From the NCBI GenBank assembly GCA_030141605.1, contig JAQGDQ010001033.1, positions 1 to 64,000 on the forward strand: a DNA stretch of 64,000 bases, written 5' to 3'. The stretch is from Tubiluchus corallicola. Taxonomy: Eukaryota > Priapulida > Priapulimorpha > Priapulimorphida > Tubiluchidae. Under the pieces are notes generated by a model, which saw only the letters and a program-made list of their open reading frames with translations, was not told the origin of the DNA and made no database searches. Positions 1 through 64,000 of the stretch are shown one piece after another. How positions within the stretch are numbered: the stretch's first letter is position 1; each line of letters begins with the position of its first letter. The position numbers and the translations under genes were made by a program.

Positions 1-535
1 TTGGTGATGAGAAAGTTTGACTAGCCTTAATATCAGACTGACTGTAGTTTTGAAAATACGGACCAAATAAGACTTTACAACTAACTTTTTTCATACAAAG
101 TTCAGCCGTAAACGAGGGGCTACTTAATTTAGACCGTCGTGGCGGGCCTGAAACACAAGTCAGTATCAAAAACAGTCGTCCCAGACAAGACAAAAATGAA
201 CTGATGGGAGTGTCTTAGCCATAGGCACATATGTCGTATACACATTCCCGCGATCAGCTAATTGGCTTTGTACGGCAGATGAACCTGTCACGACACAGTT
301 GCCCCCAGTGGTTATCCACCAATTCATTGACTACACACAATATTGCTCAACTTCAGTTGCTGTGAGCATTCAGCTCTTTCCCTCATCCTTGGCAATATAG
401 CACCTGTACGACTTATACAATCGTTCGTGACGAGACTTATAAGTCTGATAAGAATAAACCCATCCAATTACTGAAGGATGAGGATGCAAACGTACAAGTG
501 AATCGAAACTTGTCCAAGAAATGTACAACAGTTAC
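1..535 (-). other. P5B ATPase intron, left edge
   Basis: Sequence downstream of exon 11. I looked for the following PGD-containing actuator exon and did not find it. No repeats seen. Confidence 0.6.
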
Positions 536-737
536 CCTGTTTTCCTCGCCAGACGGTGACGATGTCGTGCGCAACCACCTTATTCCTGAGCTCCTGCTGC
601 ATTTTCCGGATAGTGTAGCACGACCAGGACAAGGAAATGATCGACACGACTACAATGCACGTAGCGTAATACATGTATTCATCAAAATACCACAATAAAC
701 AGCTGAACACTTGAAAGACGTAGAATGGCGTCAAAAC
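536..737 (-). CDS. ATP13A: P5B ATPase coding exon 11: M1 and M2
   Basis: 202 nt, acceptor acattgcag, donor gtaact. Encodes VLTPFYVFQVFSCLLW, DEYMYYA, a second hydrophobic segment and then SCYTIRKMQQELRNKVVAHD (residues 373-439). Strong match to ATP13A3 M1-M2 and the start of the actuator domain (VLNPFYIFQLFS, DEYYYYA, SIRK). Ends with one spare base; the next exon is off the window. Confidence 0.96.
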
Positions 738-3700
738 CTGCAATGTTCAAATGGCAATACATTATCTGCCGCTTAATTAATCCAGCTTGGCATCAAGCTA
801 AATGGATTTGTTAAACGGGTGGATTTACAAATGTAAGAGAACTATTAAGTAGCATTTTGTATGTTAATACAGTGCAGAGTGTATATTTATGAAGCCAACA
901 CAGTCAGCAGCCACTCAGTAAAAGTTTATAAGTGCATTAATTTATTAGGATTCGTTGATTAAAGTAACTCGCCTAAAGTTAGTAGTATTGTTTACCTTCA
1001 TATGTGATAAACTGCTTGCCAAGTTAAAAACATGTAACTTTAATATCGGTGATGATTATTCATTTATCTGAGTCGTTAATGTTTTCCTGCGCATAACCTT
1101 TTATCAGTTAAAATCGGCAGTTTACTTTCGCACCGACGTCTCCCGACGTTTGTCCGGCAAACCGAGTTATGAGTTACATTATTAAATGGGGTGCTTGATT
1201 TTTGTGGACGCCAAAACGGATATGTGGACATCTTTTTTTCAGGTGTCACCTTCTTTGTGGATTTTTATGTACAAGTAAAAAAAAAACGTGTCCACAAGTT
1301 TACAGGTTTCAGTCCTTGTGACCACAAACACAAAGTTACTGTTAAATTTACTGTTTAGGTTGTGAATCTTTTACGTTGAAATTGTCGCTTTGGAGTTACG
1401 CATCCAAAACGGGTATTCAACTGCAGCCCACTGTACAGCATGCAGAAAAGTTTAATGCTGAAACATGTTCAGTATCGTCACCGATCTGTTCCAGTCGGAA
1501 AGTTTGCGAAAAATGCGATTACGCGGTGTTTCTAGCACGTCGTATTTCAGCAGCTCATACAGTAAATCCTGCTTCGTCGTCGTCGTCACCGCTGTCATGC
1601 AAAGTTGTAAAAAAGTGCTTAGAATAAAGATGCTGATCTAGCTAAAGTTAAAATGCGGGACAATCGTGTGATCTTACGTCACAATTTTGTGATCTTATGT
1701 CACAACTGTGTGATCTTATGTCACAATTGTGTGATCTTATGTCACAATCGTGTGATCTTACGTCACAATTTTGTGATCTTATGTCAGAACTGTGTGATCT
1801 TATGTCACAATTGTGTGATCTTATGTCACAATCGTGTGATCTTACGTCACAATTTTGCGTCTTCACACCGCCCAATTGGATTTATAACGCGAAGTTTGGA
1901 TTTAATAAACAGCAGATTTTACTAGCTTAAAATATTATACAGTTCCATTCCAGCAACAGTGACCACAATAAACGGATGGATTTATTAAGTGCATTCACTG
2001 TATTTCTGCTAGACAAAAGATGGTTTTATCTACACTAATTTTATGAAAAAGTCTAATAAAATCACATTACCGTTTAAATTGAATCTTATAATATAAACAT
2101 TCTAATAAAGATATGTATGTATTTCTTTTTCAAATCAAATTACACCCAATAATGTTAAAGGTTACTTAAAATTACTTAATGACAAGGTACAGCACAAGGA
2201 TGCAAATAAGAATGAATGAAAGTGGTGTAGAAAGAACATACACTTGTATCTTGGTCTGCCGCACGTCACTTTTACGGATATCGAAAAATTTGGACAAAAT
2301 CTGGTCTGTTAGAAAATCCCGCATACTATGGACACAGTTCGTTATTTCGCAAGCTGACTACTAGTTGGTGGGCCGTCACTTCTATTTACATCCCGCATAT
2401 TATGGACACAGTTCGTTATTTCGCAAGCTGACTACTAGTTGGTGGGCCGTCACTTCTATTTACATCCAAACAGCATGTAACGACACGTGGGTAGCTTGTA
2501 TGTCAGAGTGTTTAGTGGTTTAATCAGCATGTGTAAGCGGTTTAGAGTCAATTATGCAGAATTATTTGAGTCAATTGCAGACAGTATTTGTATACTTTTG
2601 CATAGGAGCCTGTACTAGACGTTTTTGAGACAATTAGATGCTTGATTCTACATTACCGTGAGTCTAATACACAGCGCCTGCTGTATTAGGTTAATATCGG
2701 TAAATACGAAAATCGGCAAATTCGGACCGACGTCTCCCCACGTTTGTCCGGCAAACCAAGTTATGAGCATACGTTATTAAATCAGCCACCACACAGTCGA
2801 ACTGATTTAGAGAGAAACTCCGGAGGAATGGAATTCGTATAACTAATTTCTAGGTGAAATGTGGTAACGTTTTTCTAATCCGCTATACTTAATAGCGAAA
2901 CGAGTTTCTGAATGGGAATTCCATAGATAAGAAGCACGAGAAAAAAAACAGGGATTTATGAGCAGCCTACAAATCCACATATGTCTAAAATCCACATAAG
3001 TGTGGACATTCAGGATGAGTGGAGGAAGTTTACAAATATAGGAAGTGCTACTTTCTATATGAAAAATGTAGTGACAGAAGATCCTTAACGTAGCAATAAA
3101 TGTTCAGTGCGTAAGGTTAACCTTAAATACGGTTTTGTAGAAGTTTTAAAAATTCATTATTACCTGATAATTGTTAATAAATAGAACCGATTGCATTTAG
3201 TAATTTTACTCCCTCGCTACCCCTTCTCCTTTACCCCTGTAATTCATCTTCTGACTTCTCCGCACTCATGCTGCTCTCCCCTTCTCCTCCTACACCCCCT
3301 GTAATTCATCTTCTGACTTCTCTGCACTCATGCTGCTCTCCCCTTCTCCTACACCCCCTGTAATTCATCTTCTGACTTCTCCGCACTCATGCTGCTCTCC
3401 CCTTCTCCGACACCCCCTGTAATTCAACTTCTGACTTCTCCGCACTCATGCTGCTCTCCCCTTCTCCTCCTACACCCCCTGTAATTCATCTTCTGACTTC
3501 TCCGCACTCATGCTGCTCTCCCCTTCTCCTACACCCCCTGTAATTCATCTTCTGACTTCTCTGCACTCATGCTGCTCTCCCCTTCTTCTCCTACACCCCT
3601 GTAATTCATCTTCTGGCTTCCCTGCACTCATGCTGCTCTCCCCTTCTCCTACACCCCCTGTAATTCATCTTCTGGCTTCCCTGCACTCATGCTGCTCTCC

Positions 3701-6700
3701 CCTTCTCCTACACCCCTGTAATTCATCTTCTGACTTCTCCGCACTCATGCTGCTCTCCCCTTCTCCTACACCCCCTGTAATTCATCTTCTGACTTCTCCG
3801 CACTCATGCTGCTCTCCCCTTCTCCTACACCCCCTGTAATTCATCTTCTGACTTCTCCGCACTCATGCTGCTCTCGAATTATGTTGTAAACGTAATTAAT
3901 TTTTGCTTTTACCCTGTAAAATGTGTATTTTAAGGAGACAAATAAAAATTGTCTATGTCTAATAATTAGTTCTTGAAGTTTGTGTGACATCATTCGTGTT
4001 AAAGATCTATTTACAAATATGCACAAATGAATAAATTACTAATGCTTTTTCATCGACTCACCTCTCGAAAGAGGATTTCGTACAATGGCCAAACTCTCAC
4101 TCGAATCAGATTTTCGCCAAAGACAATCCTCCTGCAAATGAGTAATGTTTTATGAAACTCCCTTCTTGCTTTCAGTCAATAGTTAAAAAACATGGGCATC
4201 TTTCATAGCCTGTAAACACTGACTATTTTGCACAGTGTGAAACTGGCTTTCAATCAATAGTTAAAAAACATGGGTATCTTTCACAGCCTGTAAATGCTGA
4301 CTATTTTGCACAGTGAGAAACAGGCTTTCAGTCAATTGTTAAAAAACACGGGTATTTTTCACAGCCTGTAAATGCTGACTATTTTGCACAGTGAGAAACA
4401 GGCTTTCAATCAATAGTTAAAAAACACAGGTATCTTTCATAGCCTGTAAATGCTGACAATTTTGCACAGTGAGAAACAGACTTTCAGTCAATTGTTAAAA
4501 AACATGGGTATCTTTCACAGCCTGTAAATGCTGACTATTTTGCACAGTGAGAAACAGACTTTCAATCAATAGTTAAAAAACATGGGTATCTTTCATAGCC
4601 TGTAAATGCTGACTATTTTGCACAGTGAGAAACAGACTTTCAGTCAATTGTTAAAAAACATGGGTATCTTTCACAGCCTGTAAATGCTGACTATTTTGCA
4701 CAGTGAGAAACAGACTTTCAGTCAATGGTTAAAAAACATGGGTATCTTTCACAGCCTGTAAATGCTGACTATTTTGCACAGTGAGAAACAGGCTTTCAAT
4801 CAATAGTTAAAAAACACAGGTATCTTTCATAGCCTGTAAATGCTGACTATTTTGCACAGTGAGAAACAGACTTTCAGTCAATTGTTAAAAAACATGGGTA
4901 TCTTTCACAGCCTGTAAATGCTGACTATTTTGCACAGTGAGAAACAGACTTTCAGTCAATTGTTAAAAAACACGGGTGTCTTTCATGGCCTGTAAATGCT
5001 GACTATTTTGCACAGTGAGAAACAGGCTTTCAATCAATGGTTAAAAAACACGGGTATCTTTCATAGCCTGTAAATGCTGACTATTTTGCACAGTGAGAAA
5101 CAGACTTTCAGTCAGCGGTTAAAAAACATGGGTATCTTTCACAGCCTGTAAACGCTGACTATTTTGCACAGTGAGAAACAGACTTTCAGTCAATGGTTAA
5201 AAAACATGGGTATCTTTCATAGCCTGTAAACGCTGACTATTTTGCACAGTGAGAAACAGACTTTCAGTCAATGGTTAAAAAACATGGGTATCTTTCATAG
5301 CCTGTAAACGCTGACTATTTTGCACAGTGAGAAACAGACTTTCAGTCAGCGGTTAAAAAACATGGGTATCTTTCACAGCCTGTAAACGCTGACTATTTTG
5401 CACAGTGAGAAACAGACTTTCAGTCAATGGTTAAAAAACATGGGTATCTTTCATAGCCTGTAAACGCTGACTATTTTGCACAGTGAGAAACAGACTTTCA
5501 GTCAATGGTTAAAAAACATGGGTATCTTTCATAGCCTGTAAACGCTGACTATTTTGCACAGTGAGAAACAGACTTTCAGTCAATGGTTAAAAAACATGGG
5601 TATCTTTCATGGCCTGTAAACGCTGACTATTTTGCACAGTGAGAAACAGACTTTCAGTCAATTGTTAAAAAACATGGGTATCTTTCATGGCCTGTAAACG
5701 CTGACTATTTTGCACAGTGAGAAACAGACTTTCAGTCAATTGTTAAAAAACATGGGCATCTTTCATAGCCTGTAAATGCTGACTATTTTGCACAGTGAGA
5801 AACAGACTTTCAGTCAGCGGTTAAAAAACATGGGTATGTTTCACAGCCTGTAAACGCTGACTATTTTGCACAGTGAGAAACAGACTTTCAGTCAATGGTT
5901 AAAAAACATGGGCATCTTTCATAGCCTGTAAATGCTGACTATTTTGTACAGTGAGAAACAAGCTTTCAGTCAATGGTTAAAAAACATGGGTATCTTTCAT
6001 AGCCTGTAAATGCTGACTATTTTGTACAGTGAGAAACAGACTTTCAGTCAATGGTTAAAAAACATGGGCATCTTTCATAGCCTGTAAATGCTGACTATTT
6101 TGCACAGTGAGAAACAGACTTTCAGTTAATGGTTAAAAAACACGGGTATCTTTCACAGCCTGTAAACGCTGACTATTTTGCACAGTGAGAAACAGGCTTT
6201 CAGTCAATGGTTAAAAAACACAGGTATCTTTCATAGCCTGTAAATGCTGACTATTTTGCACAGTGAGAAACAGGCTTTCAATCAATGGTTAAAAAACATG
6301 GGCATCTTTCATAGCCTGTAAATGCTGACTATTTTGCACAGTGAGAAACAGACTTTCAGTTAATGGTTAAAAAACATGGGCATCTTTCATAGCCTGTAAA
6401 TGCTGACTATTTTGCACAGTGAGAAACAAGCTTTCAGTCAATGGTTAAAAAACATGGGTATCTTTCATAGCCTGTAAATGCTGACTATTTTGTACAGTGA
6501 GAAACAGACTTTCAATCAATGGTTAAAAAACATGGGCATCTTTCATAGCCTGTAAATGCTGACTATTTTGCACAGTGAGAAACAGACTTTCAGTTAATGG
6601 TTAAAAAACACGGGTATCTTTCACAGCCTGTAAACGCTGACTATTTTGCACAGTGAGAAACAGGCTTTCAGTCAATGGTTAAAAAACACAGGTATCTTTC

Positions 6701-9700
6701 ATAGCCTGTAAATGCTGACTATTTTGCACAGTGAGAAACAGACTTTCAGTTAATGGTTAAAAAACATGGGCATCTTTCATAGCCTGTAAATGCTGACTAT
6801 TTTGCACAGTGAGAAACAAGCTTTCAGTCAATGGTTAAAAAACATGGGTATCTTTCATAGCCTGTAAATGCTGACTATTTTGCACAGTGAGAAACAGGCT
6901 TTCAATCAATGGTTAAAAAACATGGGTATCTTTCATAGCCTGTAAATGCTGACTATTTTGCACAGTGAGAAACAGGCTTTCAATCAATGGTTAAAAAACA
7001 CGGGTATCTTTCATAGCATGTAAATGCTGACTATTTTGCACAGTGAGAAACAGACTTTCAGTCAATGGTTAAAAAACACGGGTGTCTTTCATGGCCTGTA
7101 AATGCTGACTATTTTGCACAGTGAGAAACAGGCTTTCAATCAATGGTTAAAAAACATGGGTATCTTTCATAAGCATGTAAACGCTGACTATTTTGCACAG
7201 TGAGAAACAGGCTTTAGTCAATGGTTAAAAAACATCGGTATCTTTCATAGCATGTAAATGCTGACAATTTTGCACAGTGAAAAACAGGCACTGCTATGAG
7301 TGAGTCGGTATGGTTATATTCCTGCAGCAATGAAAAACTTACAAAATTCAACTTGGCAATTTTTTGAACCATGGTCCAAAATTGGCTTCAGTTTGCCTAT
7401 AAAGGTCATGCACAAATAAGCATAATGTGATGAAAACATTTGTAGGAATGCAGCTCAGTATTTACTGACGACTGAATCTACACAATAGTTGACAAATAGA
7501 AACATTTTTATGTATTTCTCACTGTAATAATATTTACATAAGCCTAACTAAAAGAAGCCATACCTATTAGCTTGTTCACCCGGCGTGAGACCATTGCACA
7601 TGTAGAAATAAGAGCATGGTACCCCACCAGAATCTAACGTTCTGAAATAATAAGCATAGTAATGTGAACGACGACGACGATGGTGGCGGTGATGATTATG
7701 ATAACGACAATGATAGTAACTACTGAAAATCTCGTAAACAAGATTACACTCAACAATGAATGAAATTCTACGGTGTATTTTTACTAATCTTGGCCTCTTT
7801 AACACAAATAAATATTTGGACAAGAGAAATCAACAAGAAAGGTTATAGGAAGCACAGCATTGGCAAGCCAAAGACGAAGAAACAACAATGGCTTTGCACG
7901 CCATTGTTTTCCAAGCAAGAGAAGAAACAACAATGGCTTTGCACGCCATTGTTTTCCAAGCAAGAGAAGAAACAACAATGGCTTTGCACGCCATTGTTTT
8001 CCAAGCAAGAGAAGAAACAACAATGGCTTTGCACGCCATTATTTTCCAAGCAAGAGAAGAAACAACAATGGCTTTGCACGCCATTGTTTTCCAAGCAAGA
8101 GAAGAAACAACAATGGCTTTGCATGCCATTATTTTCCAAGCAAGAGAAGAAACAACAATGGCTTTGCACGCCATTGTTTTCCAAGCAAGAGAAGAAACAA
8201 CAATGGCTTTGCACGCCATTATTTTCCAAGCAAGAGAAGAAACAACAATGGCTTTGCACGCCATTGTTTTCCAAGCAAGAGAAGAAACAACAATGGCTTT
8301 GCACGCCATTATTTTCCAAGCAAGAGAAGAAACAACAATGGCTTTGCACGCCATTATTTTCCAAGCAAGAGAAGAAACAACAATGGCTTTGCACGCCATT
8401 GTTTTCCAAGCAAGAGAAGAAACAACAATGGCTTTGCACGCCATTGTTTTCCAAGCAAGAGAAGAAACAACAATGGCTTTGCACGCCATTGTTTTCCAAG
8501 CAAGAGAAGAAACAACAATGGCTTTGCACGCCATTATTTTCCAAGCAAGAGAAGAAACAACAATGGCTTTGCACGCCATTGTTTTCCACGCAAGAGAAGA
8601 AACAACAATGGCTTTGCACGCCATTGTTTTCCAAGCAAGAGAAGAAACAACAATGGTTTTGCAAGCCATTGTTTTCCAAGCAAGAGAAGAAACAACAATG
8701 GCTTTGCACGCCATTATTTTCCAAGCAAGAGAAGAAACAACAATGGCTTTGCACGCCCCATTGTTTTCCAAGCAAGAGAAGAAACAACAATGGCTTTGCA
8801 CGCCATTATTTTCCAAGCAAGAGAAGAAACAACAATGGTTTTGCAAGCCATTGTTTTCCAAGCAAGAGAAGAAACAACAATGGCTTTGCACGCCATTGTT
8901 TTCCAAGCAAGATAAGAAACAACAATGGTTTTGCAAGTCATTGTTTTCCACGCAAGAGAAGAAACAACAATGGCTTTGCACGCCATTGTTTTCCAAGCAA
9001 GAGTTTCACCAAACGGAATCTGACACTAAACTGTAGCCAATCATCTTGGTGGAGCTCTTTTTAAAAGAGTTTTGTCACACCTTGTAAAGTGTTCATCTTC
9101 TCTTTCCAAAGAACATTAGCTCTCTCTCACACACAAGAGAAGCACTACAGGATTTTTGTACATAGGACTCAGGAAAGATTTAAAAAAAATCGGATAGATA
9201 AGTTTGAAGATAAATGAGCGAAGCTGTCTACGAATTCTAGACAAACCTGCTACATACACTGTCAAACTTAGTACCAAACCATTACCAGAATTATAATGTT
9301 CGTTAATAATAAAGATATAACCATTTGAATCATCACAACATCAGACTAAAGTGTAGCAACTCTTCAACGATCACACTACTTCAGAATGACGTAACCACCT
9401 GAGTAACTGAAAACTTTGCGACTCCGGCTCCCAGATGTAGCGGACTTTCTTGTTTTGAAAATACCGCATTTTTGGCACTGGCAAGAAATTTCCCTGCACA
9501 AACAAAAAACCAACAAAAATGAACGCCACGGTGTTCTAACACTAATAATAAAAAGCACTGGGCCTATTAAACAGCCCTATTTCTTACGTAAAGACATATT
9601 AATAATGCAAATTATATGAAATAATTAAATTTTAATCTAAGCTAACATGCATTCAGTTGCACTTTTATTTATTATTACCCAGGCCTGACGCTGCTTAACT

Positions 9701-11434
9701 TTCACAGCTGAGTACACACCGAGAGCACCCACAAATACGACACTTACATTTCATAGGTGACACTGGTCTGACACAGAAATGCGAAGTAAAGTTAGTAATA
9801 AAATGAATGCTTCACACAATGAATAATTCACTACTTTGCTTTAGTACTTCAAATGCCTTAGTGCTTACAATGCTTTAGTGCGTAATTTACTTTAGTACCC
9901 ACACTGCCAGAGTATATATTAATACATATTTTTACATATATATATATTTATAGAGCTCTAGAACAAGTTCGAAACATTTTGGTACTTATTCAAGTTTAGT
10001 ACTTACATTGCGGTCGGGAATGTGCAGCTTCTGAACGCCTGATGACTTTTGTATGTTTTCCATCTTTAGAGAATTTTTCTCCGAACTGAAATATTAGTAT
10101 AAGTATTAATCTTGCAACATTGCATGGTTACACGAATATATATATATACAAGAACAAATGGGAAAATGCTGGGCAAAAAGAAAAAAGAAAATATTGGAAG
10201 TTTAAAAATGACCAACCCAAGCACACTACTGACTATAATTCTTTCAAGATGAGACACTGAACCAACAGAGGTGTTATCTCAAACACATTTAGATGGTGAG
10301 TAAACAGTCCTTCAAGGCGGCAAACAGTCAAAATGAGACTGTTGTATGAAATCACCAATGGAAAGTGTTTAACTGTGTGGTTACCAATCCATTAACTGAC
10401 CAGGTTTAACACTGCTCAGCTATTGAGAAATGTTGTTTTCCTTTGGTGAATGTCTACGAAACTCAACTGTAAGGCAACGTAAAGTTTATTTCAAATAAGG
10501 CGTAATGCAGCAATTTTCTCAATTTCAAAAAAAATTTCTCAAGTCACAGGAAAATGTAAAATCAACAGGTACTACCCAAAAAGACGGTAAAACCAAGTGC
10601 AAACAGCTACACATCATCCATATCAGCATGTACATAAAATCACGATTAAAAATTGTGATCGAAGCGGACTAGACTGCGGTTAAAAGAGCTTGCACCAGGT
10701 ATTATGCCTTAGGGGATGTATTCAATCTTAACACGCCTAGCATTAGCAGCCGACGCGTTTAACTTTAAAAACTTGTTGCAACTTACGAAGCTGTATCTGT
10801 TGTCTGCTGAGCTGTAATTGTTAAGACTGGATGTACCCACCACTTCATGTGTTGGTCCTGCAAAATAGAAAAAAAAGTAAATATATCATTAACAAGAAGG
10901 GGACATGATTGCACCATGTTTTTATCACATTTTTTTCCCAAAGCCAGATTAATTCCATATTAGCAAAGGCTCTGCAAGAAAATTTGCGTATAAAAACACG
11001 TATAATCAAAAATACGCAAACATGCTACATAGTCCTCATTTATAACGCAAAACCCGTAGCAGCAGCTTTTACTGAATTAATTACATAATAATTACATCTT
11101 AATTACATTAATCCATTACATAATAATGGATGACGTCAGAACAATGGCTTTGCGTCAGCAGTTTTCTAAGCGAAAATTGCCACAAATAGAGCATCTAATT
11201 AACTCGTCAGTACTCCTTTTGGTGGACGTGTCCTAAAATATAGCCCAAATCATCGTGTAGCCCTGTTCTTCCTCTTTCTAAAGAGCCATATATCTCCTTT
11301 CGAGAGTCCCACCAGGCGCCACCAGAACGTTTTTTCTGCAGGCTGTTCGGTCAAAATTTCGAAAAAATCGCGACCTTTCGTTTGATGTATAGATCGCCGC
11401 AAATGGTGCCGTCGTCGGAGCTGTAGCCTCGAAT

Positions 11435-11500
<66 letters not shown>

Positions 11501-11791
11501 AGTAGAATTAATATGTACGATGAACATCTACAAATGAGCGGAAGGGATTGTTGGTCGGGTTTGTCTTGAAACACTTATCTGAAATGCGTAGTGGATTTCT
11601 AAATTAACCAATTGAAAAAAAGGAAAAGGCAGCAGCAGGCGGCAAAATTCCGATATTGAAGAAAGTGGCAAATTGTTTCACCCTAGAAAATCGCAACACT
11701 CGATTAACTCTTTATGGCAAGTACTTACTGCAGAACAAATGACGATATGCATACTGAATATAGAATGAAAATTACTTATAATTTAAAGCAT

Positions 11792-11844
<53 letters not shown>

Positions 11845-14800
11845 AATAATCTTTATTTAAAGTCGGCTTTTGGGTCAACAATTAACATTAGCTCAAAGAG
11901 CTATGCTACTATCACCCTGTAAATAACAACCTACAACTACATAACAGAGACTATTATTACCCCACTTTTATCCTAAATATCACGCGTCAGGCAGGGCAAC
12001 AGCAAGTCTTTGGTATGACCCGGCCGCTGGTTCAAACTCACGACCTCCCAGACGGAAAACAGACGCATTGCCACTAGACTAAACCGTCTGGTCTATTTGT
12101 ATGAGAAATGCATAAAACCATGAAGTGGTAGCCCTTATTTTGCCTCAGATATTATTTTGGTCTGCAAGAAATGCCAAAGGTGGCAAAGTAAGGTGAAATG
12201 GTCTAATATTATGGCTCTAGGTTACAAAAAGGCATCTGCTTTCTGTTTCTCTGCGCATAGTAAAGTTATGAAAGGAAGATGGGATGATTTTTCACATGCT
12301 GCCCCATTTTCAAGTCTGATAAAGTATACATTTTAACACAATTAATACTGCAAAAACGTTTCTGATAATTAAAGAATAAATTAAAATCTTAATTGACGGC
12401 GGGCGAGCCCAACTAGTGATGACATCACAAACTAACTTAATTTTCAACAGCAAAAATATTCCACGAGCGCGTTGCACGTGTTTGCGAAAGAGAAAGTTGA
12501 AGTACAGTGTTACTGTAAGATATTCAGTATGTTGTGCTAAAACTAGGTAAGTTTTAAGATAAAAATTGCCGCTGTACTCACGCATGAGCTGTCGAACGTG
12601 TGCAGTTCGTCAGAAACTAATACATCTGAACTGAGAGGTACAGCACCTGTTATTTGTGCAATGCGTTTCAGAAATGCAGACGCTAGTACCCGTCTGACTA
12701 GCGATTGGCGAAATTCATGTAACAGCGAAGAACTAGTGGCACGAAAGTGAAATCGTGTTTGTGTGGCAATAATTATTTCACGCAAGTCATTTTTGAAGAA
12801 AATTGCATGTTTCCTTTCAATATTTTAAAGAGTAGATTGTTTTGACCGTCAGTTTAAGATTGAGTCCAGTTTTGCTTTAAAATGTTTGCCAGTTGCACAT
12901 AAAAGTGTGACAGCCCTGAGTAATGAGCTGCTCTTGTGTTCCCAAATTTGTATTGACATCCTGTAGGATAGTTCCGGACACCAAGAGGACCCCCCGCTCA
13001 CTGATGAGTTCAAAGATTCAGCTTACAGACCTAGCTTCCAGAATTAGCTTCCAGAACTACACGTTACATTGTCATTTTTCATTGAGTTTACTCCTAGACA
13101 AGGTCTGTAAATTTCTTTATCTCTCTCAGGTGACGTTATTATCATGCATACCTTATAAATTATTCTCTAGTGATGCCAGAAACACTGATTGCTATTTCTC
13201 AAATGCAATAGATTTTATGAAATTCAAAAATCAAATTAAAAATTCACGGTATAAATATTTGCACGTCTTTTCTGCTACATTATCTTGATAGAAGTAGACT
13301 CGCCATGAAAGCTACATTTTATTTTGAAATTAACAAAATTAAATGACTACGACTGACAGGACAAAGAAAGACTCAGACTCAAGCAGTCAAATCCGAATCC
13401 ACTTCCTCATTGCTTGAGTCGAGCCTGCGGAGAGGCGGAAGTGGACTCGGATTCGACACATTCCTGTGATCAAAAACCAAGTCACGTGAACAAAAAAGAA
13501 GAATCCACAATACCCTGAGCAGGACGGAATCCGCCTCCTCCATTTCGCACTCCACGTGCGTTGCTTTGAGGTAGAGGTGGGGCAGCCAGTAGAAGAACAG
13601 GCGGAGAAATCCGACGGTCAAAACAATGCCAATCCATGTGATTATTGTTCGTAAACGGTGACGTTTATAGCCATAAATTTCCTAAAATAAACAGGAATGT
13701 ATCAAAAAATGTTTTGTTTAATTTATATATACATACGTATTAAAGTTTATATAGCCATAAGCTTCATTATATAGATAACATATATAAAACACACACATAT
13801 CAACAAAAATTCTCAGGCTATGAACTATTTGTCTTTTATGTTCAAAAATTAAGGAAATTCAGTAAAAGGAATCTCGTCTTCCTACGGGATTACGCAGAGT
13901 CCTTCAAACGACAAAAAACCCGAGAAGGAATGAGTTGCTGATGAACGTATATATTGGGAAAGACTTGGGAAATGCAACTCTGGATTCGTGGGATGATGCA
14001 ACGTGGGCAGTAGCGGCAGATAGTAGCGTCTGGCGTCAACAGGTGGAGCGTGACACGTTTTAGAACGTATAAACACGCAAACAACGATAGCTGAACAACT
14101 AAATTCTCTCAAGCTGTACATTCCAGAAGTGAGTGTGAACCACCAGTGTACACTCGGCATAAAAAATCTCATCCTCTTGGGATTTGAACCCACGACTTTA
14201 CCATTAAAGCAATTACAACAGCACAATAACCAGCTGTGCCACAGGTATCAGCTAATTAAGCACGAGCAATCAAGGATGAGAATGACAAATTGCAAAAACT
14301 CTGAAACAGGCCGGGGGTTTTGGGGCCACCTAGGCCCCCAATGGGGTTGAAATTGCAATTTTGTGACCATAGAGAGCCTCTAAGTGGACTTAAAATATCA
14401 ATTACTTTGTTTCATGCATAATTTAAAATACCCAACTATCAAGGATACATGATACCTAATTGTCTCAAAAACGCCTAAGTAGTGGACACTCCTATGCAAA
14501 AGTATATAAAAACTGTCTGCAATTGACTCAAATAACTCTGCACAATTGATTCTATATTTTTATACATAGGGATATACACGTGGTCACACTGATGTACCTG
14601 ATATAAACAAAGTGACGGCCTGCCAACTAGCGGTCAGCTTGTGAAATAATGTACTGGGTCTGTAAAAATTTTCTCAACGAATTTACACTATTTACAAAAA
14701 AAGGCACTACTGATCTTCCAAAAACTCGGAATTCCGAGCATCCGCGGAAAATTCTCATCCCTGTAGCAATGTTACCTGTTTTGAGTCCTAAAGAAATTGC

Positions 14801-17800
14801 ATTATCAATATTCTTCAACGTTTAAAAAAATACAGGCATACCAAATCACTTGCGGTGCCAATAAATAGTTTCAAATCATCTCATTTGCTATCATAAACCA
14901 TTTGGCAAACATACAGTAAAATAAGCAGTGTATGAAAATCTCACGATGAAAGAAAGAATTAAACTTTAGAAATTCATTCAACTATTAATCCGCCTTGTGT
15001 TCAGTTATTTGAAAACCTAGAACAGTGCACATTAAAATTCAAATAATAATAATAATAATAATCTTTTTATTTATCTTGTAACACACGCACAGTTATAATA
15101 CAATTAATTTGGAAACAAAAGTGTGAAGAAAGGGCGGCGAAAGACCAATTGGTCATTTAGTCAGCTGCCCTTTGGTTAGGGATGAACATTTTTATAGGCG
15201 CTATGCTACAGTGTATTACTGTTAGTACTGCTTATAATAAAAATTTAATTGTTACGAATGACATTAAATTGATATGCTTATAACGTGTTAGTACAATTCA
15301 TACACAGTAATAATAAGTGCATAATAAAAAAAATCAATCTGAAAATAACTGAAATAAAACTGAACTAACAAACAATAACAAACAAAGTAACACGTTTCAG
15401 ACAAAAACAGAAACACAAAACCAAGAAAAGAACGTTACATAAAATTGATCATGGTCATACTCCACAATTGCACAACAAGGTCTGTTCATTTTCACTAAAC
15501 AATTCCTCACNNNNNNNNNNNNNNNNNNNNNNNNNNNNNNNNNNNNNNNNNNNNNNNNNNNNNNNNNNNNNNNNNNNNNNNNNNNNNNNNNNNNNNNNNN
15601 NNNNNNNNNNNNNNNNNNNNNNNNNNNNNNNNNNNNNNNNNNNNNNNNNNNNNNNNNNNNNNNNNNNNNNNNNNNNNNNNNNNNNNNNNNNNNNNNNNNN
15701 NNNNNNNNNNNNNNNNNNNNNNNNNNNNNNNNNNNNNNNNNNNNNNNNNNNNNNNNNNNNNNNNNNNNNNNNNNNNNNNNNNNNNNNNNNNNNNNNNNNN
15801 NNNNNNNNNNNNNNNNNNNNNNNNNNNNNNNNNNNNNNNNNNNNNNNNNNNNNNNNNNNNNNNNNNNNNNNNNNNNNNNNNNNNNNNNNNNNNNNNNNNN
15901 NNNNNNNNNNNNNNNNNNNNNNNNNNNNNNNNNNNNNNNNNNNNNNNNNNNNNNNNNNNNNNNNNNNNNNNNNNNNNNNNNNNNNNNNNNNNNNNNNNNN
16001 NNNNNNNNNNNNNNNNNNNNNNNNNNNNNNNNNNNNNNNNNNNNNNNNNNNNNNNNNNNNNNNNNNNNNNNNNNNNNNNNNNNNNNNNNNNNNNNNNNNN
16101 NNNNNNNNNNNNNNNNNNNNNNNNNNNNNNNNNNNNNNNNCTACATGTGGAACATGGACATATACGTACTGTAGTAGATAAAGGACTAAGTAACACTACA
16201 TGTGGAACATGGACATATACGTACTGTAGTAGATAAAGGACTAAATAACACTACATGTGGAACATGGACATATACGTACTGTAGTAGATAAAGGACTAAG
16301 CGGCACTACATGTGGAACATGGACATATACGTACTGTAGTAGATAAAGGACTAAGTAACACTACGTGTGGAACATGGACATATACGTACTGTAGTAGATA
16401 AAGGACTAAATAACACTACATGTGGAACATGGACATATACGTACTGTAGTAGATAAAGGACTAAGTAACACTACATGTGGAACATGGACATATACGTACT
16501 GTAGTAGATAAAGGACTAAATAACACTACATGTGGAACATGGACATATACGTACTGTAGTAGATAAAGGACTAAATAACACTACATGTGGAAAATGGACA
16601 TATACGTACTGTAGTAGATAAATGACTAAATAACACTACATGTGGAACATGGGCATATACGCACTGTAGTAGATAAAGGACTAAATAACACTACGTGTGG
16701 AACATGGACATATACGTACTGTAGTACATAAAGAACTAAGTAACACTACATGTGAAAAATGGACATATACGTACTGTAGTAGATAAAGGACTAAATAACA
16801 CTACATGTGGAACATGGACATATACGTACTGTAGTACATAAAGAACTAAGTAACACTACATGTGGAAAATGGGCATATACGTACTGTAGTAGATAAAGGA
16901 CTAAGTAACACTACATGTGGAACATGGACATATACATACTGTAGTACATAAAGAACTAAGTAACACTACATGTGGAACATGGGCATATACGTACTGTAGT
17001 AGATAAAGGACTAAGTAACACTACATGTGGAACATGGACACATACATACTGTAGTACATAAAGAACTAAGTAACACTACATGTGGAACATGGGCATATAC
17101 GTACTGTAGTAGATAAAGGACTAAGTAACACTACAAGTGGAACATGGACATATACGTACTATAGTACATAAAGAACTAAGTAACACTACATGTGGAACAT
17201 GGGCATATACATACTGTAGTAGATAAAGGACTAAGTAACACTACAAGTGGAACATGGACATATACGTACTATAGTACATAAAGAACTAAGTAACACTACA
17301 TGTGGAACATGGGCATATATGTACTGTAGTAGATAAAGGACTAAGTAACACTACATGTGGAACATGGACATATACGTACTATAGTACATAAAGAACTAAG
17401 TAACACTACATGTGGAACATGGGCATATACATACTGTAGTAGATAAAGGACTAAGTAACACTACAAGTGGAACATGGACATATATGTACTGTAGTAGATA
17501 AAGGACTAAGTAACACTACATGTGGAACATGGACATATACGTACTGTAGTAGATAAAGGACTAAGTAACACTACATGTGGAACATGGACATATATGTAGT
17601 GTAGTAGATAAAGGACTAAGTAACACTACATGTGGAACATGGACATATACGTACTATAGTAGATAAAGAACTAAGTAACACTACATGTGGAACATGGACA
17701 TATACATACTGTAGTAGATAAAGGACTAAGTAACACTACAAGTGGAACATGGACATATACGTACTGTAGTAGATAAAGGACAAAGTAACACTACATGTGG

Positions 17801-20800
17801 AACATGGACATATACATACTGTAGTAGATAAAGGACTAAGTAACACTACAAGTGGAACATGGACATATATGTAGTGTAGTGGATAAATGACTAAGTAACA
17901 CTACATGTGGAACAGTTGTCTTAAAAGTCCCAGGTCAAATTCACCCCCTTGCAATTTCCTGGATTCTTCAACTCTTTCCCCATTTGAACGTGCCATGATA
18001 AATTCCCACCATTATATGTTTACAGTTGCAATTAATAAGACGATTTAAGTTATCAAACTACATTACTTTTCTAATTGCAAACAAAAGAATCCTTATTTCA
18101 ATGGATCATAAAATCTTGATATGATTTAATACGTAAATATTTTGTTGGGAAGAACAAAGACACCTGGCCAAAAGCCATCGAGTGCAATCAAAAGAAAACA
18201 CGGAGGCTGACAACGAAACTTTCAATATAAGTTTTAATGTTCACTACAACATCCAAAGAAACTAATTTGTGTCGTGTATATTTGTACTTTGCGAGAAGTA
18301 AAACAAGAAACATTAAGCCATACTAACCGCTATGTCAGCAGTTACTGCAATATATCCTGGCACTAATGGCACCGAAGATTGTCGTCCGTAGGAGAACACC
18401 TTCAGCGAACTACGTCTTCGACCGTGCATGCGCGCAGCCGACTCTTGCATGTGGTCCGCATCATTGGGAACGTCACAGATCACACGGGGACATGCGTCAC
18501 CTGCCGGAACTTCCATTTTCCGCACAGATTTCCCTTCTGGGATTGTTCCTAAGAGTGAGGAACGTCTGCGGGACATCGGATGATGTCTAGTTTCCTTATC
18601 TAAGCCAATATGAGTCTCCATGACAGGCTAGTGTTGCGGTAAATAATAGACTGTTGACCTAAACCCGATGTATCCTCAATTTAGGGTCTACGTGGAAACA
18701 GACTGATATCATTGCTTCCCTTTCTCTGCTGCTAAAGTCTTAATGAGACAAACAACAAACCTCGTTACATCGCACGGCACTTTTGAGGAAGAAGATTGCT
18801 TCATACACCTTACACACGGACACCGGATGACAACTTAATCCAAGACTAAATAGGATGCAAATAAGTTATTAGTGTTTCAGACATCTTTTCTACATATTAA
18901 TCGGTAAATATTGATTGTATTTAGCAATGTGTTATCAAGGAATGTATGTAAAATACATGCATGCATTCGCATTATTTTATACCAAAAAGCACTCGGACCA
19001 AACACCGACCCATTACCTTACAATAGCGAAATTAACAATTTAACAACTCAGTAAAGTCGAGAACCAAGCCCGAGACTGACAACAATGTGCTAGGTTTGTT
19101 TTCTTTTCTAACTGTGGCTAAGTAACAGGGAAAACATGAGGTTTACATTTCATAGCATGTTTAGAATAGCTTACTAGTATTACTGGTTGCAGAAAGAGAA
19201 AACTACTAAAGAAGATTAGAAAACCAAACCGGAGAAAACAGAAGTGTTCACAAGCAGAATCACCATCCTCTTGTTTAAAACCAAAAACACAACAAAGTAG
19301 TTTTCCATTTTCTTCATCAGTACAACTTGTCAACTTTGTGCAGTGTAAAGGTGTGATACAACAGACGTACTTAATGTGGATACTGCACGGTTTACAAAAA
19401 CTCTGGCTTTAGCTCGTGTTCACACAAAACCTACGGTGGCAGACATTACGGTCCAATCGTTCTCGATTCGATGCGTTTTCATTTCACAATTTCAGTCAAA
19501 ATCCCCCAAACACAGTAAGTTTATTATACAAAAGTTCCAGTTTTAAGAATCCAATGGACACTAAGCAGTGAAATTTTGTGACACGCGTTCCTGAAGTTCG
19601 ACAGACGCTAGCATCGCACGAGGGTGACTGGGGACCGGAGATCAATTCCGGTACCCTGATCAGAGTTCAACCGATTCAATCTTGACACTGTAATCAATTG
19701 ATAATCATTCACACAAATCAAGCATTTAAATAAGCCTCCTGGCTGGTCAAATGCATTTAACTCAGTATAAACCACAATGATAAGAAGTCTGCAGCAGCCA
19801 CAGAACTAAAAATTGCTTAGTTAATTCACATCTGCTCACCAATTTAACTAAAACCGCTCGTTCCTTTTTAATACACTCACTTTTCGATTTTAATACATCA
19901 CTTGCACGTAGAAAATCATACTCTGTCAGGTAAGACACTTTAAAAAGTTATGACAGATAAATCACATTAAGAGTTACGGCAGGTAAACGTGTGTCTTAGA
20001 TTATGTACATAGCAGCAACAAGTATTTAATCCTTTGAACAAATTAAAGCAATAATGCACAGATCAAGTCTTGACGAGTGACCTTGAGAGGAGCTCTTGAC
20101 GAGTGACCTTGAGATGAGGATAGCGAAGGAATAAAATGACATTCCCGAATCAGATATTTTAATAAAAAACTAATTGTTTGTTAGACAGAATCTATTAAGA
20201 ATAAAAAATTAACAAGCAGAAATTGGAACAATCTTAGAAAAACAATGATTGTTGTTACTTTGCAAAATCAGGTGTTCCCAATTGTCTTACGGAGCATCAC
20301 AATTCCCAATCAGAAATCACAAAGGGAAGGTAACAAACAAGTTTCTTCACGGCTCCGGCAGCGGCAAATACGAACACACCCAACCTTTGAAACGGATTTA
20401 TTTGAAACGTGTAAATTTTCACTCTAAAAACAGCACAAAAATGACGAAAACTGCCCAGGACACGGCAAGTTGAGCAACGCGACACGCCGAATAGTCGCCT
20501 TATGCTGCAATGAACACAAAACTCATCAACTTATCCGAAAAGAGCAGCAACAAAGATACCCTGGAGGCCTCTCTTACCCTGTAATTACTTAAGCATTGAA
20601 CTGGAGTCTATCATCAGACAAAATTGCAGTTTTTACTCAAGAACATGCTTTTAACTGCTTGAAGAAAGTCACGAGGAAATAGCTAAAGTTTCATGCTCAC
20701 AATATAAGATACAGACAGGGCCAGAACATGACATTTTGAGCCCTAGGCTCATGAAATTATGGGGCATCTCGTAGGCGGGGCCACCCTTTAACTCGCCCGC

Positions 20801-23800
20801 ACTCGTTTTGATATATTTTAGCAACATTTACACAGCTTACTGCCAATTAAATAAATTAGAATAGCTGTCTTTGTTTGTCAATGAAAATATTCTTTAAGAA
20901 ACATCACCATTTTATTCATTAAACAAAAAAGTTAGTAAGAAAAAGAAAGAAATTTTAGAAAAAGGAAATACATTTACAGAACAGAACCAACTTAAAATGA
21001 TTCATTAAGACAATAATTTTAGAGGAAAGGACACTTAGCACTTAGCATGTTGGGTTTATTTTAGTCATTTACTGTTATCACTTAAACTGTTTGTGGTGTG
21101 CTAAAGGAAGGACAAGTCACTCAACATGTTGGGTTTATTTCACTGTTATCACTTAAACTGTTTGTGGTGCGCTAAAGGAAAGAACAAGTCACTCAGTATG
21201 TTGGGTTTATTTTACTGTTATCACTTAAACTGTTTGTGGTGTGCTAAAGGAAGGACAAGTCACTCAGCATGCTGGGTTTGTTTCACTGTTATCACTTAAA
21301 CTGTTTGTGGTGCGCTAAAGGAAGGACAAGTCACTCAGCATGCTGGGTTTGTTTCACTGTTATCACTTAAACTGTTTGTGGTGCGCTAAAGGGAGGACAA
21401 GTCACTTAGCATGTTGGGTTTATTTTACTGTTATCACTTAAACTGTTTGTGGTGTGCTAAAGGAAGGACAAGTCACTCAGCATGCTGGGTTTGTTTCACT
21501 GTTATCACTTAAACTGTTTGTGGTGTGCTAAAGGAAGGACAAGTCACTTAGCATGTTGGGTTTATTTCACTGTTATCACTTAAACTGTTTGTGGTGCGCT
21601 AAAGGGAGGACAAGTCACTCAGCATGTTGGGTTTATTTTACTGTTATCACTTAAACTGTTTGTGGTGCGCTAAAGGAAGGACAAGTCACTCAGCATGTTG
21701 GGTTTATTTTACTGTTATCACTTAAACTGTTTGTGGTGCGCTAAAGGAAGGACAAGTCACTCAGCATGTTGGGTTTATTTTACTGTTATCACTTAAACTG
21801 TTTGTGGTGTGCTAAAGGGAGGACAAGTCACTCAGCATGTTGGGTTTATTTTACTGTTATCACTTAAACTGTTTGTGGTGCGCTAAAGGAAAGACAAGTC
21901 ACTCAGTATGTTGGGTTTGTTTTACTGTTATCACTTAAACTGTTTGTGGTGTGCTAAAGGAAGGACAAGTCACTCAGTATGTTGGGTTTATTTTACTGTT
22001 ATCACTTAAACTGTTTGTGGTGTGCTAAAGGGAGGACAAGTCACTCAGCATGTTGGGTTTATTTTAGTCATTTACTGTTATCACTTAAACTGTTTGTGGT
22101 GCGCTAAAGGAAGGACAAGTCACTTAGCATGTTGGGTTTATTTTAGTCATTTACTGTTATCACTTAAATTTAAAGAAACATAACGAAGAAATGTGCAATA
22201 AAAACCTCTCTATAAAGCTTAAAGCTAATTTATACTAACACTGTATAGAAATTTTCAGGCCTGGTGGTAACTGCAATTCACTTGAAAATTATGATGTAAC
22301 TGGTAAACTTTATGGCTTTTTCTAAGTGCAATGTGGTTTTTCCTTAAGCGTGCACTGTTTAAATTAATTCAAACTTCTTCAGTTTACTTAATGTACATGC
22401 GAAAATATCGCAAAATTAGTATCTATTATTGTACCATTATGCTTTTGAAATAAGCGGACAATGCGCTTCTTTTCTTCAACTAATGAATGATGTCATTGAC
22501 GGAAGGAATGTACATTCAAAATGGGAGCGCAAACGCTCGAAATGATCGCAATTTTAAAGTGATTTTACTAATTACTCTTATCAGTCTTTTATTACTACAT
22601 CCTTTCTATCATTTTTATCAAACACTGAAACAAGCCTAACTTCCCAGAAAGTGTGGCCTTTTCCTTTAATCAGAAGGACTATAAGCTTGTAACTTTTCAC
22701 ATGCCAAGACAACAGGGATCTTACAAAGTTACGTCACATTATAATTTTCACTAACTAGCACTTTCAGAGTACATATTGTGAACTGGATCTTCCACGCCTA
22801 ACTTCCCAGAAAGTGTGGCCTTTTCCTTTAATCCGGTGGACTATAAGCTTGTAACTTTTCACATACGAACACAACAGGGATCTTACAAAGTTACGTCACA
22901 TTATAATTTTCACTAACTAGCACTTTCAGAGTACATATTGTGAACTGGATCTTCCATGCGATGGTGTGCATTACATGCAAACAGTTTGACCTTCGCCTGC
23001 CTGCCCCAGGACATAATGACCAATTGAGTGGACAGCGCACATGAAACATGTTACTTAATGAAGTCACAGTACGAAGGGCAGATCATTCGCTTATTTTCAG
23101 CCAGACGTTGTAAAGGCCAAGGACAAGGTGGTATTGCCAGCAGGAAAATAAGGTGGAGAAAACCCAGTGATGTGGTATAATGTGAAGACAGCAAGAAATT
23201 TAGGAGGGTTTTGCTATGGCAAAATCTTAAACAGAAATATAGTCTCAGGTAGAGTGATGGGCAATTTTGAAATTTTATTTTCGATTTAAAGCAAAAAGGT
23301 TGAAACAACGAAAAACAAAAAGGGTGAAACAACAAAAAGTAAAAAGGGTGAAACAACGAAAAGCAAAAAGGTTGAAACAACGAAAAGCAAAAAGGGTGAA
23401 ACAACAAAAAGCAAAAAGGTTGAAACAACAAAAAGCAAAAAAGGTTGAAACAACAAAAAGTAAAAAGGGTGAAACAACAAAAAGCAAAAAAGGCTGAAAC
23501 AACAAAAAGCAAAAAAGGCTGAAACAACAAAAAGCAAAAAAGGCTGAAACAACAAAAAGCAAAAAAGGTTGAAACAACGAAAAGCAAAAAGGGTGAAACA
23601 ACGAAAAGCAAAAGGTTGAAACAACAAAAAGCAAAAAGGGTGAAACAACGAAAGCAAAAACATACATAAAGAGACAGTTTTCACAATTATGACATAATAA
23701 AAATGCCGCACTAATACTGATCTAGAAGTCTTGTAAAACAATTAACTGGCTTGTGCTGCCACCTTTTAATCAGATTTATAAACTTTCCTTCAACAGATGG

Positions 23801-26800
23801 CAGTACTGGACAAAAAAATTGAAAACTTGTTTATTTCACGACAAAAAATAAATCAAGGTAGATAAAATGTTTTCTTTAGCCAGACAGGAGGTAACTACTG
23901 CAAATAGCTATGTGTTATAAACTCGTAATAAATATTACAATTTATATCATAAATGAGAATTTACAAAATTATTTATTATCCTTCATAAGTGAGTTTATGT
24001 AAATAAAGTGAAATAAAAACTCTACTAGATAAAAAACCGCAACAAAGTAAGTGATATGCTCGAATCAGTGATATGCTAAGTGACACTTGATTCTAAAAAA
24101 ACTGTTGAAAATGAAAACAGTTTTAAAGACAGCAACAAATCGTAATATAATACCGAGAATGAGTATTGAACCCAATGTTCATACATTGATTCACTAACCG
24201 GGCTTGGTGTTGCTTAACTTTGGTCACCAAAGTTACTAATGCACATCTCAGGAAAACAATTAGCCACACATGCTGTTACCTGTCCATTCATCGATCATGT
24301 CACAACAAACATTGTGAAACATACCTTTTCTGGGTAACCCTACCAGCGAAACTTAATGACAGACGTAAACCGAGACACCATTACTGCGTGAAAACATTAA
24401 TCACGTTAAAACCCGTTTCATCGCATCACAAGAGGCGAACACAACGCATGTGACAAACAATGATCATTATCTGCTAAGGATAAGGCCAGGTAAGGTTCAA
24501 GCATTCAGAAATTTCACTAATCTATAGTCATTTCAAACACAACTAAAGCACCTGGCTGTGAGGTGGATGATTCAAGATAACAGAATATGCCTGTCAAATG
24601 AATAAACGCTTGAAAAAGAGGACAAATAAGCGGTGCGAATAGTCGGCATGATTTTCCAAATCAGAAGATTAAAAAATACATATGAAATTAAATCAGATGA
24701 ATAAATATTTGTGAAATGACAAGCATTTCCAGAAGAGAATAAGTATTTTTTAACACTGGACCCTTAAAATCTGGTGCCTCTCAGAATTTGGTCCCCTGGG
24801 TTACAGCCTAATTAGTCTTCTGATAGATACGCCCCTGCAAACAGCCTGTTATTGCTGGGAAGTTGGGAACGATGTCACACGGGACAACAGAAGTTAAAGA
24901 GTTAAACAACAGAAGAAAATTGTCACTTTCAAAGACGTTTCTAGGGGAATGCCGTGATGAAAAAGAACCCTTGGCGTAAACAAATCCAAGTTAGAATATT
25001 ACATTGGATTGGGCGTGTACTAAGACTACCAGACTAGCCCAAGAATCTCCTCTTCCCATGAAGACGATGATGATGATGATTGTGATGATCTGTATGATGT
25101 GATGAAGAAGAACCCTTGGAATAAACAAATCCAAGTTAGAATATTACATTGGATTGGGCGTGTACTAAGACTACCAGATTAGCCCAAGAATCTCCTCTTC
25201 CCATGAAGATGATGATGATGATGATTGTGATGATCTGTATGATGTGATGAAGAAGAACCCTTGGAATAAACAAATCCAAGTTAAAATATTGCATTGGATT
25301 GGGTGTGTACTAAGACTACCAGACTATCCCAAGAATCTCCTCTTCCCATGAAGATGATGATGATGATGATTGTGATGATCTGTATGTGATGAAAAAGAAC
25401 CCTTGGCGTAAACAAATCCAAGTTAGAATATTGCATTGGATTGGGCGTGTACTAAGACTACCAGATTAGCCCAAGAATCTCCTCTTCCCATGAAGATGAT
25501 GATGATGATGATTGTGATGATCTGTATGATGTGATGAAGAAGAACCCAAGGAATAAACAAATCCAAGTTAGAATATTGCATTAGATTGGCCATGTACTAA
25601 GACTACCAGACAGGCTGAAGAATCTTCTCTTGCCACAGTAAAGCTCTTGAAATGACAAAAACCACCTAGAGGGGGGGGGGGGTGTCAACTACTGATTTAC
25701 ATAGATAAGCTGCAAAAAGATCTGGCAAATACAATTCTAGATTTTTGGGAAGATGCATTGCGGGCGCAGTGTCGGAGGGCGCCATGTTTTAGAGCTTAAA
25801 AGCATGGAAATGAGGAAATGGTGAATTCAAACAACTATTTCATCCCGGCGTTAAACAAAAGAAATTCCACAAAAGCCATCTGTCTTACCATCTGAGTTTC
25901 TTCTCCAATATTAACATACTGCCGGTCACGACTGATACGTCCTTCCAATGGCACGCGACCAAAAGATGAACTGTTAGCGCCCTGAGTTGATTGTGTGGAG
26001 TACTGCCCTGTCATCTGGGCCATACCTACAATCAAAAAATCAATACTTGTGAGTAACCACAGTAATCCACAGTAAAAGTCAGTCAATCTTGTTAATTATT
26101 CTTTCATGCCAGAGTACAAACTTTGATTTCGTAGCTCCTATCCTTTCCTGCTGGAACATTAGCTACTTCTGTACGCTGTCTTTCATTACGGTGAGCTTAC
26201 TGACTGAAATTTAAGTTTAAGCAAAACTGCAACGGTATAACTGCTTACTTGCTAGAGTGTTCATTAATTTTTTTGTCGTGTAAAACACAGCACCGCCACG
26301 ATATTTCACATAAACATGACTTGTGTACTGATTAGGGGTGAGCATAGCTGTTGTCCAGTATTCACCGTTTACTGTCAGCTTTTCTTGGTTAATTTTTATA
26401 AGCATTAAAGCAACATATTCGATTTGTTTAAAATCATTTTAATTATATTATAATTAATTTAATATAAAAAGTAACTCTGGTACATCTTACAACAGAAGTT
26501 TACTGCACTGGATTTTTATACTGAAGTTCAGGGGAAAAATTTCGAAACCCAAATATTCGGTGCATCGTTAAGCAGGTGCTACTGTACATGTATGTGCAAA
26601 ATGCTAATGAAACACGTGCTCCAAACTAAAAATGTGAACCATGTAAGTGTGAATAACCATGTAAGTGTGAGTGTACTCACGCAAATCATTAGAGTCAGCA
26701 CCATCATAAGTCTGTCCAGATTCCCCATCAGCTGTTGAAGAGGAGGGTAAATCATGATATACCCCTAAGAAAAAATACCAAATACATGAAATTCAACTTC

Positions 26801-29800
26801 TATGTATACTTTGCGTACGGTGTACACGTATGGCACAATGTATCAACAGTTTTAACTCTCGAAAAAGCAAAAAACAATTTATATAGTATCCTATCAAAGT
26901 GTTTACAATAACTGCATATTTGTTGTTCGCATCCTTCTGTCTCGGAAGACAATGGCGTATGCGCCAAGAGAGTCAGTTATTGATCACACTGATGGAGTTG
27001 CAGCTTCGACTGTGGCTGAGCAGTCCGATCCTTGAACGTCTCCAGGGTGCACGCTTGGGCAAGGTGTTGTGAGATCCTGAGTTGCCCAGACAACAGGAAC
27101 CACCTCTCTTCCTCGGAGCGATAGGCTTGGCACCAGGTTAGCTGCAGGAGCTGCCGGAGTCAGTGAGCATGCTGCAATGGTCCGCCTTTGGGGCTCCACT
27201 CCTGATTTGGAAGGTTTACTCCTCTACACATGACCCGGGTCACTTGACCTCCTCCGCCCTCTAGCAGTGGGCTGCTTGTGCAGCTCCTCCGCCTAGTGTC
27301 GAGATACAGTGTGGGCAACAATTGACTGCATATAATACACAAATATCTCAGTAAGGCTAAAATTTACGATTCTCACACACAAGCAATTAGTTCATAAAGT
27401 GGATTAGGAATAGGAATAGGGTTGGGTTTAGGTTTAGGGATAGAATTAGGGTTAGTGTTAGGGTATTTAAATTGTGTGGGGAATTGTAAAATCCTTCCCT
27501 CAGTAATAGTAAAGTTTTTAAACAATTAAGTTTAGTACAATCCAGGGTTAACTGGTGATTAAATGCTATTCAAACCCCGTGTGATTCTACCATGTAAGAA
27601 TTTAGTGAGCGTGAAGCTGAAACAGTTTCTGTCCTTGAAGACAGTGGCAGTGCCAATGGAAACTCTCAAAGCGGGTTTTTAAAGTACAAGAAAACCCTCC
27701 ACTTACGTGTATAAAGCTTAAAAAATTCGTCTTGAACTTTGTACCGCTTACATACTGCCTTTTTGCATGCAGGGCTTGCATCGGCAGTAATGCTGTATAA
27801 AACTTGTAAATTTAAACTCCAGCGATGACCGTTAGGTGCTGCCATTTTGAAGGTAGGTAGTTTGAAACGAGTTTAGATAACTTTGGTGCGTGAAGTTTGA
27901 AAAAAATCACAGCATTCGTAGCATACATGTTACTAATTAAGTAAAATTTTAAATTACTGTATCTTGTCAATAAGATTAAAAATACGTTTTTGGTTAGTGA
28001 GCATTCGTAGCATACATGTTACTAATTAAGTAAAATTTTAAATTACTGTATCTTGTCAATAAGATTAAAAATACGTTTTTGGTTAGTGAGTGGCGCACCC
28101 TGGAGGGTAAGCCAGCATCATTTTACCAATTGGCATAAACATTTTAAATTATTATTTCTAGTTACATAAGTCTTTCAAGCAGGTAAGTGAAATGCTAAGT
28201 AATATAGATTTGCACGGAAAGTTTTTTGGGACGTAGTTTAACATTTCCCTTTCTTCCCCTGATTTACGTTTGCATAGTGACGTCATGTAATCGCTTCGTC
28301 GGAACAGCATTGCTGGAGATTTAAAATGAAAACAAACAAAAATTCCTTTTAACCCGAGCGTGATATACGCATAAAATTGCTATAAAGTAGTATAATTTTT
28401 AAGGCGATTTTTCTGAAACCTACTTCTGATACCCCCTTTTCTTGTCCTTTATGTGCACTCACTACAAACCATACCTACCTAACATTGTTTTAAAAGTAAA
28501 CACAAGGCCGGCTCTACCACTAGTCAGAGTAGGCAGTTGCCAAAGGTGTCAAACTACCTAGAGCCACCACTGGGTAGTTGCCTAGGGTGTCAAACTACCT
28601 AGAGCCACCACTGGGTAGTTGCCAAAGGTGTCAAACTACCTAGAGCCACCACTTGGTAGTTGACTAGGGTGTCAAACTACCTAGAGCCACCACTGGGTAG
28701 TTGACTAGGGTGTCAAACTACCTAGAGCCACCACTGGGTAGTTGACTAGGGTGTCAAACTACCTACAGCCACTACTGGGTAGTTGCCTAGGGCGTCAAAC
28801 TACCTAGAGCCGCCACTGGGTAGTTGCCTAGGGTGTCAAACTACCTAGAGCCGCCACTGGGTAGTTGCCTAGGGTGTCAAACTACCTAGAGCCGACACTG
28901 GGTAGTTGACTAGGGCGTCAAACTACCTAGAGCCACCACTGGGTAGTTGACTAGGGTGTCAAACTACCTAGAGCCACCACTGGGTAGTTGCCTAGGGTGT
29001 CAAACTACCTAGAGCCACCACTGGATAGTTGCCTAGGGTGTCAAACTACCTAGAGCCACCACTGGGTAGTTGACTAGGGTGTCAAACTACCTAGAGCCGC
29101 CACTGGGTAGTTGCCTAGGGTGTCAAACAACCTAGAGCCGCCACTGGGTAGTTGCCTAGGGTGTCAAACTACCTAGAGCCGCCACTGGGTAGTTGACTAG
29201 GGTGTCAAACTACCTAGAGCCGACACTGGGTAGTTGACTAGGGCGTCAAACTACCTACAGCCACTACTGGGTAGTTGACTAGGGTGTCAAACTACCTAGA
29301 GCCGCCACTGGGTAGTTGCCTAGGGTGTCAAACTACCTAGAGCCACCACTGGATAGTTGCCTAGGGCGTCAAACTACCTAGAGCCACCACTGGGTAGTTG
29401 CCTAGGGTGTCAAACTACCTAGAGCCGCCACTGGGTAGTTGACTAGGGTGTCAAACTACCTAGAGCCGCCACTGGGTAGTTGACTAGGGTGTCAAACTAC
29501 CTAGAGCCGCCACTGGGTAGTTGACTAGGGCGTCAAACTACCTAGAGCCGCCACTGGGTAGTTGCCTAGGGTGTCAAACTACCTAGAGCCACCACTGGGT
29601 AGTTGCCTAGGGTGTCAAACTACCTAGAGCCGCCACTGGGTAGTTGACTAGGGTGTCAAACTACCTAGAGCCACCACTGGGTAGTTGACTAGGGTGTCAA
29701 ACTACCTAGAGCCACCACTGGGTAGTTGCCTAGGGTGTCAAACTACCTAGAGCCGACACTGGGTAGTTGACTAGGGTGTCAAACTACCTAGAGCCGCCAC

Positions 29801-32800
29801 TGGGTAGTTGCCTAGGGTGTCAAACTACCTAGAGCCACCACTGGGTAGTTGCCTAGGGTGTCAAACTACCTAGAGCCAGCACTGGGTAAACAGGGTTTTT
29901 CATAAAGTCACCCTGGACATCTTGTGAAGTCGCTACGCATCAATTGAACCACGAATGAAAATTGTTGTGGAGAGACGACACCTAGCTTACCTGTGAAACT
30001 GCAACAGTGCAAGCTAACAGCATTTGAACTAAAGACTATGCACACAGGTCGATGCAAACTGGGGCTATTACTCTTTAACTGCCTAACATAACCCATAAAC
30101 CTGAGGATTTATCCCACAGCAAAGACACACAGTCAACAAATTGAAGAATCAGAGTACGTGTATTTACAACTCATCACATCACCCTATGAGCATACACTAC
30201 CAAAAATCAAATTCAAACTTTAAGATTTCAAATTCGAATTCATTAATGAAATTTTCTTTTTAATGAAGAAAAAAATCTCAAAATTATACCATCACAGCTA
30301 TTATAAAAAATATCACGAGTAATACTTGATATTGGTTACAATAATAATTTGACAAACATGCCAAGGTTGTATGCTGTTTCAAAAGTGTTAACGTGTAGCT
30401 GAAGCGTCACATGCTGTTTCAAAAGTGTTAACGTGTAGCTGAAGCGTCACATGCTGTTTCAAAAGTACTAACATGTAACTGAAGCGTCACATGCTGTTTC
30501 AAAAGTACTAACATGTAACTGAAGCGTCACGTGCTGTTTCAAAAGTGTTAACATGTAACTGAAGCGCCACGTGCTGTTTCAAAAGTGTTAACGTGTAACT
30601 GAAGCGTCACGTGCTGTTTGAAAAGTGTTAACGTGTAACTGAAGCGTCACGTGCTGTTTGAAAAGTGTTAACATGTAACTGAAGCGCCACGTGCTGTTTC
30701 AAAAGTGTTAACGTGTAACTGAAGCGCCACGTGCTGTTTCAAAAGTGTTAACGTGTAACTGAAGCGTCACGTGCTGTTTGAAAAGTGTTAACATGTAACT
30801 GAAGCGTCACATGCTGTTTCAAAAGTACTAACATGTAACTGAAGCGTCACATGCTGTTTCAAAAGTACTAACATGTAACTGAAGCGTCACATGCTGTTTC
30901 AAAAGTGTTAACATGTAACTGAAGCGTCACATGCTGTTTCAAAAGTGTTAACATGTAACTGAAGCGTCACATGCTGTTTCAAAAGTGTTAACATGTAACT
31001 GAAGCATCACATGCTGTTTCAAACGTGTTAACATGTAACTGACGCGTCACATGCTGTTTCAAAAGTACTAACATGTAACTGACGCGTCACATGCTGTTTC
31101 AAAAGTACTAACATGTAACTGAAGTGCCACATGCTGTTTCAAAAGAACCAACATGTAACTGAAGCGCCACATGCTGTTTCAAAAGTACCAACATGTAACT
31201 GAAGCGTCACGTGCTGTTTGAAAAGTGTTAACATGTAACTGAAGCGTCACGTGCTGTTTCAAAAGTACTAACATGTAGCTGAAGCGTCACGTGCTGTTTC
31301 AAAAGTACCAACATGTAACTGAAGCGTCACATGCTGTTTCAAAAGTACCAACATGTAACTGAAGCGTAACATGCTGTTTCAAAAGTACCAACATGTAACT
31401 GAAGCGTCACATGCTGTTTCAAAAGTACCAACATGTAACTGAAGCGTCACATGCTGTTTCAAAAGTACTAACATGTAACTGAAGCGTCACATGCTGTTTC
31501 AAAAGTACTAACATGTAACTGAAGCGTCACATGCTGTTTCAAAAGTGTTAACATGTAACTGAAGCGTCACATGCTGTTTCAAAAGTGTTAACATGTAACT
31601 GAAGCGTCACATGCTGTTTCAAAAGTGTTAACATGTAACTGAAGCATCACTGCTGTTTCAAACGTTAACATGTAACTGACGCGTCACATGCTGTTTCAAA
31701 AGTACTAACATGTAACTGACGCGTCACATGCTGTTTCAAAAGTACTAACATGTAACTGAAGTGCCACATGCTGTTTCAAAAGAACCAACATGTAACTGAA
31801 GCGCCACATGCTGTTTCAAAAGTACCAACATGTAACTGAAGCGTCACGTGCTGTTTGAAAAGTGTTAACATGTAACTGAAGCGTCACGTGCTGTTTCAAA
31901 AGTACTAACATGTAGCTGAAGCGTCACGTGCTGTTTCAAAAGTACCAACATGTAACTGAAGCGTCACATGCTGTTTCAAAAGTACCAACATGTAACTGAA
32001 GCGTAACATGCTGTTTCAAAAGTACCAACATGTAACTGAAGCGTCACATGCTGTTTCAAAAGTACCAACATGTAACTGAAGCGTCACATGCTGTTTCAAA
32101 AGTACTAACATGTAACTGAAGCGTCACATGCTGTTTCAAAAGTACTAACATGTAACTGAAGCGTCACATGCTGTTTCAAAAGTGTTAACATGTAACTGAA
32201 GCGTCACATGCTGTTTCAAAAGTACTAACATGTAACTGAAGCGTCACATGCTGTTTCAAAAGTTAACATGTAACTGAAGGTCACATGCTGTTTCAAAAGT
32301 ACTAACATGTAACTGAAGCGTCACATGCTGTTTCAAAAGTACTAACATGTAACTGAAGCGCCACATGCTGTTTCAAAAGTACTAACATGCAACTGAAGCG
32401 TCACATGCTGTTTCAAAAGTACTAACATGTAACTGAAGCGTCACATGCTGTTTCAAAAGTACTAACATGTAACTGAAGCGTCACATGCTGTTTCAAAAGT
32501 ACTAACATGTAACTGAAGCGCCACATGCTGTTTCAAAAGTATAACATGAATGAAGCGTCACATGCTGTTTCAAAAGTACTAACATGTAACTGAAGCGTCA
32601 CATGCTGTTTCAAAAGTTAACATGTAACTGAAGCGCCATGCTGTTTCAAAAGTACTAACATGTAACTGAAGTGTCACATGCTGTTTCAAAAGTACTAACA
32701 TGTAACTGAAGGACATGCTGTTTCAGTACTAACATGAAGTGTCACATGCTGTTTCAAAAGTACTAACATGTAACTGAAGTGTCACATGCTGTTTCAAAAG

Positions 32801-35800
32801 TGTTAACATGTAACTGAAGCGCCACTGTGTTTCAAGTACTAACATGTAACTGAGTATGCTGTTTCAAAAGTACCAACATGTAACTGAAGCGTCACATGCT
32901 GTTTCAAAAGTGTTAACATGTAACTGAAGCGTCACATGCTGTTTCAAAAGTACTAACATGTAACTGAAGCGTCACATGCTGTTTCAAAAGTACCAACATG
33001 TAACTGAAGCGTCACATGCTGTTTCAAAAGTACTAACATGTAACTACAGCGTCACATGCTGTTCAAAAGTACCAACATGTAACTGAAGCGTCACATGCTG
33101 TTTCAAAAGTACCAACATGTAACAGAAGCGTCACATGCTGTTTCAAAAGTACCAACATGTAACTGAAGCGTCACATGCTGTTTCAAAAGTACCAACATGT
33201 AACTGAAGCGTCACATGCTGTTTCAAAAGTACCAACATGTAACTGAAGCGTCACATGCTGTTTCAAAAGTACTAACATGTAACTGAAGCGTCACATGCTG
33301 TTTCAAAAGTACTAACATGTAACTGAAGCGTCACATGCTGTTTCAAAAGTACTAACATGTAACTGAAGCGTCACATGCTGTTTCAAAAGTACTAACATGT
33401 AACTGAAGCGCCACATGCTGTTTCAAAAGTACTAACATGTAACTGAAGCGTCACATGCTGTTTCAAAAGTACTAACATATAACTGAAGCGTCACATGCTG
33501 TTTCAAAAGTACTAACATGTAACTGAAGCGCCACATGCTGTTTCAAAAGTACTAACATGTAACTGAAGTGTCACATGCTGTTTCAAAAGTACCAACATGT
33601 AACTGAAGCGCCACATGCTGTTTCAAAAGTACTAACATGTAACTGAAGTGTCACATGCTGTTTCAAAAGTACTAACATGTAACTGAAGTGTCACATGCTG
33701 TTTCAAAAGTGTTAACATGTAACTGAAGTGTCACATGCTGTTTCAAAAGTACTAACATGTAACTGAAGTGTCACATGCTGTTTCAAAAGTACTAACATGT
33801 AACTGAAGTGTCACATGCTGTTTCAAAAGTACTAACATGTAACTGAAGTGTCACATGCTGTTTCAAAAGTACTAACATGTAACTGAAGCGCCACATGCTG
33901 TTTCAAAAGTACCAACATGTAACTGAAGTGTCACATGCTGTTTCAAAAGTACCAACATGTAACTGAAGCGTCACATGCTGTTTCAAAAGTACCAACATGT
34001 AACTGAAGCGTCACATGCTGTTTCAAAAGTACCAACATGTAACTGAAACGCTACATGATTTTAGGCTCCAATAGAGTCTAATCGATGATCCCAGAGCTCA
34101 TAAAAACGAGGAAATCAGCCATTTCAAGCAATTATGTAAGTAGCTAAACACTGGAAAATTATACTGACTTCCTGTAAACTAAACAATTACAGCCAAACCA
34201 AAAATCCACTCATAAAAACTTTTATTATAAAATGTGAATAAGCGACTATACAGCCAATACAACTAAATATTTTGAACAAGCAAATGATTTAACATCAACA
34301 CAAACTATTAAAAATAATGCCGTTTGTGAAAACCACAATATATTCCTAAAAGAATAACTATTTACAATGTAGTAATAGTAATTTAGTAAGCTACGCAAAA
34401 GTTTTCATAGTAAAATGCCACATTTCAACATAGACATAGACATATCTATCTCCTCATTTACACCAGAATACAAGCAGACTACTATTGTTACAGTTATTAA
34501 TTAAAAAGGATAAATTATGCATAAAGGAAAGACTTAGGGGGGGTGCAGGAGAAAGGGTAGCCAAAGGCCAATTGGTCATCAAGTCAGCTACCCTTCTCAG
34601 GTTAGTGTAGATTGTAAAAAATTTGTAGTGCTGCTAATTAAAAGGAGTAATATAATTATGAAGTAGGTTAAGAAAATCAACTGTTAACATAAATTTATGG
34701 GGGAAGAAATTAAATTTGAAAGCGAAATAACTAAATAGGCTACGCAAGAAAAACACAGTTACCAGTTTTCTCTCAGACCCATAGCTTAGCTCTCAAAATA
34801 CTGCCATGGGTGCTTGCTTGACTGCCACATCGCATATCCCAGGGACGTTAATCATTTTAGGCACTTGTAACACTAATGCAGTGGTGTGTAATCATGCTTG
34901 CAGCAAAACTGTCCGACTTCTATGCAATTTAGCATGACAGAATTCAATTACACGCTGGAATGTAGCAGTTAAGCAAGCTCTCGTGTAAACTCTTGTACGT
35001 AATTAAAAAGTAATTGAGTACATATATCAGCTAATAGTTGTACAACTTCCAAGGTACAGCTGTGTGATTAACATTTCAGAAACTTTCACCCTAGCAGCCA
35101 TCATCAGCCGAAAGGCATTACGTTTTTTATGTTAAAGCTAACACATCTCTCTCATATATTAAAGTGTTGGTTGGCATCTTTCTGTCTCGGAAGACAATGG
35201 AGTGTGCGCCAAGAGAGTCAGTTATTGATCACATTGACGGAGCTGCAGCGTCGACTGTGGCTCAGCAATCTGATCCTTGAACCACTGGAGTGGCCTCTCC
35301 AGGGCGCATGCCTGGGCAAGGTGTATGGAGATCCCGAGTTGCCCAGAAAACAGGAACCCCCTCTCTTCCTCCCTGGTGTAGTCCAAAGGAAAGCGATACA
35401 TTTGGCACCAGATTGGCTGCAGGAGCTGCCAGAGTCAGTGAGGACGCTGCACTGGTCCGCCTTCGGGGCTCCACTCCTGATTTGGAAGGTTTACTCCTCT
35501 AGACATGACAGTTGGGTCACTTGACCTCCCCCGCCGAGTGTCGAGATACAGCGTGGGCATCCCGTATTAGTATTAAAGTGTAATACTAATATATTTCTTC
35601 CATACACCAGAATCTAGCACTTTCCGGTTAAGCCTACTTAATATCCATGGTTGGTTGCAAGATTGCAGCAGGATCAGGACCTAGCTAACTACCATGGTTA
35701 ATTTGTTAAGGCGAGGCACCTGGCGGGCAGAGACATCTTAGCCATGTTTGCCAACCAGCAAAAAAAAATCACACCAACGACTGACGTCAGATTACATAAT

Positions 35801-37910
35801 TTTTTTTAGTTCACGTGTAATTACATCCACGTGTCACTCTAGAGTAGAACAATGCACAGACAGTAGAACAATGCACAGACAGTAGAACAATGCACAGACA
35901 GAAGCAGCTCGAACACACCGAATCCAGGTAAAAAAGTCAGTGATTTTTTTACTTGTGACTTTATAACTGGTCACCAGTGCACCACGACCAATTCACCTCA
36001 TGAATCTATTACTGAATATGAAGTAAACCACAAGAAAAGCTAAACATAATAATAATCTTCTGTACACTGTTATTCTTAAAGGAAGACAAGATGATTTTTC
36101 AATATTACCCCATTTTCAAATCCGATAAAAAATATACATTTTAACATAATTAATACTGCAAATGTCTTTCCCATAATTAAACAATAAATTAAAACCTGAA
36201 TTAATGACAAGGGAGCCCAACTAATGATGGCATCACAAACTAACATAATTTTCAACAGCAAAAATATTGCACTAGCGTGTTGCACGTGTTTGCGAAAGTG
36301 AAAATTGAAGCACAGTGCTAATGTAAGATATTCAGTGTGTTGTACTAAAACTAGGCAAGTTTTAAGATAAAAATTCAAATTTAAATTTACGGCTGTGCTC
36401 ACACATGAGCTGTTGAACTTATGCAGTTCATCACAAACTAGCACATCTGTACTGAGAGGCACAGTACCTGTTTTTTTGGTACAATGCGTTTTCGAAATAA
36501 AGGTGCTAGTGCCCATCTAACTAGCGAATGGCAAAATGCATGTAACAGCGAAGAACTAAAGGCGCAACCGTGAAATTGCGTTTGTGTGGTAATAATTCTT
36601 TCACGTAAGTCATTTTTGAAAAAAAATAGCGTGTTTCCTTTCAATATTTTAAAGAGTAGATTGTTTTGACCTACAGTTAAAGATTGAGTCCAGTTTTGCT
36701 TTAATCAAATTCACAAACCTTCAAAACACATCCAACGCAATTCGTTTGTCATATCCATCAGTAAATCGTGAAAACTGCACATATCTAAGAAAGTTTGCCA
36801 CCAAAAATCCTCGATTATACAGTTTACGAACTCGGTATCTCCTCGAGTAATAGTAAAAGTTACGTGATATAAAAACACCCCCCAATTTTACTATTTATTC
36901 GTCTGCACCTCACATAGCAAGGCTTTTTGATTTTAGATCATAAATCAGATAAATTTACAATACTAGTACAAAGGTAAGCAATATTGTACCACCAATGCTC
37001 ACTTAAATTTAGAAGGTCTAGTCCCTTGACAGTTTATGACGACATTTTCCCCAGGTTTTTTTAGTATGTATTAGTAAATATTACACTTGCAACTATGCAT
37101 GAGATAATGTAGTAATAAAATGTACAATTTTTACATACTCGTCACCCAAACGAGGTCAATAGACACTCAGGGCGAACGACTACTGTAGAAAGGTAACAAT
37201 GTGAATGTATATCAACAGCGGAAAATTAATTTTTTCTTCCTTTGGCTCTAGCTCCTCATAACATTAATTTTAAATACGTAATGGTTAAATTATTATTTAA
37301 AGATAGTCACGTGTATCTCTTCTTTCCCATTATTGAACATTATTTTATTATAAACTAACACATTCATATAACAATTCAATTTTCATTCGTCTTAAATTCA
37401 AAAGCTGATAATTCTTAATTACCTGATACACACGCATTAATTAATTAATTATATTAGTAACAATTCTGAGAGGGTGGCTGATCTCGATAACTTATAGTTC
37501 TTTCGCCACCCTTTCACCACTAATCAATAATTACTTTTGCACTTTGTAATATTATTGCATGTTGTACAGATTTATAAATCTCTTAGTTATGTATTTTGCT
37601 ATTTTAAAAATTGTGATAAACTAATAAACTTACTTACTTGTCAAAAAAAGAAAGTTGCACAACAAATTTGTTAGTGGTAGGAAGTAACGGATTGGATAAG
37701 GTTATATTTTCCGGGGGAAGCAATTTTCGGGTAGGCAATTCTACAGATAAGAAGTACGGGGAAAAACAATTCCACAGATAAGAAGTGCCGTGGAAAAATT
37801 GAATTTATAAGCAGAGCTCTCTTATTCTTGCTATACAGCAGCATATAAGATGAACACCAATAAATAAAGCCTTTACCTTCATCGGCAATATCAAATGTCG
37901 GATTATCCAT
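536..37910 (-). CDS. ATP13A: P5B-type ATPase (ATP13A2/3/4/5 family), 5' eleven coding exons, partial
   Basis: P5B ATPases pump polyamines out of late endosomes and lysosomes using an aspartyl-phosphate cycle. Eleven minus-strand exons join with matching phases at all ten junctions and give about 439 residues. Residues 1-185 are a Ser/Tyr-rich cytosolic extension. EIYGY at 186-190 is the family signature and leads into a hydrophobic helix ending FFYWLPHLYLKATH. DQHMKWWV (242-249) and MRYFQNKKVRYIW (~300-312) belong to the P5B N-terminal domain. VLTPFYVFQVFS and DEYMYYA (373 onward) are M1-M2. The M1-M2 text, with DEY rather than DHY, is nearer ATP13A3/4/5 than ATP13A2. The A, P (DKTGT) and N domains would lie left of base 1. 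Introns run from ~0.5 to 11 kb and are packed with minisatellites. Family: very sure. Exact subtype: unsure. Confidence 0.93.
738..1654. other. Intron 10 sequence with a MITE end remnant
   Basis: Unique intronic sequence except ~1120-1180, where accgacgtctcccgacgttt and tgtccggcaaaccgag match the right end of the pogo-like MITE at 2246 and 61522. Confidence 0.6.
1658..1860. repeat. 22-bp minisatellite with 88-bp higher-order unit
   Basis: About 9 copies of a 22-bp unit such as atgtcacaattgtgtgatct. Four variants (cgtcacaatttt, atgtcacaactg, ...attg, ...atcg) recur in the same order twice, so the working unit is 88 bp. TTACGTCA sites occur in one variant. Open frames on both strands here are by-products. 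Confidence 0.95.
1861..2245. other. Intron 10, no feature seen
   Basis: AT-rich intronic sequence between the 22-bp array and a MITE. No exon-like segment recognised. Confidence 0.5.
2246..2766 (+). mobile_element. pogo/Tigger-like MITE, copy 1
   Basis: Starts tatcttggtctgccg and ends tgtccggcaaaccaagttat, so the ends are inverted repeats. Closely related to 61522-61960 over its whole length. Carries an internal tandem duplication of ~76 bp (2315-2390 and 2391-2467). No transposase frame. Confidence 0.75.
2767..3235. other. Intron 10, no feature seen
   Basis: AT-rich intronic sequence, no exon or repeat recognised. Confidence 0.5.
3236..3878. repeat. 59-bp pyrimidine-rich minisatellite
   Basis: About 11 copies of a C/T-rich unit beginning ctgtaattcatcttctgact. 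Some copies have a 3-bp insertion in the cttctcctcc tract. Lies 180 bp from exon 10, in intron 10. Confidence 0.95.
4062..4131 (-). CDS. ATP13A: P5B ATPase coding exon 10
   Basis: 70 nt, acceptor catttgcag, consensus donor gtgagt. Reads RIVFGENLIRVRVWPLYEI and then LFRE, the LYGxNxIxVxVxSxxxLLxxE segment before M1. Too short to appear as an open frame of its own. Ends in phase 0, directly followed by VLTPFY in exon 11. Confidence 0.93.
4155..7286. repeat. 78-bp minisatellite, ~40 copies
   Basis: Fills most of intron 9. The unit contains ggttaaaaaacatgggtatc and ctgactattttgcacagtga. Period 78 bp throughout. Copies differ by point changes (tatc/catc, cac/cat, aacg/aatg), and the last few are more diverged. 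Unlike several other arrays it carries stops in all frames. Confidence 0.97.
7564..7641 (-). CDS. ATP13A: P5B ATPase coding exon 9
   Basis: 78 nt, acceptor ttatttcag, donor gtatgg. Reads TLDSGGVPCSYFYMCNGLT and then PGEQAN. It matches the family's LDxGVxCSxxYxxxxGLTxxE segment. Starts and ends in mid-Arg codons shared with exons 8 and 10. Confidence 0.93.
7876..9003. repeat. 45-bp minisatellite, ~25 copies
   Basis: Unit contains caatggctttgcacgccatt and gttttccaagcaagagaaga, in intron 8. Because 45 is a multiple of 3 and the unit lacks stops in several frames, long 15-residue-periodic frames appear on both strands. I treat them as spurious. Confidence 0.97.
9004..9398. other. Intron 8 remainder, no feature seen
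   Basis: Non-repetitive intronic sequence between the 45-bp array and exon 8. Confidence 0.5.
9399..9493 (-). CDS. ATP13A: P5B ATPase coding exon 8: RYF...RYIW motif
   Basis: 95 nt, acceptor ttgtgcag, donor gtggtt. Encodes GNFLPVPKMRYF, QNKKVRYIW and then a segment ending FQLL. RYFxxxxxRYxWxxxxxxFxxL is a P5B N-terminal-domain hallmark. The longest open frame here is a different, wrong frame. Confidence 0.93.
9494..10006. other. Intron 7, no feature seen
   Basis: Short intron. It includes a weak, imperfect ctttagt(a/g)c repetition at 9836-9900. No coding signal. Confidence 0.5.
10007..10085 (-). CDS. ATP13A: P5B ATPase coding exon 7
   Basis: 79 nt, acceptor atatttcag, consensus donor gtaagt. 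Reads SEKNSLKMENIQKSSGVQ, then KLHIPDRN. This is the variable linker between the WWV strand and the RYF...RYIW motif in P5B enzymes. It is the only segment found that reconciles the phase of exon 6 with exon 8. Confidence 0.85.
10787..10857 (-). CDS. ATP13A: P5B ATPase coding exon 6
   Basis: 71 nt, acceptor tttgcag, consensus donor gtaagt. In the phase inherited from exon 5 it reads DQHMKWWVHPVLTITA, which aligns with the LLRDxxxxWWVxxV part of the P5B N-terminal domain. It ends with two spare bases, completed by exon 7. Confidence 0.88.
10858..11436. other. Intron 5, first part, no feature seen
   Basis: Contains small imperfect duplications of attacataataa around 11080-11130. No exon recognised. 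Confidence 0.5.
11437..11500. repeat. (TA)n microsatellite
   Basis: About 32 uninterrupted TA dinucleotides. Confidence 0.98.
11790..12095 (-). mobile_element. tRNA-derived SINE with (ATT)n tail
   Basis: On the minus strand a tRNA-like head carries an A box (tagtctagtgg) and a B box (gagtttgaacc), followed by a body and a trinucleotide ATT tail at 11790-11852. Length and layout fit a SINE in intron 5. The source tRNA cannot be assigned. Confidence 0.75.
12271..12880. repeat. Dispersed element C, copy 1 (~610 bp)
   Basis: Similar over its full length to 36078-36703, and over its first ~175 bp to 54193-54365. Shared landmarks are ggcgggcgagcccaacta, gatgacatcacaaacta and tgagtccagttttgctttaa. 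No coding capacity. Probably a non-autonomous transposon of unknown class; only ttaaag at the two ends hints at inverted termini. Confidence 0.8.
13514..13681 (-). CDS. ATP13A: P5B ATPase coding exon 5: EIYGY and first hydrophobic helix
   Basis: 168 nt, phase 0-0, acceptor tattttag, donor gtattg (weak). Encodes EIYGYKRHRLRT, a hydrophobic run, FFYWLPHLYLKATH and then EMEEADSVLLR. This matches the opening of P5B ATPases (ATP13A3 has EIYGYN... YWMPEWRVKATC... VVLLR). The helix is the membrane-embedded Ma segment of the N-terminal domain. Confidence 0.95.
13935..14074 (+). mobile_element. LINE reverse-transcriptase C-terminal remnant
   Basis: Reads YIGKDLGNATLDSWDDATW and then AVAADSSVWRQQV before a stop. 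The spacing of Trp and the AxDSSxWRxxV pattern match the C-terminus of non-LTR retrotransposon polyproteins. A related stretch occurs at 25715-25800. Confidence 0.6.
14120..14246 (-). mobile_element. tRNA-derived SINE fragment
   Basis: Minus strand carries A box tggcacagctgg and a perfect B box ggttcaaatcc with tRNA-like spacing. The other strand translates as GFEPTT, a common by-product of antisense SINEs. Not a functional tRNA: no matching acceptor stem. Confidence 0.65.
14410..14700 (-). mobile_element. pogo-like MITE fragment, inverted
   Basis: Reverse complement of the interior of the MITE at 2246 (aattgtctcaaaaacgcct, tatgcaaaagtatat, gacggcctgccaactagcgg). The ends are missing or diverged. 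Confidence 0.65.
14701..15044. other. Intron 4, no feature seen
   Basis: AT-rich intronic sequence. Confidence 0.5.
15045..15200 (-). mobile_element. Retroelement 3' end with (ATT)n tail
   Basis: Begins with an AAT run (a minus-strand ATT tail) and contains gaccaattggtcattt and gtcagctgcccttt, shared with 34555-34605 and, inverted, with 37468-37525. The GGGC(A/T)GCTGA...CGCC(G/A)CCC arms can pair. Confidence 0.6.
15511..16140. other. Assembly gap, 630 N
   Basis: Run of N immediately before the first readable copy of a 55-bp array, so the array very likely extends into the gap and its true length is unknown. Confidence 1.
16141..17912. repeat. 55-bp minisatellite, >=32 copies, partly dimeric
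   Basis: Unit contains ctacatgtggaacatggaca and ctgtagtagataaaggacta. From ~16700 to ~17450 two variants alternate (agataaagga with acataaagaa, and ggacat with gggcat), giving a 110-bp higher-order unit. Flanked by the gap on the left. Confidence 0.96.
17913..18327. other. Intron 4 next to exon 4, no feature seen
   Basis: Non-repetitive intronic sequence. Confidence 0.5.
18328..18627 (-). CDS. ATP13A: P5B ATPase coding exon 4, basic/Ser-rich N-terminal tail
   Basis: 300 nt, phase 0 at both ends. The acceptor AG is part of a stop codon in this frame (TAG just before CCTGTCATG), so the open frame begins exactly at the splice site. Donor gttagt. It encodes residues 86-185 with two RRRSS sites (105-109 and 155-159) that fit basophilic kinase targets, and ends GYIAVTADIA. 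The next exon opens with EIYGY. I know no homologue of this segment. The ATG at 18621 could be an alternative start giving a shorter isoform. Confidence 0.8.
18628..21029. other. Intron 3, non-repetitive part
   Basis: About 2.4 kb with no convincing exon. A 71-codon minus-strand frame (19118-19333) has no family resemblance. A 23-bp duplication (ttgacgagtgaccttgagag) lies at ~20072-20115. A hAT-like end (cagggccagaacatgaca) starts near 20717. Confidence 0.5.
21035..22172. repeat. 71-bp minisatellite, ~16 copies, locus 1
   Basis: Unit contains tgttgggtttattttactgt and atcacttaaactgtttgtgg. The same unit forms a 5-copy array at 39499-39838, and the ~450 bp that follow are also shared, so the array is part of a dispersed element. 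Confidence 0.97.
22173..22680. mobile_element. Dispersed element A, body, copy 1
   Basis: Similar in order and content to 39839-40278: aaattttcaggc, ttaaattaattcaaacttct, tttaaagtgattttacta, aagcctaac, ctttccttta. Sits directly after the 71-bp array at both loci. No coding capacity. Confidence 0.75.
22638..22957. repeat. ~157-bp tandem duplication
   Basis: Two near-identical copies starting cctaacttcccagaaagtgt and ending gtgaactggatcttcc. Confidence 0.9.
23285..23668. repeat. 24-bp A-rich minisatellite, ~15 copies
   Basis: Unit of the form gaaacaacaaaaagcaaaaa plus ggtt/ggct, with 1-bp length changes. It produces spurious Lys/Gln-rich and Phe/Cys-rich frames. Confidence 0.95.
23669..24955. 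other. Intron 3, no gene seen
   Basis: AT-rich. A hAT-like end (atacgcccctg, ending ~24837) is present. No exon recognised. Confidence 0.5.
24956..25800 (+). mobile_element. LINE 3' fragment, tandemly amplified (~144 bp x 5)
   Basis: Each copy translates in part as KNPWNKQIQVRILHWIG and RVLRLPDYPKNLL, the (R)xLxWxGHVLRxPDxRLPKxLL signature at the C-terminus of non-LTR retrotransposon polyproteins, followed by a GAT-rich spacer. The last copy runs on, broken by stops and a G tract, to DKLQKDLANTILDFWEDAL, the next block of the same protein type. Pseudogenic. Confidence 0.7.
25889..26025 (-). CDS. ATP13A: P5B ATPase coding exon 3
   Basis: 137 nt between acceptor attgtag and donor gtaaga. Begins MAQMTGQYSTQSTQ and ends RQYVNIGEETQM (residues 41-85). 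Low-complexity Ser/Gln text typical of a flexible cytosolic tail. YVNI at 76-79 fits both a YxxPhi sorting motif and a Grb2-type YxN site. Ends in phase 0, as exon 4 requires. Confidence 0.78.
26026..26680. other. Intron 2, no feature seen
   Basis: Short non-repetitive intron. Confidence 0.55.
26681..26764 (-). CDS. ATP13A: P5B ATPase coding exon 2
   Basis: 84 nt between acceptor ttcttag and a consensus donor gtgagt. It encodes VYHDLPSSSTADG and then an acidic Ser/Asp stretch ending SNDL. Start phase fits exon 1 and end phase fits exon 3 (C plus GT gives Arg40). YHDL at residue 14 fits a YxxPhi sorting motif. The other two frames lack this acidic Ser-rich character and do not fit the neighbouring phases. 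Confidence 0.75.
26930..27312. repeat. Dispersed element D, copy 1
   Basis: Shares cttctgtctcggaagacaat, gtcagttattgatcacac, ggctccactcctgatttgga and tgtcgagatacag with 35175-35565. More GC-rich than its surroundings. The class is unknown and the frames it opens are not conserved between copies. Confidence 0.75.
27405..27466. repeat. Degenerate interstitial telomere-like tract
   Basis: A run of TTAGGG-related hexamers (ggttgggtttaggtttaggg, ttagggttagtgttagggta) preceded by taggaa repeats. Confidence 0.7.
27665..28460. repeat. Dispersed element B, copy 1, with 89-bp internal duplication
   Basis: Matches 53010-53705 across its length (agggcttg(c/g)atcggcagtaa, ctgtatcttgt, gcgcaccctgg, aaatgaaaacaaacaa). 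This copy has a direct 89-bp duplication (27912-28000 and 28001-28089) absent from the other. Confidence 0.8.
28540..29888. repeat. 41-bp minisatellite, ~33 copies, hairpin-forming
   Basis: Unit contains tgggtagttgcctagggtgt and caaactacctagagccacca. GGTAGTTG and CAAACTACC within the unit can pair around a ~10-nt loop. Variants are cct/act and gccacc/gccgcc/gccgac. Confidence 0.97.
29889..30370. other. Intron 1 spacer, no feature seen
   Basis: Unique sequence between two large arrays. Confidence 0.5.
30371..34058. repeat. 40-bp minisatellite, ~92 copies
   Basis: Largest array in the window, in intron 1. Unit contains atgctgtttcaaaagtacta and acatgtaactgaagcgtcac. A 16-unit block (30801-31440) is repeated at 31441-32080 with the same ordered variants. 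Units at ~32265-32870 carry many small deletions. Some variants create CACGTG. Confidence 0.97.
34059..35174. other. Intron 1, mostly plain, one retroelement end
   Basis: At 34540-34620 agccaaaggccaattggtca and gtcagctacccttctc match the retroelement end at 15045. Otherwise no feature seen. Confidence 0.5.
35175..35570. repeat. Dispersed element D, copy 2
   Basis: Longer copy of the element at 26930. A 131-codon plus-strand frame spans it, but that frame is broken in copy 1 and resembles no family I know. Confidence 0.75.
35844..35902. repeat. 19-20 bp x 3 tandem repeat
   Basis: Three copies of agtagaacaatgcacagac. Confidence 0.9.
36078..36703. repeat. Dispersed element C, copy 2
   Basis: Full-length relative of 12271-12880 in the same orientation. 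The frames differ between the copies, so it is not coding. Confidence 0.8.
36704..37876. other. Intron 1 next to exon 1
   Basis: Holds a retroelement end at ~37468-37625 (gggtggctga, tttcgccaccctttc, then a cttacttactt tail). No exon recognised apart from exon 1. Confidence 0.5.
37877..37910 (-). CDS. ATP13A: P5B ATPase coding exon 1 (start codon)
   Basis: ATG at 37910 with G at +4. It encodes MDNPTFDIADE plus one base and ends at donor gtaaag. The leftover G joins GG of exon 2 in phase. NPTF resembles an NPxF/Y sorting or PTB-binding motif (inference). No upstream UTR exon or promoter could be placed. The call rests on the donor, the phase fit and an acidic N-terminus, so it is weaker than the later exons. 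Confidence 0.7.
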
Positions 37911-38486
37911 AACTTATTATCAGTCAAACAAGATCGTAATTAACCCAGTTTCAGCAAGACTTTATGAATACACATCACGTCTCCAATATCTCTACTATCG
38001 CAGGTCTTTTTTATAATAACAATAATTTATCCAGTATGCTTGCACAGCATGCATGTAGTGTAGTTATGACCACTAATGGACGCACATAGCAAACGCTAGT
38101 CAATGTTATACAGTCTCCTCGCTATTATGCGACTGCAAGTACAGGTAAGCAAATTAATTAATCACGCCTACAGGTGTAAAAGTAGCGAGAAAGTGGACAA
38201 AACGCGTGAAATTAACCACCCAGTAGTGTTCGCCACACGGTGATTTGACGGAACATGCACTAATTACACTAATTCCAAACAATGCAAAGTTCTTATACAG
38301 CTGAAGAAAAATCACGTAACCGTCCACACAACGTACGGCAATAGAGTGACATAAAATAGCAGAGAGAATTCTCTTCAATTATTTCAGTTTTGACGCGTCC
38401 TGTGAAAACTCTTAACCTAGAACGGTCGGATTTTCAAAGGCGCCAAAACTTCTGTAAGCGGATTATGGAGAATCTTTTCGTTTATA

Positions 38487-38780
38487 AACGCTATTCATTC
38501 AGGTGCCCACGAAAGAATGAAAAAAAAAACTTATGAGCACTGTCCAATATTCATGAAGCACAAGTGTACGATGTCAAAAGTCCTACTGTACTTGCGAATA
38601 TTTTATAACATTTTGCACCAGTTATGATAAAACGCTTTTCATTCAGGTGCCCACGAAAGACTGAAAAAAAACTTATGAACACTGTTCAATATTCATGAAG
38701 CACAAGTGTACGAAGTCAAAACTCCTACTGTACTTGCACAGGAGCGAATATTTTCTAACATTTTGCACCACTTATGATAA
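38487..38780. repeat. ~144-bp tandem duplication upstream of the P5B gene
   Basis: Two copies containing attcaggtgcccacgaaaga and caatattcatgaagcacaag, 0.6-0.9 kb upstream of the ATG. Confidence 0.9.
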
Positions 38781-39498
38781 CATAGGCATCAAACATGCTC
38801 CAAAGTACGATTTCATAACGCCAATCAGTCAAATAATAAACGAAAACATTGTTCACTGTCCACTGTCCAAGGGGCAAAGACAATCACTATACCTTACTGT
38901 GCACTACACGACAGCGTAAAGAAATGTAGAAAATATTTCTCAATTCAGGTATCGACGGGCAAACATATATTTACATGATTACATCATAATTTTACGCGCG
39001 CACGGTGTTCATTGGTGTATAAAGACGAATTTTATTTAAACTGTGCAAATAAGAAACGATAAGAGACGTCTATATCACATATACTGATCAACTTATCGCA
39101 CTATCAACAATGCTAAACGCTCGAGACGCGAAAAACATAAAAAAAAAACCACGAAGGCAAGTGAACGTCAGACCAACATGGTGGTAAAAACTGGGCAAGA
39201 ATTTACCAAGGTAGGCGGTCTAAAGAAAAGAGTCATAAAAATATGGGTGCCATCACGGTCAACTAAGCAGAGGCGTTCTCATTGGACGTGTTTGTCCATT
39301 AGCCACAGCCTTTTGTCAGCTTTCAAGTTTACATACAATGTCAAAGCAAGACCACAAAGCGATTCTCAACAAAGCTAATTACCCAAACGTTATACAGTGC
39401 AATGTATTCGAATCAAGGCGTTTTGCCAGACACAATAATAATAAACAGACCCGAACGAAGTACGAAAATATTATTCCTAGTGAAAAATTAAAGAAAAA
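38781..39498. other. Upstream region of the P5B gene
   Basis: Possible promoter or 5' UTR zone by position only. No confident core-promoter element seen. Confidence 0.4.
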
Positions 39499-39838
39499 AA
39501 CAAGTCACTCAGTATGTTGGGTTTATTTTACTGTTATCACTTAAACTGTTTGTGGTGTGCTAAAGGAAAAAACAAGTAACTCAGTATGTTGGGTTTATTT
39601 TACTGTTATCACTTAAACTGTTTGTGGTGTGCTAAAGGAAAGAACAAGTAACTCAGTATGTTGGGTTTATTTTACTGTTATCACTTAAACTGTTTGTGGT
39701 GTGCTAAAGGAAACAACAAGTCACTCAGTATGTTGGGTTTATTTTACTGTTATCACTTAAACTGTTTGTGGTGTGCTAAAGGAAAGAACAAGTCACTCAG
39801 TATGTTGGGTTTATTTTACTGTTATCACTTAAACTTAA
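39499..39838. repeat. 71-bp minisatellite, 5 copies, locus 2
   Basis: Same unit as 21035-22172 (acaagtcactcagtatgttg, atcacttaaactgtttgtgg), 1.6-1.9 kb upstream of the P5B start codon. Confidence 0.96.
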
Positions 39839-40278
39839 AGCTAAAATATACTACTGCTGATTAGAAATTTTCAGGCGCGGCGGTTGCCGCCTTTCACTTG
39901 AAATTATGACGCAACTTTGAAAGTTCGTGACCATTCGTAAGCACGTCGTGGCTTTCCGTAAATGTGCGCACCGCTTAAATTAATTCAAACTTCTGCAGCT
40001 TATCTAATGTTCACCCAAAAATATTACAAAATAAGGTGCCTAAAGTTTGTAAGAACTTATTATACACTTTTGATGAAGATTGACAGTGCATTGCTTTACT
40101 TCAGGACGAATGACGTCATTGGAACAATGGGAGCACCCTAGCATGAACTGATCGCGACTTTAAAGTGATTTTACTAGTTACACGAGGCGCTTATTGCTCT
40201 TTCATTAATAAATTCTTCTAACATTTTTTGCGAACATTGAAATAAGCCTAACGTTCCAGAAAACTTGACCTTTCCTTT
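39839..40278. mobile_element. Dispersed element A, body, copy 2
   Basis: Diverged relative of 22173-22680, following the 71-bp array as at the first locus. Confidence 0.7.
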
Positions 40279-42006
40279 AGTTCTTAGAGTCAGTTGGAGG
40301 ATCTTGACTTCTTAAAGTCAGTTGGAGGATATTGAGTTCTTAAAGTCAGTTGGAGGATCTTGAGTTTTAGAGTCAGTTGGAGAATCTTGACTTGTTAGAG
40401 TCAGTTGGAGGATCTTGAGTTTTAGAGTCAGTTGGAGGATCTTGACTTCTTAAAGTCAGTTGGAAGATCTTGAGTTCTTAGAGTCAGTTGGAGGATATTG
40501 AGGTCTTAGAGTCAGTTGGAGGATCTTCAGTTCTTACAGTCAGTTGGAGGATCTTGACTTCTTAGAGTCAGTTGGAAGATCTTGAGTTCTTAGAGTCAGT
40601 TGGAGGATCTTGACTTCTTAGAGTCAGTTGGAAGATCTTGAGTTCTTAGAGTCAGTTGGAGGATCTTGAGTTCTTAGAGTCAGTTGGAGGATCTTGAGTT
40701 CTTAGAGTCAGTTGGAGGATCTTGACTTCTTAGAGTCAGTTGGTAGATCTTGAGTTCTTAGAGTCAGTTGGAAGATCTTGAGTTCTTAGAGTCAGTTGGA
40801 GGATCTTGCGTTCTTAGAGTCACTTGGAAGATCTTGAGTTCTTAGAGTCACTTGGAGGATCTTGCGTTCTTAGAGTCAGTTGGAAGATCTTGAGTTCTTA
40901 GAGTCAGTTGGAGGATCTTGAGTTCTTAGAGTCAGTTGAAGGACCTTGACTTCTTAGAGTCAGTTGGAAGATCTTGAGTTCTTAGAGTCAGTTGGAAGAT
41001 CTTGAGTTCTTAGAGTCAGTTGGAGGATCTTGAGTTCTTAGAGTCAGTTGGAAGATCCTGAGGTCTTAGAGTCAGTTGGAGGATCTTTAGTTCTTACAGT
41101 CAGTTGGAGGATCTTGACTTCTTAGTGTCAGTTGGAGAATCTTGAGTTCTTAGAGTCAGTTGGAGAATCTTGAGTTCTTAGAGTCAGTTGGAGGATCTTG
41201 AGTTCTTAGAGTCAGTTGGAAGATCTTGAGTTCTTAGAGTCAGTTGGAAGATCTTCAGTTCTTAGAGTGAGTTGGAGAATCTTGAGTTCTTAGAGTCAGT
41301 TGGAGGATCTTGACTTCTTAGAGTCAGTTGGAGGATCTTGAGTTCTTAGAGTCAGTTGGAAGATCTTGAGTTCTTAGAGTGATTGGGAGGATCTTGAGTT
41401 CTGGAGGATCTTGAGTTCTTACAATCAGTTGGAGGGTCTTGAGTTCTTAGAGTCAGTTGGAGGATCTTGAGTTCTTAGAGTCAGATGGAGAATCTTGAGT
41501 TCTTAGAGTCAGTTGGAAGATCTTGACTTCTTAGAGTCAGTTGGAGGATCTTGAGTTCTTAGAGTCAGTTGGAAGATGTTGAGTTCTTAGAGTCAGTTGG
41601 AAGATCTTGAGTTCTTAGAGTGAGTTGGAGAATCTTGAGTTCTTAGAGTCAGTTGGAGGATCTTGACTTCTTAGAGTCAGTTGGAGGATCTTGAGTTCTT
41701 AGAGTCAGTTGGAAGATCTTGAGTTCTTAGAGTCAGTTGGAAGATATTGAGTTCTTAGAGTGATTGGGAGGATCTTGAGTTCTGGAGGATCTTGAGTTCT
41801 TACAATCAGTTGGAGGGTCTTGAGTTCTTAGAGTCAGATGGAGAATCTTGAGTTCTTAGAGTCAGTTGGAAGATCTTGAGGCCTTAGAGTCAGTTGGAAG
41901 ATCTTGAGTTCTTACAATCAGTTGGAGGATCTTGACTTCTTAAAGTCAGTTGGAGGGTCTTGAGTTCTTACAGTCAGTTAGAGGATCTTGAGTTCTTAGA
42001 GTCACT
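40279..42006. repeat. 28-bp minisatellite, ~61 copies
   Basis: Unit contains ttcttagagtcagttggagg then atcttgag. A block of about nine to ten units with an odd deletion (gtgattgggaggatcttgag, then ttctggagg) occurs at ~41250-41430 and again at ~41610-41825. Confidence 0.97.
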
Positions 42007-42860
42007 AAGCCAATCATATCACTAAACATTAAAGCTGTGCGAGACACGGGGCTGCGACATCAAATTTTCAGGGCATGGCAGTTTCACTATTGTGTGAGCA
42101 ACATATGTATAATACTGTTCTGCATTATTACTGATTGTTTTTGAACCCCCTCCTAGCAAAAAGTTACATACAACTGAATAGTCTCTAGCATTTTTTGTGC
42201 ATCATTTTGCAATTATTTTGTTATTGATAACTGAAGTAGTTAACAATGCAAACAAGAAACATTCACAAAAACACACACTCCACATTCAGAGCCTATTGCA
42301 AATGATCTGCAGCTCAACATTCATAGCACTAAGCAACTGAAAATGAACTGCTTTAAAACTACTAATTTCTGGCCCAATGGCAGTAATGATGACAATGACC
42401 ACATGACGAATGGCCAAGCCTTGTGTGAGTCGGTCATTCACTTTTGTACAAAATTCGGTACCACAAAAGAAGCTACATTTAATCCGAGCACTGGGTCTTC
42501 TAATATAGCACATAATTCTTTGCATTCAGATTTCATGATAAGATATGCATCTTCCCCCTCTTTAACAATTGCAGCACAAGAGAGGGCGGTAAAAGTGAAA
42601 TAATATACAGAGACAGAAACTGGTTACCTCTCTAAATGATAATCCCACAGACCAGGTAATTAAAAAATGTTCCAAACTTCTCGGGGCAATTTCAGCAGTT
42701 AATACTTTGGGTTTAATCCCAGCTAATTGAGGACAGAAAATCTCTGCATGCCAATTACTTTCAAATTATGATAAGTTAAGCTGTCCCACCGACAACATTC
42801 TTATAGCCATTAACAATTTTATATTTGCCACACTGTAACTTAAAATGTACTTCTGCAAAT
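42007..42860. other. Intergenic, no gene recognised
   Basis: A plus-strand 86-codon frame (42343-42603) and an overlapping minus-strand frame show no family resemblance and no codon signal I can argue for. Confidence 0.45.
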
Positions 42861-43112
42861 GTGAATGTAATGATAGTAGAATAATTTAAAGCCATGTTGA
42901 AACATCTTGTCCACTAATTTTGCATAAGATGTTGAATGTTACAGGTATGCAAATGTGAATGTAATGATAGTAGAATAATTTAAAGCCATGTTGAAACATC
43001 TTGTCCATTAATTTTGCATAAGATGTTGAATGTTACAGGTATGCAAATGTGAATGTAATGATAGTAGAATAATTTAAAGCCATGTTGAAACATCTTGTCC
43101 ATTAATTTTGCA
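42861..43112. repeat. ~94-bp tandem repeat, ~2.7 copies
   Basis: Copies contain gcaaatgtgaatgtaatgat and cttgtccattaattttgcat. Confidence 0.9.
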
Positions 43113-44150
43113 TAGTAGGTTCAATGCTGCAGGTATTTAACTTCTTTCTTTGTAATTAATCACCATAAAGTGGTTTTTGAATGCCTGCCAAACTAGATTT
43201 TCTAGGCTTGGAGTATAAAAACCCATTTAGAGAGTTCTCTACAAAACAATTATCACGTAAGACATGTGCTTGTTTAACCACTATGTGTGCACAATATTTA
43301 TATTTATAGGTATGTAAAACTATAGTGTAAAATGCTAGCTTAATAGATAAAAAAATGTGGTTTATTTACAATTTGCTAACTTGTAATTGCTGTTCATCAT
43401 TTTCTAAGTGCAATAGTAATCACTTGTCGTGTTTTGTGATTCTTATGCCGTTTTATTTTACGAGGAACAAAATTTAGATCTTACAACAACACTAAACTAA
43501 ATTCTCAGTTTCTTTCCAGCTTCGCTAGCCAAACTTGAACACTCTACCCCATTAGAAAAAACAGTAAAAAAATTAATTAAATTTCAGTCCAATTTAGACA
43601 CAAAAACTACAAAACCAACATAGAATTCTCGACACAAGCAATCAATCAGCCCGACAAAAAGTCCTGCGATCATAAAATGGGATGTAGTGAAAATTCAGAG
43701 CAGCACATGGACAGCTACGAGCCTCTTTCCTATGAAAATTTGGGACATAACAAATTTTGCATCCTGGAATTTTTTTAAAAGCAGACCAACATTTATACTA
43801 AAAGATCAAGGCACCTTCAATCGTCCTTCATGAATTTAAATAACAATTAGAAATTGTTGTGCAAACATTTAACTTAAAAAGCTTGATGATGTTGGAGTTT
43901 CGTGTTTATAATCATTAGCAGAAGGTAGTGAAAATACAGAAGTCTATCAGTACAGTAGTTCTTTTCAGATTTTCATGTAATTTATCCAAAAAAATCGCCA
44001 AACGATTCAGTTCAGCTGTAGCAATTTTCAAACATTTTGCCTTGTTTAGAAAAAATATAAAGTGCATCCTGACTTTCGTGCACTTTTTTATTGAAATAAC
44101 GTTTTAACTGCGCTCTAGCAATCTATAATAGGAAATGAGGAATGATCTGA
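43113..44150. other. Intergenic, no feature seen
   Basis: AT-rich unique sequence. Confidence 0.5.
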
Positions 44151-44164
44151 AATTTGTCAAAAAC

Positions 44165-46040
44165 ATCCAAAAACAAAAGCATCAAGCAAGCGAAGGAACT
44201 ATAGAAACACAAAAACAGAAGCAGCAAGCAAGCGAAGCAACTATAGAAACACAAAAACAGAAGCAGCAAGCAAGCGAAGCAACTATAGAAACACAAAAAC
44301 AGAAGCAGCAAGCAAGCGAAGCAACTATAGAAACCCAAAAACAGAAGCAGCTAGCAAGCGAAGCAACTATAGAAACACAAAAACAGAAGCAGCAAGCAAG
44401 CGAAGCAACTATTGAAACACAAAACAGAAGCAGCTAGCAAGCGAAGCAACTATAGAAACACAAAAACAGAAGCATCAAGCAAGCGAAGCAACTATAGAAA
44501 CACAAAAACAGAAGCATCAAGCAAGCGAAGCAACTATAGAAACACAAAAACAGAAGCAGCAAGCAAGCGAAGCAACTATAGAAACACAAAAACAGAAGCA
44601 GCAAGCAAGCGAAGCAACTATAGAAACACAAAAACAGAAGCATCAAGCAAGCGAAGCAACTATAGAAACACAAAAACAGAAGCATCAAGCAAGCGAAGCA
44701 ACTATAGAAACACAAAAACAGAAGCAGCGAGTAAGCGAAGCAACTATAGAAACACAAAAACAGAAGCAGCAAGCAAGCGAAGCAACAATAGAAACACAAA
44801 AACAGAAGCAGCTAGCAAGCGAAGCAACAATAGAAACACAAAAACAGAAGCAGCAAGCAAGCGAAGCAACTATAGAAACACAAAAACAGAAGCAGCAAGG
44901 GTGGGGGGTGGGGGGGTGGGGAAGCGAAGCAACAATAGAACACAAAAACAGAAGCAGCAAGCGAAAACATAGAAACAAAAAACGAAGCACGCAAGCGAAT
45001 GGGGAGCGAAGCAACTATAGAAACACAAAAACAGAAGCAGCAAGCAAGCGAAGCAACTATAGAAACACAAAAACAGAAGCAGCAAGCAAGCGAAGCAACT
45101 ATAGAAACACAAAAACAGAAGCAGGGGGAAGCAGCGGCAACTAGAAACAAAAAACAAACATCAAGCAAGCGAAGCAACTATAGAAACACAAAAACAGAAG
45201 CATCAAGCAAGCGAAGCAACTACAGAAACACAAAAACAGAAGCATCAAGCAAGCGAAGCAACTACAGAAACACAAAAACAGAAGCATCAAGCAAGCGAAG
45301 CAACTACAGAAACACAAAAACAGAAGCATCAAGCAAGCGAAGCAACTACAGAAACACAAAAACATCAAGCAAGCGAAGCAACTATAGAAACACAAAAACA
45401 GAAACAGCAAGTAAGCGAAGCAACTATAGAAACACAAAAACAGAAGCAGCTAGCAAGCGAAGCAACTATAGAAACACAAAAACAGAAACAGCAAGTACGC
45501 GAAGCAACTATAGAAACACAAAAACAGAAGCAGCAAGCAAGCGAAGCAACTATAGAAACACAAAAACAGAAACAGCAAGTAAGCGAAGCAACTATAGAAA
45601 CACAAAAACAGAAGCAGCTAGCAAGCGAAGCAACAATAGAAACACAAAAACAGAAGCAGCTAGCAAGCGAAGCAACAATAGAAACACAAAAACAGAAGCA
45701 GCTAGCAAGCGAAGCAACTACAGAAACACAAAAACAGAAGCAGCAAGCAAGCGAAGAAACTACAGAAACACAAAAACAGAAGCAGCAAGCAAGCGAAGCA
45801 ACAATAGAAACACAAAAACAGAAGCAGCTAGCAAGCGAAGCAACAATAGAAACACAAAAACAGAAGCAGCTAGCAAGCGAAGCAACTACAGAAACACAAA
45901 AACAGAAGCATCAAGCAAGCGAAGCAACTACAGAAACACAAAAACAGAAGCATCAAGCAAGCGAAGCAACTACAGAAACAAAAAAACAAAAGCATCAAGC
46001 AAGCGAAGCAACTACAGAAACACTAAAACAGAAGCAGCAA
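44165..46040. repeat. 42-bp minisatellite, ~43 copies
   Basis: Unit contains gaagcaactatagaaacaca and aaacagaagcagcaagcaag. A disrupted stretch at 44895-45000 carries G-rich insertions. 42 bp equals 14 codons, so long frames appear (for example ATIETQKQKQQASE or SNYRNTKTEAASKR), but frame-changing indels between sub-blocks argue against coding. Confidence 0.96.
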
Positions 46041-46714
46041 TTCAACTGAAAATCCTAAAGAAAAATACAAAACAAAGACAAGAAGACCTTATCATAAATG
46101 GAATTTTACATGGCCTCAAAGCACTTTTGTTCTTTAATAATTTGAAATCATTCATTTCCTGATAGCGACTGTTATAGTATAATTTCATAAAAAAGTATAT
46201 AAAAAATTGCTTTTTTGCATATGGGATATTTGTAGGATTCAGTCAAACGCCTCTTAATCAAATTCGCCAATGCCCGTCAATCATTGCAAACCTAAACTTT
46301 CAACACAGGGAGACTCGCCTCGCTCCTGTCATGCAGCAGACAGACATTAATGTTGACAAGTTTTAGCAGAGATAATTGCAGGGTTGCCAGTTTGGTGACA
46401 AACAAGGTGAAAGTCAACAGGCTTGGCCAATCAGCATAACTTAACTGAGCCGGCTTATGCCCCTGGCTATTTTACACACAATGGACAATGTGTACATGCC
46501 AAATTGCTTGAAACTGGACAGTAATCCTCTGTAAGCAACTACTAGCTGGTACAACTACAATTACCTGGTTTACCCAGGGATAAAAGATACCCAAAGGCAA
46601 ACAAATTAGTAATTGTGGGGGTAAATATAAAGGTGATAATGACAGTTATAATGGGGAACACTAATGCAGGCTAATTAATATACTTCTAATATAATTAATT
46701 AATATACATTTGGT
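46041..46714. other. Intergenic, no feature seen
   Basis: Unique sequence. Confidence 0.5.
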
Positions 46715-46724
46715 CGTTTCTTCT

Positions 46725-46915
46725 CCTCTTTTCCTTCTTCCTATCCCTAATCTTACTATTTTTTCCATTCCATCATGTCTACTAAAGCTAACCGTTCTTT
46801 CATTCACTCATCCTCCCCTCCCTTCCTTCTTCCTATCCCTAAGCTTACTATTTTTTTCCATTCCATCATGTCTACTAAACCTAACCATTCTTTCATTCAC
46901 TCATTTGTGCCACCT
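46725..46915. repeat. ~100-bp tandem duplication
   Basis: Two copies with ccttcttcctatccctaa and ccattccatcatgtctacta. Followed at 47060-47080 by a ttgattgattgat tail typical of a retroelement 3' end. Confidence 0.85.
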
Positions 46916-49121
46916 TAACAAGTCAAGCTTTCAAGGTATCATACAGCAACTCTTTTATTTGGTTAATTTGACTTCATCAACATTTTTTTTCCTATACTGT
47001 TTCCTTTTGTTATAATAATATTGTATGTTGATGTATTGTATATGTATTACTGGAGTGAAATAAATTGATTGATTGATACTTTAAAATCATCAGTCGGTTC
47101 TGCATCCTATCTTAAAAAGCGAAGTATTCGCGTTTAATGAAAAACACGAAACTTCTACAAACTGCACTTAGAATTCTTTTGCTAAAAACAACAGAAGTCC
47201 AGGCTTAATAAGCCCAATTTGGTTTAAATTGTATAGAGGCGAAATTAAATGAACACAACGAATTACATCAGCATTACTTGTAAAGCCACAATTCAAAAGA
47301 ACAAGCAACTATTCCATTTCATTGGTTATCAAGTGCGTCTCACAACCTCTATCCTATGTCTTTGACTTTATATTTACTTTATTACATTTATTACTCTAAT
47401 TATGTTTGTGTATTTTTATTATATATATGCGTTCCTGAAACGTTATAGAGAAAAATAAACTTGGTCTGATTTGAATTGATTCATTTGAACTAATTAGAGC
47501 TGATCTGCAACAGAATACATATTACTGACAAGATAGAAAATGCAAAATCGTGTCATGAGTTTAATTGTTTGCTTGTAATTGTATTGTGTGAAATTTCCTA
47601 GTGTCCAATCTCACATCTGTAGAGAACTAAATAGTCCACAAATAAAAGTTGTTTTAGTTACTTTTAATTGTGAACAATCTGCATTGAAAGTGGCGCAGGT
47701 TTAAAACATGCGAGAGTTTTTTGAATGGTTTGAGGTGATTACCAGTAATAAAATGGCCGAGTTTGAATAAACATCGATTTTTGTGTGCAGTTCAAGATGA
47801 TTGGATGTGTTTGCATTAAATCAGTATATTACATACATTGTGACAAATGTTTCATTGGGCATCAGGCTACCAGATGAGGTATATAGAGCTCGCAGGTCTA
47901 GACACACTCTCGGTGTGACTCAACTTCGAATATAAGGGACATCGGATATAAAGGACGGATGCAAAACAATGCAGTTGTTTTGGCCACAAAGTGGTGCAAC
48001 ATGGATTAGTATGCCCCCAGTGCATCAACACTGTCAATGGCATCTCCTTTTCACTAACTCCGCAACAGTTAAACATCATTATTCCCTGAGAATGAAACAG
48101 TGTTTAAAAGGTTTACATCAGACTTCATATGCGGAATGTGTTTAGTGTTTAGATGGCACATCTGTGATGCAATATTTGTGGATTTAGTTCGCGCTATAAA
48201 TCGTTCTTGTCCGATATTTTGTTGTCGTAAAACTAAGAAATTTGTAGCTGGAACATTCAGCCTGCTACAGCATCTACCTACTAATCAATCTGTGACAATC
48301 TTAACACGTCGAACAAATTTATTGTTGTAAAAATTTTAGGACTGGAGCAGCTAATATGAATCGGATGGGTACTAAGTGGAACCACATGACTATTCTTTGG
48401 CATTAATTAGTTAGGCCCACAATAATTGAATAGGCCTGTAGAAACAGCAATTATCAATAATGTGCAAATGCTCTACATGGTGTTTGTTTACTGTCGTCTA
48501 TCAACACAGGCTGGTATGTTAGTTAACAACAAAACAAAAACAAACTCAGATTCAAACTTCACTAATTGACTATGCCACCAGCACTTAGTCTAGTAGCCAG
48601 CTACATGAAATGTCGCAGTGGCTACTTGTGTTCAAGGGAGACCTGTTTTTTGCATACCAACTGAATTCTTGCGGGCTTGCGGAATCTTGCATCTTCGGAA
48701 TCTTGCAAAGTAAATAGGTAATAACGCTTTACCAATATGTAACAACATTATTATAACACAGTTTAACACTTTTGAATGCTAACACGGACCCCCTGAGAAA
48801 TTCATTAATATGCTCAGTATAACCTCATGAGGATGTACAAAATATTACAATTAATGTCAACACTCGTTTCAAAGACAAATTAAATGCAGCGGACTCAACA
48901 ATGCAAATACTGCCAATGTCCACGTGTGCTAATTATCAATTAAGTAATTAATTACTGCATGTTCTCTTAAATGACAATAGATCCAAAAGTTCATTATTTC
49001 CTGTCACCTTCATAACGTCCTCTTCTCCCCTTAACACTATAAATGCAAGTCACAACAAGCGATCGATCACTCATTCAGATAATAGTTTAGTCTAACCAAT
49101 TAATCAGATTAATAGCTCATA
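46916..49121. other. Intergenic, no gene recognised
   Basis: About 2.2 kb with only short frames lacking resemblance to known families. Possible retroelement tails near 47060 and 47455. Confidence 0.5.
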
Positions 49122-49129
49122 CTCACAAT

Positions 49130-49487
49130 CAGGGCCTATTTCAGCCTAGGCGAGGCCCGGGGAAGTGGGGCGTATGAGGCCCCATCGGGAGGAATGGTTG
49201 GCACCTAGAAAATTTTTGAACTGCTACAATGCCGGAGAAGCATTTTCGAATGGAAAATATGGAGTTATACAGTTGTTAAAGGAAAGAACAATTGAAAGAA
49301 AAACTGCTTTATTCTCAAGACCCATCCTTAATACTTGTCAATACTGGCAAACGGTGCGCGTGCGGCAGGAGAGAGAGGAGGCAGTATGTTCGCATAAAGC
49401 AAAAAAATGTTACCTTGGCGCGAGGCCCCCCTGGAGGGTGAGGCCCCGGGGAAGTATCCCCACTTACCCCCCTTGAAATAGGCACTG
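49130..49487. mobile_element. hAT MITE (358 bp) with 8-bp target duplication
   Basis: Ends cagggcctatttca and tgaaataggcactg are inverted repeats. The 8 bp ctcacaat is present exactly on both sides (49122-49129 and 49488-49495). GC-rich interior (gaggcccc runs). The 103-codon frame inside is not a gene. Confidence 0.93.
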
Positions 49488-50024
49488 CTCACAATACATA
49501 TAGTTACGATGTTAAGAAGTTTTGAATCATCATTCATGCTGGTAAAGCAGCAAATAAGGCATTTAGGTAAGAGATGAAGAATCCAGGTATGTGAGTTTCA
49601 GTTTGTATGTCAAGCTAACAATGTTGAAGCTAACAATCCAGGCCAGGACATGAATAAAGTAAGCTTAGAGTATTATTTTCAATTTTACTTACACATGCTC
49701 ACAATTTCATCCCAGAAGCACCCATCTGGCTTGGATACGATCAATGCATGATTCAGCTTTCAAAAAGCAAAATACGTGACAATGCAGGGTCGGACCATAG
49801 AGTAGCAGGCTTAATCGGCACTCAATCACAATCCGGGTCCCTACCGATTGTCTCCGAGCAATCGCCTATTCAATGCGGTGGATTGGCTCGATAGGTAAAG
49901 GGCCATGTTAGCCTGCTGTTTGTTTCAACAAAGGATTAATTGTTTTTATTACCAGACTAGGCAGCAAAATAAAAATATTATAACATCCAATCAGAAGCTT
50001 ACACAGTTTTCCCATTACATCCGT
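49488..50024. other. Intergenic with a small semi-palindrome
   Basis: 49804-49918 is bounded by agcaggcttaa and ttagcctgct and is partly self-complementary. It may be a tiny MITE. Nothing else seen. Confidence 0.45.
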
Positions 50025-50370
50025 TAATCTAAATTAACTTTTTACATCCGTTAATCTAAATGAACTTTCTACATCCGTTAATCTAAATGAACTTTCTACA
50101 TCCGTTAATCTAAATGAACTTTCTGCATCCGTTAATCTAAATGAACTTTCTACATCCGTTAATCTAAATGAACTTTCTACATCCGTTAATCTAAATGAAC
50201 TTTCTACATCCGTTAATCTAAATGAACTTTCTACATCCGTTAATCTAAATGAACTTTCTACATCCATTAATCTAAATGAACTTTCTACATCCGTTAATCT
50301 AAATGAACTTTCTACATCCGTTAATCTAAATGAACTTTCTACATCCATTAATCTAAATGAACTTTCTAGA
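50025..50370. repeat. 27-bp minisatellite, ~12.5 copies
   Basis: Unit contains tacatccgttaatctaaatg then aactttc. It gives a spurious minus-strand 9-residue periodic frame. Confidence 0.96.
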
Positions 50371-50944
50371 GATGTGACCATTTTAACTTGTGTCCAACCC
50401 ACCCTTGGACTAAAAATAGGAACAATTTGCTCTGCCAGACAAATTGTGAGTCTCATAACATAAGAAAACTCGCCTGAGAGCATAACATTTAGAAATGAGG
50501 CGTGAAGTGTTTAAAGATAGATTAAACGGACTGCTATTAACGCAAAGGCTACACAAATTTAAATTTGATTATCATGCAAAATGTATGTCATTTATTAGGA
50601 ACATAAGCATGTTTGTTTATCAATAATAATGGTGATAATAATGAAGACGACGATGATATTTGTGATGATGACCGTATCAATAATTTCGAATAATTGCTTA
50701 GTTTACTTGAATAAACCCACATAGTAACAGCAACTACTACACAGCTACTACTACTAGTAGCAGTAACAGTAAATTACTATAGTAAACCCACCATAAACAC
50801 ATTTTTGAAACAAAAGGGACTCTATACGATTTGTAGGAATTTAATTATTTATCCAAGTTCAAGCACATTCATGATCGTCTGGTATTTCAACGACTGACAT
50901 TTTATTTTTATTAAGATTAACATTCCACAATAATTTACAGGGTA
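50371..50944. other. Intergenic, no feature seen
   Basis: Includes short GAT and ACT trinucleotide-rich stretches. Confidence 0.5.
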
Positions 50945-51963
50945 TGTAGTGACCACAGATGAAGTCCAGGTGTGATAGGTATGCAGTCAGCAAAATGACC
51001 ACAGATGAAGTCCAGGTGTGATAGGTATGCAGTCAGCAGAATGACCACAGATGAAGCCCAGGTGTGATAGGCATGCAGTCAGCAGAATGACCACAGATGA
51101 AACCCAGGTGTGATAGGCATGCAGTCAGCAGAATGACCACAGATGAAACCCAGGTGTGATAGGCATGCAGTCAGCAGAATGACCACAGATGAAGCCCAGG
51201 TGTGATAGGCATGCAGTCAGCAGAATGACCACAGATGAAGCCCAGGTGTGATAGGTATGCAGTCAGCAGAATGACCACAGATGAAGCCCAGGTGTGATAG
51301 GCATGCAGTCAGCAGAATGACCACAGATGAAGCCCAGGTGTGATAGGCATGCAGTCAGCAGAATGACCACAGATGAAGTCCAGGTGTGATAGGCATGCAG
51401 TCAGCAGAATGACCACAGATGAAACCCAGGTGTGATAGGCATGCAGTCAGCAGAATGACCACAGATGAAGCCCAGGTGTGATAGGCATGCAGTCAGCAGA
51501 ATGACCACAGATGAAGCCCAGGTGTGATAGGCATGCAGTCAGCAGAATGACCACAGATGAAGCCCAGGTGTGATAGGCATGCAGTCAGCAGAATGACCAC
51601 AGATGAAGCCCAGGTGTGATAGGCATGCAGTCAGCAGAATGACCACAGATGAAACCCAGGTGTGATAGGTATGCAGTCAGCAGAATGACCACAGATGAAA
51701 CCCAGGTGTGATAGGCATGCAGTCAGCAGAATGACCACAGATGAAACCCAGGTGTGATAGGCATGCAGTCAGCAGAATGACCACAGATGAAACCCAGGTG
51801 TGATAGGCATGCAGTCAGCAGAATGACCACAGATGAAACCCAGGTGTGATAGGTATGCAGTCAGCAGAATGACCACAGATGAAACCCAGGTGTGATAGGC
51901 ATGCAGTCAGCAGAATGACCACAGATGAAACCCAGGTGTGATAGGCATGCAGTCAGCAGAATT
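50945..51963. repeat. 46-bp minisatellite, ~22 copies
   Basis: Unit contains gaccacagatgaagcccagg and tgtgataggcatgcagtcag. Very homogeneous: variants are limited to aagtc/aagcc/aaacc and ggc/ggt. Confidence 0.97.
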
Positions 51964-52084
51964 ACTAAAATGCGTACATCCATCATATCAAATACGCGGT
52001 CGCTCAACGAAAATCGACAGGGACCTGGAATGTTACAGAGTGCCGGCTTCCACTTATAGTATTAGGTGTTGGCCACTGTTTAGC

Positions 52085-52345
52085 ACACTAGCCCATATAC
52101 CGCACAGTGCAATGCAGCCTATATATCCTGCCTACTATTCGGGCTGGCCCAAACAGCACATCGGCTGCCCATATACCGCACAGTGCGATGCAGCCCATAT
52201 ACCACCCTGCCTGCTACTTGGGGTGGCCCAAACGGCACGTGCGGTACATCGGCTGCCCATATACCGCACAGTGCAATGCAGCCCATATACCACCCTGCCT
52301 TGCTACTTGGGGTGGCCCAAACAGCAGGTACATCGGCTGCGATAC
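52085..52345. repeat. ~90-bp tandem repeat, 3 copies
   Basis: Copies contain cccatataccgcacagtgc, atgcagcccatatacc and tggggtggcccaaac. Two copies carry indels. Confidence 0.88.
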
Positions 52346-53009
52346 CACAGCACTTAACAGAAACTGAGCTACACTAATTGCAGCATCAGTCTTCTTTTTT
52401 TGTTATGTAATAATAAATTGAAGATTAAAATCAATATAATAAATAATTACTTAAATTTTAATTGTAACTAATATTACTATAATTATCATTAAGATGAGCA
52501 ATATTTCATATCTAGAGTTAGTGGTTTTTTAATGCCGCAAACTTTTTAAGCTTAAGAAGCCCGCTGTAAATAATCACAGGCAATAATAATGCATTTTGTT
52601 TAAAGCATCTTATTTAAATTTAGCTCACATTAGGTGTGTAGACAGGTGAGATATTTATCTCTTACTTTGTACTAACCACATTAAACCATATCTGTTAAAT
52701 GCAGATTTCACTCAAGATCTTGCACTTCACTTTAAAAAACTTTGGCTGTTAAGAATCCTCTCACTCGAAATTTCATTTTAGTGAGTAAACTTAAAAACAC
52801 TTTCGGCAGTTTTTGCAATTGTACAATGAAGGAATTAACATTTTTTTCTATTGAGTTAAGTACAGTTTTATCTAAAAATTTTATAGTACTAAACACTGAA
52901 GTACATCTTTAATTTCCTTTTTATTACTCAAAACATTTTTAGCCCGAAATCCACATATTTCCTGCATATCTGATACAATAAGCGCAGGTAATTGAACATA
53001 TGCGTTATT
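52346..53009. other. Intergenic, no feature seen
   Basis: AT-rich unique sequence. Confidence 0.5.
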
Positions 53010-53705
53010 AAAGCACAAGAAAACCCTCATAAACATAAAGCTTGAAAAATTGGGCTTGAAATTTTTCACCACTTACTCACCGCTTTCTTGCATACAGGGC
53101 TTGGATCGGCAGTAACGCTGTATAAAACATGTAAATTAAAACTCCCGCGGTAACCATTAGACGCAGAATTTTTGTCGACAGGTCATTTGAAACAAGTTTA
53201 GATAACATTCTCTAAAAGTTGGAAAAATAATCAGCGCATTCGTAGCGCACAAGTCACTAACTAAATAAAATTTAAATTTACTGTATCTTGTTAACAAGAT
53301 TAAAACACGTTCATGGTTTGTGAGTGGTGCACCCTGGCGGGTGAGTCAGCGACATTTTATCAATTGGTGAAAACCTTTTATATAATTAATAATTTTCTTT
53401 TCTAGTTACATAAGTCTGTCAACCAGGCCAGCGAAATGATAAGTAAAATAACTTCACGTGAAAAGTTTTTTTTTGCGACATAGTTTAATATTGTCTTTCC
53501 TTTCCCTGATTTATGTTTGCGCAAGTGACGCAATGGCACGGTTGGCACAGTGTCGCGGGAGATTTAAAATGAAAACAAACAACAATTCCTTTCAATGCAA
53601 GTACGATATATGCATAAAATGCTATAAAGTAATATAATTTTTTACTGAAGGTAATTTATCTGAAACCTACTTCAGGTACCCACTTTCTTCTCCTTTAATG
53701 GATTG
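53010..53705. repeat. Dispersed element B, copy 2
   Basis: Matches 27665-28460 without the 89-bp internal duplication. Confidence 0.8.
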
Positions 53706-54029
53706 TTTCACTTGAATTATAATTTGTTTTGTACATATAGTACAGACTGAAGGTGACCTCCTTTTGGCACTCCTGGCAGAAGAGACAAAGAGGATCCTCT
53801 CAGCATTGCTAATATATTACTAATATTATAAATGATTAACATTTATTTATGTGGTCCTTAAATATATTATTAAGTGTCATTTACAGAAAACAGTCAATTT
53901 TAGGAAAGGATTAGTGCATGGCAATGTGTCGTAGCATGGTTTCCATTTTGAGTAGAATCTGTTGACCATGACGATTGATTTACTGCGCTTTTTCCCATGC
54001 ACATAAATGACACATACATAGTTCATTAT

Positions 54030-54032
<3 letters not shown>

Positions 54033-54079
<47 letters not shown>

Positions 54080-54086
54080 TATATAT
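54033..54086. repeat. (TA)n microsatellite
   Basis: TA run with one acac interruption, immediately before a MITE end. Confidence 0.95.
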
Positions 54087-54092
54087 GTATCG

Positions 54093-54412
54093 GGTGGCGC
54101 AGAAAACTCTTTTTTAAAGTTTAGACTGCAGTAATATTAGAAGCAAGTGTCTTACACAGTTGAAATTTCACAGCATGATATTACAGTACATTAAAGGAAG
54201 ACAGGATTTTTCTTATACTATCCCATTTTCAAGACCGATAAAAAGTATACATTTTAGCACGATTAATACTGCAAAAGTGTTTCTGATAATTAATAATACA
54301 TTAAAAACTTACTTAATGGCGGGCGAGCCCAACTATTGATGACATCACAAACTAGCATGATTTTCTTCTGATAATTTCTCTATCAAAACATCTGCACATT
54401 TTTTGCGCCACC
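54093..54412. mobile_element. mariner-like MITE with element C inserted
   Basis: Ends ggtggcgcagaaaa and ttttttgcgccacc are inverted repeats. A truncated copy of dispersed element C (54193-54365) lies inside. Confidence 0.65.
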
Positions 54413-54413
54413 T

Positions 54414-55180
54414 AATATATGTGTGCATGGATAGCAAAATCATCCATAAATCAGCAATTAAGTTTTTCTAGTTCTTCACATAACCTGAATCTACATTTCG
54501 TGAGGATCATTTTGATACTAAGCTCATCCATCTATTTTATTTCTAAGCTGAGATAATCTACGTTAAAGTTGAGGTGCACGCTGGATACTGAAAAACGAAA
54601 GATTGAGAAAATTGCTGTTAAACTTAGCTATTGTTTTCTGTCACATTTCTACAAAACACTTAACAAACTTACAAAAGGTTGGTTACTACGGACTTTGCAA
54701 GAACACATCGAAGTTATGTTTAAATTCAGTAGGTGGCTCTTCCTGACAAAGATCTGGGCTTGGCAACAGAAAAAACTGCAAGCAAAACTACTGCCTCAAC
54801 GAGCTATTATCAAAGTTTGAAAGTAGAATTTTTCTGTTCAGAAAATACTAGTGTTTACACGGGTAGCAAAAATCAGACTCGGGTGCCCTAATCCAGTAGC
54901 AGTGAAGAAATTGTAATCATTTATATTCACAAATAAAAACAAGCCTGCAATAAGTACTTAAGAAGTCTACGAAATCAGTGAAATGCTTTGTGGGCAAAAT
55001 ACTAACTTTCGTGACTCACGTTAACAAACAAGCATTCATTTACTACGCCGTGAGAGCCTGAACACTCGAGCTGTAAGAGGCAAAAGTTAGTGTTTTACCC
55101 ACAAGGCATTTCACAGACTTTTTATCTGCCAGACTTCTTAATTACTTGTCGAATGCTTTATCAATGAGTGAGCTAAATCA
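54414..55180. other. Intergenic, no feature seen
   Basis: An 83-codon plus-strand frame (54569-54820) has no recognisable family. Confidence 0.45.
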
Positions 55181-55188
55181 GCCTAGGT

Positions 55189-55552
55189 CAGTGGTTCCCA
55201 AAGTAGGGGTAAATTACCCGCCGGGGGTAATATGGTTTTTTGGGGGGGAGGGGGTAACGGGCACCCCTCTGAAAATTTTTAAAACTTCGCTCGGAATGCA
55301 TTTTACGTAGTTTTCTTCTTGAAAAGACTGCCTCCGGCAGGTTCAGTAATTGCAATTCTTGTTTTGGCAACAATACAACAACAACACCTGGAAATTTATT
55401 TATGTCACGAGCAAACATAAATAATTTTGCTTGCTTGTGGCATATACGTGTGTTTACTTTTTGAGTTGGAGAAGTAGTACTAGGTGGGGGGTAATGGACA
55501 CGACCGGGTTTCCCGATTTGGGTAACGGTCCGAGAAAGTTTGGGAGCCACTG
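55189..55552. mobile_element. hAT MITE (364 bp) with 8-bp target duplication
   Basis: Ends cagtggttcccaaa and tttgggagccactg are inverted repeats of the classic hAT type. gcctaggt flanks it exactly on both sides (55181-55188 and 55553-55560). No transposase. Confidence 0.95.
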
Positions 55553-55560
55553 GCCTAGGT

Positions 55561-58421
55561 GTACCGCACTGTACACTATTCATACAGCATAGAGATCACT
55601 GGAATAAAATAATCTATATTATCCTCTTGGTGTGCTGTTAACCTTAACAGTCTGTTTATTCTATCTTTGTTAGTGATCTTAAATAAGTTTTTAAAGATTA
55701 ATAAACAATTCCATTTGGATAATTAACCTCCCGGTAAAGAAATCATTGTTTGTTTTTTTGCAAGTCGCCCCTACGGCAAAAATGGTTTGATCTGCTGTCT
55801 CCCTCCTGGCTGTTATCCTAGCAAGCAGTTAATAGTCTGCTAGTAGATAGGCCCATCTATTATCGAAGTGCACAGTAGACGGTGGCCATTTAAAGTTTAA
55901 ATTTTCCAACACATCACAAAATTGTTATTATTATATTGCATATCGTATTACAAAATTTAATGTGAGCATTTTCATTGTTGGAACCAGGTAGAAATACTAC
56001 TAATAAACAATGCGGGTAACTACTCGGGTACCCGATGGAAGCACTAGAAAATACTAGTTAGTTTTTAGCCAGAGAAACGGTTACAGGGTTATAAAATTAA
56101 ATTTTTAGTATTTTTTTGGACATTTTCTTGATGTTTCAATGCTAGAATACGAAAGTCCAATATATTTAGCATTTGCTTTTATAAAAAACAAAAAATTGAC
56201 ATTTGACCAAAATTTTGGTGCATTCTACTTTGAAGCATCACATAACGTAGTTTTAACTAGGCCAACATATGAATGGTTTTGGTTTGTAAGCACACACACA
56301 CATATATATACATGTAATTATATAAATTGATATAATTACAATATTCACTGTTGTCATTATATAACAGGAATTAGGCAAAGCAAATAATTCGTTTTTAAAT
56401 CACTGAATTGTAGAATGCACATACAGATAAAGTATGGGTAAATGCATAGATGAACGAAACTTGTTCAAACACGACAACACTTTGCAAGTAAAGCTTACCT
56501 AACTTTTTTATTAATTTTAATTTCAATTCAATTTCTTTTATTTGTCTCTTTTCTTATTATTCTCTTTTGTTAGTAATATTAACATATATCAAAGTTTCAT
56601 GTACAATAATAATTACTGCGGTATTTGGGCAGTTCATATACCCACTTGTTTTCGATATATTTTGCGCATGCGCGTTAGTACAAGTGCCCAATGGCAATGT
56701 AGGTATTTTCAATTTTACTTACACATCCTTTCAATGTTATCTGTAACTGTATGGCAAAACAATAAGACAGTGTTTCCACAATAACAAAGAGTGATATGTG
56801 AGACATGACAGCAAGAAATTAATCGACTGCATCATCTTTTCTTGAAATTGTGATAACTAAACTCGCAATCGTGAAACCAAACCACTGCCATAAGCGGGCA
56901 GATGACGTAATTAAAACGGAAATGAGTTCCCGATTCAGCTTTCAAATTTGCAGGCCAAGGTTCACCGCGCACCCTTGACACGACTAACACGATACCGTTG
57001 ACAGGATAATTACGCCAAAACTGAACAAATTCTTTCTTTTCTGAAGGCAAATTTATGGCTATCACTAATAATTAGCGTTTATCCACACAATAATCCTTAA
57101 GAATTATAGGAAAATTTAGCCTAGCCAAACAACTGGAAGTGTGACCGTGAAAGGATGGCATGAACAAAAAGGCTTTTGTATGTTGCTAAATGTTGAAAAA
57201 GATCAATCTAAACCATGGTTTAAATAGCAATAATGAGCAATACCTCAAGGCAAGAAGCAGTAAACTCATTAAGATAAGAATAGATAAGGACGTTTCTCTT
57301 ATACACCTGTTTACTGTTTCGGCATGCTAAATCACCGTTATATTCTCTTGCATTAATAATAATAGTATTGGTTTGGTTCATTTATGTTGTTGTATCATGT
57401 TGACTCCCCAAAAGCAATTAAATAAAATAATAAAAAGTGTTTCTGCCCGTTTAGCTTTAGTTGCTGCGTACTCACACGGGTCATCAAAAACGTACGCACG
57501 GTGCCATCTGTCGTTAAAAACGGTTTAGAAATGAAACTGAACAGGTACTGCTTACGTGGTAATAATCTTCATAATATTGTAATAAGGATTTCTCATCTGA
57601 ATTCAGTTTAACAGTTTATGTCTGCTGATTTAAATGTTTCTTTGATGTTCACATTCTGACAGCCCAAATGGACAAGAAAGAGAGGACAGGTTCTGTATGA
57701 ATGTGTGAGAGAGTGAATGCGAGGAAAAACAAGGAGAGGGAGTAACACAACGAATCTCGAGAAATGAACACTTGCTCTCTAGTTCATTAGCAAAATTTTG
57801 AGTAGGCACAAATAGACAAGAACAGCATGTTTGTTCACAAGCGATTCAATATTTTTTTGAATAAATATACACAGTCGCAAACAAAAACAGGATGTCTATT
57901 GTCTAACAAATACATCACAAAGTAGGTAAACACAGCTAATAACCAAGTTAGTGGAAGTATGCAAGTCTACTACAATTGAGTAAATAACATAACTGATTTT
58001 TCAATAACTTTAATAAGTGACAGACGTAGAAAACTTTGTAAATAGAAACACAAAAAATATCAAGTACAATAATGTTCCTTAGATCTTCAACAACAACAGG
58101 CAAATATTAAGGATAGTGATCATCTTAATAAAAGATTTATTTCATTAAAGATAAGAAAGCTACCTAAGTCCCTGTATAAGCAATTATTGTATGTACATTA
58201 GATTATCTGCACTTTCTCTTAATTTCTCTCAATCTACAATTTCATCTTCTATCGTAACATAATTTAAGATTTGCAATTTCTAATCGATCTCTTAACAGAG
58301 AAATTAAACATTTAGCCTAATTAAATGACTAGTGCAATTAACAAAAAAGGTACAGCACTACCATTTCGTAATACAGTTTGAAAACGTAAAAAGTTATGAC
58401 AATTATGAAATGACTTTATGT
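55561..58421. other. Intergenic sequence downstream of PIX
   Basis: About 2.9 kb, no gene recognised. A palindromic tgcgcatgcgcg, an NRF-1-like site, lies at 56663-56674. Confidence 0.5.
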
Positions 58422-58427
58422 TTTATT
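58422..58427 (-). promoter_or_regulatory. Candidate PIX polyadenylation signal
   Basis: AATAAA on the minus strand, ~175 nt past the PIX stop codon. Position is plausible; other AATAAA hexamers occur further on. Confidence 0.4.
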
Positions 58428-58601
58428 ATTAAATTACGTGGCGCAAAGTATAAAGTTATTCATGCACTTTATTGCAAAATCAACCGAAGGTATTAAAGGT
58501 AAAAAATGATTGTTTTTTCGACTCATTGGTTTATGCCTGCAAAAGCTATTCTCGTGTGCATAATATTTACATAGCTTAGACGACATAAAAAGCAAAAACA
58601 A

Positions 58602-59569
58602 CTATGAATGGGTTTCGCGCGACTCACTACATTTTATATCAGCTACACTACGAACGGATTTTCGTAAGAACACTTCTAATCGTTTTCTGGCTTGTTTTTC
58701 GTCTTCCATATGCTTACTCATCCAAGTGATTTGATTTTCCAAAACAGTAACTTTGTCTTTCAGTGCATATACTGTATCCACTAGGCTTCTCTCCTCCACG
58801 ATCGTCTGATTCCCCTTCGTTTCCTCGATGATGATTTTCTCATCTTCGGCAATGAGAACTTGAGGGCTGTCTAGGAGGGCGGAGTTGACCGTGTAGCGAG
58901 TTTTGGCACTAGTACAGTAGCCCTCGATCACCCGAAGAACCATTTGGTCATCGGTTGCCATAATGTCTACTTTCTTATTCGGAAGTGCAGACGTGACGGC
59001 TTTGCGATGCGATCGCGGACTGATAATCGCAAGCGGTTCTTTCTCCTTGGCTACGGGAAGACACGGTCGAATCGGAGGAGCCGGCCGAAGGCGCGATATG
59101 CTCCACGGTTTACTCGGAGGAAAGGGCAGAGGTCCACCATGATGAGGTATGGGCAAGGGCGCGGGTTCGAGACGACCCTGCTTGTGTTCGGTCACTGCCA
59201 CCAGAGCAGGAGACGGTCCCGCCGATAACTGCGGCACTGCATACTTTCCGACAGCAACCTGGCTAAGCTTGATGTGTTGGTCAAGTAGTTCCAGCCACTG
59301 TTGCTGTTCAGACAATGACCCGCAGATCACGGTCATTTGCTCGATAAGCCGACCGGAAAGTTCAAAAGAGTTTTTCGCCTGTTCGCTGTCCTCAAGTTTC
59401 TTCACGTTGAGATGCGCCAGCTGAATTTGACCTTCGTAAATGTAGCAACTAAGTCGATGGCTAACGGATAAGACAACGAGCGTGTACGGAAAAAGAACAA
59501 AATAACGATCTTTCTTCTCGCTGCCAGGACTGCCGACAATGCTTACTGACGTCATTAGCTTAATTTCAC
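58602..59569 (-). CDS. ARHGEF7: PIX exon with PH, proline-rich, GIT-binding and coiled-coil regions
   Basis: Acceptor atttttcag. Begins EIKLMTSVSI and ends at TAG (58604-58602). Carries 321 residues, over half the protein, in one exon. The open frame extends 18 codons upstream through the acceptor, but beta-PIX similarity starts at the splice site. Confidence 0.96.
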
Positions 59570-62500
59570 CTGAAAAATCACACCAAGATATATGAAAATC
59601 ACAAATACTTGCGCAGAACAATTTACTACAGAGGCGTAGTAGGGGGGGGGCGCGACAGGGGGCAATCAGTCCCCTCTGCAGGAGTGAGAGGGCACAAAAA
59701 TTCTTCTAGAGTTTAATGACCGCTAATTATGTAGTGTTCCGTATACTTCATACTTCACAAGTTTTGCTTCATAAAATTTGTAAGGATTTGAAGAAAATAG
59801 GAAGACCATGGCACCTCTATATAGAGAGCATATTCGATAATACAAATGACTGACATACTTTTTGCAGTTCCGTAAGATTGAAAATCATTTTGAATTCCGA
59901 GAATATGCATTTTGTCACATCACAATATTTATTGTTTGTTTAAAAAATCTTTTAGCACGTCAAGCGCAATTCGATTACTAACACAAAAACAGATTACCTA
60001 GAGTTGAGAAGGGTTCCCCACACGCCAAGCGCAACTCAATTACTAACACATAAACAGATTACCTAGAGTTGAGAAGGGTTCTTCACACGCCAAGCTCAAC
60101 TCAATTAGTAACACATAAACAGATTACCTAGAGTTGAGAAGGGTTCTTCACACGCCAAGCTCAACTCAATTACTAACACATAAACAGATTACCTAGAGTT
60201 GAGAAGGGTTCTTCACACGCCAAGCTCAACTCAATTACTAACACATAAACAGATTACCTAGAGTTGAGAAGGGCTCCCCACACGCCAAGCGCAACTCAAT
60301 TACTAACACATAAACAGATTACCTAGAGTTGAGAAGGGTTCTTCACACGCCAAGCTCAACTCAATTACTAACACATAAACAGATTACCTAGAGTTGAGAA
60401 GGGTTCTACGCATGCCAAGCTCAACTCAATTACTAACACATAAACAGATTACCTAGAGTTGAGAAGGGTTCCCCACACGCCAAGCTCAACTCAGTTACTA
60501 ACACATAAACAGATTACCTAGAGTTGAGAAGGGTTCTACGCACACCAAGCTCAACTCAATTACTAACACATAAACAGATTACCTAGAGTTGAGAAGGGTT
60601 CCCCACACGCCAAGCTCAACTCAATTACTAACACATAAACAGATTACCTAGAGTTGAGAAGGGTTCCCCACATGCCAAGCTCAACTCAATTACTAACACA
60701 TAAACAGATTACCTAGAGTTGAGAAGGGTTCTACGCACGCCAAGCTCAACTCAATTACTAACACATAAACAGATTACCTAGAGTTGAGAAGGGTTCCCCG
60801 CATGCCAAGCGCAACTCAATTACTAACACATAAACAGATTACCTAGAGTTGAGAAGGGTTCCCCACACGCCAAGCTCAACTCAATTACTAACACATAAAC
60901 AGATTACCTAGAGTTGAAAAGGGTTCCCCACACGCCAAGCGCAACTCAATTACTAACACATAAACAGATTACCTAGAGTTGAGAAGGGTTCTACACACGC
61001 CAAGCTCAACTCAATTAGTAACACATAAACAGATTACCTAGAGTTGAGAAGGGTTCCCAACACGCCAAGCGCAACTCAATTAGTAACACATAAACAGATT
61101 ACCTAGAGTTGAGAAGGGTTCCCCACACGCCAAGCGCAACTCAATTAGTAACACATAAACAGATTACCTAGAGTTGAGAAGGGTTCTAGACACGCCAAGC
61201 TCAACTCAATTAGTAACACATAAACAGATTACCTAGAGTTGAGAAGGGTTCCCCGCACACCAAGCGCAACTCAATTACTAATACTAAACAGATTACCTAG
61301 AGTTGAGAAGGGTTCTCCTTCCCAACCCTTAATGTTGCCAGTCAGAACTTCAATTTCCATCTCCTTCTGCTTTCGTATTCGTTCACACCGAGTGATAATT
61401 TCCCTGCAAGTAATTGTACCAAAGGGAACGGTTAGTCGAAATACATTGAAATTACATATTAAATACATATAGAGTAAGACTCTACCGGTGCATTTATCGT
61501 AAATTTATTTGCAAGCACACATATCTCGGTTGCCGGACCTCACTTTTACGGATATCGGAAGAATTGGACAAAATCTGGAGCGATAAAAAGTCCAGCATCC
61601 TGCAGACACAGTCCATTGTTTCTGACTGACCGCTGTCCGGTAGTTCGGCGGGCCGTTACTTTGTTTACATCATTACATTAGTGTAACCAAGCAGTGTGTA
61701 ACGACAAGTGTGTAGCTTGTATGTCAGCATATTTGAAGTGGTTTTATTAGCATCTGTAACCATACAGACATACAGTTTTTATATACTTCTGCACAGGAGT
61801 GGCCCATACTAGACGTTTTCGAGACAATTAGGCGATTGATTCTACATTACTGTGAGTATAATACACAGCACCTACTGTATCAGCTTAGTATTGGTAAAAT
61901 ACGGACGACCAGCAAATTCGGACCGACGTCTCCCCGCTTTTGTCCGGCAAACTGAGGTATGAGTGTATACAAAACACCAAATTTTTTTAGGTCCTACCCA
62001 AAATAAATTCACAAGACTGTTCATTTGTTTTTTGAAACAGAATCATTTTTAAAAATGTAAAAAATAGCATATAACTAGCGTACACAAAAACTAAGCAAAA
62101 ACCAAATTGACAAACTCATTAGAATTTTGTAATAATTAAATACAATTTAAATTTATTATTACTTTGAAATCTTGTACTATACATAACTGTCTAGCATTAT
62201 ATACACTAAAGAGTCAGCTTCTACGAATCAACATGTTTATTGAGCTACGATCGTTTCGGCTATTGAAGCCATTATCAAACTATAAATGAAGCCAAAAAAG
62301 AGGAATAAATAACACATTAATGATACAAAGGCACAAACTGAAACTACAAAACAACAGATTAGAATTTAACTTACCAAAATAAACCAGGTTGTAATGGAAG
62401 ACATTGCAAAGAAATATACAAAATTTTACCCAACACATGAAAACCAAAAAAGAACACAACAGGCTAACAACCAAACCAAGTCCACACGATGAAGAACCAC

Positions 62501-63568
62501 AGCAGCAAGAACTACAAGAACACTTGTTGTGCGCCTGTTGTGTTCTTTTTTGATTTTCATGTGTTGGGTGAAACTTTGTATATTTCTTTGCAATGTCTTC
62601 CGTTACAACGTTGTTTATTTTGATAAGTTAAATTCGAATCTGTTGTTTTGTAGTTTCAGTTTGTGTTTTTGTATCATTAATGTATTATTTATTCATCTAT
62701 TTGGCTTCATTTATAGTTTGATAATGGCTTCAATAGCTGAAACAATAGTCGCTCAATAAACATGTTGTCTAGCATTAGTCAGTAACTTGATGCCACACCT
62801 GTAAACTAGGACAGATCTTTGAGTGTCACCTCTGTCTGCGTGTCCTTCGTCCGTCTGCCTTTCTAGCTCTTTCAACATTACAGGATATTTTGAAAGTCGA
62901 CGAAATGGTAGACTAAGTGACGTTGTAAGCAGCATGATTCCGGGGGCGGGAGCACCGTGGGATTCCATAAAACTACCCAAACGTTCTTTGTATTTTGTCA
63001 ACACCAAAACAGCCCAGGGATGATTAGAACAGTAATCACCATACAGATCCTTCAGTTTAGGTGCAACGGCTATGAAAATGCCACCGATCCTTTGCTGATG
63101 GTACGGCAAAGTAGATGCATCTATTAACGAAGCTAGAACAGTTTTTTGAAAGTCTATCACATCATTTAAGTTCGCACACAACTGTTGAAACTCCTGCGGA
63201 GTCAGCACTTCGGAGACTCGTAATGGTCGCAAGTAACTCTGTATCACGGTATCGAGTTCCGATATGTACTGAGTTTCAGTCTCGATTATATCACGCACGA
63301 CCACAGCATGGTAAGCTCTGATACTCTTTCGCTTAGAATGTTCTATCTCCGCTATATGAGGAGGGCTCCTGGCTCTATCAGGTGCAATCTCCCTCACATA
63401 GTTACTAGGAAACCAACCTGTTCTGTCGTTAAGCGTCCCCTCCCACCAGCCACCATCCAATGTTTGTGTAACAGTGATTATGTCACCTTTTTTAAAGTTA
63501 AGTTCGTCGGTGTTTTGACCCTTAAATGTATAAATCGCACAAACTTTCATTTTATCACTGCCTTCCAT
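58602..63568 (-). CDS. ARHGEF7: PIX/Cool Rho guanine-nucleotide exchange factor (ARHGEF6/7 type), 614 aa
   Basis: PIX proteins activate Rac/Cdc42, bind PAK through SH3 and form large complexes with GIT ArfGAPs at focal adhesions and synapses. Three minus-strand coding exons join in phase. SH3 spans ~8-61 (AIYTF, DGGWWEG, GWFPSNYV). DH spans ~85-270 (ETETQYISEL, SNHPWAVLVLT, KYPVMLKELER). PH spans ~293-394 (KKDRYFVLFPYTL, KKLEDSEQAKNSFELSG). A KPWSISRLRPAPPIRP motif follows near 446, then the GIT-binding VIEGYCTSAKTR near 505, and a coiled coil ~550-597 opening EERSLVDTVYALKDKV. All align in order with vertebrate beta-PIX (~646 aa). No CH domain is visible, so this is a short form, or a CH exon lies beyond the window. 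C-terminus RETHS replaces the vertebrate DETNL PDZ ligand. In the order of transcription PIX lies upstream of the P5B gene. Confidence 0.97.
59570..59993. other. PIX last intron, 3' part
   Basis: Contains cagaggcgtagtaggggggg at ~59632, resembling a hAT end without a visible partner. Confidence 0.5.
59994..61300. repeat. 65-bp minisatellite carrying copies of a PIX exon end and splice donor
   Basis: Twenty copies at exact 65-bp spacing (acctag at 59996 to 61231), plus the authentic exon boundary at 61295. Each unit on the minus strand reads gaacccttctcaactctag then gtaatctgttt, that is, exon end plus intron start. The exon-derived part is almost invariant; the rest varies (ccccacacg/cttcacacg/ctacgcacg, caagcg/caagct). 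Confidence 0.97.
61297..61403 (-). CDS. ARHGEF7: PIX DH-PH linker exon
   Basis: 107 nt, acceptor cttgcag, donor gtaatc. Encodes EIITRCERIRKQKEMEIEV, then LTGNIKGWEGEPFSTL, matching beta-PIX QCQEVRKRKELELQI...WEGDDIKTLGN. Its last ~19 nt and its donor are the source of, or were copied into, the 65-bp array that follows. Confidence 0.95.
61522..61960 (+). mobile_element. pogo/Tigger-like MITE, copy 2
   Basis: Ends tatctcggttgccggac and gtccggcaaactgaggta are inverted repeats. Body matches 2246-2766 without the internal duplication. Lies in a PIX intron, ~120 bp upstream of the linker exon in the sense of transcription. Confidence 0.8.
62230..62765. repeat. Long inverted repeat, arms ~235 bp, ~65-bp spacer
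   Basis: Arms 62230-62465 and 62530-62765 are reverse complements with few mismatches (acatgtttattgagc at one end, aagaacacaacaggc at the other). Each arm ends in a block like gataatggcttcaatagc, tgaaac, ctcaataaacatg, which resembles 3' ends of Penelope-like or other retroelements. Lies in the PIX intron between the SH3-DH exon and the linker exon. Confidence 0.93.
62799..63568 (-). CDS. ARHGEF7: PIX exon with SH3 and DH domains
   Basis: Residues 1-256 plus two bases. Start MEGSDKMKVCAIYTF at 63568. An in-frame stop lies upstream, and an acceptor-like tgtctttag (exon edge near 63590) may mark a 5' UTR exon junction. A short out-of-frame ATG sits 5 bases before the start. Donor gtgtgg is in phase with the next exon; the frame reads on into the intron for a further 14 codons. 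Confidence 0.95.
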
Positions 63569-64000
63569 TGCATTACAATTGAGTTCACTTCTAAAGACAC
63601 AACAGCAGACGGAGTTTTGTCACGAATATATCTAACATTTCACTCCTACTGTATAACATTCACTTAAGAAAAGCATGAGCAGCAGTAGGAGAAATCTTTA
63701 TGCCTGCAAATAAAATGAACTAATAATGATGAACTACAAACACTTTTACCAAGATATTAATCCATTATCAGGGTTGTACACAGGGATGTTACCAAAACGA
63801 ATCTTCGCTTATGTTTGCCGATTATTGCACTTTTGGTTTCGGCAAAATTTATTAAGTTTTGTAGCTGAAATTTTCGGATAATTTTAGCACTTTTCAAAGA
63901 TTTTACTATTATTTATCCAATTTACCTTTTCTTTTCTCCTAGATGTCAAAAACAGCTGAAGAATATTAGCTAAAAGAGTTCAAGTAAAGCAAAAATTTCA
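63569..64000. other. PIX 5' flank, no CH-domain exon seen
   Basis: Sequence upstream of the PIX ATG. A possible acceptor lies at ~63591. No further coding exon recognised before the window ends. Confidence 0.5.

Follow-up and report, generated by a model that had tools for sequence, protein, structure and literature searches.

Which 5′ splice site is used where the end of an exon, together with its donor, recurs twenty times within the following intron, and how could such an array have come about? Both questions are raised by a cell-signalling gene, PIX, in the window, by which we mean the whole stretch of 64,000 nucleotides from Tubiluchus corallicola that was analysed. We consider it probable that a minisatellite grew in place from an exon-intron junction of this gene, that its expansion was passive and that splicing proceeds from the first, exon-proximal donor only. 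The parts of this explanation that we infer are the gene model, the direction of origin, the exon-proximal choice, the involvement of NMD and the absence of a regulatory role.

The PIX gene and its junction array

The minus strand encodes at 58602-63568 a complete three-exon PIX (ARHGEF6/7-type) gene with a spliced frame of 614 amino acids, for which the exon model was built from homology and GT-AG frames. In its product the SH3, DH and PH domains and the betaPIX coiled coil follow each other in this order, all four above the Pfam cut-off, and PIX was also the top match in a search of PDB sequences. Together with the alignment to human PIX proteins, these results bear out the predicted identity of the gene, of exon 2 and of its donor. 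The relevant features are as follows, with exon-intron boundaries marked by a slash:

62799-63568, minus strand: PIX exon 1, coding part, with the SH3 and DH domains and the donor CAG/GTGTGG (homology, GT-AG frame)
61297-61403, minus strand: PIX exon 2, 107 nt, the DH-PH linker, ending in CTCTAG/GTAATC (frame continuity, alignment with human PIX proteins)
59570-61296, minus strand: PIX intron 2, 1727 nt (gene model; the acceptor at 59570 is the best-scoring AG of the intron)
58602-59569, minus strand: PIX exon 3, with the PH domain, the RhoGEF67_u2 region, the betaPIX coiled coil and the stop codon (Pfam, gene model)
59956-61315, minus strand: 65-bp minisatellite, 20.9 copies, covering the last 19 nt of exon 2 (TRF, unit table)
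61289-61315, minus strand: true exon-intron junction, the 27-mer GAACCCTTCTCAACTCTAG/GTAATCTG, with the real donor (motif search; donor score at the 41st percentile, n = 29)
59990-61251, minus strand: twenty decoy donors, copies of the 27-mer, running from 61225-61251 (first) to 59990-60016 (last) (motif search)
61271-61273, minus strand: in-frame TGA met on any decoy use, 24-26 nt past the true donor (conceptual translation; the open reading frame ends at 61271)

The gene was located in one contig only in a search of the assembly, and the overlapping contig C931 stops short of it. As a separate observation, there are 13 equally scoring occurrences of a RhoGEF-like exon, on contigs C14, C457, C628, C1781, C2254 and others, three of these occurrences being at identical contig coordinates (332777-332956), which suggests redundancy among the contigs or a duplication that was both large and recent. 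Intron 1 of PIX holds a large inverted repeat (62229-62767) with arms of 177 nt that are 92% complementary and 54 nt apart, and with outer arms of 68 nt that are 94% complementary; it looks like a fold-back element.

The 27-mer spanning the junction has 21 matches at two or fewer mismatches, all of them on the minus strand between 59990 and 61315, against a shuffled expectation of 0, and the array in which they lie has an internal identity of 94% matches (TRF). A minisatellite that carries the end of a PIX exon and its 5′ splice site is thus present as predicted, but it occupies 59956-61315, and the interval given originally (59994-61403) also took in the remainder of the exon. The real donor has its first intronic base at 61296; the first decoy follows 64 nt further on, at 61232, and the others come every 65 nt down to 59997, with a spacing of 64-65 nt between the 27-mer copies. 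The original prediction further held that some 19 exonic bases and the donor were repeated exactly in 20 units, with a change in the exonic part of one unit only. The donor portion agrees with this, since CTCTAG/GTAATCTG is intact in 20 of 20 intronic units as well as at the true donor, but the complete 27-mer is exact in 18 of the 20; two units, not one, carry a single substitution each (60250-60276 and 60900-60926).

In most units the identity with the exon edge extends over 19-20 nt upstream of the junction and over 12 nt downstream of it, and the true start of the intron likewise agrees with the later units for 12 nt before it diverges. The unit on the exon side is one base short and diverged, and the copy at the far edge has diverged too; diverged copies at both edges are the usual pattern of a minisatellite. 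A check for neighbour structure showed adjacent units of the array to be no more similar to each other than shuffled units.

Origin within a minisatellite-rich region

A search of the 343.5-Mb assembly with the repeat unit, a type of search that can miss matches, placed all 21 matches inside the array of PIX intron 2. Insertion of a dispersed minisatellite or of a transposon-derived repeat was rejected, as this search, within its limits, placed the unit at a single locus. The end of exon 2 translates in frame as E-P-F-S-T-L-G, and human alpha-PIX has T-L-G in common with it, which points to the exon end being old coding sequence and to an exon older than the array; the array was therefore most likely copied from the exon. 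The likely origin, and the best model that these sequence comparisons offer, is a duplication in place that proceeded from exon to array, and the predicted origin by repeated duplication of the exon-intron junction is supported by the confinement of the unit to one locus and by the partial conservation of the exon end with human alpha-PIX. The process would have started with the tandem duplication of a 65-bp segment, comprising about 19-20 nt of exon end and about 45 nt of intron start, at the junction of exon 2 and intron 2; expansion and homogenisation of the array would then have produced the present order, in which 20 identical donor motifs come after the true donor.

The direction could also be the reverse, with a minisatellite born in the intron whose edge replaced the end of the exon, so that the exon gained array sequence. 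The 19-20 nt of identity between exon and array would fit this course too, and E-P-F-S differs from the corresponding D-D-I-K of human alpha-PIX bar one conservative change. However, both T-L-G and the frame that continues through the junction fit human PIX, so that the exon is ancestral coding sequence in its last bases at least, and the assembly, within the reach of a search that can miss matches, offers no other source of the unit. We regard the reverse direction as improbable and retain duplication from the exon.

The window as a whole is rich in minisatellites, with 21 arrays (periods of 21-145 bp, up to about 93 copies) making up 34% of its bases, compared with 0.8% in 210 kb of genic sequence sampled around conserved exons at 54 loci on other contigs, although these comparison samples are small and unmatched for distance from genes. 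No long array was found in two arbitrary 10-kb stretches. In such surroundings an array that lies at the edge of an exon calls for no particular cause, and the local excess fits a passive expansion of the PIX array.

Several other repeats were observed. Contig C931 (26.9 kb) matches the left end of the window alone, at 99% identity, and where the window has 40 copies of a 78-bp array (4169-7287), C931 has about 4 and 9 copies in two blocks (21827-25356); allelic length variation, duplication or an assembly error are possible reasons for the difference. From the lower copy number on C931, the arrays of the region may differ in length between haplotypes, though a recent duplication or a fault in the assembly could look no different. 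Two arrays of the window that lie 17 kb apart (21068-22168 and 39489-39835) share nearly the same 71-72-bp unit, and 53008-53698 is a segment of about 690 bp from a high-copy dispersed repeat (about 82-84% identity at the 40 places scored of 4968 candidates). At locus L075, fibronectin-like pieces, judged by eye to be coding, flank a partial copy of the 18S rRNA gene (about 1390-2500), as if this copy had been inserted into an intron.

Choice among the donors and consequences of decoy use

Splice sites were scored against 29 donors and 29 acceptors hand-picked from the myosin genes of this genome, a small set curated by eye in which GT or AG was required at the matching positions of paralogues. 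The donor of PIX exon 2 is of middling strength on this scale (41st percentile among the 29 myosin donors), and its nine scored bases are identical in the real site and in every decoy. The low variation that had been reported for the exonic part relative to the rest of the unit did not reach significance: 2 of 27 columns are variable in the junction and 9 of 38 in the remainder (Fisher p = 0.10), and of the 65 positions at which a 27-column window can be laid on the circular unit, 24 contain equally few variable columns, so that the junction is not exceptional. Selection on the decoys was rejected on these grounds. Local folding did not set the real donor apart either, its unpaired probability at a span of 120 being 0.020 against 0.008-0.090 for the decoys, with a like outcome at a span of 200; RNA structure that hides the decoys was rejected, as predicted accessibility does not favour the real donor. 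Among the features tested, position is the only one that distinguishes the true donor.

The original prediction had proposed that array length tunes splicing or the isoform ratio. The decoys would then compete for U1, and the length of the array would determine how much of the PIX transcript pool is unstable or truncated to SH3-DH; if this were true, more copies would divert more U1 and more splicing, and allele length would tune Rac/Cdc42 signalling. Such competition is compatible with decoys that do not differ from the real donor at any of the nine scored bases, are equally accessible and are intact in 20 of 20 cases, and intronic minisatellites have been associated with alternative splicing in Caenorhabditis elegans (PMC4039745). 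It is opposed by a junction not significantly more conserved than the rest of the unit, by the ability of a recently homogenised array to keep intact copies without selection and by human F7, which normally uses the most upstream donor only (PMC6627357). A tuning role is thus unsupported, and we hold a regulatory array to be very improbable. With passive expansion, splicing would most likely use the first, exon-proximal donor in an oriented choice, and the other 20 would be removed with the intron.

Splicing from a decoy adds either 64 nt to exon 2 or 64 nt plus a multiple of 65. Conceptual translation confirms the predicted in-frame TGA after LFSISN: the readthrough peptide ends in STLGNLFSISN, and the SH3-DH frame comprises 300 amino acids. 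The stop lies 38 nt from the new junction with the first decoy and more than 100 nt from it with decoys 2-20. As a general rule of NMD, a stop within about 50 nt of the downstream junction escapes, whereas one farther away leads to degradation. By this rule, mRNAs spliced from decoys 2-20 should be degraded, and as only the first decoy leaves the stop within about 50 nt, the product of decoy use is more likely an unstable RNA than a stable SH3-DH isoform; the truncated frame that had been predicted is there, but the isoform itself is the less likely outcome. Occasional decoy use would accordingly bring in the TGA and yield a truncated SH3-DH reading frame, mostly on RNA degraded by NMD.

Comparison with known systems

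Recursive splice sites, or ratcheting points, consist of abutting AG/GT within an intron. PIX intron 2 shares this feature, as the CTCTAG that ends each unit abuts the GTAATC of the next exactly, in every unit, and the array could conceivably be removed as a series of 65-nt GT...AG units with zero-length exons, spliced out one by one, or, in a variant, as retained units taken out scarlessly with the same donor restored each time. Introns can also arise by tandem duplication of AGGT-containing segments in the model of Rogers (PMC4974935), and the duplicated PIX segment does span AG/GT. In contrast to recursive sites, however, the PIX units are without a strong polypyrimidine tract and their acceptor scores fall under nearly all real ones: the unit AGs score -2.5 to 1.9 and the real acceptors 0.5 to 12.1, most of the former being below the weakest of the latter. 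These poor acceptors make piecemeal removal unlikely, and we give both the stepwise course and its scarless variant, taken jointly, hardly any probability. The unit-end AGs depart from the Rogers model as well, since the intron ends at the separate, good acceptor at 59570, the best in intron 2, and nothing indicates a newly formed intron. An assignment to recursive or Rogers-type AGGT intron arrays, which have a good acceptor with a polypyrimidine tract, was rejected on the scores of the unit AGs (-2.5 to 1.9).

In human segmental duplications, internal tandem repeats occur at exon-intron boundaries (PMC2812944), where, as in PIX, expansion of a minisatellite at such a boundary alters the potential gene structure. 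The human cases come from comparison of paralogues, have transcript support and include some novel introns, whereas PIX is one gene copy with an existing intron, described from genomic DNA.

Judged by its genomic sequence, the arrangement is filed as one of the type of intron 7 in the human clotting-factor gene F7. In F7, the normal donor sits in the first of several highly similar 37-bp tandem repeats, later repeats contain donor-like copies, and the most upstream donor alone is normally used (PMC6627357, citing Borensztajn et al. 2006). A +5 mutation of the first donor causes exon skipping and the use of downstream cryptic donors. Likewise, the first repeat of the PIX array holds the authentic donor and the later repeats carry near-identical donor motifs (CTCTAG/GTAATCTG in 20 of 20); unlike F7, the unit is 65 bp instead of 37 bp with 20 downstream copies, and the gene is another one in a distant animal, the F7 evidence being mammalian. 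By analogy with F7, only the first of the 21 PIX donors is probably used, and the array illustrates how a minisatellite that arises at an exon edge can be tolerated provided that the true donor comes first. With 21 donors that share the same nine scored bases, have near-identical downstream surroundings and differ mainly in position, it forms a natural experiment on the choice of 5′ splice sites, in which RNA from one individual would tell whether the upstream-donor rule of human F7 holds in a distant animal.
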